Positions 1-64,000 of a stretch of DNA of 64,000 bases are shown here, in pieces. Source of the DNA: Anaerolineaceae bacterium oral taxon 439 (GTDB lineage: Bacteria > Chloroflexota > Anaerolineae > Anaerolineales > Anaerolineaceae); assembly GCA_001717545.1 (NCBI GenBank), contig CP017039.1:744001-808000 (forward strand), read 5' to 3'. The stretch's first letter is position 1; each line of letters opens with the position of its first letter. A program made the translations under genes and the position numbers. The notes beneath the pieces are model-generated. The model did no database searches and was not told where the DNA came from. It saw nothing but the letters and a program-made list of their open reading frames with translations.

Positions 1-106
1 CCTGATTCGAGCGGTTTTGACCAGGAGGATTTTCGATCCGGAACGGCGTATAATTGATATAAGTTTCAATCCTGAAGCGTAAGGGCGTACGGGGGAAGGG
101 AGCTGG

Positions 107-619
107 ATGAGCGAAGCGAAAGAAGAGAAATTGGACGTCAGAAAAAAGAAGAAAAAGCCAAGAGTCCGGTCGTCAGCGAAGGCGATCATCCTTCGGGACG
201 GGAGCCTCCTGGCGCAGCGCTGCGATTTTGGCGACGGTATCGTTTGCTACCTGCTCCCCGGCGGGGGACAGAAATTCGGAGAATCGCTTCACGACGCGCT
301 TCGGCGCGAGGTTCTGGAAGAAACCGGCGCGGAGATCGAGATCGGCCCGCTTGTCTGGATTCGGGATTATATCGGACGGAACCATGAGTTCGCCGAAGAG
401 GACCCGGATACGCATCAGGTTTCACATTATTTTCTCTGCGAACTGGTATCCGGGCCGGACGGCGCGCGCGCGTCGAACCCCGATTCGGTTCAGGTCGGGT
501 TGAATTGGATCCCGCTGACCGAAATCAGGTCGGCGAACCTGTACCCGAAAGCGCTGAAAGCGCGTTTCAGCGCGGATGGATGGATCGAGGGCGAGGTTTA
601 CGCTGGGGACGTCAATTAA
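107..619 (+). CDS. NUDIX hydrolase
   Basis: A 170-residue protein with a full NUDIX box at about residues 53-75: GGxxxxGE, then RREVLEETGA, which carries the glutamates that bind the catalytic metal. Family members hydrolyse nucleoside diphosphates linked to another group; the substrate cannot be read from the sequence. The first 20 or so residues are very rich in lysine and arginine (KKKKKPRVR), which is an unusual basic tail ahead of the fold. The ATG at 107 is preceded by a good ribosome binding site (AAGGGAG). A TATAAT at 49-54 could be its -10 element but no convincing -35 is visible. The next gene starts 166 bases downstream and is not obviously linked. Confidence 0.85.
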   Translation: MSEAKEEKLDVRKKKKKPRVRSSAKAIILRDGSLLAQRCDFGDGIVCYLLPGGGQKFGESLHDALRREVLEETGAEIEIGPLVWIRDYIGRNHEFAEEDPDTHQVSHYFLCELVSGPDGARASNPDSVQVGLNWIPLTEIRSANLYPKALKARFSADGWIEGEVYAGDVN

Positions 620-785
620 GACGGCGTTGAGCGAACTGGCGGCTTTTATTGGGATTGGTTTAATTCTTGCACTTGTAAATAGCAGGCTAAAACATCCGTT
701 TCTGGATGAATTATTCCGCAGGATTGGAAATAGCCGAGAAACTTGCGGGCATGCCGCAATCGAAAAAGTTATGCCGGAGGCAGAT

Positions 786-1751
786 ATGAAGCAATATAAA
801 AGTATGATTTTCGTTCTTGTCATGATGATCGCGGTGCTGATTGTCAGTACCGCAGCCGTCGACGCCCAATCGGCGTCTATACCGGCGTATACGATTACCA
901 GCGTTACCGCCGGATTGGAAGTCACGGTCCAGACGAAGGATTTCCCCGCGAGTACGGATTTCGTCGTCCGGATGCGCGATTTTGACGCGGGCGGCAACGC
1001 GATGAGCGTTGCGAGGTTTAATTCCGGCGCCGGCGGCGCGTTCGGGCTGGCGCTTCCGATTCCGTCGGAAGTCGCGGGCGCGCGGACGATCGAAATGACG
1101 ATCGTTTCGGCCTCGGACCCGTTCGGGCTCAGTATCACGTCGCAGTTCGCGAACGGCGGGCCAGGCGGTAAAGTCAGCTGCAACTACAGCGTCATTCCGA
1201 CGTTTAATCTCGACGCGGTCGCGAAAAACGGGAGCGTCACGGTTACGACCGCTAAATTTCCGCCGAATTCGACGTTCAAGGTTAAGATGGGCGTGATTAC
1301 CGGCGGGTCGATCGTTCGCTATGGGATTAAGGGGTTCTCGACGTACGAGCTTCCGGATCCGTACTATGACGGGTCAATCGGGCCGATCGTTCCGTTGCCG
1401 TGGAATCTTCCGTATGTGCCCATTGATCCTTCGTTATATACGTATAATCTCCCGGATCCCGTCGTTCCGCCCTGCTGGCCGACCGGGCAGGACTGCGCTT
1501 ATACAACGATTACCGTTCCGGGCAGCGGGACGATTTTCAGCGGGATCGAAGTCGGTACGTACGAGTCGATCGATGGCTCGCCCCAGACGGTCTCGTATCC
1601 GATCCCCACGGAGCTTAAAGACGTTTCCCCGATCATCCTCCGTTTCGAGGATCAGGGTCCCTGCGGAATCTATTCGTTCGGTTATTTCTGGAACGCGGAT
1701 TTCCCCGTCGCGGGTACGGTTCCGACCGTCGAGATTCAGCCGATCCGGTAG
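786..1751 (+). CDS. Secreted protein with two beta-type repeats, function unknown
   Basis: A 321-residue protein. I start it at the ATG at 786 because GGAGG lies 5 bases upstream and the translation then begins with a signal peptide (MKQYK, a hydrophobic stretch, then VDAQSAS); the open frame continues upstream to 576 without support. The mature part has two related units, one with VTVQTKDFPASTDFVVRM and one with VTVTTAKFPPNSTFKVKMG, each followed by a Gly-rich stretch. A proline-rich insertion with many Tyr residues (about residues 185-235) follows the second unit. From memory such FP..xxFxVxMG units occur in secreted Anaerolineae proteins, but I cannot name a characterised function. There are three cysteines in the mature protein and no C-terminal anchor. 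Confidence 0.7.
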   Translation: MKQYKSMIFVLVMMIAVLIVSTAAVDAQSASIPAYTITSVTAGLEVTVQTKDFPASTDFVVRMRDFDAGGNAMSVARFNSGAGGAFGLALPIPSEVAGARTIEMTIVSASDPFGLSITSQFANGGPGGKVSCNYSVIPTFNLDAVAKNGSVTVTTAKFPPNSTFKVKMGVITGGSIVRYGIKGFSTYELPDPYYDGSIGPIVPLPWNLPYVPIDPSLYTYNLPDPVVPPCWPTGQDCAYTTITVPGSGTIFSGIEVGTYESIDGSPQTVSYPIPTELKDVSPIILRFEDQGPCGIYSFGYFWNADFPVAGTVPTVEIQPIR

Positions 1752-1841
1752 GTAATAAATCCGGAACGGAAAGGCCCATAGCCGGAACGGCGCGGGGCGG
1801 GTCTCCTGCGGCGGCGCAGGATGATCCAGGGTTTCAAATTG

Positions 1842-1891
1842 CCGGCGGATTGCCAGATACCTCGAATGGGGCGGCGATCCGTCGGTTTTTT
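1842..1891 (+). terminator. Terminator-like hairpin in the aroF leader, possible attenuator
   Basis: The arms 1842-1854 (CCGGCGGATTGCC) and 1873-1885 (GGCGATCCGTCGG) form a 13-base stem with two G-U pairs, followed directly by six T. The aroF ribosome binding site (GAGAGGAG) starts only about 6 bases after the T run, so no promoter fits between. Either it ends the upstream transcript and aroF depends on read-through, or it is an attenuator of the aro operon. A smaller hairpin (CCTGCG/CGCAGG, 1805-1820) and a 9-base direct repeat CCGGAACGG (1761 and 1782) lie upstream. No T-box consensus was found. Confidence 0.7.
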
Positions 1892-1908
1892 GTTCAGAGA
1901 GGAGATCT

Positions 1909-2934
1909 ATGATTGTAGTCTTGAAGAAGGATCCGGACGAACGTCAGCTCGATAATTTAATCCAGTGGCTTAAGAGTTTAAACCTGGATGTTCATCTGAG
2001 TTCCGGGATCAACACGACGATCGTCGGGCTGGTCGGGGACACATCGGTCGTCGATATCGACCTGATCCGTGCGCTCGATATCGTTTCCGACGTTAAACGC
2101 GTTCAGGAGCCGTATAAAAACGCTAATCGCAAGTTTCATCCGGACGATACGGTTATCGAGGTCAGCGGGATTAAGATCGGCGGCGGAAACCGCGTCCTGA
2201 TGGCCGGGCCCTGTTCCGTTGAATCCGAGGATCAGATCGTCGAAATCGCGAAACGCGTCAAGGCCGCGGGCGCGGCTTTTTTACGCGGCGGCGCGTTCAA
2301 GCCGCGGTCCTCGCCATACGCTTTTCAGGGGCTGGGAAAGGTTGGGCTGGAGCTGCTGAAAGTCGCGCGGGCGGAAACGGGGCTGCCGATTGTGACGGAG
2401 CTGATGACCTCGTCGCAGCTGCCGCTTTTCGACGATATCGACGTGATTCAGATCGGCGCGCGCAACATGCAGAATTTTGACCTGCTGAAGGACGTCGGAC
2501 ACAGCGATAAACCCGTCCTGCTCAAGCGCGGGCTGGCGAATACGCTGGAGGAATTGCTGATGAGCGCCGAATATATCATGGCGAACGGCAACCACAATGT
2601 GATGCTCTGTGAGCGCGGGTTCCGGACGTTTGAAACCGCCATGCGGAATACGCTCGATCTCGCCGCCATCCCCTACCTGAAAGAAAAGTCGCATTTGCCC
2701 GTGATCGTCGATCCGAGCCACGCGACCGGAGCGGCGGCGCTGATTAAGCCGGTCTCGCTGGCGGCGACGGTCGTCGGCGCGGATGGGCTGATTATCGAAG
2801 TGCATAATAATCCGGCGAAAGCGTTCAGCGATGGGAAGCAGTCGCTGACGCCGGACGCGTTCGACGACGTCGCACGCTCGGTCCGGCAGCTCTATCCATA
2901 CGCTTACGATTTATGGAAAGAGGGACGGTTATGA
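1909..2934 (+). CDS. aroF: 3-deoxy-7-phosphoheptulonate (DAHP) synthase, type I-beta
   Basis: Catalyses the first step of the shikimate pathway, condensing phosphoenolpyruvate and erythrose 4-phosphate. The 341 residues comprise an N-terminal ferredoxin-like regulatory domain (about 1-75) and a KDO8P/DAHP-synthase barrel with GPCSVES, the PEP-binding KPRSSPYAFQGLG, IGARNMQNF, LLKRG and DPSHATG. This architecture is that of the Thermotoga maritima enzyme, where the N-terminal domain mediates feedback inhibition by tyrosine; the same control is inferred here. The ATG at 1909 has the strong site GAGAGGAG. It is the first gene of an eight-gene operon and overlaps tyrA by four bases (ATGA), so the two are probably translationally coupled. 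Confidence 0.95.
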   Translation: MIVVLKKDPDERQLDNLIQWLKSLNLDVHLSSGINTTIVGLVGDTSVVDIDLIRALDIVSDVKRVQEPYKNANRKFHPDDTVIEVSGIKIGGGNRVLMAGPCSVESEDQIVEIAKRVKAAGAAFLRGGAFKPRSSPYAFQGLGKVGLELLKVARAETGLPIVTELMTSSQLPLFDDIDVIQIGARNMQNFDLLKDVGHSDKPVLLKRGLANTLEELLMSAEYIMANGNHNVMLCERGFRTFETAMRNTLDLAAIPYLKEKSHLPVIVDPSHATGAAALIKPVSLAATVVGADGLIIEVHNNPAKAFSDGKQSLTPDAFDDVARSVRQLYPYAYDLWKEGRL

Positions 2935-3773
2935 AGATCGGGATTATCGGGTTGGGCTTAATTGGCGGCTCGATGGCGAAGGCGCTGAAAAACCGGACGG
3001 AAAACGTTGTCTTTGGCTATGATCAGTCCGAATCGATCCGGCTCAGGGCGCGATTGCTGGACGCGATCGACGGCGAGCTTACCGTGGAGAATATCGGAGA
3101 GATGGACGTCATTCTCGTCGCGCTCTATCCGAAAGCGGCGATCGAGGCGGTTCGTGAAAACGCGCCGCGGTTTAAGAAAGGCTGCGTCGTGATGGATCTC
3201 TGCGGTGTGAAAGAGGCGGTCTGCGAACCGATTCGCCGCTTCGCGGAAGAGAACGGTTTTACGTATATCGGGGCGCACCCGATGGCCGGACGCGAGTTTT
3301 CGGGGTTCAGTTATTCGACCGATACGCTTTTCGACGGCGCGTCGATGATCCTCGTTCCGTTCAGCGGTACGGCGATCCAGACGGTTCAGGCGGTCAAGCA
3401 GCTTTTTACCGCGATCGGATTCACGAATATTCAGATCTCAACGCCGGAGGAGCATGACCGCATGATTGCGTTCACGTCGCAGCTGGCGCATGTCGTTTCC
3501 AGCGCGTATATCAAGAGTCCGACCGCGCTGCATCATATCGGTTTCTCCGCCGGTTCGTATCGGGACATGACGCGGGTCGCCAGGCTGAACGAAGCGATGT
3601 GGACCGAGCTGTTCATGGAGAATCCGACGTATCTGGTCGAAGAGATCGATACGCTGATCGCGAATTTACAGGCTTACCGCGACGCGCTCGCGGCCGGCGA
3701 CCGGGACCGCGTTTATCATCTTCTGAAAGAGGGGCGCGAGCGGAAAGCGATTATCGACGGCGGCGGGTCATGA
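2931..3773 (+). CDS. tyrA: Prephenate dehydrogenase
   Basis: Oxidatively decarboxylates prephenate to 4-hydroxyphenylpyruvate in tyrosine synthesis. The 280-residue protein starts with the dinucleotide-binding motif IGIIGLGLIGGSMA and has the family signature HPMAGREFSG near residue 115-125. I place the start at ATG 2931, inside the aroF stop (ATGA), rather than at the upstream GTG-type codon at 2913, because the Rossmann strand then begins at residue 2 and a purine-rich site (AAAGAGGGA) lies just upstream. No ACT or chorismate mutase domain is attached; a separate chorismate mutase lies further down the operon. No prephenate dehydratase is present in this window, so the phenylalanine branch must be encoded elsewhere. 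Confidence 0.93.
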   Translation: MKIGIIGLGLIGGSMAKALKNRTENVVFGYDQSESIRLRARLLDAIDGELTVENIGEMDVILVALYPKAAIEAVRENAPRFKKGCVVMDLCGVKEAVCEPIRRFAEENGFTYIGAHPMAGREFSGFSYSTDTLFDGASMILVPFSGTAIQTVQAVKQLFTAIGFTNIQISTPEEHDRMIAFTSQLAHVVSSAYIKSPTALHHIGFSAGSYRDMTRVARLNEAMWTELFMENPTYLVEEIDTLIANLQAYRDALAAGDRDRVYHLLKEGRERKAIIDGGGS

Positions 3774-4855
3774 GCGCGGGCGGGGAAGAGGCCCGGACGC
3801 GGCGGGTCCCGGTCGAAACGTCGCAGGGGGCTTATGAGGTGACGATCGGGCGCGGGTTGACCGCCCGGCTGGGCGCAATGATCCGAGAGCGGTTCGGCGC
3901 GCCGCGGATCGGCGTTATTTCCGATTCGACGGTCGCCTCGCTGTATCGGGAAACGCTGAGCGCGTCGCTGGCGGAAGCGGGATTGGACGTCCGGTTTTTC
4001 GATTTTCCTGCGGGTGAATCGCGAAAGACGTTTGAAACGGTCGGCGCGGCGCTCGATTTCCTGGCGCGGGAGCGGTTTACCCGAAGCGATTTCGTTCTGG
4101 CGTTCGGCGGCGGCGTCCCGGGCGATCTGGCTGGCTTTGCCGCGGCGATTTACCTGCGCGGGGTCCGTTTTCTTCAGGTCCCGACGACGCTCCTGGCCGC
4201 GGTCGATTCGTCGGTCGGCGGGAAAACGGGCGTCGACCTTCCGCAGGGTAAGAATCTCGCCGGCGCATTCTGGCAGCCGTCGGCGGTGTACTGCGATCCG
4301 GATTTCTTCCGGACGCTTCCGGACGAACGGGTCGCCGAAGGTTACGCCGAGATGATTAAGCATGGCCTGATCGCCGACGAAGCGTACCTGCGGCGTCTGG
4401 AGACGCTCGGTCCGGGGGATGGGATCGAGGAGATAATCGCGCGATCTGTCGAGATCAAGGCTTCGTTCGTCGCCGCCGATACGCGCGATACCGGGCTGAG
4501 GCAGACGTTAAATTTCGGTCATACGTTCGGTCACGCGATCGAAAAGGTTTCGGCCTACAGCGTCAGCCATGGCTCGGCGGTGGCGATCGGGATGATGATG
4601 GCGTGCCGGGCGGCGGATCGGCTTGGGCTTTCCGAATCGTCGATGACGGCGCGGCTGGAAGCGCTGCTGCGGCTGTACCGCCTCCCAACCGGGACGGCTT
4701 ACGGGGCGGAGGAGCTCGCCGGCGCGGCGCTTAGCGATAAAAAGCGGAGCGGCGAGACGATTCAATTCGTTTTTCCGATCCGCGCCGGGGCGGCCGCGCT
4801 CGTTCCGGTCCCGGCCGCCGATATCCCGCGGGTTTTCCGGCTGGGGCTCAGTTAG
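3770..4855 (+). CDS. aroB: 3-dehydroquinate synthase
   Basis: Converts DAHP to 3-dehydroquinate, using NAD and a divalent metal in the active site. The 361-residue protein has the family hallmarks FGGGVPGDLAGFAAA, RGVRFLQVPTTLLAAVDSSVGGKTG, and the metal ligands EMIKHG region and NFGHTFGHAIE. The open frame runs upstream to 3599, but ATG 3770 overlaps the tyrA stop by four bases and gives a normal family length. The N-terminal 20 residues before the fold are poorly conserved in character. Its C-terminus is followed after 12 bases by aroA. Translation coupling to tyrA is likely from the ATGA overlap. Confidence 0.95.
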   Translation: MSAGGEEARTRRVPVETSQGAYEVTIGRGLTARLGAMIRERFGAPRIGVISDSTVASLYRETLSASLAEAGLDVRFFDFPAGESRKTFETVGAALDFLARERFTRSDFVLAFGGGVPGDLAGFAAAIYLRGVRFLQVPTTLLAAVDSSVGGKTGVDLPQGKNLAGAFWQPSAVYCDPDFFRTLPDERVAEGYAEMIKHGLIADEAYLRRLETLGPGDGIEEIIARSVEIKASFVAADTRDTGLRQTLNFGHTFGHAIEKVSAYSVSHGSAVAIGMMMACRAADRLGLSESSMTARLEALLRLYRLPTGTAYGAEELAGAALSDKKRSGETIQFVFPIRAGAAALVPVPAADIPRVFRLGLS

Positions 4856-4867
4856 AGGAGAAGGACG

Positions 4868-6160
4868 ATGACAGCTTCTGTGATGGTTATTCAACCAGAA
4901 TATTTATCCGGTTCGGTTCAGGCGATCCCGTCGAAATCGGACGCTCACCGGCGGCTGATCTGCGCTGCGCTCTCGGATAGCGAGACGGCGATTACGATCG
5001 GCCCCGATCCGCTTGGCGATGATATTCAATCGACGATTCACTGCTTACGGGCGTTGGGCGCGCGGATCGTTCGTGCCGACGACCGTCGGATCGTCGTTTA
5101 TCCGGTCCGTCACGACTTGAGCGAGCATGAGGAAGTGATTCTGGACTGCGGCGAGAGCGGGTCGACGCTTCGCTTTATCCTTCCGATCGCGGCCGCGTTG
5201 GGCCAGAGGGCGACGGTTATCGGGCATGGCCGGCTCCCAGAGCGTCCGATCGACGAGCTGATAGCTTCGCTGGCAGGGAACGGCGCGGTTTTTTCCTCGG
5301 ATCGGCTTCCGCTGAAGATTGGCGGCCAGCTTCACGCGGGGTCGTTCCGGCTCTCGGGGGGTGTTTCTTCGCAATACGTTTCGGGGCTCCTTTTCGCGCT
5401 GCCGCTCCTTTCCGGACCGTCCCGGATCGAGCTGACGACGCCGCTGGAATCGGTGGCATACGTCGATATGACGCTCAGGACGCTTCGCGAGTCCGGCGTC
5501 CGAATCGAAGTTGACGCGAACGATTACCGGATCCCGGAGGGTCAGAAGTTCGACATGCCGGAGCAGGTCATGATCGAAGGCGACTGGTCCAACGGGGCTT
5601 TTTTCCTGGCGGCCGGGGCGATGAATACGCCGGTTAATGTCGCGGGGTTGTCTCCGACGTCGGCACAGCCGGACGTGAAGATTATCGAGGCGATTAACGA
5701 TTTCGGTTCGGACGCGATCCGGGTCCGAAATGGCTATTCGGTGTTCTCCAGGCCGATGCGCGGGATCGTTTTTTCGGCGCGCAATACGCCGGATCTGGTC
5801 CCGATCATTTCGGTTTTAGCCTGCGCGGCGCAGGGGACGACGCGGATTATCAACGCCGGACGCCTTCGGTTTAAAGAGTCGGACCGGCTTCGGACCGTCA
5901 GCGTGAACCTCCGGGCGTTGGGCGCGGAGATTGAGGAGGACGCCGATTCGCTGACGATCCGTGGCGGGGGGACGCTCCGCGGCGGCGAGGTCGACGGAAG
6001 CGGGGACCATCGGATCGTTATGGCGATGGCGGTTGCGTCGACGATCTGCGAAGAGCCGGTTGTGATCCGGGGGTGGGAAGCGGTCGAAAAGAGTTATCCG
6101 ACCTTTTTTGAGGATTTTAGGAGTCTGGGCGGGGTGGCTGATGTTCTCGATCGGGAGTAG
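4868..6160 (+). CDS. aroA: 5-enolpyruvylshikimate-3-phosphate synthase
   Basis: Transfers the enolpyruvyl group of PEP to shikimate 3-phosphate. The 430-residue protein has the phosphate-binding SKSDAHRRLICAAL near residue 22-35, a GESGSTLRFILP stretch (about 96-107), and the C-terminal RLRFKESDRL and GGEVDGSGDHRIVMA signatures. The active-site loop reads ESGSTLRF, where class I enzymes have NAGTAxRP; this deviates from the classical glyphosate-sensitive motif, as seen in several anaerobe lineages. The start has GAGGAGAAGG 5-8 bases upstream. The end overlaps aroC by 20 bases. Confidence 0.95.
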   Translation: MTASVMVIQPEYLSGSVQAIPSKSDAHRRLICAALSDSETAITIGPDPLGDDIQSTIHCLRALGARIVRADDRRIVVYPVRHDLSEHEEVILDCGESGSTLRFILPIAAALGQRATVIGHGRLPERPIDELIASLAGNGAVFSSDRLPLKIGGQLHAGSFRLSGGVSSQYVSGLLFALPLLSGPSRIELTTPLESVAYVDMTLRTLRESGVRIEVDANDYRIPEGQKFDMPEQVMIEGDWSNGAFFLAAGAMNTPVNVAGLSPTSAQPDVKIIEAINDFGSDAIRVRNGYSVFSRPMRGIVFSARNTPDLVPIISVLACAAQGTTRIINAGRLRFKESDRLRTVSVNLRALGAEIEEDADSLTIRGGGTLRGGEVDGSGDHRIVMAMAVASTICEEPVVIRGWEAVEKSYPTFFEDFRSLGGVADVLDRE

Positions 6161-7232
6161 GTTCAGGCTGACGATTTTCGGTCAGTCGCATTCGCGGGCG
6201 ATCGGCGGCGTCGTCGAAGGGATTCCCGCCGGGACGCGGCTCGATCTGGACGCGATCCGCGCTTTTGCGGCGCGCCGGGCTCCGGGCCGGGAGCTGACGA
6301 CGCCGCGAACGGAAGCGGACGAACCGGTTCTGCTGTCGGGGGTCGATGAGCGGAATGTCTGCTGCGGCGCGCCGCTCGCGTTCCAGATCGAAAATACAGA
6401 TACGCGGCCGCGCGATTACGCCCGTCTCCGGGACGTCCCGCGCCCGATGCATTCCGATTACGCGGCGGCGGTCAGGTACCATGGGTTTAACGATATCCGC
6501 GGCGGCGGCCAGTTTTCCGGACGGCTGACCGCGCCGCTCTGTTTCGCCGGGGCGATCGCGGCGGGGCTGTTATCCGAACGCGGGATCGCCGTCGGTTCGC
6601 ATGTGGCTTCGGTCGGGCCGGTCGACGACGAGCGCTTCGATCCGCTGAACGTCGGCGCGGAACAGTTGGCGTCGCTGCGGAAGATGACGCTGCCGGTGCT
6701 GTCGGAGAGGGCGGGGAACGCGATGCGCGCGCTGATCGAGGAGGTCCGCGCGGACGGGGATTCGGTCGGCGGGACGATTGAATGCGCCGCAGTGGGCCTT
6801 CCGGCGGGCTGGGGCGATCCGATTTTTGACGGCGTTGAAAATCTTCTAGCTCGGGCGCTTTTCGCGATTCCGGCGGTTAAAGGCGTCGAATTCGGCGCGG
6901 GGTTCGACTCGGCGCGGATGCGCGGGTCGGCGCATAACGACGCTTTTGAGATCGGCGATGCCGGTTCGATCCGGACGCGTTCGAACCGGCATGGCGGTAT
7001 TTTGGGCGGGATCACGACCGGAATGCCGCTCGTTTTCAGGGCTGCGATAAAGCCGACGCCGTCGATCGCGATCGAACAGGATTCGGTCTCTCTTTCGCGG
7101 CGGGAAAACGTAAAGCTGACCGTCGCGGGGCGGCACGATCCCTGTATCGCGCTGCGGGCTTATCCGGCGGTCGAGGCGGCCGCGGCGCTCGTTTTAGCCG
7201 ACCTGATGACAGACGGCGGAAAGGCGGGGTAG
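6141..7232 (+). CDS. aroC: Chorismate synthase
   Basis: Performs the last common step of the pathway, the FMN-dependent 1,4-elimination of phosphate from EPSP to give chorismate. The 363-residue protein begins FSIGSRFRLTIFGQSHSRAIGG, matching the usual FGxSHG start with a serine in place of glycine. Further signatures are RGGGQFSGRLTAPLCFAG, the DSVGG segment and GSAHNDAF. I prefer ATG 6141 over the more upstream codon at 6108 because it places the first beta strand at the N-terminus as in the family. It begins inside the end of aroA. The next gene follows after six bases. Confidence 0.94.
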   Translation: MFSIGSRFRLTIFGQSHSRAIGGVVEGIPAGTRLDLDAIRAFAARRAPGRELTTPRTEADEPVLLSGVDERNVCCGAPLAFQIENTDTRPRDYARLRDVPRPMHSDYAAAVRYHGFNDIRGGGQFSGRLTAPLCFAGAIAAGLLSERGIAVGSHVASVGPVDDERFDPLNVGAEQLASLRKMTLPVLSERAGNAMRALIEEVRADGDSVGGTIECAAVGLPAGWGDPIFDGVENLLARALFAIPAVKGVEFGAGFDSARMRGSAHNDAFEIGDAGSIRTRSNRHGGILGGITTGMPLVFRAAIKPTPSIAIEQDSVSLSRRENVKLTVAGRHDPCIALRAYPAVEAAAALVLADLMTDGGKAG

Positions 7233-7238
7233 AGGAAA

Positions 7239-7547
7239 ATGGACCTTCAGCGCACGCGATTGGCGATCGACCGGATCGATCGTGAAATGGTCGGGTTGAT
7301 GTGCGAGCGGATGCGGCTTGCGGCGGAGATTGCCGCCTATAAACGGGAAAATGGCCTTCCGGTCGGCGATCCGGCGCGGGAGCGGGAAATTCTGGAGCGC
7401 GCCGCCGCGCAAGCCGGGCCGGAGCTGGCGCGGTATATCGAGGCTTTTTACGCGGCGGTTTTTGAAATCAGCAAGGGCTATCAGACGGAGCTGATCGCCG
7501 CGGCTCCGCCGCTCAGCGGCCCGGAAAAGGGCGCATGTACGGATTAA
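7239..7547 (+). CDS. Chorismate mutase, AroQ class
   Basis: A short, free-standing chorismate mutase of 102 residues that rearranges chorismate to prephenate, feeding TyrA encoded earlier in the operon. The all-helical AroQ fold is recognisable from IDRIDREMVGLMCERMRLAAEIAAYKR-type spacing: an Arg-x3-Asp helix, Arg in MRLA, the Lys of AAYKRENG, and the Asp-x3-Arg-Glu pair in DPAREREIL. It lies six bases after aroC and overlaps the aroE-aroK fusion by 13 bases. Ribosome binding site AGAGGAAA precedes ATG 7239. Confidence 0.88.
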   Translation: MDLQRTRLAIDRIDREMVGLMCERMRLAAEIAAYKRENGLPVGDPAREREILERAAAQAGPELARYIEAFYAAVFEISKGYQTELIAAAPPLSGPEKGACTD

Positions 7548-8776
7548 TCGGGCGCCGGCTGGGGCATAGCTATTCCGCACCGATCCATCGCGCGCTGACG
7601 AACGGCGCGTACGATTACCGGCTGATCGAGGTCGAGCCCGACGCGTTAGCGGATTTCCTCAGGTCGCGGGAATTCGACGGCCTGAACGTGACGATCCCGT
7701 ATAAGCGGGCGGTGATCCCGTTTCTTGACGCGCTGACTCCGGACGCGGAACGGATCGGCGCGGTGAACACGATTTTCCGCCGCGGCGACCGCTGGATCGG
7801 CGATAATACCGATGCCGCCGGGCTGCGGTACGCGTTGGAGCGGATCGGTTTGGATCCGGGCGGGAGACGCTGCGTTATTTCAGGGAACGGCGGGACGTCG
7901 CGGACGGCGGCTGTGGTCCTGAGCGAGCTGGGCGCGGCGTCGGTTCGGCTTGTCTCCCGGCGGGAGGGGACCCCGTTTGAACGGGCGGGGACGCTTGATG
8001 ATACCGAGCTGATCGTCAACGCTACGCCGCTCGGCATGTCGCCGGAAACGGACGGCGATCCGCTCGATCTGACGCTGTTTCCGAAGCTGATCGGCGTATT
8101 CGACGCGATTTATAATCCGCTTTCGACCCGCTTTTTGCAGCGGGCGCAGCGGCTGGGCCTGATCCAGGGCTGCGGGCTGCGCATGCTCGTCGCGCAGGCG
8201 AAGGCGGCGGCGGAACGGTTCCTGGACGCTCGGTTGGATGACGGGGCGATCGAGCGCGTTTATCGGGAGCTGCGCGCCGGGACGGAGAACCTGATTCTGG
8301 TTGGAATGCCCGGGGCGGGGAAGACCGCGGTCGGACGCGCTCTGTCGGCGCTGTCGGGGAAGCCGTTCGTCGATCTGGACGCGGTTTTTGTCGAGCGCGC
8401 CGGGATGCCGATCCCGGAGTATTTCGCGCGTTTCGGCGAAGCCGCTTTTCGTCAGGTTGAAGCTGAGCTCTGCGCGGAGGTTGGGCGGAAGACCGGTCAG
8501 GTCGTCGCGACCGGCGGCGGCGTCGTTCTTCGCGAGGAGAACCGGATTCATTTGCGGCTGAATGGGTATGTCGTTTTTTTGGAACGCGAGCTTTCGAAGC
8601 TTCCGACCTCGGGACGTCCAGTGTCGCAGGCGGCCCCGTCGCTGCGGGCGTTATACGAAGAGCGGCTGCCGGCGTATCGCGCCTGCGCCGATGTCAGCGT
8701 CGTGAACGATGGATCAAAGGCGTCCGTCGCGGCGCGGATTCTTGAACTTTATCGGGAAAGGCTGGGAACGCTATGA
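7535..8776 (+). CDS. Shikimate dehydrogenase / shikimate kinase fusion
   Basis: A 413-residue bifunctional protein. Residues 1 to about 245 are an AroE-type shikimate dehydrogenase: GRRLGHSYSAPIHRAL (shikimate binding), GLNVTIPYKR, the catalytic Lys within it, NTDAAG and the NADP-binding SGNGGTSRTA. Residues from about 250 are an AroK-type kinase: Walker A GMPGAGKTAVGRAL, DLDAVF, FRQVEAEL and TGGGVVLR. The order places reduction of 3-dehydroshikimate directly before phosphorylation of shikimate, two consecutive steps. Fusion of these two is uncommon; other bacteria fuse aroK with aroB. No stop or frameshift separates the domains. The gene starts within the chorismate mutase end and overlaps aroQ by four bases. 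Confidence 0.92.
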   Translation: MYGLIGRRLGHSYSAPIHRALTNGAYDYRLIEVEPDALADFLRSREFDGLNVTIPYKRAVIPFLDALTPDAERIGAVNTIFRRGDRWIGDNTDAAGLRYALERIGLDPGGRRCVISGNGGTSRTAAVVLSELGAASVRLVSRREGTPFERAGTLDDTELIVNATPLGMSPETDGDPLDLTLFPKLIGVFDAIYNPLSTRFLQRAQRLGLIQGCGLRMLVAQAKAAAERFLDARLDDGAIERVYRELRAGTENLILVGMPGAGKTAVGRALSALSGKPFVDLDAVFVERAGMPIPEYFARFGEAAFRQVEAELCAEVGRKTGQVVATGGGVVLREENRIHLRLNGYVVFLERELSKLPTSGRPVSQAAPSLRALYEERLPAYRACADVSVVNDGSKASVAARILELYRERLGTL

Positions 8777-9243
8777 AAATACTGGTGATCAACGGACCGA
8801 ATCTGAATTTTCTCGGGATCCGCGAGCCGGAAATCTACGGCGCGACGCGTTATGAGACGCTGGTTGAGATGATCCGGGCGCGGGGCGCGGAACTGGGGCT
8901 GGAGACCGTTTTTTTTCAATCGAATCATGAAGGCGCGCTGATCGATCGGATCCAATCCGCGTATTCGGACGGAACGGACGGGATATTGATCAATCCGGCC
9001 GGGTTCACGACGACGAGCGTCGCGATCCTGGACGCGCTGAAAGCGGTCGGGCTTCCCGCCGTCGAGATCCATCTCAGCAATATTTTTGAGCGGGAAGCCT
9101 TTCGGCAGGATTCGCTGATTCGGCTGGCCTGTTTCGCGACGGTCGTCGGGAAAGGAATTCCCGGTTATTTCGAGGGACTTGCGCTGCTGAAAGAGCGGCT
9201 GACCGAAGGGAAGGCTCATTCGGAAACGCCCCGGACTTCGTAA
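8773..9243 (+). CDS. aroQ: 3-dehydroquinate dehydratase, type II
   Basis: Dehydrates 3-dehydroquinate to 3-dehydroshikimate. The 156-residue protein shows the type II signatures: INGPNLNFLGIREPEIYG with the catalytic Tyr, FFQSNHEGALIDRI, INPAGFTTTSVAI, and EIHLSNIFERE followed by the conserved Arg. Slightly longer than the usual 140-150 residues owing to a hydrophilic tail. It begins in the ATGA overlap with the aroE-aroK fusion and is the last gene of the operon. It meets cobT tail to tail, with 17 bases between the two stops and no clear terminator. Confidence 0.94.
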   Translation: MKILVINGPNLNFLGIREPEIYGATRYETLVEMIRARGAELGLETVFFQSNHEGALIDRIQSAYSDGTDGILINPAGFTTTSVAILDALKAVGLPAVEIHLSNIFEREAFRQDSLIRLACFATVVGKGIPGYFEGLALLKERLTEGKAHSETPRTS

Positions 9244-9260
9244 AGGGTCCTCTGACGGCG

Positions 9261-10310
9261 TTATCCGTTCCTGCCGCTGACGTTCGCGGATTCGAACGTC
9301 GCCATGTCGCGCAGCACGTTCAGCGCCGCGTCGATCAGCGCGAACGACAGCGCCGCGCCGGTGCCTTCGCCGACGCGCATCTTCAGGTTTAACAGCGGCT
9401 GCCGCTCCAGCAGGGTGAGCAGCGCGGCATGGCCGACTTCAACGGATTGGTGCCCCGCGATCAGGTAGTCGCGAACGCCTGGGTTGATTTCGGCGGCGAG
9501 CGCGGCCGCGACGGTTGAGATCAGTCCGTCCATGACGAGCGGGACGCGGTTAGCGGCGGCCGCCAGCGTTACGCCGGTCATCCCTGCGATTTCGAATCCG
9601 CCGATTTTCATCAGGATATCAAACGGGTCGTTCCGGTCGGGGCGATTCACGGCGAGCGCGCGTTCGACGACGGCGATTTTCCGCGCCAGTCCGGTTTCGT
9701 CGACGCCGGTCCCGCGTCCGGTGACTTCCGCGGCGGGTTTCCCGGTCAGGACCGCGGTAATCGCCGCTGAAGGGGTTGTATTCCCGATCCCCATTTCGCC
9801 GGTCGCGGCCAGCTGGACGCTGGAACGGAACGCTTCTTCGCCGATCTCATATCCGACGGTCAGCGCCTGATCGAGCTGCGCGGCGGTCATCGCCGGTCCG
9901 ATAGCAATATTCATCGTTCCGCGGGCGACTTTGCGGTGGGTAATGGGGAGCGACGGATCGAAGTCGTACGCGACGCCGATATCGGTAATCCGGACTTCGG
10001 CGCCGAGCTGCCGGGTCAGTACGTTAATCGCGGCTCCCTGGTTCAGGAAGTTCATGACCATTTGCGGCGTGACGGACTGCGGATAGGGGCTGACCCCCTC
10101 GGCGCAGACGCCATGGTCGGCGGCCATCAGGAAGACGGTTTTCCGTTTCAGGTCAGGGAGCGGGTCGCCGGTCATTCCGGCAATCTGAATGGAGAGCGTT
10201 TCGAGATCGCCCATGGATCCGAGCGGTTTAGTCAGGGTTTGCTGCCGCGCGGCGGCCTGATCGGCCGCTTTGCGGTTGAACGCGGGGATATGGACGTTTT
10301 TGAAATTCAT
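9261..10310 (-). CDS. cobT: Nicotinate-nucleotide--dimethylbenzimidazole phosphoribosyltransferase
   Basis: Activates the lower ligand of cobalamin by making alpha-ribazole phosphate. The 349-residue protein has the family motifs LTKPLGSMGDLE, MAADHGVCAEGVSPYPQSVT, GEMGIGNTTPSAAI, and the C-terminal MRVGEGTGAAL containing the catalytic glutamate. It starts at ATG 10310 with GGGAGATAGA upstream. It is the last gene on this strand after the LPNTG protein, 76 bases apart, and may be read from the same transcript. No other cobalamin gene and no cobalamin riboswitch is visible here, so it may serve salvage of corrinoids with ligand exchange. Confidence 0.94.
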   Translation of the reverse strand: MNFKNVHIPAFNRKAADQAAARQQTLTKPLGSMGDLETLSIQIAGMTGDPLPDLKRKTVFLMAADHGVCAEGVSPYPQSVTPQMVMNFLNQGAAINVLTRQLGAEVRITDIGVAYDFDPSLPITHRKVARGTMNIAIGPAMTAAQLDQALTVGYEIGEEAFRSSVQLAATGEMGIGNTTPSAAITAVLTGKPAAEVTGRGTGVDETGLARKIAVVERALAVNRPDRNDPFDILMKIGGFEIAGMTGVTLAAAANRVPLVMDGLISTVAAALAAEINPGVRDYLIAGHQSVEVGHAALLTLLERQPLLNLKMRVGEGTGAALSFALIDAALNVLRDMATFESANVSGRNG

Positions 10311-10386
10311 TCTATCTCCCTTTTCTGGAGTGGATCTGATTTGTTGATCTGTCTTTTGCTCTCCGGCACGAACCGCCGTCGGCGTT

Positions 10387-12141
10387 TTACTTCCGTTGGC
10401 GCCGCGTTCGTGCGGCGATCATGATCAGGAATAGCAGGAGCAGCAGCGCGCCCATCCGCCAGAGCTGGAAATCGTCGCCGATCCCGGTATTCGGAAGCGC
10501 GGTAGGGATCAGGTGCGCCTGATGATCCGGAAGCCCCGGATCATCCTCGCTGTCTCCGATCAGCGGCGCTTCGAACGTCGCGGTTGCGGCCTGAAGGGGC
10601 CGCTGCGTTGGGATTTGGGCGAGGGCCTTCGTTGCGGTCGCGCGGTTGAACGGGAGCGGGAGAATCGGGCGCGTCGGGACCGCCTGCGTCACGATCGGGA
10701 GACCGATCGACTGGGTCGCAGTGACGCTGAGCGGCGGGGCGGGCTGAATCGGCTGATTCCCTGCGGGGATCAGCGTCGGAGGGTTTGGGATTTCCGAGGT
10801 CACGAGGTAAAACGGTTCTTCGCCGTTTTCAGCGTACATCGGCTCGTCGTCTAAATCGCTCTTCGCCGTCGGCGCAGCGTTTTTCGCGTCCGCTTCTCCC
10901 TGAGACGGGAGCGGCAGGACGGCTTCCGGCGTCCGCGTTGGAAGCGGGGTTTCGGTGGGTGGGAAGAAGAAATTCGCGATAGACGCGAAAAAACCGCCGT
11001 TCGGTTCGGCCGTCGGAGAAACGGGAAGCCCGTCCGGGAACGCGTTTTCGGCGAGCGGGATCCCGTTTCCGTTCGCGCTCGTCGGAACGGAGACGGATGG
11101 CGTTTGAGTCGCTGGCGGGCCGGCGAAGAAGATACGGATCGATTCGAAAAAGCCGGGCGTGTCGGTCTCGGTCGGTTGGAGCGCTGGCACGTCCGGTTCT
11201 CCGCTCGTCATGAACGGATCGGACGCGGCGGTTGGAAAATCGGTATGGGCCGCGTCTATGAGCGGCGCGGCTGCCGTGGTTGGATCCTCCGCCTGCGTCG
11301 CGCTCGGACTTTCGGCGAGGCTGCCGGTCGGCGCGCTGAACTCGGCCGCCGCCTGAGCGGTCTGGCCGGCGGGCTCTTCGGACGGGATTTCGTCTGGATC
11401 CGTTTCGTCCAACGTCCCGTTGACGGTCTTGTTGCCTGAGAAAAAAGCGGCGATCCGTCCGAAGAAGCCGGGTTCCTCGGTCGCGGTCGGGACTGGGTGG
11501 GCTGCGCCGTCGGCCTTCGCCGCGTCGATGCGTTCCGGCGCGTCGGTCGCTTCGTCCGGAACCGGTTCGGATGGGAACGGTTCGGAAGGCAGCGTTTCGG
11601 AAGGGAGCGCGACGGTCGGATTCGCGATCGAGACAGGCCGCGCGGTTCCGTTCAGCGGGTTCGGGTTGGCGTTGACCGGCGCGTTGGTCGGAACGGCCGG
11701 GTCTCCGGCGAACTCGAGCTGGGTCGGAAGGAGCGGCCGAGTCCCCGCGGATTCGGTTCCGTCCGCCGGGGCTGCTTCGGTCTCGTCCGCTGCCGGTTGG
11801 GGCGTAGCGGTCGGATGCGCCGCGCGCAGGGCGGTAAAACGATCAAAAAACGACGGAAGCGCTGTCGCGGGGACGCTCGTGACCGTCGCTTCGGGCGCGG
11901 ATTCGGTTCCGTCGGCATCGAGTTCGCCAAATGGGGCGGCGTCGCTCGCGATCGGGACCGCGGACGTTTCTTCCGGCGTACGGATGTCCTGGCGCCGGGT
12001 CCCGAAATAAACCGCGGCGCAGCCGATCAGGACGACCGGAATGACCCACCATGGGAATCGGTTCCCGGGCCGTTTTTTATTTTCCTTTCGGTTAAACTCG
12101 TTTTCAAACGTTTCGAAAACCTCATTTTCGTCATAGCTCAT
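10387..12141 (-). CDS. Cell-surface protein with LPNTG-like C-terminus and FFxxIxxFF repeats
   Basis: A 584-residue low-complexity protein of unknown function. A basic, acidic-residue-rich start is followed by one membrane segment (about 28-45, WWVIPVVLIGCAAVYFG), then some 500 residues rich in Ala, Pro, Thr, Ser and Glu. Four short hydrophobic modules interrupt this: PSFFDRF (about 96), PGFFGRIAAFF (about 223), PGFFESIRIFF (about 328) and GGFFASIANFF (about 381). The C-terminus has LPNTG (549-553), a hydrophobic segment and a basic tail RTRRQRK, which is the layout of a sortase sorting signal. ATG 12141 has GGAGG eight bases upstream. Last-but-one gene of the DUF6754/MutL operon. No sortase gene is in the window. 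Confidence 0.75.
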   Translation of the reverse strand: MSYDENEVFETFENEFNRKENKKRPGNRFPWWVIPVVLIGCAAVYFGTRRQDIRTPEETSAVPIASDAAPFGELDADGTESAPEATVTSVPATALPSFFDRFTALRAAHPTATPQPAADETEAAPADGTESAGTRPLLPTQLEFAGDPAVPTNAPVNANPNPLNGTARPVSIANPTVALPSETLPSEPFPSEPVPDEATDAPERIDAAKADGAAHPVPTATEEPGFFGRIAAFFSGNKTVNGTLDETDPDEIPSEEPAGQTAQAAAEFSAPTGSLAESPSATQAEDPTTAAAPLIDAAHTDFPTAASDPFMTSGEPDVPALQPTETDTPGFFESIRIFFAGPPATQTPSVSVPTSANGNGIPLAENAFPDGLPVSPTAEPNGGFFASIANFFFPPTETPLPTRTPEAVLPLPSQGEADAKNAAPTAKSDLDDEPMYAENGEEPFYLVTSEIPNPPTLIPAGNQPIQPAPPLSVTATQSIGLPIVTQAVPTRPILPLPFNRATATKALAQIPTQRPLQAATATFEAPLIGDSEDDPGLPDHQAHLIPTALPNTGIGDDFQLWRMGALLLLLFLIMIAARTRRQRK

Positions 12142-12162
12142 GGTAATCCTCCGGTTTGCGCC

Positions 12163-13230
12163 TTATCGCTCGGAATCGTCGAGGCGAACGCGCTCAACGT
12201 TATGAATCGGCAGCGCCAATTCGGTATCCTGGTCCAATCGGACGCGGACCTGCTCAAATTCGGCGTTCTGCGCGTCAGGATTGACCAGCTCGCTGATCAC
12301 GCCGATTTCGCCGCCGTAAAAACCGTCGATAATCCGGACCGTGTCCCCGATTTCGAGCGGCTCGACGGGGCTGCTTTTCTGCGGTGTGTATTCGTCTTTG
12401 GGGATGACGATTTCCGGTTTGCGCGGATTTCCGTAACGGCTCGACAGTCCGGTCAGATAGGCGAACCTGATAATATTTTTCCCCAGCGCCAGCTGCGCCG
12501 GCGTCGCCATCCGGCCGCTGCCGATTCGATCGGTCAGGATGACCGGGATCGGCAGCGATTCCGCAATCGGGAGAAGATCGGCGGGGAGCGACCCGAGGAT
12601 CAGTCCGCCCATCGATACCTTGACCGCGCGCTGGAGCGCCTTGGGGTCATGACAGGTATTCGCGAATACGACCGCGCCGGCGAAATCGAGCGTAATCGAT
12701 TCGTTCGTGAGCGTTCCTTCTTCGCGATTGAAATCAACCGACATCAGGATACCCTGACCAAATTTCCCGTTCCCCCAGACGCCGCGGACGAGCGTCCCCT
12801 CCGTTTCGAGGCGGGCTCCGCGGTATGGGAGGATTTCGGTTACGATCCCGGGAAATCCGGCGACGCAGCGTTCCCGGTCGCGCGGAACGAATTCGAAGAT
12901 CAGCTTGTTCGCTGAAAGGCCGAGGAATCGGCCCGACTTTTTCGCCAGAACGGTCCGCGTTTTACGTCCTTCGCGTTGGGCGACCGTGTCGCCGATGGAA
13001 ACGAAGTCGCCGTCCTTAATCGTCAGGCAGGGACGAATGGGTTCGCCCGGGCTGAGTCCCAGCGCGTCGGAAAGCGAAAGCGCTTCATGCCGCGTCCAGA
13101 CTTTCCGGTATGCGATAACGGTCGACGGATCGGTCGCCTGGCCCGGGTAGGCGACGACGGTCCCGTTTTCGGAAAGCGCGCGCGCCGTCCGGATCGTTCC
13201 CTGATGAATCGCGTCGCTTACGTTAGCCAT
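12163..13230 (-). CDS. KOW-domain protein of the MutL/DUF6754 operon, function unknown
   Basis: A 355-residue soluble protein without signal peptide or membrane segment. The N-terminal half has several short glycine turns reminiscent of carrier-type beta barrels (KDGDFVSIGDTVAQREG, about residues 70-87). The C-terminal 60 residues contain a KOW-like fold: LEIGDTVRIIDGFYGGEIGVI. KOW domains usually bind RNA or protein in the transcription/translation apparatus, but nothing here fixes the role. Its start codon lies eight bases inside the end of the MutL-like gene, implying coupled translation and equal amounts. It precedes the LPNTG protein by 21 bases. I do not recognise a characterised relative. 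Confidence 0.7.
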   Translation of the reverse strand: MANVSDAIHQGTIRTARALSENGTVVAYPGQATDPSTVIAYRKVWTRHEALSLSDALGLSPGEPIRPCLTIKDGDFVSIGDTVAQREGRKTRTVLAKKSGRFLGLSANKLIFEFVPRDRERCVAGFPGIVTEILPYRGARLETEGTLVRGVWGNGKFGQGILMSVDFNREEGTLTNESITLDFAGAVVFANTCHDPKALQRAVKVSMGGLILGSLPADLLPIAESLPIPVILTDRIGSGRMATPAQLALGKNIIRFAYLTGLSSRYGNPRKPEIVIPKDEYTPQKSSPVEPLEIGDTVRIIDGFYGGEIGVISELVNPDAQNAEFEQVRVRLDQDTELALPIHNVERVRLDDSER

Positions 13231-15055
13231 CCAGTCTTCCTCCTTCGCCGATACGCCAGTCGCCGAGCTGTTTCTTTTCCAGTCGGAGGCGTTCGATTTC
13301 CGCCGCGCGGTCGTCTTTTTTATCAGTTCCGCGCTCGCCGCGCAGGTCGAAAATCAGGCCGAAGCTCCCACTTTTGAAGCCGAACGGGAGAAACGGCTGA
13401 ATTCCCGGCGTGTCGACGCCGCGCGGAATCGAGAGCCATTCCAGCCGGTAGTTCTGACCGTAGTTCAGCGGGATCCGGTAGATTTCGCCAAACGGGATCA
13501 GGTACTCTTTTTTATCGCCGCCGGTGTTCTGGATACTGATCCGCATGGGAGCGGCGTTCTTCCGCGTCCAAAGCGAACGGTCGAGGACTCTCGGGCGGAT
13601 GACCTTTCCCAGGTTCAGGTAGGTTGAGCTGTCCATGATATCCGCGGCGAGCTTCGGGTTGACATGCATGACGGTTCCGATCACGGCGGCGAGCCCGTTC
13701 ATGTCGAGCAGGTAATCGATCGCGCCGTACGGACGAATCGCGTTCATCGCCGCCCGCAGCGACGCGCCCGGATCTTCAACGTTCCGCAGCCCTGATCCGG
13801 TCAGCAGGACGGCCGATAACCGGCCGGACGGCGGGAGCGAGAGGAAGCCGGAACGGAAAAGCGCGATTCGGATCAGCTCCTCCTTCAGCGCGATCTCGAT
13901 CTCAGCGGCGTAGCGGTTCGCTGGGACGAGCTCGGGATAGAGCGATTTATTCAGGATATAATCGCGAATTTCGCCGGTTCTGATCTGGAAATCGATATGG
14001 GCCCGGATCGATTCGGCGTCGGTTTCCGAAAGAATTCCGGGAAGCGTTTTCCCCAGTCCGATCGGAACGGTTTTCAGCTTCAGCCTCAGGTCCATCGCCT
14101 GGGCGATCAGCGTCCGGTCGGCGCCGATATTGACGCCCAGAACGACCTGATGTTTCCGGATCAGGCGCGACAGGAGGCGGACGGAACGCCCGAACGCGAA
14201 TTCGCCGGGAATGAACGAGGCGTTCGTCTGTTTTCGGAGCGTCTCGAATCCCGGGGCGCGGAGCGAAGCGTCCTTCCGGATCGTTTTCAGCAGGCAGTTC
14301 AGCGCGGGTTCGTCGCCGGGCTCGGTTTCCATGACGTTCGAGCCGAACGCGATATCGGAGATTTTCGCGAAGACGCGTTCGATTTCGACGCGCGTTTCGC
14401 TGTTTCCCAGGAAGAGGAGCAACGGCCGCTGTTCCCTGGTCAGGCTTTTACAGTACAGGAGGATCGTTTCGCCGATCCGATAGACGGCCCGACGCGCGCC
14501 GTTTTCGGTCCCGCCCGCGAAGACGATGATCCGCGGAGCGGCGGCGGTCAGGCGATCGAGCTGCTTCGCGGTCGAATATCCGTCGTCCAGCGCGCATTCG
14601 AGGATCGGGGTCGTTCCGAGCCGTGCGCAAAGCGAACGCAGCGCCGGGAGGCTCCCCGCCTCGCTCAGTCCGAAAATCGCGATCGCGGGATCGGCGATAC
14701 AGGTATAAGAGGCGGCCGCCTGGTCGATCCCGCTGAAATCCGTCGCCATCGGCAGGATAAAATTCCCATCCGCGTCGAGGATTCTCTTTTTGACGTTTTT
14801 TTCGAGCTTTCGGACCGCGGCGGCGATCCCGACGAATTCGGAACGCTCGTGGTTCAGGTGCGTCGTTCGATCCGAGGCGGACCCGATAAAACGGTATTTC
14901 CCGGCACGAATCTCGAATAAGCAGGCGCGCGTATTGACCGTTCCGATGTCGATCGTCAGGACCGATTGCGGCAATGCGTTTGCAGCCGCCGTTTCGGGGT
15001 TTTCGACCGATTCCGGCGGTTGCTTCAGGACTCCGGGGCTCATGACGCGCTTCAT
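13223..15055 (-). CDS. GlmL/MutL-like protein (actin-fold ATPase family)
   Basis: A 610-residue protein. The first 450 residues resemble the glutamate mutase accessory family (GlmL/MutL): an ASKHA-type phosphate loop SVLTIDIGTVNTRACLFE near residue 31-48, a second one VVLGVNIGADRTLIAQ about residue 300, and a glycine-rich VLLTGSGLRNVEDP motif typical of the adenosine site. The last 150 residues form an additional beta-rich region (IPFGEIYRIPLNYGQNYRLEW) and a charged tail. No glutamate mutase subunits are present, so the name describes fold, not function. Start chosen at ATG 15055, in the ATGA overlap with the preceding membrane protein; the frame is open further upstream only as an artefact. 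It sits in the middle of a membrane protein operon. Confidence 0.8.
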   Translation of the reverse strand: MKRVMSPGVLKQPPESVENPETAAANALPQSVLTIDIGTVNTRACLFEIRAGKYRFIGSASDRTTHLNHERSEFVGIAAAVRKLEKNVKKRILDADGNFILPMATDFSGIDQAAASYTCIADPAIAIFGLSEAGSLPALRSLCARLGTTPILECALDDGYSTAKQLDRLTAAAPRIIVFAGGTENGARRAVYRIGETILLYCKSLTREQRPLLLFLGNSETRVEIERVFAKISDIAFGSNVMETEPGDEPALNCLLKTIRKDASLRAPGFETLRKQTNASFIPGEFAFGRSVRLLSRLIRKHQVVLGVNIGADRTLIAQAMDLRLKLKTVPIGLGKTLPGILSETDAESIRAHIDFQIRTGEIRDYILNKSLYPELVPANRYAAEIEIALKEELIRIALFRSGFLSLPPSGRLSAVLLTGSGLRNVEDPGASLRAAMNAIRPYGAIDYLLDMNGLAAVIGTVMHVNPKLAADIMDSSTYLNLGKVIRPRVLDRSLWTRKNAAPMRISIQNTGGDKKEYLIPFGEIYRIPLNYGQNYRLEWLSIPRGVDTPGIQPFLPFGFKSGSFGLIFDLRGERGTDKKDDRAAEIERLRLEKKQLGDWRIGEGGRLDG

Positions 15056-15780
15056 GGCAGCAGGCCTCCCAGGATCGTTCGTCCCTCGCTCAGGAGCAGG
15101 TCCAGCCGATCGATCAGAACGATCGCCGACGAGATAAAAACGCCGGCGAAAATCGCGCCGAAAGCGGCCGCGACGAAAATTTCGCCGATCCGCTCCAGTG
15201 CAAAAAGCAGCTTGCCGCCGAAAGGTTTCCCTTTCAGGTTCGAAAAGACGCCTGGCGCGTCGCTGCGTTCCGACGCGACTTCCCGCGACCAGATCAGCGC
15301 GGTTATGACGCCAGCGAACGCGGCGATCGCTTCCGCCCATTGAACGCCGTTCCCGGCGGCGCTCGGCCCGCTCTTCGCGAACGGCGCGATCGTCGCCCCG
15401 AGAAGCGGAAGGAGCGTCCCGCTTATGGCGCCGGCTGACGCGACCGCGGTCAGCGCGAAAAAGCCGATTGTCAGCCATGGCGGATTCGCCGGCGCGTTCC
15501 TGTCGCGGTAGTGGGTAAAAATCAGGATCAGGATAAGCCCAACGCAGATTACGCTGACGATTCGCAGCTCAGGCTCAGCCCGATCGTCCAGCAGCGGCAG
15601 GATCAGGTACGGCGAGAAGACTTTTTCAATCAGGATCAGGATCAGCCCTGCCGCGATCGCGCCGCTTAAGATCGAACCGGCGAAGCGGAAAAGTCCGTTG
15701 TCGCCGAAGATCAGGCTGAAAATCAGGATCGACAGGATAAAACCGGCCAGGGTCATTATCCATTCCGCGGAGATCATCAT
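15052..15780 (-). CDS. Polytopic membrane protein of the MutL/DUF6754 operon
   Basis: A 242-residue hydrophobic protein with about six predicted membrane segments, beginning ISAEWIMTLAGFILSILIF and including AGLILILIEKVF, VICVGLILILIF, WLTIGFFALTAVASAGAIS, AIAAFAGVITALIW and GAIFAGVFISSAIVLI. No family motif was recognised. A loop between the last two segments carries charged residues and probably faces the cytoplasm. The start is taken at ATG 15780, which overlaps the stop of the zinc-ribbon gene (ATGATGA) and follows GGAGG; an in-frame extension up to 15948 would add only Arg/Pro-rich shadow sequence. It overlaps the MutL-like gene by four bases, so physical interaction with that cytoplasmic ATPase-fold protein is a reasonable guess. 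Confidence 0.75.
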   Translation of the reverse strand: MMISAEWIMTLAGFILSILIFSLIFGDNGLFRFAGSILSGAIAAGLILILIEKVFSPYLILPLLDDRAEPELRIVSVICVGLILILIFTHYRDRNAPANPPWLTIGFFALTAVASAGAISGTLLPLLGATIAPFAKSGPSAAGNGVQWAEAIAAFAGVITALIWSREVASERSDAPGVFSNLKGKPFGGKLLFALERIGEIFVAAAFGAIFAGVFISSAIVLIDRLDLLLSEGRTILGGLLP

Positions 15781-18395
15781 TCGGCTCGATCCTCCTTCGA
15801 TGGATTGGGTTTCTCGTCCGCCGTGTCGGAAAGGGCGTCGCCAGGCAGGTTCCGTTCGTCGGAATCGACGGTAATCGCGGAGGTCAACGGGATGCGGGCG
15901 GCGGAACCGATGAGGATTGCGCTCAGCGCCAACGCGATCAGGAACCACAACGCTGTCAGGCGCGCCGCGTTCGGATCCAGTTCGCCGCGGTAGGCGGCTT
16001 TCTCTTCCGGCGTCAGGAGCGACGCGGTCAGGACGCCGGCGCGTTGGAAGGGCCGCAGGATCGGCGCGGCCTGAGCCGAGCCGACGACGAGCAGTTTCGT
16101 TTCGGGTCGAAAGATACGGAATGCCTCGATCCAGCGCTGCGCGCGGGCCGCGTCCGCGACGATCAGGATGGCACCGGTCGCCGCGCCCTGACCCAAGTAG
16201 TCGCCGGAAGTCAGCGTCATCGCGCCGAGCGCCGCCGGGACGTACGAAACCGGAAGCGCGACGCCGTCGTCTGAATTCATGAAGAACGAGCGCGCGATCA
16301 GATACGCCGAATCGTTCGCGGCGATTAACGTTGGAAAAGTGTCTTTTCCGGTCAGCTCGTTGATGATCGACTGCGTTGTTGCGTTCAGCTCCGCCTCGTC
16401 GGCGAATCCGTAATCCAGGATGATTTCAAGGCGGCTCCCCGCGGGAAACGCGTTGAGCGCGTCATGAAAAGCGGCGCCGGCGGCGGCCCGTTCCGGCCGA
16501 ATCGCCGGGAGTTCGATTTTCCCGCCGGAAACCCCGGATAAGATCAGCAGGACCCCGGCGATCGCGATCAGCGCGAACAGAACCATTGCCAGTCGGTTTT
16601 TCGTTCGGATCCGCGGACTGACGAACCCGCGGGTCCGCCGCTCTGAGTAAAAAACTTTTTGCAGGATAGACGCGACCATACGCTGCTGATAATCGGAGGG
16701 AACGGCGGTCGATTTGGGGACGCTCGACGCGAACGAAACGCCGACCACGCCCGGAACCGTCGGAAATTTCATGTCGCCGGTTTCAAAGAGGTTCCAGGGG
16801 ATTTCTTCGCGGCTGTCGTTCGCCGGCGGCATGGGGATAAACGAATCGGGTTCATCCGGCGTTCTTCCGGGCGAAGTCAGCGGTTCCGGCGAACTGACGC
16901 GGTTTTCGTTTTCGATTTCAGCGCCGCGTTCAACGAGAACGCCCGGGCTCAGCGATTCGGCGTCGTTCAGGCTTGTCGAATCCGACGACCAGCTTTCCGC
17001 GATCGAATCGTAGACGGTCGGAGTGTTGTCGTCCGTGTCCGCCGCCGTTTCATGGAAAACGGCTGAAAACGGCGCGGCCGGTTCGACGGGACCGTCGTCT
17101 GGTGAGGACGCCGGCTCGTCCGCTTTGTCGGAGAATCCTGGTGTTTCGGTCGTTTTTTCGCCCGTCAGGCTGTCCAGGAAATCGTTGACGAGCGACGGCC
17201 CGTCGGAAGCGGCCGCCGGCTGCGCTGGACTCATCATCGGATCGCTTTCCGTTTCGGCTTTCGCCGAAACCGCCGGTTCGGGTTCGAGTTTGTCTTGCGG
17301 ACGGTGGACGCTGAAATCGACAAATTCGCGTTCCTCGCCGCGCGCTTCCGCGGCGTCCCCGGCGCTTTCTCCGCTTCCATTTTGGAGCTCGCTCTGACCG
17401 TCAAGAAGCTTGGCTTCGCTTTTCGTCCCGGCTCCGGGATCGGCGTCGTCCCATTTCCGCTGAGGCCGGTAGCGGGAAAAGTCTTCGTAGTCCGCTTCCG
17501 GCGCGGCCGGATCCGGAGGCTGCGCTTTCGGCGCGGGCGTTCGATCGTTTCCCGCCGCGTGCGCCGGATTGAAGCGCGATTCGGAAACGGGTTTCAGCTT
17601 CCATTCCGGCTTTTTAGCCGGAGCGGAAGCGCTCGCTGACGGATTCGCGGACGCGTCGTCCCATTTCCGCTGCGGACGGTGAAGCGTGAAATCCGCGTAG
17701 TCGTCTTCGGACGACGCCGTTTTTCCGTCCAGCCGGACTTCCGCCTTGATTGTCTCGGACTTCGTTTCAGGTGTCGGATCGTCCTCCGGAAGATCTTCGC
17801 TCTTGCCGGCGGCTCCGTCAGGCCCGGACGTCTGGCCCGGCGGCGAAGGGATCGGCGTGTCGTCCCATTTCTGCTGCGGGCGATGCGTTTCGAAGGTCCC
17901 GAATTCGTCTTCGGTTTCGAGTTCGGCGATTTTCCGGTCCTCTTCTTCGATGTCTTCCGGGGAGGCGGCCGCGATTGGCGCCGCGTCCGGCGCGTCGGCG
18001 TCCTGAGGCGCGGCGGTTTTCTCGTCAGACGCGCTCGGCGCATGAATCGGACGGTTGAACGGCTGGTTGATCGTTTCCTTGATTTCCGGGAAGAGTTCGC
18101 CGAGGAGATCCGGCGCAGCCTCGCCGGAATCGCTCGCGGGAAGCTCCTGCACGGACGTTTCGCCGTCCGGTTCGGCTTCGGATTCAACGCCGGCGTAAAA
18201 TTTTTTAAGCCAGTCAGGCGGCGAGCTCGCCGCTGACGACGAGGCCGGGACAGCGGAAGCGGCGGCAGGTTCCGAGCCGTTTCCGGTCGGGCGGAGGTCT
18301 TCGGGGAGCGTCTCAAAATTCGCGCCGCAGGTGGAACAGCGCTGCGCGCCGGGATCGTTCGTGCCACCGCAGACGCGGCAAATTAGTTTCATCAT
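15777..18395 (-). CDS. Zinc-ribbon membrane protein with RPQxKWDD repeats
   Basis: An 872-residue protein of unknown function. Residues 1-27 form a zinc ribbon (CRVCGGT..CSTCGANF). About 570 acidic, Ala/Pro/Ser-rich residues follow, predicted disordered, which carry four copies of a motif: FETHRPQQKWDD (about 168), FTLHRPQRKWDD (about 235), FSRYRPQRKWDD (about 305) and a degenerate FSVHRPQDKLEP (about 360). A membrane segment (LAMVLFALIAIAGVLLIL, about 605-625), an alpha/beta domain of about 180 residues, a second membrane segment (LTALWFLIALALSAILIG) and a short tail complete it. The disordered region is predicted cytoplasmic and could serve as a multivalent docking platform. Four-base overlaps with both neighbours. 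Confidence 0.78.
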   Translation of the reverse strand: MMKLICRVCGGTNDPGAQRCSTCGANFETLPEDLRPTGNGSEPAAASAVPASSSAASSPPDWLKKFYAGVESEAEPDGETSVQELPASDSGEAAPDLLGELFPEIKETINQPFNRPIHAPSASDEKTAAPQDADAPDAAPIAAASPEDIEEEDRKIAELETEDEFGTFETHRPQQKWDDTPIPSPPGQTSGPDGAAGKSEDLPEDDPTPETKSETIKAEVRLDGKTASSEDDYADFTLHRPQRKWDDASANPSASASAPAKKPEWKLKPVSESRFNPAHAAGNDRTPAPKAQPPDPAAPEADYEDFSRYRPQRKWDDADPGAGTKSEAKLLDGQSELQNGSGESAGDAAEARGEEREFVDFSVHRPQDKLEPEPAVSAKAETESDPMMSPAQPAAASDGPSLVNDFLDSLTGEKTTETPGFSDKADEPASSPDDGPVEPAAPFSAVFHETAADTDDNTPTVYDSIAESWSSDSTSLNDAESLSPGVLVERGAEIENENRVSSPEPLTSPGRTPDEPDSFIPMPPANDSREEIPWNLFETGDMKFPTVPGVVGVSFASSVPKSTAVPSDYQQRMVASILQKVFYSERRTRGFVSPRIRTKNRLAMVLFALIAIAGVLLILSGVSGGKIELPAIRPERAAAGAAFHDALNAFPAGSRLEIILDYGFADEAELNATTQSIINELTGKDTFPTLIAANDSAYLIARSFFMNSDDGVALPVSYVPAALGAMTLTSGDYLGQGAATGAILIVADAARAQRWIEAFRIFRPETKLLVVGSAQAAPILRPFQRAGVLTASLLTPEEKAAYRGELDPNAARLTALWFLIALALSAILIGSAARIPLTSAITVDSDERNLPGDALSDTADEKPNPSKEDRAE

Positions 18396-19039
18396 TCCCG
18401 TTCTCCGTATCGGCGGTTTTCCCCGGCCGGCGCGTTGGCGAAGAAGAGAACGCGGACTGAGCTGACGATCGCGCCGATCGCTAATCCGATCAGCAGCCCG
18501 GTAACTGCGCCGGTTGGCAGTGAGATCATGAACGACAGGGCTTTTTCGACCGGCTCCGGAAGCGCGAACCGGTCAAAGACGCCGCTGAAAAGGATCAGGA
18601 AGACGGCAGCGCTGATCAGGAACGTGGTTCGGAAGAGATTCGGCCTGGACTTCGCCGTGACGAAGAGGCCATAGATGAGCGACAGGCAGATCATTCCGGC
18701 GCAAACAGGTTCAATCGAGCGCCGGAGTGTCAGCAGGACTGACTGCAGGCCCGGATGATCGAACTGTTTTGTCAGCCCAATGATCAGGATGACAGTAAAA
18801 ACGGTCAGCGTCGTGAACCGGTGAAGGAAGTTGGCGTTGCGTTCGCCCAGTTCGCGGACCTGAAAGCGCAGGAAATCGAGAACGCGCAGGAAGGTTACGG
18901 CGGCGATCAGCAGCGTTACGCCGCGAAGGAAGAGCTGGCGCGCGGCGACGACTTCCGGCGCGGCCGCGTAAAACGACGCCAGCGTCAGCAATCCGGCAGC
19001 GCCGCAGAGAAGAAGGCCGAACGAAGCAATTCTTTTCAT
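18392..19039 (-). CDS. Polytopic membrane protein of the MutL/DUF6754 operon
   Basis: A 215-residue protein with about six membrane segments: ASFGLLLCGAAGLLTLASF, GVTLLIAAVTFLRVL, TTLTVFTVILIIGL, CAGMICLSLIYGLF, TTFLISAAVFLILF and GAVTGLLIGLAIGAIVSSV. No enzymatic motif was found. The arrangement and size resemble the 242-residue membrane protein encoded two genes downstream, but I see no clear sequence repeat between the two. It follows the DUF6754-like gene after four bases and overlaps the zinc-ribbon gene by four bases, so it is part of the same operon. Function unknown. Confidence 0.72.
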   Translation of the reverse strand: MKRIASFGLLLCGAAGLLTLASFYAAAPEVVAARQLFLRGVTLLIAAVTFLRVLDFLRFQVRELGERNANFLHRFTTLTVFTVILIIGLTKQFDHPGLQSVLLTLRRSIEPVCAGMICLSLIYGLFVTAKSRPNLFRTTFLISAAVFLILFSGVFDRFALPEPVEKALSFMISLPTGAVTGLLIGLAIGAIVSSVRVLFFANAPAGENRRYGERE

Positions 19040-19043
19040 GCGC

Positions 19044-19835
19044 TTATCCGAAGACCCGGAGAAAGACGACGCCGATGATCAGCGCGGCGATGACGATCCA
19101 GCGCATCGCGTCCATGACGATCAGCGTTCGCAGCGCGAACGGTCCCGCCGTCCGGTCAGCTTTCCGGACCAGCGCCGGCAGCGCGTAAACGCGTTCGCCG
19201 ATAAACGTTTCTTCCGCGGCGACGATGCCGGCTGCCTGCGCCTGAAGGTTGTCTCCGGCGATCAGGACGCTTTCATTCGCCGCGAACGAAAAATCCTGAA
19301 GCGCGATTTCCGCGCCGGCGCTCCCGACCGACAGGTGCATCGGTTCATGCGTTTCGTCGATCGCGGTCAGCGTCACGGCCTGATGGCTGATCGCGTCGTT
19401 CCCGGCGGTCCGGACAGTCGTCGGCTCATATTCGGCGTCTGATTCAACGGCCCGGTATCCGGAACGCACGGCGCGTTCCAACAGCGCGCCGCCGAAACCA
19501 TCGTCTGCGGTAAAGACCGGCGCGCTGTCGGCGGCGGCGACGCGGCGGGCGATTTGGTTCGCGCTTTCCAGCCCCGGAATCGCCGTCGCGGAGAACATTG
19601 TCGACGAACCGGAGCTCAGGTCAAAATGCGCTGCGTCGCCGCGTTCGAGCGATTCGGAAAGCGCGCCGGTCAGCGTTTTCCCGCATGCGCGCGCGGTAAA
19701 CGAAGAGCCGCGGCGGCGAAGTTTCGCGAGCGTAGAGGTAAACGTCAGCGCCCCGGTCAGCAAAGCAGCCGTAAGAATGATAATGATTGAAAGCGCCGAT
19801 AGTACCATGCGATTTTTAAGCTCCACAGGTTCCAA
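19044..19835 (-). CDS. DUF6754-like membrane protein
   Basis: First gene of the seven-gene unknown operon. The 263-residue protein has a membrane segment at each end (SIIIILTAALLTGALTF and WIVIAALIIGVVFLRVF) and an alpha/beta domain of about 170 residues between. Pattern elements such as HFDLSSGSS, PVFTADD, LLERAVRSGYRA and EETFIGERVYAL match what I remember of DUF6754, a Chloroflexota family of unknown function; this assignment is from memory. The start is uncertain: TTG 19835, GTG 19826 or ATG 19808 are in frame, and none has a perfect ribosome binding site. A TATAAT-like -10 element lies at 19856-19861 on this strand. Confidence 0.7.
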   Translation of the reverse strand: MEPVELKNRMVLSALSIIIILTAALLTGALTFTSTLAKLRRRGSSFTARACGKTLTGALSESLERGDAAHFDLSSGSSTMFSATAIPGLESANQIARRVAAADSAPVFTADDGFGGALLERAVRSGYRAVESDAEYEPTTVRTAGNDAISHQAVTLTAIDETHEPMHLSVGSAGAEIALQDFSFAANESVLIAGDNLQAQAAGIVAAEETFIGERVYALPALVRKADRTAGPFALRTLIVMDAMRWIVIAALIIGVVFLRVFG

Positions 19836-20083
19836 CGGATTTTGAAACCTTGTTAATTATAAAGGGAAAGTATAGCATATCCTGACTGGAGCGACTTTGA
19901 CAGGAATCACGGGTTCAGTATCCGTCTTGAGGGAAATGGCGGAATGTAATCAAAAAGAACTGACGCGTCCGGTATTTAAGATGATATTCGGTCTTCGGGC
20001 GATTCGCGTAGCCGGGATTGAAGAAGACAAAAAAAAGAACCCCGTCCGATTCTTCTCCGCTTTGAGCCGCGATCTCCGCCGGA

Positions 20084-20112
20084 TAGACGAGGAAAACTGC
20101 CCGTGTTATAAT
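20084..20112 (+). promoter_or_regulatory. Promoter reading toward the YchF-family gene through the tRNA-Leu locus
   Basis: TAGACG at 20084-20089, a 17-base spacer and TATAAT at 20107-20112, preceded by TG (extended -10, TGTTATAAT). Transcription would begin near 20119, which is the 3' end of the tRNA-Leu gene on the other strand. The predicted leader of 137 bases would therefore contain the complete antisense of the tRNA. Confidence 0.6.
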
Positions 20113-20118
20113 TTTTTG

Positions 20119-20199
20119 TGCCGAAGGTGGGAATCGAACCCACATACACAAGGTACACGATTTTGAGTCGTGCGCGTCTGCCAGTTCCGCCACTTCGGC
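20119..20199 (-). tRNA. tRNA-Leu (anticodon CAA)
   Basis: Folds as a class II tRNA of 81 bases: acceptor GCCGAAG/CUUCGGC with discriminator A, D arm, anticodon stem CACGA/UCGUG with loop CUCAAAA (anticodon CAA), long variable arm and T arm GUGGG-UUCGAUU-CCCAC. CCA is not encoded. It has its own promoter upstream (20211-20239). Confidence 0.96.
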
Positions 20200-20210
20200 T
20201 CTGATTTTTT

Positions 20211-20239
20211 ATTGTACACAAAAACCGAATTCGGGTCAA
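20211..20239 (-). promoter_or_regulatory. tRNA-Leu promoter
   Basis: On the minus strand TTGACC (20239-20234), a 17-base spacer and TACAAT (20216-20211), ending 11 bases before the tRNA 5' end. This is a near-consensus sigma-70 type promoter. Its -35 element abuts the ribosome binding site of the divergent YchF-family gene. Confidence 0.8.
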
Positions 20240-20255
20240 GGAGATTTGTCGTTCC

Positions 20256-21332
20256 ATGAGATTAGGGATTATCGGATTGCCGCAGAGCGGAAAAACAACG
20301 TTATTCAACGCCGTAACCCGCGGATCACAGCCGACAGGCGCAATTACCGGGAAAATCGAGATCCACGACGCGGTCGTCGACGTCCCGGACGGACGGGTCG
20401 ACGCTCTGACGGAGATGTTCAAGCCGAGGAAGAAGATTTACGCGAAGGTGAATTATGCCGATATCGCCGGGCTCGACGGGAGCGCCGGGAAGAGCGGGAT
20501 CTCGGGCGAGCTCCTGAACAAATTGGCGCAGATGGACGGGTTTATTTTAGTCGCGCGTGCGTTCGAAAATGATCAGGTTGTCCATCCGGCCGGTTCGGTC
20601 GATCCGGAACGCGATATTCGGACGATGGAGGGGGAGTTTATCCTGAACGATCTGGTCGCCTGCGAAAAGAAGCTGGAGCGGCTGAGCGACGAGCGTCGAA
20701 AGGGCGGCGGCCGGGATAAGGCGCTGATCGATCGGGAGATCGAACTTTTCGGACGGCTCCGCGGGACGCTTGAGGAGGAGAAGCCGCTGCGCGGATTGAC
20801 GCTGACCGCGGACGAGGAAAAAACGATTTCGGGCTACGGACTGCTGTCGCGGAAGCCAGTCCTGATTCTTGTTAATTTGGACGAAACGCAGCCGGTCCCC
20901 GTAATTTCTTATCGTCAGGATCAGACGCGGATCGACTTTTTCCGCGCCAAGATTGAAATGGAACTGGCCCAGATGGCCCCGGAGGACGCGGCGATTTTTA
21001 TGAACGAGTATGGAATTGCTGAACTGGGGCTGGATCGGGTGATCAGGCTGTCTTACGACCTGCTGGATCAGATGTCGTTTTTCACCGCCGGTGAGGATGA
21101 GTGCCGTGCCTGGACGGTCCGGAAGAACGCGACCGCCCCGGAAGCGGCCGGCGTGATCCATACGGATCTCCAGAAGGGATTTATCCGCGCGGAGGTCCTG
21201 GCGTACGACGACCTGATGACGCTTGGGAGCTACGCGGAAGCGAAAGCGAAAGGAAAACTCCGGCTGGAGGGAAAAGAGTACCGGGTTAAAGACGGGGATA
21301 TCCTGAATATCCGCTTTAACGTATCTAAATAG
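20256..21332 (+). CDS. YchF/Obg-family P-loop NTPase (DUF933 type)
   Basis: A 358-residue member of the YchF group of Obg-related NTPases, which associate with ribosomes and stress responses. Visible are the P-loop GLPQSGKTTLFNAVTRG (canonical YchF has GLPNVGKST), the switch region VDVPDGRVDAL and ADIAGL, the FILVARAF strand, the base-recognition motif VNLDE that in YchF favours ATP, and the C-terminal TGS-type end (FIRAEVLAYDDL, VKDGDILNIRFNV). The Gln-Ser P-loop and short length suggest the divergent subfamily rather than canonical YchF. AAGGAG lies 12 bases before ATG 20256. It converges with the anti-sigma gene, overlapping its end by eight bases. Confidence 0.85.
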   Translation: MRLGIIGLPQSGKTTLFNAVTRGSQPTGAITGKIEIHDAVVDVPDGRVDALTEMFKPRKKIYAKVNYADIAGLDGSAGKSGISGELLNKLAQMDGFILVARAFENDQVVHPAGSVDPERDIRTMEGEFILNDLVACEKKLERLSDERRKGGGRDKALIDREIELFGRLRGTLEEEKPLRGLTLTADEEKTISGYGLLSRKPVLILVNLDETQPVPVISYRQDQTRIDFFRAKIEMELAQMAPEDAAIFMNEYGIAELGLDRVIRLSYDLLDQMSFFTAGEDECRAWTVRKNATAPEAAGVIHTDLQKGFIRAEVLAYDDLMTLGSYAEAKAKGKLRLEGKEYRVKDGDILNIRFNVSK

Positions 21333-22134
21333 GGAGTTTCCTTCTCGACAGCGTCAGGATCGTCCAGACGAGCGATACGGCGAGAACGCCGAACAGGATC
21401 TTCCGGATCGTATCTACGGGCAGCGGCTTCGGATTCGGAACAAAAGCGCGTTCGAGCTCGGCGGCCATGATTTCCTCCTGATTTGAGGCGTTTAATTCTT
21501 TTTCCGCGAGCTCGACGGCCGCGGGATCGTCCGCTCCGTTAGGGCCAAGTCCGGTCCGGTCGTCCGGAAATTTCCGCTCCGCGAGGAGGAGAACTTCCAT
21601 TTTCGGCGTTCCGCCGCGGACGCCCTGGGATGAAAAGTATTGCGGTTCGGCGGCGGTTGGTTCAGCCGCGTTTTCGATCGCGGCGGAGACAGCCCCGGAC
21701 GCGACGCTTTCGAGCGAATAATCGACGACGTCGTCGTCAGGCGGATCGATTGATTTGGAGACAAGTTCGACCGGTTCGCCGGCGAACGGCAGTACGGTTT
21801 CCCTCGGGGAATTTCCCGCGAATGGGAAAACGGTCAGGATGACGATCGCCAACGCCGCCGCAGCCGCGCTGGCGCGGAAGAGCGGGAAAAGCCGTTCGAG
21901 AAGGTTCGGTTTCCGGGCCTGCGCCGCTTCGGCGCGCGTCAGGATATATTTCCTCGGCGCTTTGGTTTCCCTGAGCGCGGCAAATTTGGATTTGACCGCG
22001 ATCAGTTCGTCCAGTTCGGCGGCTAACGACGGATCCTGAGATAAACGCTGCGCAAAGGTTAACATTTCCGAATCGTTCAGTTCGTGATCCAGATAGCTGT
22101 TCAATAAAATCAGGTCTTCATCTTTGCGTTTCAT
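21325..22134 (-). CDS. Anti-sigma factor-like membrane protein
   Basis: A 269-residue protein encoded in ATGA overlap after the ECF sigma factor gene, which suggests it is the cognate anti-sigma factor. The N-terminal 60 residues (LNSYLDHELNDSEMLTFAQRLSQ) resemble the helical anti-sigma domain found on zf-HC2 proteins but lack the His-x3-Cys-x2-Cys zinc ligands. A membrane segment follows at about 88-108 (SAAAAALAIVILTVFPF), then an acidic extracytoplasmic region of about 130 residues, and a second membrane segment at the very C-terminus (ILFGVLAVSLVWTILTL). Release of the sigma factor by proteolysis is inferred from the family. The stop lies inside the end of the convergent YchF-family gene. 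Confidence 0.75.
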   Translation of the reverse strand: MKRKDEDLILLNSYLDHELNDSEMLTFAQRLSQDPSLAAELDELIAVKSKFAALRETKAPRKYILTRAEAAQARKPNLLERLFPLFRASAAAAALAIVILTVFPFAGNSPRETVLPFAGEPVELVSKSIDPPDDDVVDYSLESVASGAVSAAIENAAEPTAAEPQYFSSQGVRGGTPKMEVLLLAERKFPDDRTGLGPNGADDPAAVELAEKELNASNQEEIMAAELERAFVPNPKPLPVDTIRKILFGVLAVSLVWTILTLSRRKLPI

Positions 22135-22766
22135 ATCGATCCATCCGTCCTCTCATGATTCAGACGTTCCTCGCGGTCAAAAAGTTCCCCTTTCGTTTTC
22201 AGGCAATCGCGCATTTTCCCGCGTGCGCGGAAAAGCCGGCTTTTGATCGTCCCCAGCGGGACGGAAAGGATCTCGGAAACGTCCTGATAATCTAATTCCT
22301 GAACGTCGACCAGCGTTAAGACAGCGCGGTAATCGGTCGGAAGACCGTTCAGGCAGTCCTCCAGCGCGGATACGACTTCGCGCCGCTCGCTCAGCGTTTC
22401 CGGCCCGTCCGTTTCGTCGGCCATCCATTCAGCGTCTTCGATCGTTTCGCCCTCCTCGTTTGGAGCGGCCGGTTCTAACGGGATCGCCTGACGGCGGCGG
22501 GCCCGGCGGAGCTCGTCATAGGCGGCGTTGGTCGCGATCCGCAATATCCAGGGCTTGAAAACTTCGCCGCGGAAGGTTTCGATTTTCTGCCAGGCGGAGA
22601 CGAAAGCGGTCTGGGCGACGTCGTCGGCAGCGGCCCGGTCCCGTACGATCCGAAGCGCGGTATTATACACGGCGTCCTGGAAACGCAGCACGAGTTCGTT
22701 AAACGCGTCGAGGTTCCCGCGTTTGGCGCGGAGGACGAGGGTCAGGTCGTCGCTTTCAAGTCTCAT
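22131..22766 (-). CDS. ECF-family RNA polymerase sigma factor
   Basis: A 211-residue sigma-70 family protein with regions 2 and 4 only. Region 2 is seen in DAFNELVLRFQDAVYNTALRIV and ADDVAQTAFVSAWQKIETF, with the region 2.4 WILRIATNAAYDELRRARRR that contacts the -10 element. Region 4 contains LPTDYRAVLTLVDVQELDYQDV and the helix-turn-helix ILSVPLGTIKSRLFRARGK. An acidic linker of 40 residues separates the two. The next gene encodes a membrane anti-sigma factor and overlaps it by four bases. It starts 28 bases after polA, so it may be read from the gmd-polA transcript, which is an odd setting for a regulated sigma factor. Confidence 0.93.
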   Translation of the reverse strand: MRLESDDLTLVLRAKRGNLDAFNELVLRFQDAVYNTALRIVRDRAAADDVAQTAFVSAWQKIETFRGEVFKPWILRIATNAAYDELRRARRRQAIPLEPAAPNEEGETIEDAEWMADETDGPETLSERREVVSALEDCLNGLPTDYRAVLTLVDVQELDYQDVSEILSVPLGTIKSRLFRARGKMRDCLKTKGELFDREERLNHERTDGSI

Positions 22767-22794
22767 GAGTCGCTTCCGGCTCTCTTCGTTCGTT

Positions 22795-25593
22795 TCAATT
22801 GCCGAGAGCTTCGAGCGCGCCCCAGTTCGGGCCGCTTCGGGCTTCGGTTGTCAGCGGGATCGAAATCGATACCGCGTTTTCCATCGTCTCCTGAACGAGG
22901 CGGCGGGTGTCTTCGAGCTCCGCAGGAGGACATTCCAGCATCAGTTCGTCATGCACCTGAAGAATGAGGCGCGCTTCGAGGCGGGATCCTTTCAGCCGCT
23001 GAGCCAGGTCGATCATGGCTTTTTTCATGATATCGGCGGCGCTTCCCTGGATCGGGGCGTTAATCGCTTCGCGTTCTTCGCGGGCGCGGAGGTTCCGGTT
23101 CATTTCCGTCTTCAGGTTCGGGAAGTAACGCCGCCGCCCCATCATCGTTTCAACGAAGCCCTGTTCGGCGGCCTGCGCCTTGAGCCCTTCGAGATAGGCG
23201 TTGATCCGGGGAAACTGCGTGAAGTAGATTCTGACGAATTCGGACGCGTCCTGACGCGAGAGGTTCGTCGACCGGCTCAGCCCGAACGAGCTCATCCCGT
23301 AAATCAGCCCGAAATTGATCGCTTTGGCGTGCCGGCGCATGTCTTTCGTGACGTCGGAGAGGGGAACGCCGTAGATCGCCGCCGCCGTCGCCGCGTGAAT
23401 ATCCTGACCGGCGCGGAACGCGGCCAGCATGTTTTCGTCCTGCGACAGGTGCGCGATGATCCGGAGTTCAATCTGACTGTAATCGACGGAAAGGAGCGTC
23501 CAACCCTCCTCCGGAACGAACGCGCTTCGGACTTTTCGTCCCAATTCGGTCCGCGTCGGGATATTCTGTAAATTGGGGGAGGAGGAGGCGAGCCGTCCGG
23601 TGACAGTCCCCGTCTGGTTGAACGAGGTATGGATGCGTCCCGTGCCCGGAACGACTTCAAGCGGGAGGGCGTCGACGTACGTGCTCTTCAGCTTGGCGAT
23701 TTCGCGATTTTCGAGAATCAGCTCGATGACTTCATGCGTCCCGGTCATTTCTTCCAATACGTCGGCGGCGGTCGAATAGAGCCCGGCGGTCGTCTTTTTC
23801 GCCGCCGGCGGCGGATCCAGCTTCAGGTCCTGAAAGAGCGCGACGGAAAGCTGCTGCGTTGAGTTAATATTGAACGAATACCCGACGCAGTCGTAAATCG
23901 CGTTTTCGATTTCGATCAGGCGGGCGCTGAAGACGCGCGAGAGGTCGGAAAGCGCGCTGACGTCGACGCGGATTCCGTTCCGTTCCATTTCGACCAGCAC
24001 GGGGATCAGCGGCGTTTCAAGCGTCCTGTACAGCCCGGCGGCGTTCCGGCCGTCGAGCGCTTCGCCGAGCGACTTTTCGAGCTGGAGCGTCTGATCGGCG
24101 TCCGCCGCGGCGTACGGCGCGGCCGCCTCGATCGCAACGTCGGCCATCGAGATCTGATTTTTACCCTTTCCGATCAGCGCTTCGATCGGCGTCATTTCCG
24201 AATCGAGAATGACGCGCGCCATCGCTTTCAATCCTAACGAGGTTGATCCGGGATCGAGGACCCATCCGGCGATCATCGTATCGAACAGCTCACCGGCGAC
24301 GGTGAAGCCATGGTTTTTCAGGACGATCAGGTCATATTTGATATTGTGGCCGACCTTGCGGATCGACGGATTGGCGAGAATCGGGTTGAGGACTTCGCTG
24401 ACCCGTTGGATCGACAGCTGCGGATCGGGGCTGTGATGCCCGACCGGGATATAGTATCCGACGTTGGGCTCGACTGAAAAGGAAAGTCCGACCAGCTCCG
24501 CCGCCATGGCGTTCTTCGCCGTCGTTTCGCTGTCGAGCCCGATCGTTTCCGCTTTGGAAAGGCGGCCGGCGAGTTCGGCTAATTTTTCTTCGTCGTCGAC
24601 GACGATCGTCCGCGTGGCGCAATGTTCCAGTTTCGCGCCGTTCCCCTCAGGCGTAGACGCGTTTTCGATTCCGAAGAGCCCGAGCTGGCCGTCGGGCTGC
24701 GGCTGGAAATCGCCGGCGACGGCTTTCAACCGCGGGATCAGCGTCCGGAATTCCATCATGCGGAAGAATTTATCGGCGGCTGGATAGGCGGCCCGGGTCA
24801 CGTCGGCGGCGTTGAAGTCGATAACGACGTTGAGGTCGGTTTTAATCTGCGCCAGTTCGCGGCTCAGCGTCGCACTCGCGCGGTTTTCTTCGAGTTTTTT
24901 ACGCGCCGCGCCTTTTATTTCTTCGAGGTTTGCGTAAACGCCGTCGAGCGTTTCGAAGCGGTCGAGGAGGGCGACGGCGGTTTTCGGTCCGATCCCGGGG
25001 ACGCCGGCGTAATTATCCGAGGGATCGCCGACGAGCGCTTTGTAGTCGACGACCTGATCCGGACGAACGCCGAGATAGGCTTTGACGTCCGCCGGCCGGT
25101 ACGCCTTCAGCTCGGTCAGCTTTCCGCCGGAAAGGTCGACGGTAATCCGATCGGAAACGAGCTGGAGGAGGTCGCGGTCGCCGGTAATGATCTTGACGTC
25201 GATCCCACTTTCGGCGGCCTCAAACGCTGCCGAGCCGAGGAGATCGTCGGCTTCGAAGCCCTCGCGTTCGAGCCGCGGGAAGCCGAAAACGTCGACAAGC
25301 TCGCGCATCCGGTCGACCTGCGGGCGCATGTCGTCGGGCATTTTGGCGCGCGTGCCTTTATATTCGGGATGCAGCTCGTTTCGGAAGGTTTTCCCTACGT
25401 CAAACGCGACCGCTAAATAGTCCGGCTGGTCCCGTTCCAATACGCGGAGCAGGATGCTCGCGAAACCGTAGGTCCCGGCGGTCGGTTCGCCGAACGACGT
25501 TGTCCAACGAGAATTGCCGCCGCCGGCGGTCAGGGCAAAATAGGCGCGGTACGCTAACGCGTGTCCGTCGAGTAAGACCAGACGCTTCGTCAT
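22795..25593 (-). CDS. polA: DNA polymerase I
   Basis: A full-length 932-residue polymerase with three domains. The 5' nuclease (about 1-290) has FDVGKTFRNELHPEYKGTR, EADDLLGS, ITGDRDLLQLV and GDPSDNYAGVPGIGPKTA. The 3'-5' exonuclease (about 330-510) keeps its acidic residues in LDSETT, GHNIKYDL and AAADADQT, so proofreading is probably active. The polymerase domain has SVDYSQIELRI, the O-helix RRHAKAINFGLIYGMSSFG and VHDELMLE. It removes RNA primers and fills repair gaps. It begins three bases after the gmd stop, with a weak ribosome binding site, suggesting translational coupling to gmd. Confidence 0.97.
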   Translation of the reverse strand: MTKRLVLLDGHALAYRAYFALTAGGGNSRWTTSFGEPTAGTYGFASILLRVLERDQPDYLAVAFDVGKTFRNELHPEYKGTRAKMPDDMRPQVDRMRELVDVFGFPRLEREGFEADDLLGSAAFEAAESGIDVKIITGDRDLLQLVSDRITVDLSGGKLTELKAYRPADVKAYLGVRPDQVVDYKALVGDPSDNYAGVPGIGPKTAVALLDRFETLDGVYANLEEIKGAARKKLEENRASATLSRELAQIKTDLNVVIDFNAADVTRAAYPAADKFFRMMEFRTLIPRLKAVAGDFQPQPDGQLGLFGIENASTPEGNGAKLEHCATRTIVVDDEEKLAELAGRLSKAETIGLDSETTAKNAMAAELVGLSFSVEPNVGYYIPVGHHSPDPQLSIQRVSEVLNPILANPSIRKVGHNIKYDLIVLKNHGFTVAGELFDTMIAGWVLDPGSTSLGLKAMARVILDSEMTPIEALIGKGKNQISMADVAIEAAAPYAAADADQTLQLEKSLGEALDGRNAAGLYRTLETPLIPVLVEMERNGIRVDVSALSDLSRVFSARLIEIENAIYDCVGYSFNINSTQQLSVALFQDLKLDPPPAAKKTTAGLYSTAADVLEEMTGTHEVIELILENREIAKLKSTYVDALPLEVVPGTGRIHTSFNQTGTVTGRLASSSPNLQNIPTRTELGRKVRSAFVPEEGWTLLSVDYSQIELRIIAHLSQDENMLAAFRAGQDIHAATAAAIYGVPLSDVTKDMRRHAKAINFGLIYGMSSFGLSRSTNLSRQDASEFVRIYFTQFPRINAYLEGLKAQAAEQGFVETMMGRRRYFPNLKTEMNRNLRAREEREAINAPIQGSAADIMKKAMIDLAQRLKGSRLEARLILQVHDELMLECPPAELEDTRRLVQETMENAVSISIPLTTEARSGPNWGALEALGN

Positions 25594-25596
25594 CGG

Positions 25597-26667
25597 TCAG
25601 CGTTCCATGCTGATTGTCTGGTCTTCCCACCGGTGCCAGGTTGAAAACTTTTCCAGGATCACTTTTCGTCCTTCGCCGGGATAATCGAGCCCCATCGCGG
25701 CGAGATCGGCGTCGACCATGATCCGAACGAGGTCGTGGAACTTGATTTTCGGTTCCCAGTTCAGGACCTTTTTCGCTTTCGCCGGATCGGCCAGCAGGTA
25801 ATCGACCTCGGTCGGGCGGAAATAACGGCTGTCGATTTTGACGTAATCCTGCCAGTCGAGGTCCATGTAGCCGAAAGCTTCCTGAAGGAATTCGCGGATC
25901 GTGTGCGATTCGCCGGTTCCCAGGACGAAGTCGTCGGGATGTTCCTGCTGAAGGATCAGGTGCATCGCTTCAACGTATTCCGGCGCGTAGCCCCAGTCGC
26001 GTTTCGAATCGAGGTTGCCGAGGTAGAGCGTGCGTTGGAGCCCGGCGACGATCATCGCCAGCGCGCGGGTAATTTTCCGCGTCACGAACGTTTCGCCGCG
26101 CCGCGGGCTTTCATGGTTGAAAAGGATGCCGTTGGTCGCGAACATGTTGTAACCGTCGCGGTAGTTTCGCGTGATCCAGTAGGCGTAAAGCTTGGCGGCG
26201 GCGTAGGGGCTCTGAGGCTCGAAGGGGGTCAATTCGCTTTGCGGCGGTTTCGCCGAACCGAAGAGCTCGCTGGTCGACGCCTGATAGAAGCGGGCGCGCG
26301 AATTCGTTTTACGCATGGCCTCTAAGATCCGGATGGTCCCGAGGCCGGTCGTGTCGCCGGTATATTCCGGGATGTCGAAGCTGACGCGAACCTGCGACTG
26401 GGCGGCCAAATGGTAGATTTCGTCGGGCTGGACCGAGTAGATAATATTATGAAGCGCTTCGCTGGTAGCGATATCGCCGAAATGCAAAAAGAAGGGGATC
26501 GGCGCGACCGGATCCTGCGACAGGTTATATAAATGATCGATGCGGCGCGTGTTGAACGAGCTGGCGCGGCGAACGATGCCATGGACCTCGTAGCCCTTCG
26601 CGATCAGGAGTTCGGATAAATACGAGCCGTCCTGGCCGGTGATTCCGGTGATTAACGCTTTTTTCAT
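25597..26667 (-). CDS. gmd: GDP-mannose 4,6-dehydratase
   Basis: Converts GDP-mannose to GDP-4-keto-6-deoxymannose, the precursor of GDP-fucose, GDP-rhamnose and related sugars for surface glycans. The 356-residue SDR protein has the NADP motif [16 protein letters not shown], the family [15 protein letters not shown], the Thr/Ser-Glu active site STSELFG and the catalytic YxxxK in [10 protein letters not shown], and [17 protein letters not shown] start it at ATG 26667 (AAGGAGACCAAACCTT upstream); the frame is open further up without support. No GDP-fucose synthase is adjacent; the polysaccharide genes lie 22 kb away. A TGATACAAT extended -10 element is 70 bases upstream. Confidence 0.96.
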
Positions 26668-26735
26668 AAGGTTTGGTCTCCTTGCCGTCGAAATCCGCGG
26701 CGTTTTTTTACGTGTTCCTCTCTCAGCTGATTCGA

Positions 26736-26744
26736 ATTGTATCA
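26736..26744 (-). promoter_or_regulatory. Extended -10 promoter element for gmd
   Basis: On the minus strand TGATACAAT, with the TG of an extended -10 element. No clear -35 hexamer. It would give a leader of about 60 bases for gmd. Confidence 0.5.
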
Positions 26745-26857
26745 TAAGCGCGGCCGGCGTTCCTCGCCGGAATCGCGCCTTAAAAACGGCGAAGCGCCGA
26801 CGCGCCGCGTTAACGATTTGTAAGAACCTCTGGAGAGGCGGTTTTCCCCCGAACTTT

Positions 26858-26866
26858 TGATATAAT
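26858..26866 (+). promoter_or_regulatory. Extended -10 promoter element upstream of the FmdB-type gene
   Basis: TGATATAAT, a perfect extended -10 element without an obvious -35. The predicted leader is about 85 bases and holds a small hairpin ATCGGG-CCCT-CCCGAT (26881-26896) flanked by A and T tracts, which may modulate transcription. Confidence 0.55.
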
Positions 26867-26955
26867 TATATCGATTAAAAATCGGGCCCTCCCGATCTTT
26901 TAAAGTATGAAGGTCCGCAAGGGCAATGGGAAGGGCTGCAATTTAAGGATTTTAT

Positions 26956-27282
26956 ATGCCGGTATATCAGTATCATTGTGAAAACTGCGGATACGCGTTC
27001 GATCAATTTCAGCATTTTACGGACGACGCTTTAACGGTCTGCCCGAATTGTCATCAGGAAAGACTGCGCAAGGTTTACAGTACGGTCGGGATCGTTTTTA
27101 AGGGGAAGGGCTTTTACGCCACGGATCATCGCTCTCCTTCTGGCCAGATTAAATCGCATGATCATGCGTCGCCGGACGCGGTCGAGGCGAAAGCCGGAGC
27201 GTCCGCGAGCGAAGCTCCGAAGACTGAAACGAAAGCCGCCGAGCCGGCCAGATCGTCGGAAGCGACCGCTTCAGCGGCATAG
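26956..27282 (+). CDS. FmdB-type zinc ribbon protein
   Basis: A 108-residue protein of the FmdB/putative regulatory zinc ribbon family. It starts MPVYQYHCENCGYAFDQFQ and has the second Cys pair in VCPNCH, followed by LRKVYSTVGIVFKGKGFYATDHR, the family's usual end. The C-terminal 45 residues form an Ala/Glu/Lys-rich disordered tail. Despite the name, related to a formamidase regulator, the function of most members is unknown. It is probably co-transcribed with the 55-residue membrane protein that follows 24 bases downstream. Confidence 0.85.
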   Translation: MPVYQYHCENCGYAFDQFQHFTDDALTVCPNCHQERLRKVYSTVGIVFKGKGFYATDHRSPSGQIKSHDHASPDAVEAKAGASASEAPKTETKAAEPARSSEATASAA

Positions 27283-27306
27283 AATACGGAGAAGGGAGAG
27301 AGAATC

Positions 27307-27474
27307 ATGGCTCAGTCAAAAAAAACGCAATCCATCAGCAGGGATGACGCCGCCAGCCGGCAGGCGCAGAACCAGAAGAAAAAGACGCGCCGGACGTTGA
27401 GTATTTTGGGTACGGTTATCGCCGTCATCCTGATCGTCAGCATGGTTTTATCGATGGTCCGGTTCGGCGGGTAG
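27307..27474 (+). CDS. Small single-pass membrane protein (55 residues)
   Basis: The open frame encodes a basic N-terminal half rich in Gln, Lys and Arg (MAQSKKTQS, QNQKKKTRRT) and one membrane segment LSILGTVIAVILIVSMVLSMV ending in RFGG. The ATG at 27307 has a strong purine-rich site (GGAGAAGGGAGAGAGAATC). It lies 24 bases after the zinc-ribbon gene and directly before a strong terminator, which argues that it is real. The positive-inside rule places the N-terminus in the cytoplasm. Function unknown. Confidence 0.7.
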   Translation: MAQSKKTQSISRDDAASRQAQNQKKKTRRTLSILGTVIAVILIVSMVLSMVRFGG

Positions 27475-27499
27475 GGCGGCCGTTCCAAGGAACAGAAGC

Positions 27500-27555
27500 G
27501 CAACGCCCCATCTGACGACAGTGGGGCGTTGCAGTTCTGTTTAAAGTCTTTTTTT
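27500..27555 (+). terminator. Intrinsic terminator after the FmdB operon
   Basis: Perfect 10-base stem GCAACGCCCC (27500-27509) / GGGGCGTTGC (27523-27532), followed by a T-rich stretch ending in TTTTTTT. It lies between convergent genes and may also help stop the alpha-galactosidase transcript. Confidence 0.85.
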
Positions 27556-29836
27556 AATCAACCGCGGCCAGCTCGATCAGGAGCGAGGTAAAGTCGCAGC
27601 CCTGGACGACGAAAAGCATTCGATTCAGCGCGACGCCGGCGTACATCAGCTCGTCGCCGCCGGCCTCGAAGCTTTCGTTCAGCTGCGCCAGCATGAGGTT
27701 CAGGTTCGGAATCCGCGCGATCAGGTAGCGCGGATCGACGTCGACGCGGAGCTTTACCCGGTATTTCCGCTCCGGGTCCAGCCCGGCGAGCTTAAAGCGG
27801 AGCCAGCCGAGATTCGCGAAATTCAGGCATTGATAATATCCGGCGATCGCGCGTTTCCAGTCTTTTCCGACGACGATCCAGCCGGCGTCGTTCCCTTCGA
27901 ACGGACTCAGGAGCCGGTAGAAATCGCCGCCATGGAGAAGCTCGCGGTTCGCTTTCATGAAGCGGACCTGATCTTTAACGCGTTCGAATTCCTCGGGCGT
28001 GAGGTGATTCAGGTCCAGCTCATACCCGAACGTTCCGAAGCAGGCGACGTTCGCGCGCGTTGAGAGCGGGACAATGCGTCCGGTCTGCTGATTCGGGACG
28101 GCGGAAACGTGCGCGCCGATCGAGCTCAGCGGGTAGCCGTAGCTCGTGCCGTACTGGATCCGCTGGCGTTCGTAGCCGTCGGTGTTATCGCTGCCCCAGG
28201 TCTGCGGCGCGAAGTAAGTCATTCCCAGGTCGAAGCGGGCCCCGCCGCTCGAACAGGATTCGAAGAGAATTTCCGGGAACTCGGTCGTCAGCCGCGTATA
28301 CAGGTCGTAGATGCCCAGGATATTTTTATGGAAGACCTTTCCCTGATCCTCCGGCGCGGTCTGATTCGAGTAGCATTCGGTGATATAGCGGTTCGAATCC
28401 CATTTGATATAGGAAATTTTTGATTCGCGCAGGATCGCGGCCAGCTGCGCATGGATCGCATCGACGACTTCTTTCCGCGAAAAATCGAGGACGTATTGGA
28501 AACGGCTGGGAGAGCGAAAGCGGTTGGGCGCGCCGAGAACCCAGTCCGGATGGGCGCGGTAGAGATCGCTGTCCGGATTGACCATTTCCGGTTCGATCCA
28601 TAACCCGAACTTCAGCCCCATCGCTTCGATCTTTTCCGATAGGCCCTTGATCCCGGACGGGAGTTTCTTCGTATTGGCGACCCAGTCGCCCAGCCCGGCA
28701 TGTTCGTCGTTCCGGGCGCCGAACCAGCCGTCGTCAAGGACGAAGAGTTCGATTCCGGCTTCTTTCGCTTTCTCCGCGATTTTCAGGATCCGTTCCTCGT
28801 CGAAGTCCATTTCGGTCGCTTCCCAGTTGTTCAGCAGGATCGGCCGCGGCCGGTCGCGCCAGACGCCCCGGACGATTCGCGTCCGGATCAGGTCGTGGAA
28901 CGCCTGGCTCAGTCCGTTCAACCCGGCGCAGCTGAACGCGATCAGCGCTTCCGGCGTCTGGAACGATTCGCCGGGCTGGAGCCGCCAGTCAAAATTATCC
29001 GGGTGGATCCCGAGTAAGACGCGCGTCGTTCCGTCAGTGGCGCATTCAACCTGACCCAGATGGCTGCCGCTGTAGACGATATTGAACCCGAGCGCTTCGC
29101 CGAGATGCTCGGTTGTTTCCGGGCGTTTCAGGATAAAGAACGGGTTCATTTCGGCGCTGCTGGACCCGCGCATGCTGTAATTCGCCTGGATCCCGTGTTC
29201 GAGCCGGCGCGTCCGGACGCTGCGTTCGCGCGCCCAGGCGCCGGTAAACGTCAGCATCTCATAATTCATGTCGGGAAGATCGAGGGCCATCGATAACGCC
29301 CGGGTCAGCGTCACCGCTTCCGCGCCGCCGTCCAGCTCGAATTCAGCGTTCCGCGCCAGGATCGGCAGCTCGGCGTAAATCGAATAGGATAACTTCAGCG
29401 TCAATCCGGTTACCTCATCGTCGAGGTTTAAAATCAGCGTTTCTCCTTCGCCGTCGCTCTCCATTGTCGCGGCGGGAAGCGGCGCGAGGCTCGGTTTCCC
29501 TTTCAGGATTTTGTAAGAACTGAATTTGAACGCGCTGATCCGGCTGCCGTTCTGCTGTTCGACTTCGAACGCGGGCGAACGGAAATCGGTCGTTCCGTAC
29601 GATGGATATTCCTGCCGGGTCTGGTTCAGGCAGAGGCGCGACGGTTCGGGCGCGTTAAACGCCGTCATTCCGCGGATCGCCTCTTCATGAAGATGGGCGA
29701 ACGAGGGACGGTCCTGGATCGCTTTCCCGAAATACAGGTTTTCGATCTGACCGTTTTCCATAACGGTCAGGATATAGCTGAAGAACCGGCTGCGGAGATG
29801 GAAGGTTCTGGCGTCGGGAGATACGTTGATGAGCAT
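27554..29836 (-). CDS. Alpha-galactosidase, glycoside hydrolase family 36
   Basis: A 760-residue cytoplasmic enzyme (no signal peptide) that removes terminal alpha-galactose from oligosaccharides such as raffinose or melibiose. The N-terminal beta-sandwich carries GAWARERSVRTRRLEHG; the barrel has NNWEATEMDF, LDDGWFGARNDEHAGLGDW, GLWIEPEMVNPDSDLYR, the nucleophile Asp in YIKWDSNR near residue 478 and the acid/base Asp in WGSDNTDG near 550. Length and motifs match the tetrameric GH36 enzymes of Firmicutes. ATG 29836 has AGGAGG nine bases upstream. It stands alone, with no transporter adjacent, and has its own promoter region with repeated sites. Confidence 0.94.
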   Translation of the reverse strand: MLINVSPDARTFHLRSRFFSYILTVMENGQIENLYFGKAIQDRPSFAHLHEEAIRGMTAFNAPEPSRLCLNQTRQEYPSYGTTDFRSPAFEVEQQNGSRISAFKFSSYKILKGKPSLAPLPAATMESDGEGETLILNLDDEVTGLTLKLSYSIYAELPILARNAEFELDGGAEAVTLTRALSMALDLPDMNYEMLTFTGAWARERSVRTRRLEHGIQANYSMRGSSSAEMNPFFILKRPETTEHLGEALGFNIVYSGSHLGQVECATDGTTRVLLGIHPDNFDWRLQPGESFQTPEALIAFSCAGLNGLSQAFHDLIRTRIVRGVWRDRPRPILLNNWEATEMDFDEERILKIAEKAKEAGIELFVLDDGWFGARNDEHAGLGDWVANTKKLPSGIKGLSEKIEAMGLKFGLWIEPEMVNPDSDLYRAHPDWVLGAPNRFRSPSRFQYVLDFSRKEVVDAIHAQLAAILRESKISYIKWDSNRYITECYSNQTAPEDQGKVFHKNILGIYDLYTRLTTEFPEILFESCSSGGARFDLGMTYFAPQTWGSDNTDGYERQRIQYGTSYGYPLSSIGAHVSAVPNQQTGRIVPLSTRANVACFGTFGYELDLNHLTPEEFERVKDQVRFMKANRELLHGGDFYRLLSPFEGNDAGWIVVGKDWKRAIAGYYQCLNFANLGWLRFKLAGLDPERKYRVKLRVDVDPRYLIARIPNLNLMLAQLNESFEAGGDELMYAGVALNRMLFVVQGCDFTSLLIELAAVD

Positions 29837-29862
29837 GGGTGGGGTCCTCCTTTAATTCTTTA

Positions 29863-29936
29863 TCACGAGGCGAACGGTTTAGGACGGAAATAATACGTTT
29901 ATTGTACCATTCACGAGGCGTCAATGGACGATTGAC
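29863..29936 (-). promoter_or_regulatory. Alpha-galactosidase promoter with candidate operators
   Basis: On the minus strand an extended -10 element TGGTACAAT (29909-29901). An inverted repeat GTCAAT-N5-ATTGAC (29920-29936) covers the -35 area, and a 10-base direct repeat TCACGAGGCG occurs at 29863-29872 and 29911-29920, on either side of the expected start. This layout suggests repression by a sugar-responsive regulator that is not encoded nearby. Confidence 0.5.
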
Positions 29937-30064
29937 GAAGTTCAGGCTATGCCCTGCGACTGTGCGTCCCCGATTTTTTGCGGTGGGTTTCCCTGATTTA
30001 AGAGGATTCAACCGCCGCGGGCTTTACAGGATGAAACAATTCTATGAGCTATAATAAGAATAAT

Positions 30065-30089
30065 GAAAAAGTGTCGTCACTGGCGACAC
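30065..30089 (-). terminator. Intrinsic terminator of the biotin operon
   Basis: On the minus strand GTGTCG-N7-CGACAC followed by TTTTTC, about 80 bases after the bioA stop. Confidence 0.7.
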
Positions 30090-30169
30090 AATTGAGATGG
30101 GCAAACCACCTCAAGATTATGTCTGCATGCAAGATATTCGCACGCAGCGTCTTGACGGGCTGGGCCGGT

Positions 30170-31528
30170 TCAGCGTCCTAAATTTTCCCGGATCGCCATT
30201 GCGCAGATTTCAACCGCTTCCGTCAGCTCCGATTCTTCGATAATCAACGGCGGGTTGAAGTACAGGACGTTCCCCAGCGGCCGGAGGAGCAGCCCGTTTT
30301 CCAGCGCGGTTTGATAAATCTGGTATCCGACGCGTTCTTCCGCAGGGAACCCTTCCTTCGTCTCCCGATCCTGAACCAGCTCCAACGCGTGGACGAGGCC
30401 GAGATGGCGGATTTCGCCGATATTCGGATGATCGGAGAAGGTATCGTTCATCAGTTCGGTCAGGAAGCGGGCGCGCCGGGCGGCGTTCTCGAGGATCGGT
30501 TCTTCGCGGAAGATGGACTGCACGGCGAGGGCGGCGGAACAGCCGAGCGGGTTGCCGCTGTAGGTATGGCTGTGCATGAAGGCTTTCCCTTCGTTATAAT
30601 CGGCGTAGAACGCGTTATAAATTTCGTCGGTCGTAATCGTGATCGCCATGGGCATATAGCCGCCGGTCAGTCCTTTCGAAACGCACAGGATATCGGGACT
30701 TACGCCGGCATGGTCAAACGCGAACATCTTCCCGGTTCGGCCGAATCCGGTCGCGATTTCGTCGGCGATCAGGAGGACGCCGTACCGGTCGCAGAGCGCG
30801 CGCAGCTTCGTCAGGAACTGCGCCGGATAGATGCGCATGCCGGCGCTGCCCTGCAGCAGCGGTTCGACGATGATCGCGGCGGTCTCGTGCGCATGTTCCG
30901 CGAAGGCGGCTTCCGCTCCGGCGAAGCATTCCGTTTCGCAGCTTTCGCGCGTTTTCCCATAGCGGCAGCGGTAGCAGTCCGGCGCTTCGACCTGGATCGT
31001 ATCCATCAGCATCGGCTGATAAATCTTCGCGTACAGGTCCATCGCGCCGACGGACAGCGCGCCGATCGTTTCGCCATGATATCCCTCCTCGAGGCACATG
31101 AACCGGGTTCGTTCGGGACGTCCGGTCTGGTACATGTACTGGAAGCTCATTTTCAGCGCGCATTCGACCGAGGCGGACCCGTTGTCGGAAAAATTGAACT
31201 TCGTCAGTCCGGACGGAATGATCTCCAGGAGCTCTTCGCAGAGGCGGATGACCGGTTCATGGGTGAAGTTGGCGAAGATGACGTGTTCGAGCTGGTTCAG
31301 CTGGCGCTGGATCGATGCGTTAATTCTGGGGTGGCAGTGTCCCAGCAGGTTGCACCACCAGGAGCTGACGATATCGATATAGGAACGGCCTTCGCTGTCG
31401 TAGAGGCGGACGCCTTCGCCGCGGTCGATGACGATCGGTTTCAGCAATTCATAATCTTTCATCTGCGAACAGGGGTGCCAGATCATGGAAAGGTCTTTTT
31501 GAACGAGCTCTGTGGTACGTGGGTTCAT
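30170..31528 (-). CDS. bioA: Adenosylmethionine--8-amino-7-oxononanoate transaminase
   Basis: Makes 7,8-diaminopelargonate from 7-keto-8-aminopelargonate with S-adenosylmethionine as amino donor. The 452-residue class III aminotransferase has the BioA-specific WHPCSQMKDYE start, the SSWWCNLLGHCHPRI motif, EEGYHGETIGALSVG, IADEIATGFGRTG and the PLP lysine in CVSKGLTGGYMPM. A cysteine-rich stretch (CYRCRYGKTRESCETEC, about residues 193-210) is shared with BioA of several anaerobes. It is the last gene of the operon, 40 bases after bioD, and ends before a terminator. Confidence 0.95.
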   Translation of the reverse strand: MNPRTTELVQKDLSMIWHPCSQMKDYELLKPIVIDRGEGVRLYDSEGRSYIDIVSSWWCNLLGHCHPRINASIQRQLNQLEHVIFANFTHEPVIRLCEELLEIIPSGLTKFNFSDNGSASVECALKMSFQYMYQTGRPERTRFMCLEEGYHGETIGALSVGAMDLYAKIYQPMLMDTIQVEAPDCYRCRYGKTRESCETECFAGAEAAFAEHAHETAAIIVEPLLQGSAGMRIYPAQFLTKLRALCDRYGVLLIADEIATGFGRTGKMFAFDHAGVSPDILCVSKGLTGGYMPMAITITTDEIYNAFYADYNEGKAFMHSHTYSGNPLGCSAALAVQSIFREEPILENAARRARFLTELMNDTFSDHPNIGEIRHLGLVHALELVQDRETKEGFPAEERVGYQIYQTALENGLLLRPLGNVLYFNPPLIIEESELTEAVEICAMAIRENLGR

Positions 31529-31568
31529 CGGTTCTCTTTTCGTTCTCAGCTTTGATACGGTATTTCGT

Positions 31569-32264
31569 TTATCCTACGACCGGAGCGAACGCGGCGAGGA
31601 GACCGTCGAGCTCCGCCTCGATTTCGTTTGCGTTCGGGGCGATGGTCCCGATGACCCGGACGCCGGTTAATTCCTCGATCATCGCGCGATTGTCGCGCGT
31701 AAACGGCGAGGCTTCATAGCGGTTCAGGATCATTCCGCGCGGGTCGAGCCCTTTTGAACGGGCGTAGGCGACGGTCAGCACGGTATGATTAATCGTTCCC
31801 AGCCCGGCGTCGGCGACGATCACGATCGGAAGCGCGAGCGCATGGATAACGTCTTCCAAGAGGATTCGCTCCCGATCGTCCCAGCGGATCGGGCAGACGA
31901 TCCCGCCGCTCCCTTCGGCGACAAGGACGTCGAAACGGCGCGACAGCGCGGCGAAATCGGCGGCGACTTTTTCGAGCGAGACCGGTCCGCCTTCGAGCTT
32001 TGCGGCTAAATGCGGCGAGACCGCGGTTTCGTACAGGTACGAGATCAGCGATTCGGGACGGTCCGGAAGCCCGCTCAATCGACAGACCTCGCGCGCGTCG
32101 CCGGCGGCGATCGTCCCGTCTTCGAGCCGTTCGTTCCCGCTTGCGGCCGCTTTATAGTAGCCGGCGTTTCGCCCGCTTTCGCGAAGCTTTTTCAGCAGCA
32201 GCCCGGCCGCGTACGTTTTCCCGACGTCCGTACCGGTCCCGGTGATAAAAATGCCCTTAGTCAT
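31569..32264 (-). CDS. bioD: Dethiobiotin synthetase
   Basis: Closes the ureido ring of dethiobiotin using CO2 and ATP. The 231-residue protein has the P-loop ITGTGTDVGKTYAAG, the substrate lysine in YYKAAASG, and the EGSGGIVCPI and VADAGLGTINHT motifs. I choose ATG 32264 rather than the more distal in-frame codon at 32294, since the P-loop strand then begins at residue 3 and the start overlaps the bioB stop by eight bases (ATGACTAA), a coupling arrangement. The protein is of normal length. Confidence 0.94.
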   Translation of the reverse strand: MTKGIFITGTGTDVGKTYAAGLLLKKLRESGRNAGYYKAAASGNERLEDGTIAAGDAREVCRLSGLPDRPESLISYLYETAVSPHLAAKLEGGPVSLEKVAADFAALSRRFDVLVAEGSGGIVCPIRWDDRERILLEDVIHALALPIVIVADAGLGTINHTVLTVAYARSKGLDPRGMILNRYEASPFTRDNRAMIEELTGVRVIGTIAPNANEIEAELDGLLAAFAPVVG

Positions 32265-33228
32265 GGCAGAGCTCCGGTTTGTATCCGAGTTCATCGATCA
32301 TCTCCATATCAGTTTCGATTGAGTATCCCGCCGTCGTGAGCATGTCGCCGGAGATCACGGCGTTCGCGCCGGATCGGAAACAGGCGCGCCCCTTATCGGC
32401 GATCAGTCCGCGGCCTCCGGCGAGCCGGATCGCGGCTTCGGGGTTGATAAAACGGTAAACGGCGACGATCCGCATCCGCTCTTCATCGTCGAGAAGCCGG
32501 TTCTTTTCGAACGGCGTCCCGGGAATCGGGTTCAGGAAGTTGACGGGAACGGAGCGGACGCCCAGCTCGCGGATATCGATCGCCATGTCGATCCGGTCCT
32601 CGACCGTTTCCCCCAGCCCCATGATCCCGCCGCAGCATAAGCTCAGCCCGGCGGCGCGCGCCGCCTTGAGCGATTCGATTTTCTGGTCGTAGGTATGCGT
32701 GGTGCAAATCTGCGGAAAGAAGCGGCGCGACGTTTCTAAATTGCAGTGAAAGCGCGTCAGTCCGGCGGCTTTCATCCGGTCGAACTGGTCCCGGGTACAG
32801 AGGCCGATCGAAGCGCAGACGTTAACGTCGGTCTTTTCATGGATCGCGCGGACCGTCGCACAGATATGATCGACGTCGATCGGCCGGAGCTTCCGTCCGG
32901 AGGTGACGATCGAGAAGCGCAGCACGCCTTTCGAGGCGTCGGAAACGGCGGCGCCGACGATTTCCTTCCTTCCCAGCATCGGGTATTCTTCGGCGCTGGT
33001 ATGATAGAAGGACGACTGCGCGCAGAATTTACAATTCTCGGAACATTTTCCGCTGCGCGCGTTGATGATCGTGCAGATATCGAACCCATTGCCGCAGAAA
33101 ACCTCGCGCAGCCCGTTCGCGGCGGCGGTCAGCTCCGCGAGCGGTTCGTCGTAAAGTCGGCGCGCGGCGGCGGCGTCAATTCTTTCGCCCCGTTGAATCC
33201 GATCGGCGACGTCGTGAGAATAGGTCAT
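32257..33228 (-). CDS. bioB: Biotin synthase
   Basis: Radical SAM enzyme that inserts sulfur into dethiobiotin. The 323-residue protein has the SAM cluster CxxxCxxC in SGKCSENCKFCAQS (about residues 58-71), CASIGLC and the second-cluster residues in the barrel, with CCGGIMGLGE later. The start is taken at ATG 33228, which lies nine bases after GGAG; an upstream TTG at 33234 is too close to that site. It follows birA by 16 bases. The operon lacks bioF and the pimelate genes, so the precursor 7-keto-8-aminopelargonate must come from elsewhere in the genome or from outside. Confidence 0.96.
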   Translation of the reverse strand: MTYSHDVADRIQRGERIDAAAARRLYDEPLAELTAAANGLREVFCGNGFDICTIINARSGKCSENCKFCAQSSFYHTSAEEYPMLGRKEIVGAAVSDASKGVLRFSIVTSGRKLRPIDVDHICATVRAIHEKTDVNVCASIGLCTRDQFDRMKAAGLTRFHCNLETSRRFFPQICTTHTYDQKIESLKAARAAGLSLCCGGIMGLGETVEDRIDMAIDIRELGVRSVPVNFLNPIPGTPFEKNRLLDDEERMRIVAVYRFINPEAAIRLAGGRGLIADKGRACFRSGANAVISGDMLTTAGYSIETDMEMIDELGYKPELCHD

Positions 33229-33244
33229 TCGCAATAACTCCTTT

Positions 33245-34279
33245 TTAAGGATTGTCTGGGCTCTCGGTTCCCGTCCGGGATTCGTCGGAGGGAAGCCGGA
33301 TCGAAACTTCGCCGGTCGATAAGGCGGCGGTTTCGTTTCCGGCGGAATCGTCGTAGCGGACGATGAGCCGGAAATCGTCGTCGATCGCGAGCGCGGTCGC
33401 CGGGCGTTGGGTCCGGCCGTCGTCGGTCAGGATGCGTTTCCCGATCAGGAGCGAGCGTTCACGGTACGCGGCGAGGTACGCCTTCGCGGGAAGGTCGTCG
33501 TAGTACGTCCGGAAACGGGCGAGGAACGTCCCGGCGATCCGGCTCCGGAGTCCCTGGAGCCCGGTTTTCCGCGCCAGCGCGCTTCCGGCGATTTCTTTCA
33601 GCTCGTCCGGCCAGCCGCCTTCCGGCTCGGTAAGGTTGATCCCGACGCCGAGAACCGCGTAATCGAGACGTCCGCTTTCGAGGTTCAGCGACGCTTCGGT
33701 CAGGATCCCCGAAACTTTTTTCCCGTTCATGAAAATGTCGTTGACCCATTTTATCTTCGTTTCCCCGCCGCAGCATGTCTCGAGCGCTTCGGCGACGGCG
33801 ACGGCGGCCGCCGTCGTTATCAGGAGCGACTGACGTGGGTCGATCGTCGGGCGCAGCAGTAAGCTCATATAGATACCGCTTTGTCTGGGGGAATAAAAAG
33901 AACGATTGAGGCGTCCGCGGCCGCGCGTCTGCGTCTCGGCTAAGAGGACGGTCCCTTCCGGAGCCGCTTCCTCCGCCCGCCGGCGCAACCCGTCGTTTGT
34001 CGAATCGATCGATTCCAGGACGACGACGTTGTAATCGGCGCGGATCGGCCCGGGAAGCTCCGCCAGAATCGCGCTGACGGAGAGACGGTCAGGCTCGCCG
34101 AGGAGACGATAGCCGTTATTCGTAATCGCGTCGATTTCGTAACCGTCCGCGCGCAGCTTTTCGACCGCTTTCCAGATTGCGCTGCGGCTGACGTTGAGTT
34201 CGTCCGCGAGTTCGTTCCCGGAAAAATAAGAATCCGTCCGGGCGCGGAGGCAGCTTAAAATACGTTCGGAAAGTTTCAA
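33245..34279 (-). CDS. birA: Biotin--protein ligase and biotin operon repressor
   Basis: A bifunctional 344-residue BirA. The N-terminal winged helix (ERILSCLRARTDSYFSGNEL, then LNVSRSAIWKAVEKLRADGY) binds the biotin operator; the catalytic part has SIDSTNDGLRR, the biotinyl-AMP loop ETQTRGRGRLNRSF and KWVNDIFMNGKKVSG; the C-terminal SH3-like domain ends the protein. Two starts are possible. A GTG at 34300 lies upstream of the expected transcription start of the promoter at 34303-34331, so I prefer TTG 34279, which follows AAAGAGGG. It leads the birA-bioB-bioD-bioA operon, an autoregulated arrangement. Confidence 0.9.
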   Translation of the reverse strand: MKLSERILSCLRARTDSYFSGNELADELNVSRSAIWKAVEKLRADGYEIDAITNNGYRLLGEPDRLSVSAILAELPGPIRADYNVVVLESIDSTNDGLRRRAEEAAPEGTVLLAETQTRGRGRLNRSFYSPRQSGIYMSLLLRPTIDPRQSLLITTAAAVAVAEALETCCGGETKIKWVNDIFMNGKKVSGILTEASLNLESGRLDYAVLGVGINLTEPEGGWPDELKEIAGSALARKTGLQGLRSRIAGTFLARFRTYYDDLPAKAYLAAYRERSLLIGKRILTDDGRTQRPATALAIDDDFRLIVRYDDSAGNETAALSTGEVSIRLPSDESRTGTESPDNP

Positions 34280-34302
34280 GGGGCCCTCTTTATTCTTCAC
34301 CT

Positions 34303-34331
34303 GTTATACACTCATTTTTTAAGATTGTCAA
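34303..34331 (-). promoter_or_regulatory. Promoter of the birA-bioBDA operon
   Basis: On the minus strand TTGACA (34331-34326), 17-base spacer, TATAAC (34308-34303). The -35 hexamer is part of one arm of the BirA operator. The predicted start of transcription is close to 34296. Confidence 0.8.
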
Positions 34332-34356
34332 CCTTCGAAAAGGCAGAGTTGACAAT
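34324..34356. promoter_or_regulatory. BirA operator shared by two divergent promoters
   Basis: A perfect inverted repeat ATTGTCAAC (34324-34332), 15-base spacer, GTTGACAAT (34348-34356). This matches the known bacterial BirA box (TTGTNAAC-N14-16-GTTNACAA). Each arm contains the TTGACA -35 hexamer of one of two outward promoters, so BirA bound to biotinyl-AMP should shut both. Confidence 0.88.
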
Positions 34357-34376
34357 CGTGGCTTTATTTCTATAAT
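34349..34376 (+). promoter_or_regulatory. Promoter of the solute-binding protein gene
   Basis: TTGACA (34349-34354), 16-base spacer, TATAAT (34371-34376). The -35 lies in the right arm of the BirA operator. Transcription is expected to start near 34384, giving a leader of about 60 bases. Confidence 0.8.
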
Positions 34377-34445
34377 AGGGGAAGCTTTTTTGCGGCGCTT
34401 TTTTCGCCGGGGGTGGATTTTATCGTTCATGAAGGGACGTTTCAT

Positions 34446-36209
34446 ATGCGAAGAGTCCGGTTCAGCCTGAAGGCTGCCGTCGTTCTGACAGCGGCGCTGT
34501 CATTTTTATCGGCATCTGTCCGCGTTTCCGCGCGCCCGATCGTTTTTCGGACGTCGTTTCCGGGCGGCGATATTCCGTCGATCGATCCGTCGCTGGTTGA
34601 GGAGCCATACGGGATTCAGCTCGTCGACGAGCTGACGGTTGGGCTGCTGCGGATGAACGAGGAGACGCTGAAGCTCGATCCCGGAATTGCGGAGCGATAC
34701 GAAATCAGCGAGACTGGCAATACGGTAACGTTTTACCTGCGGACGGACGTTCCCTGGGTCCGGTATGATTCGGAGCGCGGCGCGGTCGAGCGGGTTGTCG
34801 ACTGCCGCGGGGCGGCGAGGTTCGTGACCTCGGCGGATTTCGTCTATGGGATCGAGCGGACGCTCCGGCCGGAGACGGCGGCTCCGTTCGCGTTCCTGCT
34901 GAATAAGGTTGTCGCCGGGGCGGCGGCGTATAACGATGGGTCGAATCCGGACTTCGGCGCGGTTGGGATCCGGGCGATCGACGAACGGACGCTGACCGTC
35001 GATCTCGTCAGCGCTTCGCCGTACACGCTGAATATCCTGAGTCTGTGGATGTTCCGTGCGGAACCGGGATGGCTGATCGAAGGGGACGACTGCACGGAGG
35101 CATACGGCGACCGCTGGGCGGAAACGGACGCGTTCCAGGGCTATGGGCCGTTTACGCTGAAATCCTGGACGCATGACGCCGAACTGACGCTGATCCGGAA
35201 CCCGTTCTGGCCGGCGAGCGAAGCGATCCCATCGGCGCGGATCGATGAAGTGACGATGTTGATGATCAGCGAGACGAGCGCGATCGCCGAATATGAAGCG
35301 GGGAATCTCGATTACGCGATCGTCGGATATTCAGACTACGATCGGCTGGAGAGCGATCCCTGCTATGCGGACGCGCTGGTCGGGAAGCCGCTGAACGTCG
35401 GGACGGAGGCGGTTTTATTCAATCATCTGCTGCCTCCGACGGACGACGTCCGCGTCCGCCGGGCGCTGTCGCTGGCGATCGACCGGGCGGCGGTTGCGGC
35501 GGCGCTGAAATCGGGAACGCCGGCGCGGTACTGGATTCATCCGAGCGCGATCGGCGCGCCGGACCCCGGGACGGCGGACGAATTCGGCGCGGAGACCGAC
35601 GTATCGCGGGCGAAGGCGCTGATCGACGATTATTGCGCGGAAAAGGGTATCGAGCCGGGCGAGCTGACGCTGACGTATTATTACAGCTCCAGCGATTTGC
35701 ATCAGATCCGGGGGCAGGTTTTAGCGGAGATGTGGCGCGGCGCGCTGGGGATTAACGTCGTCCTGGAGAACAGCGACTGGGGCGTTTTCAAGGATGTCCG
35801 GAAGGAAGGCCGGCACCATATTTACCGGACTGCCTGGAACCAGGATTATCTCGACGCGAATAACTTTACTGCGGACGTATTCCTTTGTCCCGGCGGGTAT
35901 TACCAGCCTTCGACCGATTGGCCGATGGAGGGCTGCGCGGAACCGTTGGACGCGGATCCGCTGTATACGGCGTACGCGGAGCTTCTCGATTCGGCGGCGT
36001 CCGAGCGAGACCCGGCGCGTCGGGCGGAGCTTTACGCGCGGAGCGAAAAAATCCTGATCCGCGAGGCGGCGATCCTGAGCCCGATCAGTTATAACGACGC
36101 GACGTACCTTCTGAATCCGATTTTTCAGGTTCCGACGACGCGAACGGGGTACGACCGCTGGGAAAAATGGGGCGTGGTCCCGGAACGCGAGCCTTTTACG
36201 GAGGATTGA
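34446..36209 (+). CDS. Peptide-type ABC transporter substrate-binding protein, predicted biotin regulon member
   Basis: A 587-residue extracellular binding protein of the SBP_bac_5 (OppA/DppA) family. It starts with a signal peptide (MRRVRFSLKAAVVLTAALSF, cleavage near ASVRVSA) without a lipobox cysteine, so the anchoring is unclear. Family features include SIDPSLVEEPYGIQLVDEL, LNVGTEAVLFNHLLPPTDDVRVRRALSLAIDR, and the C-terminal NQDYLDANNFTADVF. ATG 34446 is preferred to GTG 34413 because GAAGGGA precedes it and the signal peptide begins there. No permease or ATPase genes adjoin. Control from the BirA operator suggests uptake of biotin, a precursor or a biotinylated peptide; the ligand cannot be read from the sequence. 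Confidence 0.88.
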   Translation: MRRVRFSLKAAVVLTAALSFLSASVRVSARPIVFRTSFPGGDIPSIDPSLVEEPYGIQLVDELTVGLLRMNEETLKLDPGIAERYEISETGNTVTFYLRTDVPWVRYDSERGAVERVVDCRGAARFVTSADFVYGIERTLRPETAAPFAFLLNKVVAGAAAYNDGSNPDFGAVGIRAIDERTLTVDLVSASPYTLNILSLWMFRAEPGWLIEGDDCTEAYGDRWAETDAFQGYGPFTLKSWTHDAELTLIRNPFWPASEAIPSARIDEVTMLMISETSAIAEYEAGNLDYAIVGYSDYDRLESDPCYADALVGKPLNVGTEAVLFNHLLPPTDDVRVRRALSLAIDRAAVAAALKSGTPARYWIHPSAIGAPDPGTADEFGAETDVSRAKALIDDYCAEKGIEPGELTLTYYYSSSDLHQIRGQVLAEMWRGALGINVVLENSDWGVFKDVRKEGRHHIYRTAWNQDYLDANNFTADVFLCPGGYYQPSTDWPMEGCAEPLDADPLYTAYAELLDSAASERDPARRAELYARSEKILIREAAILSPISYNDATYLLNPIFQVPTTRTGYDRWEKWGVVPEREPFTED

Positions 36210-36233
36210 TTCCCGGCGGCGTCCGGGGCGGGC

Positions 36234-36242
36234 TGATATAAT
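36234..36242 (+). promoter_or_regulatory. Extended -10 element directly before the membrane protein gene
   Basis: TGATATAAT ends six bases before the ATG at 36249. If used, transcription would start at or next to the start codon, giving a leaderless mRNA. No ribosome binding site precedes the ATG, which fits. Confidence 0.45.
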
Positions 36243-36248
36243 TCTGGC

Positions 36249-37721
36249 ATGAGACGCGATCGACGGTTTTTTTCGCATGGCGCGCGCGACGCCGTCTGGT
36301 ATGGGGCATGGTTCGTTCTCGGCTGCGCGCTCTGGGTTTTCTTCCTTAACGGCGGCGATATCCCGTTCGATTTCCATGATTGGGCGGAGGTCAACGCGCC
36401 GCGGCTGGCTTTCGTTCAGGACGCGCTCCGGAAGGGCGTTTTTCCGCTGCACATGCCGGACGCGAGCGCGCTGCGCGGGGTCACCGATCGTTATTTTTCG
36501 CTTCCCGACGTCTTTTTTACGCCGCAGCTGTTCCTGATGAAATGGCTGAGCGTCGGCGAATTTGTCCTGGCGCATTTCCTGATCCTGTACGCGGCCGGGT
36601 ATATCGGTCTGGTTCGCCTGTCGCGGCGGCTGAAGCTTTCGCCGGCGGCTTTCGCCGTCCTTTTCCTGATTTATAACGGGAATGGTCATCTGCTTTCGCA
36701 TGTCGCGGTCGGGCACGCGACCTGGGGCGGGACGCTGCTGTTCAGCTGGTTCATGCTTTGGGTGTATGAGCTTTACGAGGAAGGCGAACCGCCACGGGGC
36801 TGGCCGCTGAAGATGGGCGTGCTGCTGTTCGCGATCTTCCTGCAGGGCTCGTTTCATCAATTTGTCTGGTGCCTGCTCTTCCTTTGCGCGGCCGTGCTGA
36901 CGTTCTGGACGCGGCGCGGTCCGGATTGGGCGCGATGGAAAGCGATTTTTTCAGCCGGCGTCTGCTCGGTCGGACTGTCGGCGGTTCGGATCCTCCCGGT
37001 CGCGATTCAGCTCGACGGCTTCGACGACGATTTTCTTGGCGGTTACCGATCCCTCCGGCAGTTGGTCCGGGCCTTCCTGATTCACGTTGCGCCGGCGGAC
37101 GCGCTCGACCGTACCGTCACCGGCGGGACGCTCGGCTGGTGGGAGTATGACATGTATATCGGGTTCGCGCTGGCGGCGCTGTTGCTGACCCTGACGGTGC
37201 TGCGCGCGGGCGAGCTCGTTCGGGCGCGGCGGTTCCCGCGGATATTGATCCCGATTGTGGGGATGAGCTTTCTGGCGGTCGGGAACGTGTACGCGCTGTT
37301 CAGGGCGCTCCCGGTCCCGCTTTTTTCCGGGGAACGGGTCAGCTCGCGTTTCCTGATCCTGCCGTTCCTGTTTTTTATGGTCGAGGCGCTTCGAGCGCAT
37401 GGGCCGGAAGCGGGAACGGAGGGGCGCGGCGCGAAGGTATGGTCTGGGGTCTCCGCGCTGCTGGCGGCGATCGGCGCGGGCGAGCTTTTCGCCGAGGCGC
37501 GCGCCTGGCGGGTCGGGGAAGCGGTCCGGGCGTTCCCTGTGACCGTGACCGATCTGTCAATTAAGATCGTCGCGAATCGCGCTGATCCGGTTTATTTCCG
37601 CGCGCTTTGGATCGGCGCTGGGATTACGCTGCTGACGGCGGCGGTGATGACGTTGAGTTTTTTCGTTGATCCGTCGAGAAATAAATCTGTAAGGAGTATT
37701 CAACCGAATGAACAGGCCTGA
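36249..37721 (+). CDS. Polytopic membrane protein, GT-C/YfhO-like
   Basis: A 490-residue integral membrane protein with about eleven hydrophobic segments, beginning with a basic N-terminus and AVWYGAWFVLGCALWVFFL. An acidic motif in the first extracytoplasmic loop (DFHDWAEVNAPRLAF, about 40-55) and the overall layout recall GT-C glycosyltransferases and YfhO-like proteins, which use lipid-linked sugars; the assignment is tentative. No Shine-Dalgarno sequence precedes ATG 36249 and a -10 element ends six bases upstream, so it may be leaderless. The end overlaps the asparaginase-family gene by 14 bases. Confidence 0.65.
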   Translation: MRRDRRFFSHGARDAVWYGAWFVLGCALWVFFLNGGDIPFDFHDWAEVNAPRLAFVQDALRKGVFPLHMPDASALRGVTDRYFSLPDVFFTPQLFLMKWLSVGEFVLAHFLILYAAGYIGLVRLSRRLKLSPAAFAVLFLIYNGNGHLLSHVAVGHATWGGTLLFSWFMLWVYELYEEGEPPRGWPLKMGVLLFAIFLQGSFHQFVWCLLFLCAAVLTFWTRRGPDWARWKAIFSAGVCSVGLSAVRILPVAIQLDGFDDDFLGGYRSLRQLVRAFLIHVAPADALDRTVTGGTLGWWEYDMYIGFALAALLLTLTVLRAGELVRARRFPRILIPIVGMSFLAVGNVYALFRALPVPLFSGERVSSRFLILPFLFFMVEALRAHGPEAGTEGRGAKVWSGVSALLAAIGAGELFAEARAWRVGEAVRAFPVTVTDLSIKIVANRADPVYFRALWIGAGITLLTAAVMTLSFFVDPSRNKSVRSIQPNEQA

Positions 37722-38727
37722 AATCCGTCATGAGCCGCTGGTATACGAGTATCGCGGCGATATTCTGGATAATGTTCACATGGGCTGTCTGGCTCTTGTC
37801 GACGAAGCGGGAAAGGTCGTCTTTTCTGTCGGCGATCCGCGGTCCGTCGTTTACATGCGCTCGTCCGCCAAGCCGATTCAGGCGCTTCCGGTTATTCAGC
37901 GGCGGCTGGACGAAGCGTATGGGCTGACGCCCGAAGAATCGACGATTTTCGCCGCGTCGCATAGCGGCCAGCCGCACCTGATTGCGGCGCTGGAATCGAT
38001 TTTCGTCAAAACCGGTTTCAGCGAAAGCGACCTGATTATGAAGCCGACGGTCCCTGCCGACCCGGACGCGGCCTTCGCGCAGCGTTTGGCCGGGGATCCA
38101 CCGCGGAAATTCAATCATAACTGCGCCGGAAAACATGCCGGGATCCTGCTCCTCCAGCGGGCGCTGGGCGGGGCGATCGAGGACTACTGGAGGCCGGAAG
38201 CGGCGGCGCAGCGGGAAATCCTGCGCGCGGTCTCGATCGTCAGCGAAACGGATCCGGAGCGGATCGGGATCGGCGTGGACGGCTGCGGCGTTCCGGTCTT
38301 CGGAATTCCGGTCGCGAGCTTCGCGACGGCGTTCAGGAATCTGGCCGCGCCGGATCGGATCCGCGACGGTTCGCTGGCGGAAGCGGCTTCGCGTTTCGTT
38401 CCGCGAATGCATCAGTACCCGTACATGATCAGCGGTTACGGGCGTTTCTGCACGCTTCTCAACGGCGATCCGAACCTGGTCGCCAAAGGCGGAGCGGCGG
38501 GCGTTTACGGCCTCGGCCTGAAACGGCAGCGCATGGGGCTGGCGTTCAAAATGACGTCCGGCAGCTCGAAGGTCTGGGGTCACGTCATTCGGCAGGTCCT
38601 GACCGATCTGGACGCCGCCGACGAAGCGACGATCCGCGGGCTGGAAGCGTTGGATCCGGTCGAGCTGCGGAACGATAACGACCGTGTCGTCGGCGAATTC
38701 AGGACTGCGTTCGCGATCAGCGCCTGA
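37708..38727 (+). CDS. Asparaginase II family protein
   Basis: A 339-residue member of the Asparaginase_II family (the thermolabile Rhizobium-type enzyme, distinct from the common AnsA/AnsB fold). Characteristic are RSSAKPIQALPVI near residue 50, ASHSGQPHLIAAL, NHNCAGKHAGILLLQRA with the conserved Cys/Lys, VDGCGVPVFGIPV and AKGGAAGVYGLGL. Members hydrolyse asparagine to aspartate and ammonia or are of unknown specificity. It is cytoplasmic. AAGGAG lies nine bases before ATG 37708, within the end of the membrane protein gene. It converges with the AlbA_2 regulator gene 25 bases away. Confidence 0.9.
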   Translation: MNRPEIRHEPLVYEYRGDILDNVHMGCLALVDEAGKVVFSVGDPRSVVYMRSSAKPIQALPVIQRRLDEAYGLTPEESTIFAASHSGQPHLIAALESIFVKTGFSESDLIMKPTVPADPDAAFAQRLAGDPPRKFNHNCAGKHAGILLLQRALGGAIEDYWRPEAAAQREILRAVSIVSETDPERIGIGVDGCGVPVFGIPVASFATAFRNLAAPDRIRDGSLAEAASRFVPRMHQYPYMISGYGRFCTLLNGDPNLVAKGGAAGVYGLGLKRQRMGLAFKMTSGSSKVWGHVIRQVLTDLDAADEATIRGLEALDPVELRNDNDRVVGEFRTAFAISA

Positions 38728-38752
38728 TCCCGGAGGGGCAGGCAGAGGAAAT

Positions 38753-40072
38753 CTATTGCGGCATGCAGATGGAATATCGCTTCCTGGCGCCACGCCCCTG
38801 GACCGTGACGAGTCCTGCTTCCTGAAGATGGCGCATCAGCAGATAACTGCGGGTGCGTTTTACATTTAGCAATTCCTGAATTTCGGTTTCCGTAGCTTCT
38901 CCGTTGCGCTCGAGATAATTGATCACGTTTTGCAACTGTGCTGCGCTTTTCCTGGGCTCTTTTTCTGCTTTTGGTTCTGGGGCCTTTTCCGGGTTGGTAT
39001 TCCTGTTCGGCAGGATGATTTTGAAAGTGTTGGGCGTGACTTCAATTTTGGGCTGCATAACGTATCCGGAATATAAGCTCCATATTTTACGGATTCCTGT
39101 CCCGTAGGATTCGATAAGCCGGAGGCGATGAAAAACCTCTGCAAGGCGATGATTTCTCGGCTGCGAAATACCGCTTTTGATATCCTCCGTAGAAAGTCCC
39201 TGCAAAAGGCCGCCGATTGAAATAAACTCGATTTCAGAATCGTTAATGTTAATGATGATGCTGCCACTGAAGCTGTAATCGCGATGAATCAGCGCGTTTA
39301 GCAACGCCTCCCGGATGGCTTCCTCCGGATAATCCTGTTTTTCAATCCGTTCTAAGCCCTGAAAAGTCGAGATCGTACGGTTGTTGAGCGCTAAATATTG
39401 AAACGTCTTCTCCATCTGATTAAAAATGGAGCCGCTAAACTCTTTATTATCTTTGAAGATCGTTTTGCCGTCATCTCCAAAAACGGCCACTTTTGTCGTA
39501 TGCTGGCATTGATCGGAAAGAAGCCACGCAAGGTTTGTGAAAAGCGAATCATCCACGTTCTGAATCCCGAGGGCAGCGTATTTCGTTCGATCGAACGCGA
39601 CGCCGTATTTTTCGAAAGTTTTTTTCGCTTCATGGAAGGTCAGGTCCTGATCCAAAGAACGCATCGCTTCAAAATTGTCTCCGTCCGTTTCCTTTATTAA
39701 CCGTCGGATCTGATCCTGCGAAGCCTGGACGGAGGAGGTTCCCTGGCGGACGAAAACGCCTGATGGTTTCAGGCCCTTCTTCCTGAGATAGTATGGTTTG
39801 GAAGCCCCCTCCCCGACGGCGATTCGGATGACCCTGTTTTCCAGCACTGCATATTTAATGAAAATCGTTACGTCTGGCTGGATCGCGTCCCTGATACCGT
39901 TGGCGAGACGTGTATATGTTTCATCAATTTGATCCACTCCAATAACGTTTCCCTTGTCGTCGATCCCGATATAGATTGTCCCGCCGTCTGTATTTGCGAA
40001 AGCGATGACTTCTTTATATATTTCGTCAGTACCTGTCAGCTTGAATTCGACGCGTTCTGTTTCAAAATCCAT
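38753..40072 (-). CDS. AlbA_2/Schlafen-domain protein with winged helix, putative transcriptional regulator
   Basis: A 439-residue protein of the family often annotated as RecG-related regulator. The N-terminal AlbA_2 domain has VEFKLTGTDEIYKEVIAFANTDGGTIYIGI and the GVDQIDE segment; the middle part carries ALLNALIHRDYSFSG and SIGGLLQGLSTEDI; a Lys/Glu/Pro-rich linker leads to a winged helix (LERNGEATETEIQELLNVKRTRSYLLMRHL). ATG 40072 follows AGGGAG, and upstream in-frame codons run through the operator. The base composition is visibly richer in A and T than its neighbours, suggesting recent transfer. An 11-base-arm palindrome lies just upstream and suggests self-regulation. Confidence 0.85.
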   Translation of the reverse strand: MDFETERVEFKLTGTDEIYKEVIAFANTDGGTIYIGIDDKGNVIGVDQIDETYTRLANGIRDAIQPDVTIFIKYAVLENRVIRIAVGEGASKPYYLRKKGLKPSGVFVRQGTSSVQASQDQIRRLIKETDGDNFEAMRSLDQDLTFHEAKKTFEKYGVAFDRTKYAALGIQNVDDSLFTNLAWLLSDQCQHTTKVAVFGDDGKTIFKDNKEFSGSIFNQMEKTFQYLALNNRTISTFQGLERIEKQDYPEEAIREALLNALIHRDYSFSGSIIININDSEIEFISIGGLLQGLSTEDIKSGISQPRNHRLAEVFHRLRLIESYGTGIRKIWSLYSGYVMQPKIEVTPNTFKIILPNRNTNPEKAPEPKAEKEPRKSAAQLQNVINYLERNGEATETEIQELLNVKRTRSYLLMRHLQEAGLVTVQGRGARKRYSICMPQ

Positions 40073-40100
40073 AGGAAAACTCCCTGATCTGTTTTCTGAA

Positions 40101-40147
40101 ATTATACGCCGAATATTCACTTTACGTCTCTCAGAGAGTGAATATTC
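40101..40147 (-). promoter_or_regulatory. Promoter and palindromic operator of the AlbA_2 regulator
   Basis: Arms GAATATTCACT (40111-40121) and AGTGAATATTC (40137-40147) are perfect inverted repeats separated by 15 bases; each arm also contains the small palindrome GAATATTC. A TATAAT -10 element on the minus strand (40106-40101) lies immediately downstream, so the operator covers the -35 region. Confidence 0.65.
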
Positions 40148-40228
40148 ATGTTCTATTGGCGCCGGCAATGAATTGTAAAAGTAAACGCGGTTTGTTGTGA
40201 TTTCTTCTCAGTCAGCGCAAGGTGAGGT

Positions 40229-40780
40229 TTATTTCTTTCGATTTACGACGGTTAAGTAGAATCCGGCGACTTCCTCCGGCGTGTATCTCGTATTTTCTGC
40301 CAGCCACCATTTGACCGTTTCGGCGAAGCTCCAGACCAGGTGGCGCAGGAGGTAGCCGGACGGGACGTCGGTTTTGAAATCGTCCCGGTACCGGGAGAAC
40401 AGTTCGTTCAGATATTCCCGGAAGTATTTCATGAACAGGTCGCCGCTTTCGCCATGCAGGATCCCGTTCAGGTCGTTCCGGTGCGCTTTCAGGTGATACA
40501 GGAGATGGGTCAGCTTCAGATCGACGCTCCCGCTTCCCGCGGAATAATCGTGATCCGCTTCCTGGGTGAGGTCCTCGTTGAAGATGTGGTGAAAAATATC
40601 GGTGCACATCGATCGCAGCAGCTCGTCTTTGGTTTCGAAATGCGCATAAAAGGTGCTGCGGCCGATATTGGCGGCGTCGATAATTTCCTGAACCGTGATA
40701 TTCTCGTAGCGTTTCTTCTCCAGCAGGCTGCTGAGGGCTTTAAAGATTGCGTCGCGGGTTTTGATTTGCCGCCTGTCCAT
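40229..40780 (-). CDS. TetR-family transcriptional regulator
   Basis: A 183-residue regulator. The N-terminal helix-turn-helix is typical (RDAIFKALSSLLEKKRYENITVQEI, then ANIGRSTFYAHFETKDELL). The C-terminal ligand domain is of the type with YLLRHLVWSFAETVKWWLAENTRYTPEEV, as in many Firmicutes regulators of this group. The gene is divergent from a P1B metal ATPase gene, with 171 bases between starts. A palindrome ACAGAA-TG-TTCTGT sits at the expected transcription start of the ATPase gene, so it probably represses that gene; the inducer may be a metal-related or cell-stress ligand, which is inference. Confidence 0.9.
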   Translation of the reverse strand: MDRRQIKTRDAIFKALSSLLEKKRYENITVQEIIDAANIGRSTFYAHFETKDELLRSMCTDIFHHIFNEDLTQEADHDYSAGSGSVDLKLTHLLYHLKAHRNDLNGILHGESGDLFMKYFREYLNELFSRYRDDFKTDVPSGYLLRHLVWSFAETVKWWLAENTRYTPEEVAGFYLTVVNRKK

Positions 40781-40829
40781 GGTCCGCCTTTCGGTACAGA
40801 TGATGCGAATTGTTCAATATCTGACATTC

Positions 40830-40859
40830 GGGATTTTTTTGATTCTTGAAAAAAATCCC
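40830..40859. repeat. Perfect inverted repeat in the TetR/ATPase intergenic region
   Basis: GGGATTTTTTT (40830-40840) and AAAAAAATCCC (40849-40859) with an 8-base loop. It overlaps the TTGAAA -35 element of the ATPase gene and could form a hairpin on either transcript. Confidence 0.6.
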
Positions 40860-40896
40860 CCGCCTGGTAAAATCCCAATCGAACAGAATGTTCTGT
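40846..40896 (+). promoter_or_regulatory. P1B ATPase promoter with TetR operator
   Basis: TTGAAA (40846-40851), 16-base spacer, TAAAAT (40868-40873). The palindrome ACAGAA-TG-TTCTGT (40883-40896) covers the predicted start of transcription. Confidence 0.6.
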
Positions 40897-40951
40897 ATTG
40901 AATGGATTGTACGCTGATTTTCGTCGGCGTCAAACGAAGCGAGGCAGGATC

Positions 40952-42847
40952 ATGATTAAAAGGATCAGCGACTTTTTAGCGGGTCTTCCCGCGACGATCG
41001 CCGCCGGGGTTTTTCTCCTGATGGATCTCATTCCGCATCTGGCAACGGAATTCGGTATTACCGAGGTTCCTTGGATCGCGTTTCCGTTCGATCCGGGGTG
41101 GGTGACCGTCCTGATCAGCGGCACGCCGCTCGTATACCTGGCCGTGTGGCGCATGATTCATCATTCCGGGATCGGGAAAATCTCGTCGGCGTTATTAATC
41201 TCGATCGCTATGTTCGCCGCAATCGCGATCGGCGACCTGTTCGCGGCGGGGGAGGTCGCCTTTATCATGGCGGTCGGCGCGATTCTGGAAGAACGGACCG
41301 TCGAGCGCGCTAAGAAGGGCCTGAAGAAGCTGATTTCGCTCGCCCCGGCGCAGGGTCGACGGATCGCGAACGGGAAAGAGGAGATGATCCCGGTTGGGGA
41401 GGTTCGGATCCAGGATACACTGCGGGTTCTTCCCGGCGAGACGGTTCCGGTCGACGGCGTCATTGTTCGCGGCGAAACTTCGATCGATCAGTCGGTCATG
41501 ACCGGGGAATCGCTCCCCGTGGATAAGCGCGCCGGAGACGAGGCGTACAGCGGTACGATGAATTGTTTCGGTTCGATCGATCTCCGGGCGACGCGGGTTG
41601 GGGAGGATAGTTCGCTGCAAAAGCTGATCCGGATGGTCCGGGAGGCGGAGGATAAAAAAGCGCCGATGGCGCGGGCGGCGGATATCGCCGCGAGCTGGCT
41701 CGTTCCCGCCGCTCTCCTGATCGCGATTCTGGCTGGCGTGATGACGCGCGATATCGTTCGCGCCGTGACCGTTCTGGTCGTTTTCTGTCCCTGCGCGCTG
41801 GTCCTCGCGACGCCGACCGCGATTATGGCCGCGATCGGGCAGGCGACCCGGCACGGCGTCATTATCAAATTCGGGGAAGCGCTGGAACGGATGGGGAAGG
41901 CGGATACGGTCGCGTTCGATAAAACGGGAACGCTGACGTACGGCCGGCTGGAGGTCAGCGACGTCATTTCGTTTGATCCCGCGCTCGACGAGATGGAGCT
42001 GCTTTCGCTCGCCGCTTCCGCCGAAGCGAAAAGCGAGCACCCGCTGGCGAAGGCGATCAGCGCTTCTGCACGCAGTTCGGGGGTCCGGATTTCGGATTCC
42101 GAAGCATTCCATATGATCCCCGGGCGCGGGATCGCCGCGACGGTTCAGGGGAGGGAACTGCTCTGCGGAAGCGAAGACTTCCTGACCGGGAGCGGCGTTG
42201 AACTGGACAGTGGGGTCCGCGAAACGGTTGCCGCGCTCCGGCTTCAGGGGAAAGCGCCGATTCTGGTGGGAGAAGGCGAAGCGTGCGTCGGGGTGCTGGC
42301 GATGTCCGACACGCTCCGCCCTGAAGTCGGGGACATCATCGCCGCGCTTCGCGAGATGGGGACCGAGGTCGTGCTGCTGACCGGGGACCATCAGCAGACC
42401 GCCGATTATTTCGCCGCTCAGGCCGGGATCGAGCGGGTCGAAGCGCAGCTGCTTCCGGAAGAAAAGGTTGAATGGATTCTCGCGCTTCAGGAGAAAGGCC
42501 GGCTTGTGTGCATGGTTGGGGACGGCGTAAACGACGCGCCCGCGTTGAAAACGGCCGCCGTCGGGGTCGCGATGGGCGGGTTGGGAAGCGATATCGCGGT
42601 CGGCGCAGCCGATATCGTTTTAATGCGCGACGATATTTCCCGGCTCCCGTACCTGAAACGGCTTTCCGACGCGACCCTCAGAACGATCCGGGCGAGTATC
42701 GCTTTATCGATGGGGATTAACCTGTTCGCGGTGACGTTATCGGTTCTGGGCGTTCTGACGCCGACGACCGGCGCGCTGGTGCATAACGCGGGCTCCTGCT
42801 TCGTCGTATTGATCGCGGCGCTGCTTTACGATCGAAAATTTGAATAA
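40952..42847 (+). CDS. P1B-type heavy-metal translocating ATPase
   Basis: A 631-residue cation pump with the transmembrane metal motif CPC in VVFCPCALVLATPTA, the phosphorylation site DKTGTLT, the TGES actuator loop, the HP locus SEHPLAKAI and the GDGVNDAPAL hinge. There is no N-terminal metal-binding (CxxC) domain. The last membrane helix has ALVHNAGSCFVVLIAALL, which matches neither the classic Cu-type (MxxSS) nor Zn/Cd-type (DxG) signature, so the metal cannot be assigned. ATG 40952 is chosen because GAGG lies seven bases upstream; the frame opens at 40898. Divergent TetR gene and operator indicate repression control. Confidence 0.92.
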   Translation: MIKRISDFLAGLPATIAAGVFLLMDLIPHLATEFGITEVPWIAFPFDPGWVTVLISGTPLVYLAVWRMIHHSGIGKISSALLISIAMFAAIAIGDLFAAGEVAFIMAVGAILEERTVERAKKGLKKLISLAPAQGRRIANGKEEMIPVGEVRIQDTLRVLPGETVPVDGVIVRGETSIDQSVMTGESLPVDKRAGDEAYSGTMNCFGSIDLRATRVGEDSSLQKLIRMVREAEDKKAPMARAADIAASWLVPAALLIAILAGVMTRDIVRAVTVLVVFCPCALVLATPTAIMAAIGQATRHGVIIKFGEALERMGKADTVAFDKTGTLTYGRLEVSDVISFDPALDEMELLSLAASAEAKSEHPLAKAISASARSSGVRISDSEAFHMIPGRGIAATVQGRELLCGSEDFLTGSGVELDSGVRETVAALRLQGKAPILVGEGEACVGVLAMSDTLRPEVGDIIAALREMGTEVVLLTGDHQQTADYFAAQAGIERVEAQLLPEEKVEWILALQEKGRLVCMVGDGVNDAPALKTAAVGVAMGGLGSDIAVGAADIVLMRDDISRLPYLKRLSDATLRTIRASIALSMGINLFAVTLSVLGVLTPTTGALVHNAGSCFVVLIAALLYDRKFE

Positions 42848-43017
42848 GGATTCTTCGGCGGGTGAGAGCTCTGTCTTTTTAACGCGAATGTCCCTGAAAA
42901 CGTACTATTTCTTACAGAGCCGGGCGGAATCGTTTATCATTATTTTGACTTATGTCATTTCTCATAGACGATAGTATTCGGGGATGAAAATTCAATAAAA
43001 AAGGGCAAGGGAAAGAA

Positions 43018-45177
43018 ATGAGCTTAGCGAAATTTAATAAGGACATGCCGGTAGCGGCGGCTCTTCCGAAGCGAATCGAGCGACTGAACGATTTAGCCTA
43101 TAACCTGTGGTGGGCATGGAATCCGGACGCGGTCGACCTGTTCAAGCAGATCGATCCGGTTATCTGGAATTCGGTGACGCATAGTCCGATCGAGATGCTG
43201 AAACGGACGTCGCGCGCCGTTTTCAACCAGAAAGCCAACGATAAAGAATTTATCGCAGCTTACGACGCTGTGCTCGCTGCCTTCGACGCGTATATGACCC
43301 GGAAAGATACCTGGTTCGCGACGCATTATCCGAATATCCAGGACAAAACGATCAGCTACTTCTCGTTTGAATTCGGGCTGCATGAATCGATTCCGGCGTA
43401 TGCCGGCGGGCTGGGGATTTTAGCGGGGGACCACCTGAAGGAATCCAGCGATATGGGACTGCCGCTGGTCGCGATCGGGTTTATTTACAACGAGGGCTAT
43501 TTCGTCCAGAAAATTACCGAGGACGGCTGGCAGGAGACGTCGAATTTTCATCTCGATTTCTCGAGTCTGCCGATGATCCCGCTGACGGACGAAAAGGGGA
43601 AGAACATTATCGTTTCCGTTTCGCTCCCGGGCCGCGATATTTACGCGCGCGCCTGGATGATGCAGGTCGGGCGGGTTCCGCTTTATCTTCTCGACACGTC
43701 GATCGATGAAAACTCGCCGTACGACCGGCAGCTGACCGCAAAGCTATATACGTCGGACCTGGAAACGCGGATTTCGCAGGAGATTCTTCTCGGGATCGGC
43801 GGCGTGCGGCTGCTGCGCAGGCTTGGGTACAACCCGACCGTCTGGCATATGAACGAAGGCCATGCGGCGTTCCTGGCGCTGGAACGCTGCCGCGAGTACG
43901 TTAAGGGCGGGAAGAGCTTCGACGAAGCCGTCGAACTCGTCCGCAAGGGCAACGTTTTCACGACGCATACGCCGGTCCCGGCAGGGAACGACAAGTTCCC
44001 GGTCTGGTTGATTGAAAAATACTTTAATCAATACTGGGCGGAACTGGAGCTGAGCCGCGATAAGTTTATCGATCTGGCGCGCGAAGCCAGTCCGTACGGC
44101 GATCAGTTCACGATGCCGATTTTAGCGCTCAAACTCTCCGAACGCTCGAACGGCGTTTCCGAGCTTCATGGCGAGGTCTCCCGATCCATGTGGCATTTCT
44201 TATGGAAGGACAAGCGCGTCGAGGAGGTTCCGATTACCTCGATCACGAACGGCGTCCATACGTTCAGCTGGACATCGCGGCGGATGGGGCTGCTCTTTGA
44301 TAAATATTTAGGGAAAGAATGGCGCGAGAATCCGGATCATCCTGACGTCTGGGCGAAGGTTGACGAAATCCCGAACGAGGAACTCTGGGCCGTCAAGCGG
44401 CACCAGAAACGCAAGCTGGCCCGGTTTGTTAACGACCGCGCCCGGGCGCAGTGGCTCGCGGGATCGATCCATCCCATCCAGACGCTGGCCGCCGGCGTTC
44501 TTCTCGATTCTGACGCGCTGACGATCGGATTCGCGCGCCGGTTCCCGACGTATAAGCGCGGGAACCTGATCTTACGCGATTATGAACGGCTGCTGCGATT
44601 GATTAATGATGTTCATTGCCCGATTCAGATTATTTTTTCCGGCAAGGCGCATCCCGCCGACGAGCCGGGAAAGCTCATCGTCCAGCAGATTTACCGGGCG
44701 ATCAAGGATCATCGTATGGGCGGGCGCATGGTTTTCGTCGAAAACTATGATATGGATATCGCGCGGCACCTGGTTCAGGGCGTCGACGTATGGATGAATA
44801 CGCCGCGGCGTCCGAACGAGGCGTCGGGAACGTCCGGGATGAAGGCGGCGATGAACGGCGGGCTGAACTTCTCGATCCTCGACGGCTGGTGGCACGAGGG
44901 CTACAACGGAAGTAACGGCTGGGCGATCGGCACGGACGCGACGTTTGATTCGAACGAACGTCAGGATGAGGTCGACGCGCTGAGCCTGTACGAGACGCTG
45001 GAAGACAAGATCGTCCCGATGTTCTACGAGAACCGGGATGAAAACGGGATCCCGGCCGGATGGATGACGATGGTGAAGAACGCGATCCGAACGCTGTCTC
45101 CTGAATTTTCGATGCGCCGGATGGTCAGCGAGTATGCGAACCGGATGTACCTGCCGTCGATTTCAGAGCAGCAATAA
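43018..45177 (+). CDS. glgP: Alpha-glucan phosphorylase
   Basis: Releases glucose 1-phosphate from glycogen or maltodextrin. The 719-residue GT35 enzyme belongs to the shorter bacterial/archaeal branch: it begins with the DUF3417-like RIERLNDLAYNLWWAWNPDA, then ISYFSFEFGLHESIPAYAGGLGILAGDHLK, VWHMNEGHAAF, FTTHTPVPAGNDKF and ITNGVHTFSW, with the pyridoxal-phosphate lysine in EASGTSGMKAAMNGGLN near residue 610. The regulatory phosphorylation and AMP sites of the eukaryotic enzyme are not present. AAGGGAAAGAA precedes ATG 43018. A strong terminator follows, so it is monocistronic. Confidence 0.95.
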   Translation: MSLAKFNKDMPVAAALPKRIERLNDLAYNLWWAWNPDAVDLFKQIDPVIWNSVTHSPIEMLKRTSRAVFNQKANDKEFIAAYDAVLAAFDAYMTRKDTWFATHYPNIQDKTISYFSFEFGLHESIPAYAGGLGILAGDHLKESSDMGLPLVAIGFIYNEGYFVQKITEDGWQETSNFHLDFSSLPMIPLTDEKGKNIIVSVSLPGRDIYARAWMMQVGRVPLYLLDTSIDENSPYDRQLTAKLYTSDLETRISQEILLGIGGVRLLRRLGYNPTVWHMNEGHAAFLALERCREYVKGGKSFDEAVELVRKGNVFTTHTPVPAGNDKFPVWLIEKYFNQYWAELELSRDKFIDLAREASPYGDQFTMPILALKLSERSNGVSELHGEVSRSMWHFLWKDKRVEEVPITSITNGVHTFSWTSRRMGLLFDKYLGKEWRENPDHPDVWAKVDEIPNEELWAVKRHQKRKLARFVNDRARAQWLAGSIHPIQTLAAGVLLDSDALTIGFARRFPTYKRGNLILRDYERLLRLINDVHCPIQIIFSGKAHPADEPGKLIVQQIYRAIKDHRMGGRMVFVENYDMDIARHLVQGVDVWMNTPRRPNEASGTSGMKAAMNGGLNFSILDGWWHEGYNGSNGWAIGTDATFDSNERQDEVDALSLYETLEDKIVPMFYENRDENGIPAGWMTMVKNAIRTLSPEFSMRRMVSEYANRMYLPSISEQQ

Positions 45178-45203
45178 GCCTGGACGAAGGATGTTTTTCA
45201 TGC

Positions 45204-45236
45204 GAAGAGGAGAGCGCCGCTCTCTTCTTCTTTTTT
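45204..45236 (+). terminator. Intrinsic terminator after glgP
   Basis: 12-base stem GAAGAGGAGAGC (45204-45215) / GCTCTCTTCTTC (45219-45230) with one G-U pair and a 3-base loop, followed by six T. Confidence 0.9.
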
Positions 45237-45407
45237 AGTATGTCGGGTTTTCGATTATCCGGAATTGGGAAGCCTCGTTGGTCCGGATCGTGGCAGGCTT
45301 CGGCGATCGCGGCCGCCGTTGTCATTTTCTTTCCGGATTCTTTTTCGCGGGAACGGTTTTGTATTTTATAAAGAGGACGGATAACGATTTTAAGGGGAAT
45401 GCTGCGA

Positions 45408-46109
45408 ATGGAAGCTGAATTCAGGCCGAAGGGAATGGTATTCGATTTTAATGGGACGCTGATCGACGATACGCTGATTCAGCGGGAAGTCTGGCGGCGT
45501 TTATTCCCGGTCTTCATGAAGCGCGAAATGGCCGAGGGCGAATATGAGGCGCGGATCCTGGGGAACACGAACAGCGTTATCCTGCAATTCTATTTCCCGG
45601 GAATTACGCCGGAACGCGAGTATGCGATGCTGACGCGGAAAGAAGCGCTTTATCGGGAGGTCATGCGCGAGGATCCGGCGCGGCGGATCGTTTTTTATCC
45701 GGGGGTAACTGAGACGCTGGACGGGCTTCGCGAGCGGAGAATCCCGTTTACGATCGCGACCGCTTCGGAGATTACGAACGTTGAATTTTACTTTTCCGAT
45801 TTCGGGCTGGGTCGCTGGTTCGCGGGTCCCGAAGAGATCGTTTTCGACAACGGGACGTTCCCGGGAAAACCCGAACCCGATATTTACCGGATCGCAGCGA
45901 AACGATTGGGACTGACGCCGGCGGAGTGTGTTGTCGCCGAGGACACTCTGGCGGGGATTACCGCGGCGAAAGCGGCCGGGATGGGGCGGATCTTCGCGAT
46001 TAATCCGATCCTGAACCGCGCGGAGATCCTCAGCGATCCGGAGGTTTACCGGGTCCTTCCGGATTTCGTCGGATTTATCGACCGTTGGGACCGCAACGAT
46101 TTTCAATGA
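45408..46109 (+). CDS. HAD-superfamily phosphatase/phosphoglucomutase-like hydrolase
   Basis: A 233-residue HAD protein of the beta-phosphoglucomutase subgroup with an alpha-helical cap. Motif I reads VFDFNGTL, with Asn at the position of the usual second Asp (DxDGT), motif II is TIATAS, and GKPEPDIYR and VAEDTLAGITAAKAAG provide motifs III and IV. The Asn substitution removes the normal general acid/base, so the catalytic mechanism or activity may differ. I place the start at ATG 45408, which has AAGGGG at a normal distance; ATG 45399 is too close to it. It overlaps mazG by four bases. Substrate unknown. Confidence 0.85.
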   Translation: MEAEFRPKGMVFDFNGTLIDDTLIQREVWRRLFPVFMKREMAEGEYEARILGNTNSVILQFYFPGITPEREYAMLTRKEALYREVMREDPARRIVFYPGVTETLDGLRERRIPFTIATASEITNVEFYFSDFGLGRWFAGPEEIVFDNGTFPGKPEPDIYRIAAKRLGLTPAECVVAEDTLAGITAAKAAGMGRIFAINPILNRAEILSDPEVYRVLPDFVGFIDRWDRNDFQ

Positions 46110-47191
46110 AAATGAAACGAGATAAAATCATGACTTTTATGGATTCGATGCCGACGGGGATCATCGTTCTGGATTGGAGAAAACTAAGCGACGCGTATCA
46201 TCTCCCCGTACCGCCGACGATAACAGTTTGGATACGCGCTCCGAAGGACGCGGCGCGCTTAGCCGGGATCTTGAAAACGGAATACCCGGGCGATCATCCG
46301 CTGAAATTCCTGGATGAGGACGGCGTGGCGATGGGCGGAACGACGGTCGACGGTTTGGCTGACAGCGCGATTTTGCTTGAGAGCTGCGCCGCGGTCGATA
46401 TTCCGCCGCTTCCCGCTAATCACGGGTTTGAGAATTTTCAGGACATTGTCGCGACGCTGCGTTCGCCGGGCGGCTGCCCCTGGGACCGGGAGCAGACGCA
46501 TCAGTCGATCCGGGACGATTTCCTTCAGGAGGCGTACGAACTGATCGACGGTCTCGACCGTCTCGATCTGGAAATGATCCGCGAGGAACTCGGCGATATC
46601 CTGCTGCATGTCGTCATGCAGGCGCAGATGGCGGCCGCGGACGGCGAGTTCACGATGGGGGACGTCATCGACGGGATCAGCGAGAAAATGATCTTCCGCC
46701 ATCAGCATATTTTTAACCGGCAGGAAACGCTGACGTCGGACGAGGTTGTCGATCGTTGGGAAAAGCTGAAAAAAGCGGAACGGGAAAAGAAGCGGAAACG
46801 GCAGGGGCTTCTCGACGGAATTTCGATCGCGATGCCGGCGCTGTCGATGGCGTTCGGGTATCAGAAACGGGCCGCGCGCGCCGGGTTCGACTGGGATTCG
46901 GTCGACGGCGTCTGGGATAAGCTCGCGGAGGAGATCGCTGAATTTAAGGCGGCCGCGACGGACGAAGCGCGGAGCGCGGAATTCGGCGATATCCTGTTTA
47001 CGCTGGTCAACCTGGCCCGGCGGCTGAAGATCGATCCGGAAACGGCGCTGCGTTCGACGAACCGCCGCTTTTACGACCGGTTCCGTTATATTGAAAAGCG
47101 GGCGGAGGCGCAGGGAAAGACCGTTTTTGACCTGACGCTCGCGGAAATGGACGCGCTCTGGGAAGAGCGGAAAGCCTGTGAAGAAGGCTGA
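46106..47191 (+). CDS. mazG: MazG-family nucleoside triphosphate pyrophosphohydrolase
   Basis: Hydrolyses nucleoside triphosphates to monophosphates and pyrophosphate, for pool sanitation or stress control. The 361-residue protein has two MazG domains: LRSPGGCPWDREQTHQSIRDDFLQEAYELID with EELGDILLHVV, and later WDKLAEEIAEFKAA with EFGDILFTLVNLARR. The N-terminal 110 residues are an extra region without a clear family; it may be a remnant of the methylase-like domain attached to MazG in other bacteria. The start is probably ATG 46106 in the ATGA overlap with the HAD gene; ATG 46130 is an alternative. The next gene overlaps by 14 bases. Confidence 0.9.
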   Translation: MKMKRDKIMTFMDSMPTGIIVLDWRKLSDAYHLPVPPTITVWIRAPKDAARLAGILKTEYPGDHPLKFLDEDGVAMGGTTVDGLADSAILLESCAAVDIPPLPANHGFENFQDIVATLRSPGGCPWDREQTHQSIRDDFLQEAYELIDGLDRLDLEMIREELGDILLHVVMQAQMAAADGEFTMGDVIDGISEKMIFRHQHIFNRQETLTSDEVVDRWEKLKKAEREKKRKRQGLLDGISIAMPALSMAFGYQKRAARAGFDWDSVDGVWDKLAEEIAEFKAAATDEARSAEFGDILFTLVNLARRLKIDPETALRSTNRRFYDRFRYIEKRAEAQGKTVFDLTLAEMDALWEERKACEEG

Positions 47192-47846
47192 CCGGATTCG
47201 CATCCCCCTTCATATTGTCCCATGGATCGCGGCGTTCCTTTTTTCAGCTCTCGCCGTCGCGTTCCGCTTCAGCTCGGAAATCGTCGAACGGCGCGAAACG
47301 ATACAGCAGCGGATCCCGGCGGTCCAGGCCGAAATCGCGGGTCTCTCCGCGGCGGTTCGGCTCCCCGAAATCGACGTATCGATCGAGCGTCCGCTTCGGC
47401 TCCTCGCCGGATCGGAAAGCCATCTCGATTTTACGCTGTCGGCGGAGGATCCGGGCGAGATTCCTGGGCTGGAAACGCGCCTGGTCAGCGAGACTGCGTT
47501 CGCCGGCGCGGAGGTCATGGACGGAACGGCGTTTTTCCCGGTTCGGTCCGAACCGTTTCAGGGAAACGCGCACGTCCGGATATGGGCCTGGCCGAACGAA
47601 TCCCGCCTGACAGGCGAATGGACGCTGACCGCGCTTTTTTTTGATCCGGATCGGACAGCGCTCGATTCGTCCGGCGCGATCGACCGATGGGTCCGCGTTT
47701 CGAAGCCGATCGAGATCGAGACCGTCCGTTTTTTTGGACTGGACGCGGCGGCGATAAAGTGGTTTTTTCGAGGAATGATGACGGCGGCGGGATTGTCGCT
47801 GATTTGGGGCTGGGTGCTGCTGATACGGAGACGGTCCGTTCATTAA
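47178..47846 (+). CDS. Membrane protein with extracytoplasmic beta-rich domain, unknown
   Basis: A 222-residue protein starting at GTG 47178 inside the end of mazG. It has one membrane segment near each end (IVPWIAAFLFSALAVAF, about 13-30, and MMTAAGLSLIWGWVLLIR, about 200-217) and a region of about 160 residues between that is likely outside the cytoplasm, beginning with a coiled-coil-like stretch (EIVERRETIQQRIPAVQAEIAGL). The central part looks like beta sandwich (LDFTLSAEDPGE, RIWAWPNESRLTGEWTLTALF). No known family was recognised. It meets the tRNA gene tail to tail, with eight bases between. Confidence 0.65.
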   Translation: MKKADRIRIPLHIVPWIAAFLFSALAVAFRFSSEIVERRETIQQRIPAVQAEIAGLSAAVRLPEIDVSIERPLRLLAGSESHLDFTLSAEDPGEIPGLETRLVSETAFAGAEVMDGTAFFPVRSEPFQGNAHVRIWAWPNESRLTGEWTLTALFFDPDRTALDSSGAIDRWVRVSKPIEIETVRFFGLDAAAIKWFFRGMMTAAGLSLIWGWVLLIRRRSVH

Positions 47847-47853
47847 GAAGAAG

Positions 47854-47926
47854 TGGGCCTGGCAGGATTCGAACCAGCGACCAAGAGGTTATGAGCCCCC
47901 TGCTCTAACCGCTGAGCTACAGGCCC
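47854..47926 (-). tRNA. tRNA with CAU anticodon, probably tRNA-Ile2
   Basis: 73 bases: acceptor GGGCCUG/CAGGCCC with discriminator A, D arm GCUC/GAGC, anticodon loop CUCAUAA. The body (AGCGGUUAGAGCAG, UUGGUCGCUGGUUCGAAU) resembles E. coli tRNA-Ile2, whose C34 becomes lysidine and reads AUA, more than elongator or initiator Met. The T stem GCUGG/CCUGC has a U-U mismatch at 51-63, and two anticodon-stem pairs are G-U. CCA is not encoded. An ATTATA (minus-strand TATAAT, 47943-47938) is the likely -10 element. Confidence 0.9.
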
Positions 47927-47937
47927 CACGGTTCTCT

Positions 47938-47943
47938 ATTATA
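47938..47943 (-). promoter_or_regulatory. -10 element of the CAU tRNA
   Basis: TATAAT on the minus strand, 11 bases before the tRNA 5' end. The same block also reads TATAAT on the plus strand (47940-47945) and could serve nagA. No good -35 on either strand. Confidence 0.5.
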
Positions 47944-48023
47944 ATTGAATTTATGAGAAAATAAACCCTGAGGCTGTTCGTCGATTAATATTGACGTATC
48001 GTCGTTCTAAGGAGATTTCACCG

Positions 48024-49196
48024 ATGAATAAACTTTTAATTACGAATGCGCGGATTTATACTCCGCTGCACCCTGTTTTTACCGGCTGGTTACTCGCCGA
48101 GGATAAAAAAATCTTTTCATTCAGCAAGGGTCAGCCGAGCGCTGAGCTGGCCGCGGCGGCCGATCGGACGATCGACGCCGGTGGGAAGGCGCTCCTTCCC
48201 GGCTTTATCGATATCCATACCCACGGCGGGTTAGGGTATTGCACGATGGACGCGGATCCGGTCCGTCTCCGCGCGATCGCCGAACGCAACGCTCAGCACG
48301 GCGTTACCGGGTTCTTACCGACGACGCTCACGGCCCGGTATAAACCGACGGTCGCCGCGATCGAGGCGGCGACGTCGATGATCGGGGAGCGCGGGAAAGG
48401 GGCGAAGGTTTTCGGGGTCCATCTCGAAGGCCCGTATTTTAACCTTGCGAAGGCGGGGGCGCAGGATCCGGACAGCATTCGCCGCGCCGACCCGAAGGAG
48501 GTCCGCGATTTTATCCGCGCCGGGAAAATCCGGTTGATCGCGATGGCGCCCGAGTATCCGGAGAACCTCGCCGCCGGCGATATTTTCGCGTCCGAAGGAA
48601 TTACCGTTTCCGCGGGCCATACCGATTCGAATTATGTCCACCTGGTCGAGGCGGCGAAGCACGGTTTTTCCCTCGTGACGCACCTGTTCAACGGCATGAA
48701 GGCGTTCAGCCATCGCGAGCCGGGGACGATCGGCGGCGCGCTGACGCTCGACGATTATACGGTGGAGATGATCTGCGACAACGTGCATTCGCATCCGGCG
48801 GCGCAGAATTTAGCCTATCGCGCGAAGGGGAGCCGTGGAATTATCCTGATTACGGACTGTATCCGGCCGTCGGGGCTTCCGGACGGGTCGTACCCGTTTA
48901 CCGACACGGTCAACGTCACGGTCTCTGAAAATGGGACGAATTTACGGCTTCCGGGCGGGAATCTCGCCGGTTCGGCGCTGACGATGGATCGGGCGCTCAG
49001 GAATTTCTCCGCCAATACCGGCGCGTCGCTGGACGAGATCTGGCGCTGTTCGAGCCTGAACGCCGCGATTAAAATCGGCGTTTCCGGCGAAACGGGCAGT
49101 ATCGAAAAAGGCAAGCTTGCCGATCTGGTCCTGATGACCGACGAATTCGACGTCACGCATACGATTATCGACGGGCAGGTCGTCTACGAACGATAA
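48024..49196 (+). CDS. nagA: N-acetylglucosamine-6-phosphate deacetylase
   Basis: Removes the acetyl group from N-acetylglucosamine 6-phosphate, leading aminosugars into glycolysis or back to cell-wall synthesis. The 390-residue amidohydrolase has FIDIHTHGGLGYCTMDAD, HLEGPYFNL, SAGHTDSNY, THLFNGMKAFSHREPG and ILITDCIRPSGLPDG, which includes the catalytic Asp, and GSIEKGKLADLVLM at the end. ATG 48024 has AAGGAG at nine bases; the open frame begins earlier at 47991. nagB is not adjacent; instead the gene stands 13 bases ahead of a UDP-sugar dehydrogenase, a link to surface polysaccharide synthesis. Confidence 0.95.
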   Translation: MNKLLITNARIYTPLHPVFTGWLLAEDKKIFSFSKGQPSAELAAAADRTIDAGGKALLPGFIDIHTHGGLGYCTMDADPVRLRAIAERNAQHGVTGFLPTTLTARYKPTVAAIEAATSMIGERGKGAKVFGVHLEGPYFNLAKAGAQDPDSIRRADPKEVRDFIRAGKIRLIAMAPEYPENLAAGDIFASEGITVSAGHTDSNYVHLVEAAKHGFSLVTHLFNGMKAFSHREPGTIGGALTLDDYTVEMICDNVHSHPAAQNLAYRAKGSRGIILITDCIRPSGLPDGSYPFTDTVNVTVSENGTNLRLPGGNLAGSALTMDRALRNFSANTGASLDEIWRCSSLNAAIKIGVSGETGSIEKGKLADLVLMTDEFDVTHTIIDGQVVYER

Positions 49197-49209
49197 GGAG
49201 CGGTCTCTG

Positions 49210-50544
49210 TTGAATTCATCGCAATCCGTTTCTCAGTTTGAGCGGTTGAAAAAAAAGATCGCCGAAAACCGGGCGAAGATGGCGATCATTGGTCTGGGTT
49301 ACGTCGGACTTCCGCTGGCGATCGTTTTCGCCGAAGCCGGGTTCGACGTAACCGGGCTGGAAATCAATCCGGAAAAGGAAGCCAGCGTCAATCGCGGCGA
49401 AAGCTATATTCCCGACGTCCCGTCGGAAGCGGTTGCGAGGCTCGTCGGCGCGGGAAAGCTTCGCGCGAGCGGAGATTTCGCCCGGCTGCATGAGATTGAT
49501 CTGGTGACGATCTGCGTTCCGACGCCGCTTCGCAATACCGGCGATCCGGATTTATCGTTTATTATCGATGCCGCCGACCAGATCGCCCCCTACCTGCATC
49601 CCGGAATGGCGATTACGTTCGAGTCGTCGACGTACCCGGGAACGACGCGCGAATTGATCCTGCCGAGGATTTCAGGCGGGCGCGACTGGGTCGTCGGCGA
49701 AGATTTCTTCCTGATTTTCTCCCCGGAGCGGATCGATCCCGGCCGGAGCGATTATTCGACGAAGACGACGCCAAAGGTGATCGGCGGCATGACGGCGCGC
49801 TGCACCGAGATCGCGAAGCTCTGGTACGGGCGGGCGATCGACCGGATCGTTCCGGTTTCGTCGCCGGAGGTCGCCGAAATGGCGAAGCTGCACGAAAACA
49901 CGTTCCGCATGGTCAATATCGCTTATGTTAACGAGCTGGCGCAGATTTGCGACCGGCTCGAACTGGACGTTTGGGAAGTCATCGACGCGGCGGCGACGAA
50001 GCCGTTCGGTTTCATGAGGTTTACGCCCGGCCCGGGGCTGGGCGGGCATTGTATTCCGGTCGATCCGCATTACCTGTCCTGGAAGATGAAGTCGATGCAC
50101 TATAACACGCGCTTTATCGAGCTGGCGTCGGAGATCAATACCAACATGCCGCGGTATACGGTCGGCCTGATTCAGGACGCGCTGAACCGGGATCGAAAGA
50201 GCCTGAACGGCGCGAAAATTCTGGTTATGGGCGTCGCGTATAAGGCGAATATCGACGACATGCGCGAAAGTCCGGCGCTCGACGTAATTCATCTCCTGAT
50301 CGGAAAGGGGGCGGAGGTCGAATATTACGATCCGTACGTCCCCTCCTTCCGCCTGGATAACCGGACGCATTTTTCGCTCGACGATCCTTCCGCCGCGATG
50401 GCGGACGCCGATTGCGTCGTGATCCTGACGGATCATCGCGTCTTCGATCGGGCGCGGATCCTCCGCGACGCGAAGCTTATCGTCGACACGCGTAATTTCC
50501 TGGGCGAGGACGGTAAAGGAAATTCGAAGGTTGTTCGCTTATGA
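49210..50544 (+). CDS. Nucleotide-sugar dehydrogenase (UDP-GlcNAc/ManNAc 6-dehydrogenase type)
   Basis: Oxidises C6 of a UDP-hexose(amine) to a uronate in two NAD-dependent steps. The 444-residue protein has IIGLGYVGLPLAIVFAEAGF, CVPTPL, ESSTYPGTT, SPERIDPG, ENTFRMVNIAYVNELA and the active-site cysteine in GLGGHCIPVDPHYL. The motifs fit the WbpA/TviB/WecC branch better than UDP-glucose dehydrogenase, but the exact substrate is not decided. It uses a TTG start with AAGGAG nine bases upstream. It overlaps the epimerase gene by four bases, and the pair resembles TviB-TviC, which makes UDP-GalNAc uronate. Confidence 0.9.
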   Translation: MNSSQSVSQFERLKKKIAENRAKMAIIGLGYVGLPLAIVFAEAGFDVTGLEINPEKEASVNRGESYIPDVPSEAVARLVGAGKLRASGDFARLHEIDLVTICVPTPLRNTGDPDLSFIIDAADQIAPYLHPGMAITFESSTYPGTTRELILPRISGGRDWVVGEDFFLIFSPERIDPGRSDYSTKTTPKVIGGMTARCTEIAKLWYGRAIDRIVPVSSPEVAEMAKLHENTFRMVNIAYVNELAQICDRLELDVWEVIDAAATKPFGFMRFTPGPGLGGHCIPVDPHYLSWKMKSMHYNTRFIELASEINTNMPRYTVGLIQDALNRDRKSLNGAKILVMGVAYKANIDDMRESPALDVIHLLIGKGAEVEYYDPYVPSFRLDNRTHFSLDDPSAAMADADCVVILTDHRVFDRARILRDAKLIVDTRNFLGEDGKGNSKVVRL

Positions 50545-51518
50545 ACGGGAAGAATATTTTTGTGACCGGCGCCGCCGGGTTTATCGGTGCGAGACTGAGC
50601 GCGATGCTGCTGGATCGAGGGTATAACGTAACCGGGATCGATAACCTGAACGATACGTACGATCCGGAGATGAAGCGGTACCGGTTATCGGCGATCGAAA
50701 AACGGGCGAATTTCCGCTTTCTTTATGGGGATATTACCGATTTGCCGCTGCTCGAAACGTATTTCGCCGCGAATCAGACCGACGCGATCATTAATCTCGC
50801 CGGGATTCCCGGCGTTCGGCGGAGCGTTGAAAATCCCTGGATTTTCCTCGACTCGAATATGAAGGGGAACGTAAACCTGCTCGAATCGGCGCGGAAGTAC
50901 TCGGTCCCCAAGTTTATTCAGGCGTCGACGTCGTCGGTATATGGGGCCGAGGCGCCGTATCCGACGCCGGAGACCGCCGACACGAACCATCCGCTTCAGC
51001 CTTACGCCGTGACGAAGAAGGGCGCGGAGATGATGGCCTACGCGTATCACTACCTGTATGGGATCGACGTCACCGTGTTCCGATTTTTTACTGTGTACGG
51101 TCCGAAGGGACGCCCCGACATGGCGATTTTCCGTTTTGTAAAATGGATTTCGGAGGGAATGCCGCTGAAGCTTAACGGCGACGGACGGCAGACGCGCGGA
51201 TTTACTTTCGTCGACGATATCGCGGCGGGAACGATTCTGGGGCTGGAACCGGTCGGGTACCAGGTCTTCAACTTAGGCGGTCACGAATCGATATCGATGA
51301 ATGCGCTGATTGCAAGGCTGGAGGCGCTGATCGGGAAGCGGGCCGTGATCGAGCGGGGACCGTCCGAACGCGCCGACATGGCGGCGAATCTCGCCGATAT
51401 TTCGAAGGCGCGCCGCGAGCTGGGCTGGGAGCCGGAGGTGAACCTTGACGAGGGCCTGAAACGGACGGTCGACTGGTACCTTCGGGAACGGGAAATCCTG
51501 AAGCATATTCGGGTTTAA
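50541..51518 (+). CDS. NAD-dependent nucleotide-sugar epimerase (UDP-uronate 4-epimerase type)
   Basis: A 325-residue extended SDR protein: VTGAAGFIGARLSAMLL, the GIDNLNDTYDPEMKRYRL loop common in UDP-glucuronate 4-epimerases, STSSVYG and the catalytic YAVTKK, then RFFTVYGPKGRPDMAIFRF. It probably inverts C4 of the UDP-uronic acid made by the dehydrogenase encoded immediately upstream with ATGA overlap. GlcA versus N-acetylated uronate cannot be distinguished by eye. Located in a surface polysaccharide cluster, eight bases before the flippase gene. Confidence 0.88.
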   Translation: MNGKNIFVTGAAGFIGARLSAMLLDRGYNVTGIDNLNDTYDPEMKRYRLSAIEKRANFRFLYGDITDLPLLETYFAANQTDAIINLAGIPGVRRSVENPWIFLDSNMKGNVNLLESARKYSVPKFIQASTSSVYGAEAPYPTPETADTNHPLQPYAVTKKGAEMMAYAYHYLYGIDVTVFRFFTVYGPKGRPDMAIFRFVKWISEGMPLKLNGDGRQTRGFTFVDDIAAGTILGLEPVGYQVFNLGGHESISMNALIARLEALIGKRAVIERGPSERADMAANLADISKARRELGWEPEVNLDEGLKRTVDWYLREREILKHIRV

Positions 51519-51526
51519 CGATTGCG

Positions 51527-52906
51527 ATGCGACGGTTTTTCGGCCGGTATGAAAACGCTCCGTTCCTGAACGTCCTGAAGAATTCAGGTTACCTGATTTT
51601 AAGCAACCTGATCAGCGTTTTCCTGACGGTCTATATTACGCGTCTTCTCGGCGCGTACGCTTACGGCGTCCTCGGGATTATCACGAGCTACGTTACCAAT
51701 ATTAATAAATTTTTTTCGTTCCGAATGAACGAAATGGTGGTGCATTTCGCCGGCGATCCCTACGCCAGGGGCGAGACCCGGAAGACGGGCGCGCTGATTA
51801 AGTTCGCGGCGGGACTGGAGGCGGGGACGTCGCTGTTCGCGTTTCTGGTCCTGATGATCTCGGCGAAGTTCGGAGCGGAGCTTTTCCTTGAGGATCCGAC
51901 GCTGTCGAATCAGGTGATCCTGTATGGGCTGTCGATTTTGGCCGGCGGGTGTATCGAGACGGCGAACGGGGTCCTCCGGATTTTCGGCGAGTACCGTTCG
52001 ATCGCCTGGATCAACCTGCTCCAGAACGGCGTCGTTCTGGCGTTCGTCCTGATTTCCGGGAACCGCGGGTTCGGGCTGACCGGAATCCTGACGGCGTACC
52101 TGATCGGGAAGGTCCTGCTCTGCGTCGCGCCGGTCGTTTTCATGCTGAAGCTGCTGCCGCGGAGGCTCGGGGCGGACTGGTTCCGCGCGCCGCTGTCGCT
52201 CCTGGGCGAGAAGCGCGAAATTCTCCGCTTTACCTTTTCGACGAACGTCTCGAACACGATCAACCTGATCGCCCGCGACGGCGAGGTTCTCTGGATCGGG
52301 GCGCTCCTGTCGCCGCTTTACGCCGGCTATTATAAGACGGCGATGACGATTATCAATATGGTCCTGCTCCCGATTAATCCATTCATCGATACGACGTATC
52401 CCGCCATGGTCCGGCTGATCGGCGAACGGAAATGGCGGGACGTGAAGCGGCTCCTGACGAACGCGACGACCGTTTCGGCCGCCTGGACGGGCGCATGCCT
52501 GATCGGGCTGGTCGCGTTGGGGAGGCGGCTCCTTTTTCAGCCGGTCGCTTTTTTCGGGCTGAGTTTTCAGGTTTTCTCCGCCGAGTTTCTTCCGAGTTAC
52601 GCGCTGATTCTGATCCTGATGATCGGGTATGGGGTCGCGAACGTGCTGTTCTGGAATCGGACGCTGCTGCTGTCGTTTGAGAAGGCGGATACCGCCATGT
52701 GGATCAGTCTGGCTGGGATGGGGCTGAAGGTGATCCTGACGCTGACGCTGGTCCCGAACGCGGCGTATCCGGCGGAAGCGGCGATCCTGTCGGCGTATCT
52801 GGCCGGGACGGTCCTGTGGATGACCTGGGTGGGACTGAGGACGCTGAACCGCGCCGAACGTTTCAGCGCGCCGGAACGGAACGGAATGGACGGAGGCTTA
52901 TCATGA
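51527..52906 (+). CDS. Wzx-like polysaccharide flippase
   Basis: A 459-residue integral membrane protein with about 12-14 membrane segments, of the MOP exporter superfamily. The start NVLKNSGYLILSNLISVFLTVYITRLLGAYAYGVLGIITSYV is typical for O-antigen/teichoic-acid flippases that move undecaprenyl-linked repeat units across the membrane. Other features are FTFSTNVSNTINLIARDGEVLWIG and AGYYKTAMTIINMVLLPINPF. The surrounding sugar-nucleotide and glycosyltransferase genes support this role; no polymerase (wzy) or chain-length protein was identified, although the GT-C-like protein could act there. It overlaps the next gene by four bases. Confidence 0.88.
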   Translation: MRRFFGRYENAPFLNVLKNSGYLILSNLISVFLTVYITRLLGAYAYGVLGIITSYVTNINKFFSFRMNEMVVHFAGDPYARGETRKTGALIKFAAGLEAGTSLFAFLVLMISAKFGAELFLEDPTLSNQVILYGLSILAGGCIETANGVLRIFGEYRSIAWINLLQNGVVLAFVLISGNRGFGLTGILTAYLIGKVLLCVAPVVFMLKLLPRRLGADWFRAPLSLLGEKREILRFTFSTNVSNTINLIARDGEVLWIGALLSPLYAGYYKTAMTIINMVLLPINPFIDTTYPAMVRLIGERKWRDVKRLLTNATTVSAAWTGACLIGLVALGRRLLFQPVAFFGLSFQVFSAEFLPSYALILILMIGYGVANVLFWNRTLLLSFEKADTAMWISLAGMGLKVILTLTLVPNAAYPAEAAILSAYLAGTVLWMTWVGLRTLNRAERFSAPERNGMDGGLS

Positions 52907-54039
52907 GGCTCGCCGTAAGCGCTACGTCGAGGATTCCGTCTGAAACCGCCAACTCGATTCAGGTTCTGATGGCCTGTCAGGGGCTGGCGGACGCGGGCCA
53001 CGAACTGACGCTGGCTTTTCCCGGGACGGCGACGCCCGATTTTGACGCGATCCGGGCGCAGTATGGGCTGCATTGCGCCGCGTTCCCGATTTCCGCCGTC
53101 CCGTCGGTCCGGGCGTTGCGGCGGCTGGATTTCTGCGCCCGGGCGCTGATATCCGGAGCGCGGACGCGTCCGGACGCGATTTATACCTGGACGCTGCAGC
53201 TGGCGGCGATCGCGGTCCGGCGGCCGTTCTCCCGCGTTCCGGTGATTTATGAGGCGCATGACCTGCCGTCCGGGCGGTTCGGGGCGTTCTGGACGCGACG
53301 GTTTATCGCGTCGGGCCGGCCGAAGCTGCTGGTTTTTATTACGCACGCGCTCGAAGCGCGTTTCCGTGAACGGTTCCCGACGCTGGCGGAAGCGGAAAGC
53401 GTCGTCGCGCCGAACGGGATCAATCTTCAGGATTACAGCGCGCTCCCGCCGAAGGGCGAAGCCAGGCGGAGGATGGGGTTCCCGCCCGACCGGAAAGTGA
53501 TCAGCTGCTCGGGTCATTTGTACGCCGGGCGCGGGGTTCCGCTTTTCCTCGACCTGGCGGCCGATTTCCCTGAAGCGGATTTTTACTGGTTCGGGGGAAC
53601 GGCGGAGAGCGTCCGCGCTTATCGGGAAACGGCGGCCGCGCGCGGGCTCTCCAACGTCCGTTTTACCGGCTTTATCCCGAAGCGCGATTTGCCGCTGGCA
53701 CAGGCGGCTTCGGATATTCTGCTGATGCCGTATGGACGGGCGATCGCGGGAAGCAGCGGGGGGAATTCCGCCGCGATCTGCTCCCCGATGAAGATGTTCG
53801 AGTACATGGCGGCGCGGAGGCCGATTGTGACGTCGGATTTGCCGGTTCTCCGCGAGGTCCTCGACGATCGTTCGGCGCGTTTTTGCGAACCGGAGGAGCG
53901 GGAGTCCTGGCGCGCGGCGCTTAAACGGCTGCTGGACGACGAGGCTCTGGGGGAGGCGCTCGCGGAAGCCGCGTTTGCAAAGGTTCAGGATCTGAGCTGG
54001 GAGTCGCGCGCGCGGCGGATCCTGGCTGCGCTTCCGTGA
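52903..54039 (+). CDS. Glycosyltransferase, GT4-like
   Basis: A 378-residue GT-B fold enzyme that probably adds a sugar to a lipid-linked repeat unit on the cytoplasmic face. The N-terminal half has AVSATSRIPSETANSIQVL and a VIYEAHDLPSG motif; the C-terminal half has the donor-site signatures CSGHLYAGRGVPLFLDL, VRFTGFIPKRDLPLAQAASDILLMPY and SPMKMFEYMAARRPIVTSD, with the conserved Lys-x3-Glu. The ATG at 52903 overlaps the flippase stop and follows GGAGG. Donor and acceptor are unknown. Confidence 0.9.
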   Translation: MRLAVSATSRIPSETANSIQVLMACQGLADAGHELTLAFPGTATPDFDAIRAQYGLHCAAFPISAVPSVRALRRLDFCARALISGARTRPDAIYTWTLQLAAIAVRRPFSRVPVIYEAHDLPSGRFGAFWTRRFIASGRPKLLVFITHALEARFRERFPTLAEAESVVAPNGINLQDYSALPPKGEARRRMGFPPDRKVISCSGHLYAGRGVPLFLDLAADFPEADFYWFGGTAESVRAYRETAAARGLSNVRFTGFIPKRDLPLAQAASDILLMPYGRAIAGSSGGNSAAICSPMKMFEYMAARRPIVTSDLPVLREVLDDRSARFCEPEERESWRAALKRLLDDEALGEALAEAAFAKVQDLSWESRARRILAALP

Positions 54040-54096
54040 TCTTCCGTCCGTAAGGTTGACCGCGCGATATATCATCCAAGAAAGCGAGAAAAATCT

Positions 54097-55698
54097 ATGA
54101 ATCGATCCTCTTCCAACTCAACGGCGGTTTCCCGGAAATTTCGCGTGGGTACGTATCTTACGGCCGCGGCGACGGCGACGGCGGCTTCGCTGGCGATCGG
54201 ATTCGCTTCGCCCGGCGATTTCGCGCGGGGATTTCTCGCGGCGCTGGCGCTGGCGCTGCCGACCTGCTTCGTCGGAGCGATCGCGTTTCTCCGTCTCGAC
54301 CGCCGCGCTTCGACCGGCGCGTTGATGATTCTTGCGTTTGCGCTTCGGCTGGGGTTTGGACTGGCGACGGAGAACCTTCTCCCGGTATACGGGTATCCTG
54401 ACGAGCCGCAGCAGCAAAACGGCTATCTTTTCGACGACGCCTGGCGGCGCGATACGGAGGCGCGGCTCCTTGCGGTCGACCCGAGGAATTCGATTCCGCT
54501 CAGCGAAACGTTTACCCACGTTTATCATAACGATCAGTACGGCGGGATCGCCGCTCTGACGATCTGGATTTACCGGCTGCTCTCCCCGGACGCATGGCGT
54601 TTCGCGCTGGTGATCCTGTTGGGGGCCTGGGCGACGGCGATCGGCGTTCCGTTTTTAAGGACGGCGATCGAGCGGCGCGCCGGCGGGCGGGTGGCGCTGA
54701 TCGCGTCGCTGATTTTCGTTTTTTATCCCGACGCGATCGTTTACGCCGGCGCGCCGATGCGCGAGCCGTTCCTGATCGGCCTGATCGCGATTGCGGTCTG
54801 GGCGATGTTCACGATGCGCGAGAATCTGCTGCGGTCTGCGCTCGTTTTTGCCGGATGCGTCGTGGCGATGATTCCGCTGTCGCTGTTCGTTGTCGGCGCA
54901 GCGTTGATCTGCGGCGCGGTCTGGGTCTGGGCGGAGTTCCTGATCCCGCGATCGAAAGCATGGCTGACGGTCGGGATCCTCGTGATCGCCGTCGGCGGGA
55001 CGGCGGCGCTGCTGACGACCGGCGGGTTGATTGAAACGTATATTCATTTTGATCTTCATACGACGGAAAATCAGTCGGGTTGGGTCGAAAAGGTCGTTGG
55101 CGAGGTTGGCGGCCAGTTTCGGACGCTTTTCCTGGGCGTGTACGGCCTGACGCAGCCGGTCCTTCCGGCGATCCTGTTTTATCAGCCGACGACGCCGTAC
55201 TGGAAGGCGGTCGGGATCTTCCGAGCTGCCGGCTGGTACCTGATTGTCGCCGTGCTGTTTTACGCGCTGTTCTCGACGCGGAGGATCGAGGATCGGGAGA
55301 AGCGGACGACGATGACCGTTGGGGCGCTTTTTCTTGCGGGCTGGATCCTGGCGAGTTCGATCCGCGCCGGCGGGGACCAGTGGGACAATCCGCGTTACCG
55401 GCTGATCTTTTTGCCGCTGATCGCGTATTATTGCGCCTGGGGCGTCGATTTCGCGCTGCGGACGCGGGACGCCTGGCTGGCGCGCTGGGTTGCGATCGAG
55501 GCGGTTTTCGTCGTTTTCTTTTCGCAATGGTACTATTCGCGCTATTCCGGCGACGCGATCCGACGTTTCCCGTTCTGGCGCACGGTCGTTTATATTTTCG
55601 TCGCTTCGGGGCCCATTTTCGCGACCGGCCTGATCCGCCCGATTCGGGCGCGGCTTGCCGCGCGCCGGACCGAAAAGGACGCGGAAGTCCGGAAATAA
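54097..55698 (+). CDS. Polytopic membrane protein, GT-C/ArnT-like glycosyltransferase candidate
   Basis: A 533-residue protein with about 10-11 membrane segments. After a short cytoplasmic N-terminus the first extracytoplasmic loop is long and acidic (PDEPQQQNGYLFDDAWRRDTEARLLAVDPRNS), which fits the Asp-containing catalytic loop of GT-C enzymes that use polyprenyl-phosphate sugars. A second Asp-rich spot is HNDQYGGIAAL. It is 57 bases after the GT4 gene and is the last gene of the polysaccharide cluster, followed by a strong hairpin. It might alternatively be the polymerase of this cluster; I cannot decide from sequence alone. Confidence 0.7.
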   Translation: MNRSSSNSTAVSRKFRVGTYLTAAATATAASLAIGFASPGDFARGFLAALALALPTCFVGAIAFLRLDRRASTGALMILAFALRLGFGLATENLLPVYGYPDEPQQQNGYLFDDAWRRDTEARLLAVDPRNSIPLSETFTHVYHNDQYGGIAALTIWIYRLLSPDAWRFALVILLGAWATAIGVPFLRTAIERRAGGRVALIASLIFVFYPDAIVYAGAPMREPFLIGLIAIAVWAMFTMRENLLRSALVFAGCVVAMIPLSLFVVGAALICGAVWVWAEFLIPRSKAWLTVGILVIAVGGTAALLTTGGLIETYIHFDLHTTENQSGWVEKVVGEVGGQFRTLFLGVYGLTQPVLPAILFYQPTTPYWKAVGIFRAAGWYLIVAVLFYALFSTRRIEDREKRTTMTVGALFLAGWILASSIRAGGDQWDNPRYRLIFLPLIAYYCAWGVDFALRTRDAWLARWVAIEAVFVVFFSQWYYSRYSGDAIRRFPFWRTVVYIFVASGPIFATGLIRPIRARLAARRTEKDAEVRK

Positions 55699-55726
55699 GC
55701 CGTTCGAGCGCGGCCTTATCAAGCGC

Positions 55727-55763
55727 AATCAACCGCTGCGACGCTGGGCCGCAGCGGTTGATT
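55727..55763 (+). terminator. Hairpin after the polysaccharide cluster
   Basis: Perfect 13-base stem AATCAACCGCTGC (55727-55739) / GCAGCGGTTGATT (55751-55763). No T run follows. A second smaller hairpin CGGTTCG/CGAACCG lies near 55820-55848 and a 12-base palindrome TGATCCGGATCA near 55799. The rest of the 295-base gap to 55994 shows nothing else. Confidence 0.65.
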
Positions 55764-55993
55764 CATTCGGTGCGCAGTGTTGATGCGGTGTTGACAGTTG
55801 ATCCGGATCAGGGCTGCGCGGCGGTTCGGACGCCCCCTAATTCGAACCGCGTCTGATTGATTTCTATGATAGCGAAAAAAAACGATAATTTTGGCTCTTG
55901 ATGAGTTTCGTAATGCCTGAACAGGAGTTTCGTCCTGCCTGGCAAGCCGATTGATTCAACGATGGAAAATATGGACGGATCCCGCCGCGCGGC

Positions 55994-56536
55994 CTACTTT
56001 CGCCAGAATCCAGTCTGGCGGACCGGGAAAAAGTCGTCGATGGTCAGGAAGGCCTTTTTATCGTTGCTGAAAACGATCGATTCGACGTCGTCGACCTGCT
56101 TGCGCTTGCAGTTGACATGCAGCATTGTGACTTCGCCGTCGCGCCCGTATGCCTTGACTTCGGTCACGCCATAGCCGGCTTTCCGGAGCGCATCCGCCAT
56201 TTTCCCGTCGTCATGCGGGATCGTGATCGTGACGCGCTGGAATCCGATCGCCAACCGTTCCTCGATCATCATTCCGATCACGTTTCCGGTCGCGAAGCCG
56301 AACGCATAGCCGAGCGTCGTCAGGATATTGGCTTCGCCGCGGAGCGCCTGCGATACGGCGAGAAAGAAGACGGTCGACTGCGACGCGCCTAAAATCCAGA
56401 CGATAATCCGCTTGCCGCGGATCACGAAGAGCATGCGCATAGTATCAATCGACATGTCGATCACGCGGAGGAAAAAGATGACCGCCGCGCTGATCACGAA
56501 AGCCTGGGATACGGAGAAAAAAGTTTGTAAATTCAA
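55994..56536 (-). CDS. UPF0316 (DUF2179/DUF5698) membrane protein
   Basis: A 180-residue protein of the UPF0316 family. The N-terminal part has three membrane segments (VISAAVIFFLRVIDMSIDTMRML, RIIVWILGASQSTVFFLAVSQAL, LGYAFGFATGNVIGMMIEERLAIG), followed by a C-terminal cytoplasmic DUF2179 domain (VTITIPHDDGKMADALRKAGYGVTEVKAYGRDG) and FLTIDDFFPVRQTGFWRK. The function of the family is unknown. The gene stands alone on the minus strand, converging with the polysaccharide cluster. Its start region abuts the promoter region of the metal transporter. Confidence 0.88.
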   Translation of the reverse strand: MNLQTFFSVSQAFVISAAVIFFLRVIDMSIDTMRMLFVIRGKRIIVWILGASQSTVFFLAVSQALRGEANILTTLGYAFGFATGNVIGMMIEERLAIGFQRVTITIPHDDGKMADALRKAGYGVTEVKAYGRDGEVTMLHVNCKRKQVDDVESIVFSNDKKAFLTIDDFFPVRQTGFWRK

Positions 56537-56729
56537 ATGGTGCCTCTTTCCGGCGGACGCCGCGTCTTTTTCTGGTTCCCGGACGAAAGACTTCGCCCTT
56601 TCAGGTAGATTATACCCGTCAACCGGGCGGCGTTTGGAAAGAATGACCGCCGCCGGGTATTCGGCGCCGGCGGACGCGCCGGAAGCTGATCCCGGTTTTC
56701 AGGGTCATGTTAGTCTATACAAACCAAAT

Positions 56730-56757
56730 TTGACAGATCGGCGAAAGGGATTATACT
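56730..56757 (+). promoter_or_regulatory. Promoter of the metal ABC transporter operon
   Basis: TTGACA (56730-56735), 16-base spacer, TATACT (56752-56757). Transcription would start near 56764, at the edge of the palindromic operator. Confidence 0.75.
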
Positions 56758-56764
56758 GTCTTTA

Positions 56765-56780
56765 GTTAGCTAACGCTAAC
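56765..56780 (+). promoter_or_regulatory. DtxR/IdeR-like operator at the metal transporter start site
   Basis: GTTAGC-TAAC-GCTAAC, an inverted repeat that also contains the perfect 10-base palindrome GTTAGCTAAC (56765-56774). It resembles the half sites GTTAG/CTAAC of the DtxR/IdeR box. Its position at the transcription start implies repression by a metal-loaded regulator. Confidence 0.6.
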
Positions 56781-56818
56781 CAAAGACTTATATAAATTAA
56801 GGATGAGAAAAAATAAAA

Positions 56819-57775
56819 ATGAACCATTCTTGTATTTCAAAACGATTGTCGACAGTCGCTTACGCGGCGGTCCTTCTGGCGGTTGCGATAGCGTTCCTGA
56901 CGTTCGGGGCGGCCCGGGCGGAAGGCAAACCGATAAAAATCGTCGCGACGACGACGATGCTGGCCGATCTGATCGATCGGATCGGCGCGGATCATGTCGA
57001 CGTCAGCGCGCTGATGGGTCCCGGCGTGGATCCGCACCTGTACCAGGCAGGGGCCGGCGCAGTCGCGAAGCTTCAGAATTCAGACGTTGTCGCGTATCAT
57101 GGGCTGCATCTTGAAGGTAAGATGGGCGAGGTTTTTGAATCGCTCGACGCGCAGAACCACAAAACGATTTGTCTTGAGGACGGGATCGAGAAAAAAGGTC
57201 TTTTATCCGACGAAAATAATCCGGAAATTTTCGATCCGCATATCTGGTTCGACGTTTCCCTCTGGAAGCAGGCGGCTGTTCACGTCTCTGCGGCGTTAGC
57301 TGAACTGGACGAGGCGAACGCGGCGGATTACGAAGCGAACCTCGAGACTTACCTGAAAGAATTGGACGAGCTCGAAGTTTATATTAAGGCCCGCGTTGAA
57401 GAGCTCCCGGAAGATCAGCGTGTCCTGATCACGGCGCATGACGCGTTCCGTTATTTCGGCCGCGCGTATGGGATCGAAGTTCGCGGTCTTCAGGGGATCA
57501 GTACGGACGCCGAGGCGAGTACTTCGGCGGTCAGCGATTTAGCTGCGCTGATTGCGGCGAAAAAGATCCGCGCGATTTTTATCGAATCGTCTGTCCCGGT
57601 GAAAAACGTCGAAGCGCTTCAGGACGCGGTTAAAGCGCGCGGTTTCGACGTCGCGATCGGCGGCGAGCTGTATTCGGACGCGCTGGGCGACGCGGATACG
57701 GACGCGGGGACGTATATCGGAATGGTCCGGGCCAACGTCGACACGATCGTGAACGCGTTGAAAGGAGGTATGTAA
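56819..57775 (+). CDS. Metal ABC transporter substrate-binding protein (Mn/Fe/Zn, TroA/MntC-like)
   Basis: A 318-residue cluster 9 (TroA) binding protein with a signal peptide (MNHSCISKRLSTV, hydrophobic core, cleavage near AARAEG) but no clear lipobox. Metal ligands are placed by family: His in VDPHLYQA, His in FDPHIWFD, Glu in IFIESSVP and Asp in GELYSDALG. A His-rich loop as in zinc-specific ZnuA is absent, which leans to manganese or iron. The start at ATG 56819 is required for the signal peptide although the nearest AAGGA lies about 16 bases upstream. First gene of a four-gene operon. Confidence 0.92.
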   Translation: MNHSCISKRLSTVAYAAVLLAVAIAFLTFGAARAEGKPIKIVATTTMLADLIDRIGADHVDVSALMGPGVDPHLYQAGAGAVAKLQNSDVVAYHGLHLEGKMGEVFESLDAQNHKTICLEDGIEKKGLLSDENNPEIFDPHIWFDVSLWKQAAVHVSAALAELDEANAADYEANLETYLKELDELEVYIKARVEELPEDQRVLITAHDAFRYFGRAYGIEVRGLQGISTDAEASTSAVSDLAALIAAKKIRAIFIESSVPVKNVEALQDAVKARGFDVAIGGELYSDALGDADTDAGTYIGMVRANVDTIVNALKGGM

Positions 57776-57781
57776 GACTAA

Positions 57782-58534
57782 ATGGAATCGGAAGCGGCTA
57801 TTGTTATTGAAGATCTGACCGTCGCTTATGACGTAAAGCCGGTTCTATGGGATATCGATCTGGAAATTCAGGCCGGTACGCTGACCGCGGTTATCGGTCC
57901 GAACGGAGCGGGAAAAACGACGCTGCTGAAGGCAATTTTAGGTCTGGTAAAGCCGATTTCCGGTTCTATTAAATTCCCGACAAAGACGGCGAGCGCCGGA
58001 AAAGATTTTATCGCGTACGTACCGCAAAACGGGAGCGTTGACCGGGATTTCCCGGTCAACGTCCTGGACGTTGTCATGATGGGCCGGTATGGACGTCTGG
58101 GATGGTTTCGGCGTCCTCGAAAAGCGGATCGGGCGGCGGCGGTGGAAGCGCTGCACGCGGTCGGAATGGAAGAATACGCAAAACGTCAGATCGATCAGTT
58201 GTCCGGCGGTCAGCAGCAGCGCGTCCTCCTGGCGCGCGCTTTGGTTCAGAACGCGGATATTTACCTGATGGACGAGCCGTTCAAGGGCGTCGACGCCAGG
58301 ACCGAAAAGGCGATCGTCACGCTGCTGAAAGGGCTGATCGCGGACGGGAAAACGGTCGTCGTTGTGCATCACAACCTTCAGACGGTTGAAGGAACGTTCG
58401 ACCATGTCGCGCTGATCAATCTGCACCTGATCGATAGCGGCCCGGTCCAGTCGGTTTTCTGCGAAAAGAACCTGACGCGGACGTACGGCGGGAAGGAGTT
58501 CCTTACGCCGGCTTTCAAAGGCGGGCTGGCATGA
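57782..58534 (+). CDS. Metal ABC transporter ATP-binding protein
   Basis: A 250-residue ABC ATPase of the Mn/Zn type: Walker A GPNGAGKTTLLKAILG, the YVPQNGSVDRDFPVNVLDVVMMGRYG Q-loop area characteristic of MntB/ZnuC/TroB proteins, signature LSGGQQQRVLLARAL and Walker B IYLMDEPFKGVD, then VVVVHHNLQTV. It follows the binding protein gene by six bases and overlaps the first permease gene by four. It energises uptake through the two permeases encoded next. Confidence 0.95.
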   Translation: MESEAAIVIEDLTVAYDVKPVLWDIDLEIQAGTLTAVIGPNGAGKTTLLKAILGLVKPISGSIKFPTKTASAGKDFIAYVPQNGSVDRDFPVNVLDVVMMGRYGRLGWFRRPRKADRAAAVEALHAVGMEEYAKRQIDQLSGGQQQRVLLARALVQNADIYLMDEPFKGVDARTEKAIVTLLKGLIADGKTVVVVHHNLQTVEGTFDHVALINLHLIDSGPVQSVFCEKNLTRTYGGKEFLTPAFKGGLA

Positions 58535-59445
58535 TCGATGCGGTTCTTGAGATCTTTCATGATTATACGTTTCAGGTCGTCGCGCTGGGCTCGGCGATGC
58601 TGGGGGTGATCAGCGGGGTCCTGGGAAGTTTCGCCGTCCTCCGGAAACAGAGCCTATTGGGGGACTGCGTTTCGCATTCGGCGCTCCCCGGCGTCGTTCT
58701 GGCTTTTTTGACGACGGGCGAGAAGAATGGCGGGATTCTCCTGCTCGGCGCGCTGATCAGCGGTTTCCTCTCCGCCGGGATCGTTACCCTGATCGGGCGG
58801 CATTCCAAAGTCAAAGCTGACGCGGCTCAGGCGATCGTGCTTTCCGTTTTCTTCGGGCTTGGAATGGCGCTGCTGACGTTTTCGCAGAATCTTCCGAACG
58901 CGAATCAGGCGGGGCTGAAACGGTTCATCTATGGGCAGGCGTCGACGATGCGCCGCGGGGATGTCGTGCTGATGCTGATTGTCGGCGGGATCCTGATTGG
59001 GACGGTCGTTTTGCTTTGGAAAGAGTTCCTGCTCTTCACGTTTGACAGCGCGTATGGCGAGACGATCGGGTTCAGCTCCGCGAAGATCAACGCGATCCTG
59101 ACGTTCCTGATCGTTTGCGCGATCCTGATCGGGCTCCAGACGGTCGGCGTGATCCTGATGAGCGCGATGTTGATCACGCCGGCGGTCGCGGCGCGGCAGT
59201 GGACGAACCGGCTTCCGAAGATGGTCGCGCTGGCGGCGGTTTTCGGCGCGGCCGCCGGCGTTGGCGGGACGCTGATCAGTTCAATCGTACCGGAGATGCC
59301 GACCGGGCCGGTGATTGTCGTCTGCGTCAGCGCGATCGCGGTTTTCAGCGTCTTTTTCGCGCCGCGGCGCGGGATCCTCGCGCGGCTGATTGAGCGGGCG
59401 CGGTTTCGGAGCCAGCTGCGCGGGGAGGTTGGAGGCGGGAGATGA
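58531..59445 (+). CDS. Metal ABC transporter permease 1
   Basis: A 304-residue ABC-3 family permease with about eight membrane segments. It starts IFHDYTFQVVALGSAMLGVISGVLGSFAVLRKQSLLGDCVSHSALPGVVLAFL, the classic entry region of these permeases, and has ADAAQAIVLSVFFGLGMALL, AYGETIGFSSAKI and QTVGVILMSAMLITPAVAARQW. The C-terminus is short and basic (RFRSQLRGEVGGGR) with no extra domain, in contrast to the second permease. Overlaps of four bases on both sides show tight coupling. Confidence 0.94.
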   Translation: MIDAVLEIFHDYTFQVVALGSAMLGVISGVLGSFAVLRKQSLLGDCVSHSALPGVVLAFLTTGEKNGGILLLGALISGFLSAGIVTLIGRHSKVKADAAQAIVLSVFFGLGMALLTFSQNLPNANQAGLKRFIYGQASTMRRGDVVLMLIVGGILIGTVVLLWKEFLLFTFDSAYGETIGFSSAKINAILTFLIVCAILIGLQTVGVILMSAMLITPAVAARQWTNRLPKMVALAAVFGAAAGVGGTLISSIVPEMPTGPVIVVCVSAIAVFSVFFAPRRGILARLIERARFRSQLRGEVGGGR

Positions 59446-60596
59446 GCGCGAGCGCGGAAATTTCTCTGATCGCGGCGCTGATATCCGCGGCCTGCGCGCT
59501 CCCGGGCGCGTTCCTCGTCTTCCGGCATATGTCGATGATGACAGACGCGATTACGCATTCGATCCTGCTGGGGATCGTTCTGGCTTTTTTCCAGACGCGT
59601 GACCTGAGTTCGCCGTGGCTGATCGTTGGGGCGACGCTGATGGGGGTGTTTACGGTTTGGCTGACGGAAAAGCTGGCGGATACCAACCTGGTTAAGGAAG
59701 ATGCGGCGATCGGGGTTGTTTTTTCGACACTGTTTTCGGTCGCGATTATCCTGATCGCGATGAACGCGCGTTCGGTCCATATCGATACCGACAGCGTTCT
59801 TCTGGGCGAGCTGGCGTTCGCGCCGTTCGACCGCCTGGTCCTGTTCGGACGGGACCTTGGGGCGCGCTCGCTTTATACCTCGGGCGCGGTGCTGCTGATC
59901 AACCTGTCGGTCATCGGGATTTTTTATAAAGAACTCCGTCTGACGACGTTTGATCCGGCTTTCGCCGCCGCGATCGGATTTTCGCCGGTCACGGTACATT
60001 ATGTCCTGATGCTGCTGGCGTCGATGACGTCGGTCGTGGCGTTCGAGGCGGTCGGTTCGGTTCTCGTCGTCGCGTTCATGATTATTCCGCCGGTCACGGC
60101 GACGTTTCTCACGAACAATCTCAAGGCGCAGTTTGCGCTGAGCGCGCTGATCGGAGCGCTGTCCGGTGTCTTCGGATACGCGGCGGCGGTCTGGCTCGAC
60201 GTTTCGATCGCGGGCTGCATGGCGGTTGTCTGCGGGCTGATGTTCCTGCTGGCGTTCCTGTTTGCGCCGAAGCGCGGGATGATCAGCGAGCTCATCCGCT
60301 ACTGGACGCGAAAGGTCGAGTTCGACCGTTTTACGCTGCTGACGCATTTGATGAACCACGCGGGAAGCGCGATCGAGGAGCGCGAAAACAGCCTGTCGTC
60401 GCTCCCGCTGCATTTGGGCTGGGCGCCGAAGCGGGTCGAACGCGCTTCGAAGTATCTCCTGAATAAGGGGGCGCTGCGTTCGTTCCATGAGGTCCTCTTC
60501 GTGACGGATCAGGGGAAGGCCGATTACCTGCGTTACTGCGAAGAGCTGTTCGGCGAAGCGGAGGAACGCTTGGCGGCGGCGTTGGCGGAGGGTTGA
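59442..60596 (+). CDS. Metal ABC transporter permease 2 fused to a winged-helix domain
   Basis: A 384-residue protein. Residues 1 to about 280 are an ABC-3 permease (VFRHMSMMTDAITHSILLGIVLAFF, EDAAIGVVFSTLFSVAIILIA, FDPAFAAAIGFSPV, EAVGSVLVVAFMIIPPVTATFL). The last 100 residues are a soluble tail with a DtxR-like winged-helix look: FTLLTHLMNHAGSAIEERE, LPLHLGWAPKRVERASKYLLNKGAL and LFVTDQGKADYLR. A comparable fusion of a metal permease to a DtxR-type repressor is known in chlamydiae (YtgC-YtgR). No cleavage site is evident. With the DtxR-like operator upstream of the operon, self-regulation is possible. Ends before a terminator. Confidence 0.9.
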   Translation: MSASAEISLIAALISAACALPGAFLVFRHMSMMTDAITHSILLGIVLAFFQTRDLSSPWLIVGATLMGVFTVWLTEKLADTNLVKEDAAIGVVFSTLFSVAIILIAMNARSVHIDTDSVLLGELAFAPFDRLVLFGRDLGARSLYTSGAVLLINLSVIGIFYKELRLTTFDPAFAAAIGFSPVTVHYVLMLLASMTSVVAFEAVGSVLVVAFMIIPPVTATFLTNNLKAQFALSALIGALSGVFGYAAAVWLDVSIAGCMAVVCGLMFLLAFLFAPKRGMISELIRYWTRKVEFDRFTLLTHLMNHAGSAIEERENSLSSLPLHLGWAPKRVERASKYLLNKGALRSFHEVLFVTDQGKADYLRYCEELFGEAEERLAAALAEG

Positions 60597-60623
60597 TCCG
60601 CTGGTTTTCACGGCTTGGCTTCA

Positions 60624-60669
60624 AAAACCCCTGCGTGGCGATCTGCTGCCAGCGCGGGGGTTTTCGTTT
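60624..60669 (+). terminator. Intrinsic terminator after the metal transporter operon
   Basis: Stem AAAACCCCTGCG (60624-60635) / CGCGGGGGTTTT (60653-60664) with one mismatch, an inner GTGGC/GCCA pairing and a T-rich tail TTTTCGTTT. Confidence 0.85.
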
Positions 60670-60755
60670 AAATCACGGCCGGCGCGGTTTACGGCGTTTG
60701 GAACGGTTCAGCCGGCGGCGGGCTTTCGCGTGGGTCATGGAAAAAATGGTCTTAG

Positions 60756-60784
60756 TTGACGGAAGCTCAAAAAATAAGTATTCT
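60756..60784 (+). promoter_or_regulatory. modA promoter
   Basis: TTGACG (60756-60761), 17-base spacer, TATTCT (60779-60784). Predicted transcription start near 60791, which leaves a leader of about 87 bases. Confidence 0.65.
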
Positions 60785-60792
60785 TATTATAA

Positions 60793-60863
60793 ACAGGGTT
60801 GATGAATCGCCATACCCTGTCGCCGGTCTGATTTTCATGACAGGGCGGGAATCTTATTTTTTT
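60793..60863 (+). promoter_or_regulatory. modA leader with mutually exclusive hairpins, candidate attenuator
   Basis: Segment 1 ACAGGGT (60793-60799) can pair with segment 2 ACCCTGT (60814-60820), and segment 2 CCCTGTC (60815-60821) can pair with segment 3 GACAGGG (60839-60845). The 2-3 hairpin is followed, after 11 bases, by seven T (60857-60863). This is the layout of a terminator/antiterminator switch. It does not resemble the known molybdenum cofactor riboswitch, which is larger. Confidence 0.5.
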
Positions 60864-60877
60864 ACCTGGAGGAGTAT

Positions 60878-61729
60878 ATGAAGTCTATGCTGTATCTGTT
60901 TGGCGTTATTCTGGCGGCGGTATTTCTTTTCGCGGCCGCCGCGGTTTCGGTATCCGCTCAGGAGGCAGAAGACGACGCGGAGCCGGTTGAATTAATCGTG
61001 TTCGGCGCGGCGTCGATGACCGAGACGTTGTCGGAGCTGGGTGAACGGTACATGGAGCTGCATCCGAACGTGAAGATCGTTTTCAATTTTGATTCGTCAG
61101 GTACGCTGAAAACCCAGATTCAGGAAGGCGCCGACGTCGATATTTTTATTTCGGCGGGGCAGAAGCAAATGAATCAGCTCGATATCAGCGCGGCGAAGGA
61201 CGCGAATCCGGATGAGCTGGATTTCGTTCTGGAAGGTTCGCGGTTCAATTTTCTCGAAAATAAAGTCGCGTTAGCCGTCCCGGAGGGCAATCCCGCTGGA
61301 ATTTCCTCGTATGACGACCTGAAAGCTAAGCTCGAAGCCGGGAAGGTTCTTCTGGCGATCGGGAATTCCGACGTTCCGGTTGGTCAGTATACGCAGAAAA
61401 TCCTGGCTTTTCTTGAATTGGACGAGGAGGCCCTGGGGAAAGCGGGAAGCGTCACCTACGGTTCGAACGTGAAAGAGGTCACGACGCAGGTCTCCGAAGG
61501 GACGGTCGACGCGGGAATTATTTATCAGACGGACGCGTATTCCGCGAAGCTGACCGTCGTTGATACGGCCACGAAAGAAATGTGCGGGCAGGTGATCTAC
61601 CCTGCCGCGATCATGAAGCCGTCGAAGAACGTCGAGGCCGCCGAAGCGTTTCTCGATTTCCTTCAGAGCGACGAGGGTGGGAAGGTTTTTGAAGCGGTCG
61701 GGTTTACTCCGATTCAGGCCGAAAAGTAA
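60878..61729 (+). CDS. modA: Molybdate ABC transporter substrate-binding protein
   Basis: A 283-residue periplasmic/extracellular binding protein for molybdate or tungstate. It has a signal peptide (MKSMLYLFGVILAAVFLFAA, cleavage near SVSAQEA) and an acidic linker EAEDDAEP before the mature fold. ModA features are LIVFGAASMTETLSELGERY, FNFDSSGTLKTQIQEGADVDIFISAG, LAIGNSDVPVGQYTQKIL and DAGIIYQTDAY. GGAGGAG precedes ATG 60878 at a suitable distance. A strong terminator separates it from modB, which would make the binding protein more abundant than the permease. Confidence 0.94.
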   Translation: MKSMLYLFGVILAAVFLFAAAAVSVSAQEAEDDAEPVELIVFGAASMTETLSELGERYMELHPNVKIVFNFDSSGTLKTQIQEGADVDIFISAGQKQMNQLDISAAKDANPDELDFVLEGSRFNFLENKVALAVPEGNPAGISSYDDLKAKLEAGKVLLAIGNSDVPVGQYTQKILAFLELDEEALGKAGSVTYGSNVKEVTTQVSEGTVDAGIIYQTDAYSAKLTVVDTATKEMCGQVIYPAAIMKPSKNVEAAEAFLDFLQSDEGGKVFEAVGFTPIQAEK

Positions 61730-61755
61730 GGGGTCCGCGATTTGTGCGAGCCATG

Positions 61756-61799
61756 AGGCGTTTCGAAAGTCGGATCCCGGCTTCCGAAACGCCTTTTTT
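61756..61799 (+). terminator. Intrinsic terminator between modA and modB
   Basis: 10-base perfect stem AGGCGTTTCG (61756-61765) / CGAAACGCCT (61785-61794) followed by six T. It ends 82 bases before the modB start and probably lets only part of the transcripts continue. Confidence 0.85.
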
Positions 61800-61880
61800 C
61801 CGGGTCCGTCCGCGAGCTGCGGGCGAAATAATTGAATCGCGCCGCCGTCGAACGGCGGCGAAGCGCGTTCGGAAAGGCCG

Positions 61881-62579
61881 GTGAATTTGGATTTATTCCC
61901 ATTGTGGAACTCGCTGCGAATTTCGGCGATCAGTACGGTCATCATCTTTTTCGTCGGAATCTTCGCCGCGTACACGATCGCGAAAGCGCCGAAGATCGTC
62001 AAAGGGGTTTTAGACGTTCTTTTAACGTTGCCGCTGGTTCTCCCGCCGACGGTTGTCGGTTACCTGCTCCTCCGCGTTTTGGGTCCGAAGCGCCTGATCG
62101 GGGCATGGTTCTTATCGGAATTCGGATTGAAGCTGACGATGACCTGGTGGTCGGCGATTTTCGCGACGACGGTCGTCATTTTTCCGCTGATGTACCGGAC
62201 GGCGCGCGGCGCGTTCGAATCGTTTGACGAAACGCTCGCCTATTCGGGCCAGTCGATCGGCTTATCCAACACGTATATTTTCTGGCGGATCCGGATGCCC
62301 TGCTGCCGGCAGGGGATTCTGGCGGGAACGGTCCTGGCTTTCGCCCGCGCGCTCGGGGAGTATGGCGCGACGAGCATGATTACCGGGTATACCCCCGGGC
62401 GGACGTCGACGATTTCGACGACGGTTTATCAGCTCTGGCGGACGAACGACGACGCGCTGGCGTTCCGGTGGGTCCTGGTGAACATGGCGATTTCGTTCGT
62501 CGTCCTGATGACGGTGAACATGCTGGAGCGCAAGGCGGGCAAAACGACGGGTGTCCGGCAAAACGCGGCGGAGGAATAG
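61881..62579 (+). CDS. modB: Molybdate ABC transporter permease
   Basis: A 232-residue permease with about five membrane segments. It starts NLDLFPLWNSLRISAISTVIIFFVG and has LPLVLPPTVVGYLLL and the ATPase-coupling loop FARALGEYGATSMITGYTPGRT that is typical for ModB. GTG 61881 is taken as start, with GGAAAGG just upstream; no other candidate places the first helix correctly. It precedes modC by three bases. A terminator lies between it and modA. Confidence 0.94.
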   Translation: MNLDLFPLWNSLRISAISTVIIFFVGIFAAYTIAKAPKIVKGVLDVLLTLPLVLPPTVVGYLLLRVLGPKRLIGAWFLSEFGLKLTMTWWSAIFATTVVIFPLMYRTARGAFESFDETLAYSGQSIGLSNTYIFWRIRMPCCRQGILAGTVLAFARALGEYGATSMITGYTPGRTSTISTTVYQLWRTNDDALAFRWVLVNMAISFVVLMTVNMLERKAGKTTGVRQNAAEE

Positions 62580-62582
62580 CGC

Positions 62583-63626
62583 ATGTCCATTTTCGCGGAT
62601 ATCCGCAAGAACTTTGGCGATTTCCGCCTCGACGTCCAATTTTCCGGCGGGAACGAGATCATCGCGCTGTTGGGGGCGTCCGGCTGCGGAAAGAGCATGA
62701 CGCTGAAATCGATTGCGGGGATCGAGAAGCCGGACAGCGGAAAGATTATGGTCGACGGCGTGGATCTGTTCGATTCCGGGGCGCGGATCCATCTCACGCC
62801 GCAGCAGCGTCGGACCGGGCTGCTTTTTCAGAGCTACGCGCTCTTTCCGAATATGACCGTCCAGCAGAATATTCAGGCTGGGGCGCGGCGCGAAAAAAAC
62901 AGTGCCCAACGCGCCAGACTGACCGAATCTGTGATCGAAAGCTTCGGGCTGCGCAGGCTGGTTAACCGGTATCCGAGCCAGCTTTCCGGCGGGCAGCAGC
63001 AGCGCGTCGCGTTGGCGCGGATCCTGGTCTCCGGACCGAGGATCCTGCTGCTGGACGAGCCGTTTTCTGCGCTGGACAGTCATTTACGCTTTCAGCTCGA
63101 ACGCGAGGTCGGCGAGGTTTTACGCGGGTTTGGGAAAACGGTGATCCTCGTTTCGCATGACCAGGAGGAGGTTTATCGTTTGGCGGATAAAATCGCGGTT
63201 ATGAACGCGGGGCGGATCGAGCGGTTCGGGTTGAAGGACGAGGTTTTTTCGGACCCGCGGACGAAAAGCGCGGCGCGGCTGACCGGGTACAAGAATCTTT
63301 CGCGGGGAGAGCGGCTCGGCGAGACGCGGTTTTACGCGGCGGACTGGGGCGCGGAGCTGACGGTCCGGGGCGAAAGCTCGGACGGGACGTACGCCGCGAT
63401 CCGCGCCCGCGATCTCCGGCCGGCCGGGGACGGAGACGGGATCGATTGCCGAGTGGAACGGGCGGTCGAGAATCCGTTTACGTACACGCTGGTTTTGAAG
63501 GCGGCTGAAACGGCGGGGACGAAGGCGCTGCTTTGGGAGGTCGATAAAACGTGGTGGGAGGCGAACCGATCGGAACGCATCCGCGTCGAGCTTCCGCCGG
63601 AGCGTGTCGCGATCGTTGGCGATTAG
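62583..63626 (+). CDS. modC: Molybdate ABC transporter ATP-binding protein
   Basis: A 347-residue ABC ATPase: Walker A GASGCGKSMTLKSIAG, Q-loop LLFQSYALFPNMTV, signature QLSGGQQQRVALARIL, Walker B ILLLDEPFSALD and the switch His in LVSHDQEEV. The C-terminal 110 residues (about 235-347) form the TOBE-type domain (YAAIRARDLRPA, VERAVENPFTYTLVL) that senses molybdate in ModC proteins. The start is three bases after modB. A hairpin (63635-63664) without T run follows. Confidence 0.94.
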   Translation: MSIFADIRKNFGDFRLDVQFSGGNEIIALLGASGCGKSMTLKSIAGIEKPDSGKIMVDGVDLFDSGARIHLTPQQRRTGLLFQSYALFPNMTVQQNIQAGARREKNSAQRARLTESVIESFGLRRLVNRYPSQLSGGQQQRVALARILVSGPRILLLDEPFSALDSHLRFQLEREVGEVLRGFGKTVILVSHDQEEVYRLADKIAVMNAGRIERFGLKDEVFSDPRTKSAARLTGYKNLSRGERLGETRFYAADWGAELTVRGESSDGTYAAIRARDLRPAGDGDGIDCRVERAVENPFTYTLVLKAAETAGTKALLWEVDKTWWEANRSERIRVELPPERVAIVGD

Positions 63627-63634
63627 AAGCTCTT

Positions 63635-63664
63635 CCTTCCGGATCGGTATTCAGGATCGGAAGG
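63635..63664 (+). other. Hairpin between modC and the molybdopterin-binding gene
   Basis: CCTTCCG (63635-63641) / CGGAAGG (63658-63664), no T tract. It may be an mRNA stability element or a weak terminator. Confidence 0.4.
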
Positions 63665-63712
63665 CCCCGGCGTTGAGGCGGGGGATCAGGAAGGGCAGGA
63701 AAGGGGAAAGTT

Positions 63713-64000
63713 ATGAAAAAGGTCAGGGTAGAAGAAGCGGTCGGGATGGCGATTTGCCATGATATCACCGCGATGCGCGATGGGTTCAAGGGCGCGGCGT
63801 TTAAACGGGGGCACGTTATCCGTAAGGAGGATATTCCGAGCTTACTGGATATCGGGAAGCGTACGGTTTTCGTCTGGGAGGAGAACGCGGGCGAAATTCA
63901 TGAGGAGGACGCCGCCCGGCGCATGGCGGCGATGGCGCCGGTCGAGGGCGCGGTTTACGAGGGCCCATCCGAGGGAAAAATGACGCTGATCGCGGAGCGC
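63713..64000 (+). CDS. Molybdopterin-binding protein (MoeA/MogA-related), partial
   Basis: Truncated by the end of the window: 96 codons are visible and the frame remains open. The product begins KKVRVEEAVGMAICHDITAM, followed by FKGAAFKRGHVIRKEDIPSLLDIGKRTVFVWE and GEIHEEDAARRMA, which is the usual N-terminus of the molybdopterin-binding proteins that resemble MoeA domain 1 and occur next to molybdoenzyme genes. The ATG at 63713 has AAAGGGGAAAG upstream. Lying 86 bases after modC, it joins molybdate uptake to cofactor synthesis. Whether the full protein is MoeA, a MoaB-fold fusion or a shorter relative cannot be told from this fragment. Confidence 0.8.
   Translation, partial: MKKVRVEEAVGMAICHDITAMRDGFKGAAFKRGHVIRKEDIPSLLDIGKRTVFVWEENAGEIHEEDAARRMAAMAPVEGAVYEGPSEGKMTLIAER

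Follow-up and report, generated by a model that had tools for sequence, protein, structure and literature searches.

A candidate envelope complex of Chloroflexota in which an actin-fold protein may organise a membrane-anchored, multivalent tail

What would an actin-fold, MutL-like protein do in an operon rich in membrane proteins? The question is raised by seven genes (g1 to g7) of Anaerolineaceae bacterium oral taxon 439, which lie in the stretch of 64,000 nucleotides that was analysed here and is called the window below. All seven minus-strand genes described in an earlier note on this DNA were found as open reading frames (Table 1), over-long frames of 298 aa for g4 and 751 aa for g5 being set aside, and the seven-gene operon is confirmed as real and strongly conserved. 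For g1, the ATG at 19808 appears a likelier start than the TTG at 19835. The 4- to 8-base overlaps said to prevail occur at four of the six junctions (4 bases at g2/g3, g3/g4 and g4/g5, 8 at g5/g6), the other two being short gaps of 4 (g1/g2) and 21 bases (g6/g7). Four membrane proteins had been counted, and g1 to g4 are indeed predicted to be such, but five look so, g7 having two hydrophobic stretches; the proposal that the products occupy both the cytoplasmic and the surface side agrees with the predictions. The domain assignments fared unequally: Pfam MutL (PF13941) scores g5 at 86.5 bits against a gathering score of 27, whereas DUF6754 (PF20539) gives the window's g1 23.6 bits, under its gathering score of 27, and the window's zinc-ribbon (g3) and KOW (g6) matches are weak. 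Scans found no excess of terminator-like sites (17 vs 17.5 in shuffles) and 4 promoter-like sites where 1.5 are expected, a count not used in the argument; one promoter-like site lies directly upstream of a tRNA-Leu gene, which precedes g1. A CobT-family gene, 76 bases downstream of the operon in the window, was rejected as an eighth member, as it occurs in none of the 90 and 80 further loci used for comparison.

Table 1. Coordinates in the window of the operon genes and of features within them
Feature	Position	Strand	Basis or remark
g1, DUF6754-family protein	19044..19835	-	TTG start
g1, alternative start	19044..19808	-	ATG just ahead of first TM
g2, polytopic membrane protein, no known family	18392..19039	-	syntenic homologues
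g3, zinc-ribbon protein	15777..18395	-	ribbon, long low-complexity tail, TM, domain, TM
g3 zinc ribbon, CRVCGGTNDPGAQRCSTC	18327..18380	-	sequence
g3 single PDWL motif, window copy	18207..18218	-	sequence
g3 tail, four RPQxK repeats, three of them RPQ[QR]KWDD	17262..17930 (approximate span)	-	sequence
g3 C-terminal 290 residues: TM, predicted extracytoplasmic domain, TM	15780..16649	-	used for family profile
g4, polytopic membrane protein, no known family	15052..15780	-	start MMISAEW; homologues
g5, actin-fold (ASKHA) MutL-like protein, 610 aa	13223..15055	-	Pfam MutL, AlphaFold2, fold matches
g5 DIGTVNT, presumed phosphate-1 motif	14930..14950	-	D 49/51, G 48/51, T 50/51
g5 C-terminal extension, beta-rich	13226..13627	-	family motif GGxLGLIxDARGRPLxLP (RGER here)
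g6, barrel-sandwich-like, swivel and KOW domains	12163..13230	-	AlphaFold2
g7, LPxTG protein	10387..12141	-	sequence; syntenic homologues
g7 LPNTG motif	10483..10497	-	sequence

Gene order, whose loss in all related genomes would according to the earlier note refute its proposal, is kept: g1-g2-g3-g4-g5-g6 stand as in the window at 56/56 named Chloroflexota loci with enough flank, among 80 loci that are the best 80 matches to g5 and are skewed to near relatives. Every eligible neighbour was recovered in these named loci, g7 comes next in 65 of the 67 eligible ones by a loose pattern, and the conservation of order, which recurs in families outside the class, is far beyond chance. A g4 homologue was found at 42 of 51 loci, window included, and correlated distance matrices (r 0.58-0.84) were obtained for g1, g2, g4, g5 and g6. 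With an actin-fold protein and five predicted membrane proteins encoded in so constant an order, the set is a strong contender for a central component of the envelope (compare PMC13319060), and the seven genes probably build a hitherto undescribed envelope machine. Our main reading, to which we give a probability of roughly 0.4, is an envelope complex of Chloroflexota whose actin-fold protein organises a multivalent tail anchored in the membrane.

The g1 protein consists of an N-terminal TM, a domain of about 190 residues and a C-terminal TM, and its positive charges average 4.56 after TM1 vs 0.68 before it (34 homologues); the domain is predicted to be cytoplasmic, and the search of solved structures returned nothing worth naming, one entry standing at E 1.2. 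For g2 there was no convincing Pfam match (best E 0.95), and a relative had no NCBIfam match. Profile comparison among the operon families, over ten pairs, gave none that convinces (best probability 5.8% over 24 columns). The AlphaFold2 model of g6 (pLDDT 89.2) has a barrel-sandwich-like N-terminal domain, a swivel domain and a C-terminal KOW domain, and its profile matches the KOW regions of NusG and Spt5 (NusG 2xhc, E 1.5e-5); Foldseek places Thermotoga NusG first (E 2.3e-6, TM-score 0.15). An unrelated lysozyme chain stands in the same profile list at E 1.2e-6. Together with the conserved KOW positions of g6, the NusG and Spt5 matches speak for a reading in which g5 and g6 link gene expression with the membrane: the KOW and barrel domains of g6 would bind the ribosome or RNA polymerase, and g1 to g4 would form a site of membrane-protein assembly. 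KOW and SH3-like barrels serve many roles, however, the g6 match is confined to the KOW part in a list that also holds the lysozyme chain, and the 40 recurrent neighbour clusters viewed, mostly by eye, showed neither ribosomal nor RNA polymerase genes; we regard this reading as unlikely.

Co-occurrence across genomes bears on whether the operon encodes one machine or two. In 150 genomes of the class, g5 and g6 occur together in 84, g5 only in 2, g6 only in 1 and neither in 63, and in 251 genomes of the phylum g6 was matched in 154 and g1 in 61, both counts including a few weak hits. The g5-g6 pair occurs without g1 in many lineages and stands alone at 27 of 40 loci compared, some of them near contig ends; because it persists without the membrane genes, the pair, to judge from these distributions, must also act without the membrane part g1-g4. 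In one genus of family f10, moreover, g1-g4 lie apart from g5-g6 in two genomes (L234 and L235 vs L045 and L051), while in a third f10 genome (L042) they are together. Both the lone pair and this separation would be expected if g1-g4 were a membrane machine and g5-g6 a separate, cytosolic one, the two being often neighbours. Against such a division, a g1 match is accompanied by a g6 match in 60 of 61 phylum genomes, compared by eye, the remaining one (G018) having g5, and g5 stays with g1-g4 where g6 relocates, as in all six loci read from families f57, f67 and f92, outside the class, in which g1-g5 are clustered and g6 is elsewhere; all six genes are together in three f53 loci. Two machines are an improbable reading, and a single permanent complex of all seven products is likewise not proven, because of the split in one genus and the occurrence of g5-g6 without g1. 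The comparison of genomes shows g1 to g6, accompanied by g7 in the window's relatives, as an old, co-inherited gene set.

That g5 is a MutL-like protein outside any mutase context, as first proposed, is borne out: no mutase family was found by Pfam among the seven operon proteins, and the MutL-family gene linked to a mutase is a different one, the genome's true GlmL (567.5 bits), which adjoins mutase E and methylaspartate ammonia-lyase. The g5 protein stays below the NCBIfam GlmL cut-offs (28.6 vs 475 bits, 14 vs 204), as does a relative, L036 (79.7 bits vs 475). Of the 610 residues, the MutL model reaches no further than residue 476, and the C-terminal extension described earlier exists, but with 134 rather than 150 residues; it is missing from the genome's GlmL and holds the most invariant residues of g5 (G566, D570 and R572, each in 51/51). 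The DIGTVNT stretch, which we take to be the phosphate-1 motif, is nearly invariant at its D, G and T, and the phosphate-2 aspartate, present in 42 of 51 homologues, is N in the window's g5, which fits a scaffold or switch better and would disfavour a strong ATPase motor. In its AlphaFold2 model (pLDDT 85.5), the top fold matches are FtsA (Z 15.7), FtsA with FtsZ peptide (Z 15.4) and PilM (Z 13.4); acetone carboxylase, at Z 14.0, stands in the same list, as do EutJ and, at Z 12.7, diol dehydratase reactivase. Because this list includes enzymes and reactivases and the Foldseek TM-scores are low (about 0.3), the modelled fold alone does not single out a role; these matches cover residues 27-469 and barely probe the extension, for which solved structures gave only a weak match (2eis, E 0.013). 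A GlmL- or EutJ-type reactivase or chaperone for some enzyme, with g6 as partner and the membrane genes as enzyme or anchor, would account for the MutL score, for the alignment, at 126 bits, of the g5 profile with this genome's GlmL along the ASKHA core, for the diol dehydratase reactivase and EutJ matches and for the nearby CobT-family gene. It is nevertheless rather improbable, with no mutase family in the operon, a score far under the GlmL cut-off, the extension as the most conserved part of g5 and CobT in none of the other loci; mutase reactivation as the main job of g5 was rejected on the sub-cut-off GlmL score, the separate true GlmL and its lack of the extension.

A candidate partner of g5 is the tail of g3, whose ribbon and tail are predicted to be cytoplasmic and whose C-terminal domain is predicted to be extracytoplasmic. 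Tails of the g3 family carry arrays of a [DE][ILV]PxWL[RK]-like motif, in 461 copies vs 9.0 expected by shuffling, which is a new observation here; PxWL is present in 49 of 54 tails and missing from 5, and reaches 62 copies per tail, the window's g3 having just one. Its commonest residues are E/D-[VLI]-P-[DAE]-W-L-[RQ]-[ED], and the motif resembles the FtsZ tail peptide, which reads [DEN]-[IVL]-P-x-F-[LIM]-R, by eye, in all 30 relatives inspected. At the DNA level, the strictest form of the motif gave 11 sites in 5 of 24 genomes, 6 of them in g3, vs 4 sites in a backward control, and this pattern overlooks many real copies, such as all 8 PxWL of g3 in G025. At 36 loci with g5 and without g4, the open reading frame just upstream of g5 has at least two PxW[LMF] in 12 (no chance rate was computed) and a zinc ribbon in 10; such a motif array is absent upstream of g5 at 24. 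The reader of PxWL may be a protein other than g5 or g6, because three genomes have such arrays in further proteins, which look TPR-like by eye. A second scaffold for cell division or septal junctions of multicellular Chloroflexota, parallel to FtsA-FtsZ, would suit the likeness of PxWL to the FtsZ tail and of g5 to FtsA, as well as the septal channels reported for some filamentous Chloroflexota (PMC7332563), but is very improbable, with FtsA and FtsZ each over cut-off in 32 of 33 genomes irrespective of g5 and g6 and no division gene noticed among the 40 neighbour clusters.

On the outer side, g7 has an acidic N-tail, a TM, a Ser/Thr/Pro-rich region, LPxTG, a C-terminal TM and a basic tail; read from the sequence, the acidic tail has about 28 residues and is followed by a hydrophobic stretch, with no clear signal peptide. 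The C-terminus is that of an LPXTG substrate (LPxTG, hydrophobic stretch, basic tail), and [LIVMF]PxTG is found in 49 of the 65 g7 homologues recovered and missing from 16. The genome itself has 7 sortase matches. Of the 87 class genomes with g5 or g6, 76 have strong sortase matches (E <= 1e-28), compared with 5 of the 63 that lack both. Phylogeny is not corrected for in this association, and there are exceptions on either side: strong sortases in three f33 genomes that lack g5 and g6, and weak or no sortases in 11 genomes that have at least one of the two genes.

To return to the main reading, the gene order and motif are observed and the topology is predicted, and the binding and function we infer. 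The g5 protein, with g6, would bind the PxWL motifs of the g3 tail, by analogy with FtsA on the FtsZ tail peptide and PilM on the N-terminus of PilN, and would gather and order g3 beneath the membrane in a nucleotide-dependent manner; the membrane part formed by g1, g2, g3 and g4 would transmit that arrangement through the membrane to g7, which, as an LPxTG protein, would connect to outer layers. We infer that the actin-fold g5 is a scaffold or switch and not a mutase reactivase, and the likeliest task of the machine is envelope assembly or anchoring. The most specific version, a GlmL-related g5 with a new C-terminal domain that reads PxWL motifs arrayed, in up to 62 copies, on a membrane-anchored tail, convergent with FtsA-FtsZ, and organises the unusual multilayered envelope of these bacteria, is more doubtful and is put forward tentatively.

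Among known systems, the methylaspartate mutase accessory protein GlmL/MutL (PF13941, NF040745) shares a homologous ASKHA core with g5, which differs in its extension, its link to membrane genes and the lack of a mutase family in its operon; if the main reading is true, a GlmL-type fold has been recruited to a membrane scaffold. DUF6754, to which Pfam assigns no function, includes g1 by way of its relatives (four scanned ones match, the best at 1.2e-50), whereas the window's copy is below the cut-off. The C-terminus of g7 is like that of LPXTG sortase substrates, but the motif is altered in a quarter of the homologues and the N-terminus, an acidic tail and a hydrophobic stretch, may differ. 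In the open-licence PMC literature, DUF6754 is not named, and no description of the g1-g7 set was recognised under the topics of Chloroflexi signature proteins, glutamate mutase, sortase and envelope, GlmL/ASKHA, the PDWL motif, FtsA/FtsZ, PilM or uncharacterised operons. As in the PilM-PilN alignment complex of type IV pili, an actin-fold cytosolic protein is encoded beside membrane partners, but there is no PilN/O/P Pfam family among the seven proteins. FtsA is the best fold match of g5 (1e4g, rmsd 7.9 over 279 residues), and the neighbouring g3, a candidate partner, carries a D/E-aliphatic-P-x-aromatic-L-R/K/Q peptide as in FtsZ; g5 is, however, not among the four TIGR01174 FtsA matches of its own genome (G000), which encodes both FtsA and FtsZ at other places, and it does not replace FtsA, because FtsA, over its cut-off in six genomes without g5 and g6, and FtsZ are both present with or without them. 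Unlike the tail of FtsZ, the g3 motif sits on a membrane-protein tail in many copies, so that, if the main reading is true, the peptide would be multivalent on a membrane protein, unlike the case of FtsA reading FtsZ tails.

The earlier note had placed seven open reading frames on the minus strand here, and all seven were located where it had put them, in a complete genome of 2.95 Mb. They encode a DUF6754-family membrane protein (g1), two polytopic membrane proteins (g2, g4), a zinc-ribbon membrane protein (g3), an actin-fold (ASKHA) MutL-like protein of 610 residues (g5), a KOW protein (g6) and an LPxTG surface protein (g7). The junctions had been described as mostly overlaps of 4 to 8 bases; four do overlap (by 4, 4, 4 and 8 bases), while two are gaps of 4 and 21 bases. 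The CobT-family gene that lies next to g7 does not recur at any other locus in the comparison.

Positions of operon starts, neighbouring genes and other individual features
Feature	Sequence	Position	Strand	Remark
g4 start	window	15780	-	
g5 start	window	15055	-	
CobT-family phosphoribosyltransferase (PF02277)	window	9261-10310	-	76 bases downstream of g7, same strand
tRNA-Leu (CAA)	window	20118-20199	-	directly upstream of g1, same strand
Putative shikimate dehydrogenase-shikimate kinase fusion	window	7535-8776	+	judged by eye
HEAT-repeat gene	locus L063	3408-4241		directly before g1
PspA/IM30-family gene	locus L073	11968-12648		directly after g6
FtsZ match	window's genome	G000:C1:2448064		
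FtsZ match	window's genome	G000:C1:704048		

The operon is real and old. Among 150 genomes of the window's class, g5 was matched by BLAST in 90, four of them weakly only and three of these in frames of about 1250 residues; such long frames (G036:C55, G088:C200, G123:C82 and similar) weakly match g5 residues of about 170-298. Both g5 and g6 occur in 84 genomes and neither in 63; two have g5 without g6, in one case at the edge of a contig, and one has only g6 (a fragment). In 50 loci picked from the g5 matches, plus the window (n=51), iterated profiles found g6 in 49, g4 in 42, g2 in 36 and g1 in 35 beside g5 in the window's order, counting one g1 and one g2 added by hand beyond a g3 of 2262 residues; some misses are contig ends and others genuine absences. 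The 80 named loci with the best g5 matches, hence close relatives (Chloroflexota, mostly Anaerolineales), served as an independent check and include the cultured Bellilinea caldifistulae (L135). Where contigs were long enough, g4 was present in 76/76, g3 in 67/67, g2 in 62/62, g1 in 60/60 and g6 in 74/74, and all five stood in order in all 56 loci with enough flank, so that the gene order the earlier note had wanted compared proves to be kept. The distance matrices of g1, g2, g4, g5 and g6 are mutually correlated (r 0.58 to 0.84), as shared inheritance would lead one to expect.

Across 251 genomes of the phylum, the g6 profile matched 154 (a few weakly) and the g1 profile 61 (four weakly); 60 of these 61 also have a match to g6, and the remaining one (G018) has g5, its contig ending after that gene. 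The set can be split. In three families outside the class (f57, f67, f92), g5 was found in 8/8 genomes searched and follows g1-g2-g3-g4 immediately in 6/6 loci read, and g6 is solitary and away from the operon in 6/6 loci; one such solitary locus, read in detail, has histidine kinase, response regulator and ATP synthase genes as neighbours. Family f53 keeps g1-g6 together in three loci (L187, L188, L239), as does one genome of f10 (L042), while two f10 genomes of one genus carry g1-g4 (L234, L235) apart from g5-g6 (L045, L051). The f95 locus L236 has g1-g2-g3 and g5 together, g4 and g6 not being found there. Further, g5-g6 occurred without other operon genes in 27 of 40 loci of the wider phylum comparison, some close to contig ends, and g1 was absent from 12 of 18 chosen genomes carrying g5 or g6. 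As side observations, g6 adjoins response-regulator genes outside the class (L182, L183, L185, L186, L210, L211); ATP synthase genes follow it in L183 (by Pfam) and in L182, L186 and L211 (by clustering), and lie close to g5-g6 in L198 and L212. HEAT-repeat genes recurred in 10 and PspA/IM30-family genes in 7 of 91 loci.

The identity of g5 as GlmL, the methylaspartate mutase accessory protein, is rejected, since g5 scores 28.6 bits under the GlmL model (cut-off 475), the genome has a separate true GlmL (567.5 bits) adjoining methylaspartate mutase subunit E and methylaspartate ammonia-lyase, and g5 carries an extra C-terminus. Alignment of the g5 profile to this GlmL covers the ASKHA core and reaches no further than the end of GlmL. 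The earlier view that g5 differs from mutase-linked MutL is thus borne out, the mutase-linked gene being another one; the C-terminal extension, likewise reported earlier, exists and is absent from GlmL, with a length of 134 rather than 150 residues. Within it, G566, D570 and R572 are identical in 51/51 homologues. In the core, D36 (49/51) and T42 (50/51) stand at what we take to be the phosphate-1 site and G420 (50/51) at the presumed adenosine site, and the presumed phosphate-2 position is D in 42/51 homologues and N in the window's copy.

The closest folds to the g5 model (pLDDT 85.5) are FtsA (1e4g; Z 15.7, rmsd 7.9 over 279) and, tied with it, the FtsA-FtsZ peptide structure (4a2a; Z 15.4), followed by acetone carboxylase, dehydratase activators and PilM (Z about 13-14); these matches cover residues 27-469 and scarcely include the extension. 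The g6 model (pLDDT 89.2) has three parts: a barrel-sandwich-like domain with weak sequence matches to RnfC_N and NqrA, a swivel domain resembling UPF0107 protein AF_0055 (Z 11.3, rmsd 2.4 over 112) and aconitase X chain 7cnr_D (Z 10.1), and a KOW domain matching NusG and Spt5.

Between its zinc ribbon and transmembrane segment, g3 bears a long low-complexity tail. From charge bias, this tail is predicted to lie inside and the g3 domain outside, and the g1 domain is predicted to be cytoplasmic. Across 54 tails longer than 100 residues, 461 copies of P-x-W-L were counted where shuffling gave 9.0; the motif is present in 49 of the tails, with up to 62 copies in one protein and [ED]-[VLI]-P-[DAE]-W-L-[RQ]-[ED] as commonest residues. 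The window's g3 has a single PxWL and, instead, four RPQxK repeats. Of 36 loci that have g5 and lack g4, 12 show a frame upstream of g5 with at least two PxW[LMF], and 10 show an upstream frame with a zinc ribbon (raw counts without a chance rate, up to three overlapping frames inspected per locus), so the motif remains beside g5 without the membrane genes in some lineages. Non-operon proteins of three genomes (L276/L281, L279, L280), TPR-like by eye, have tails full of PxWL, PxWM or PxWF, which suggests that the motif belongs to a system extending beyond the operon.

At the surface end, g7 comprises an acidic tail, a transmembrane segment, a Ser/Thr/Pro-rich region, LPxTG, a second transmembrane segment and a basic end. 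A g7-like frame follows g6 in 65 of 67 eligible loci of the 80 (by a loose sequence pattern), and [LIVMF]PxTG is found in 49 of these 65 proteins. Sortases occur in 136/150 class genomes; matches at E <= 1e-28, counted as strong, were obtained for 76 of the 87 genomes with g5 or g6 but for 5 of the 63 without, in raw genome counts that ignore phylogeny. A link between operon and sortase is graded as likely, and no higher, because of that counting, because strong sortases also turn up in three f33 genomes that lack g5 and g6, and because 16/65 g7-like proteins miss the usual motif.

No paper describing the operon was found in the literature searched, nor was a characterised system with the same gene set; since, in addition, membership of GlmL, FtsA and PilM was rejected, each on a defining test, we consider the operon a new kind of system. 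Two FtsZ matches, as in the window's genome, were also seen in three other genomes of its family and in some more distant ones. The FtsZ tails of 30 relatives read [DEN]-[IVL]-P-x-F-[LIM]-R (by eye), a peptide alike in form to the PxWL motif of g3. This likeness, together with that of g5 to FtsA, underlies the mechanism proposed here: the operon would most likely work in the manner of FtsA or PilM, with a cytosolic scaffold of actin fold acting on a membrane complex.
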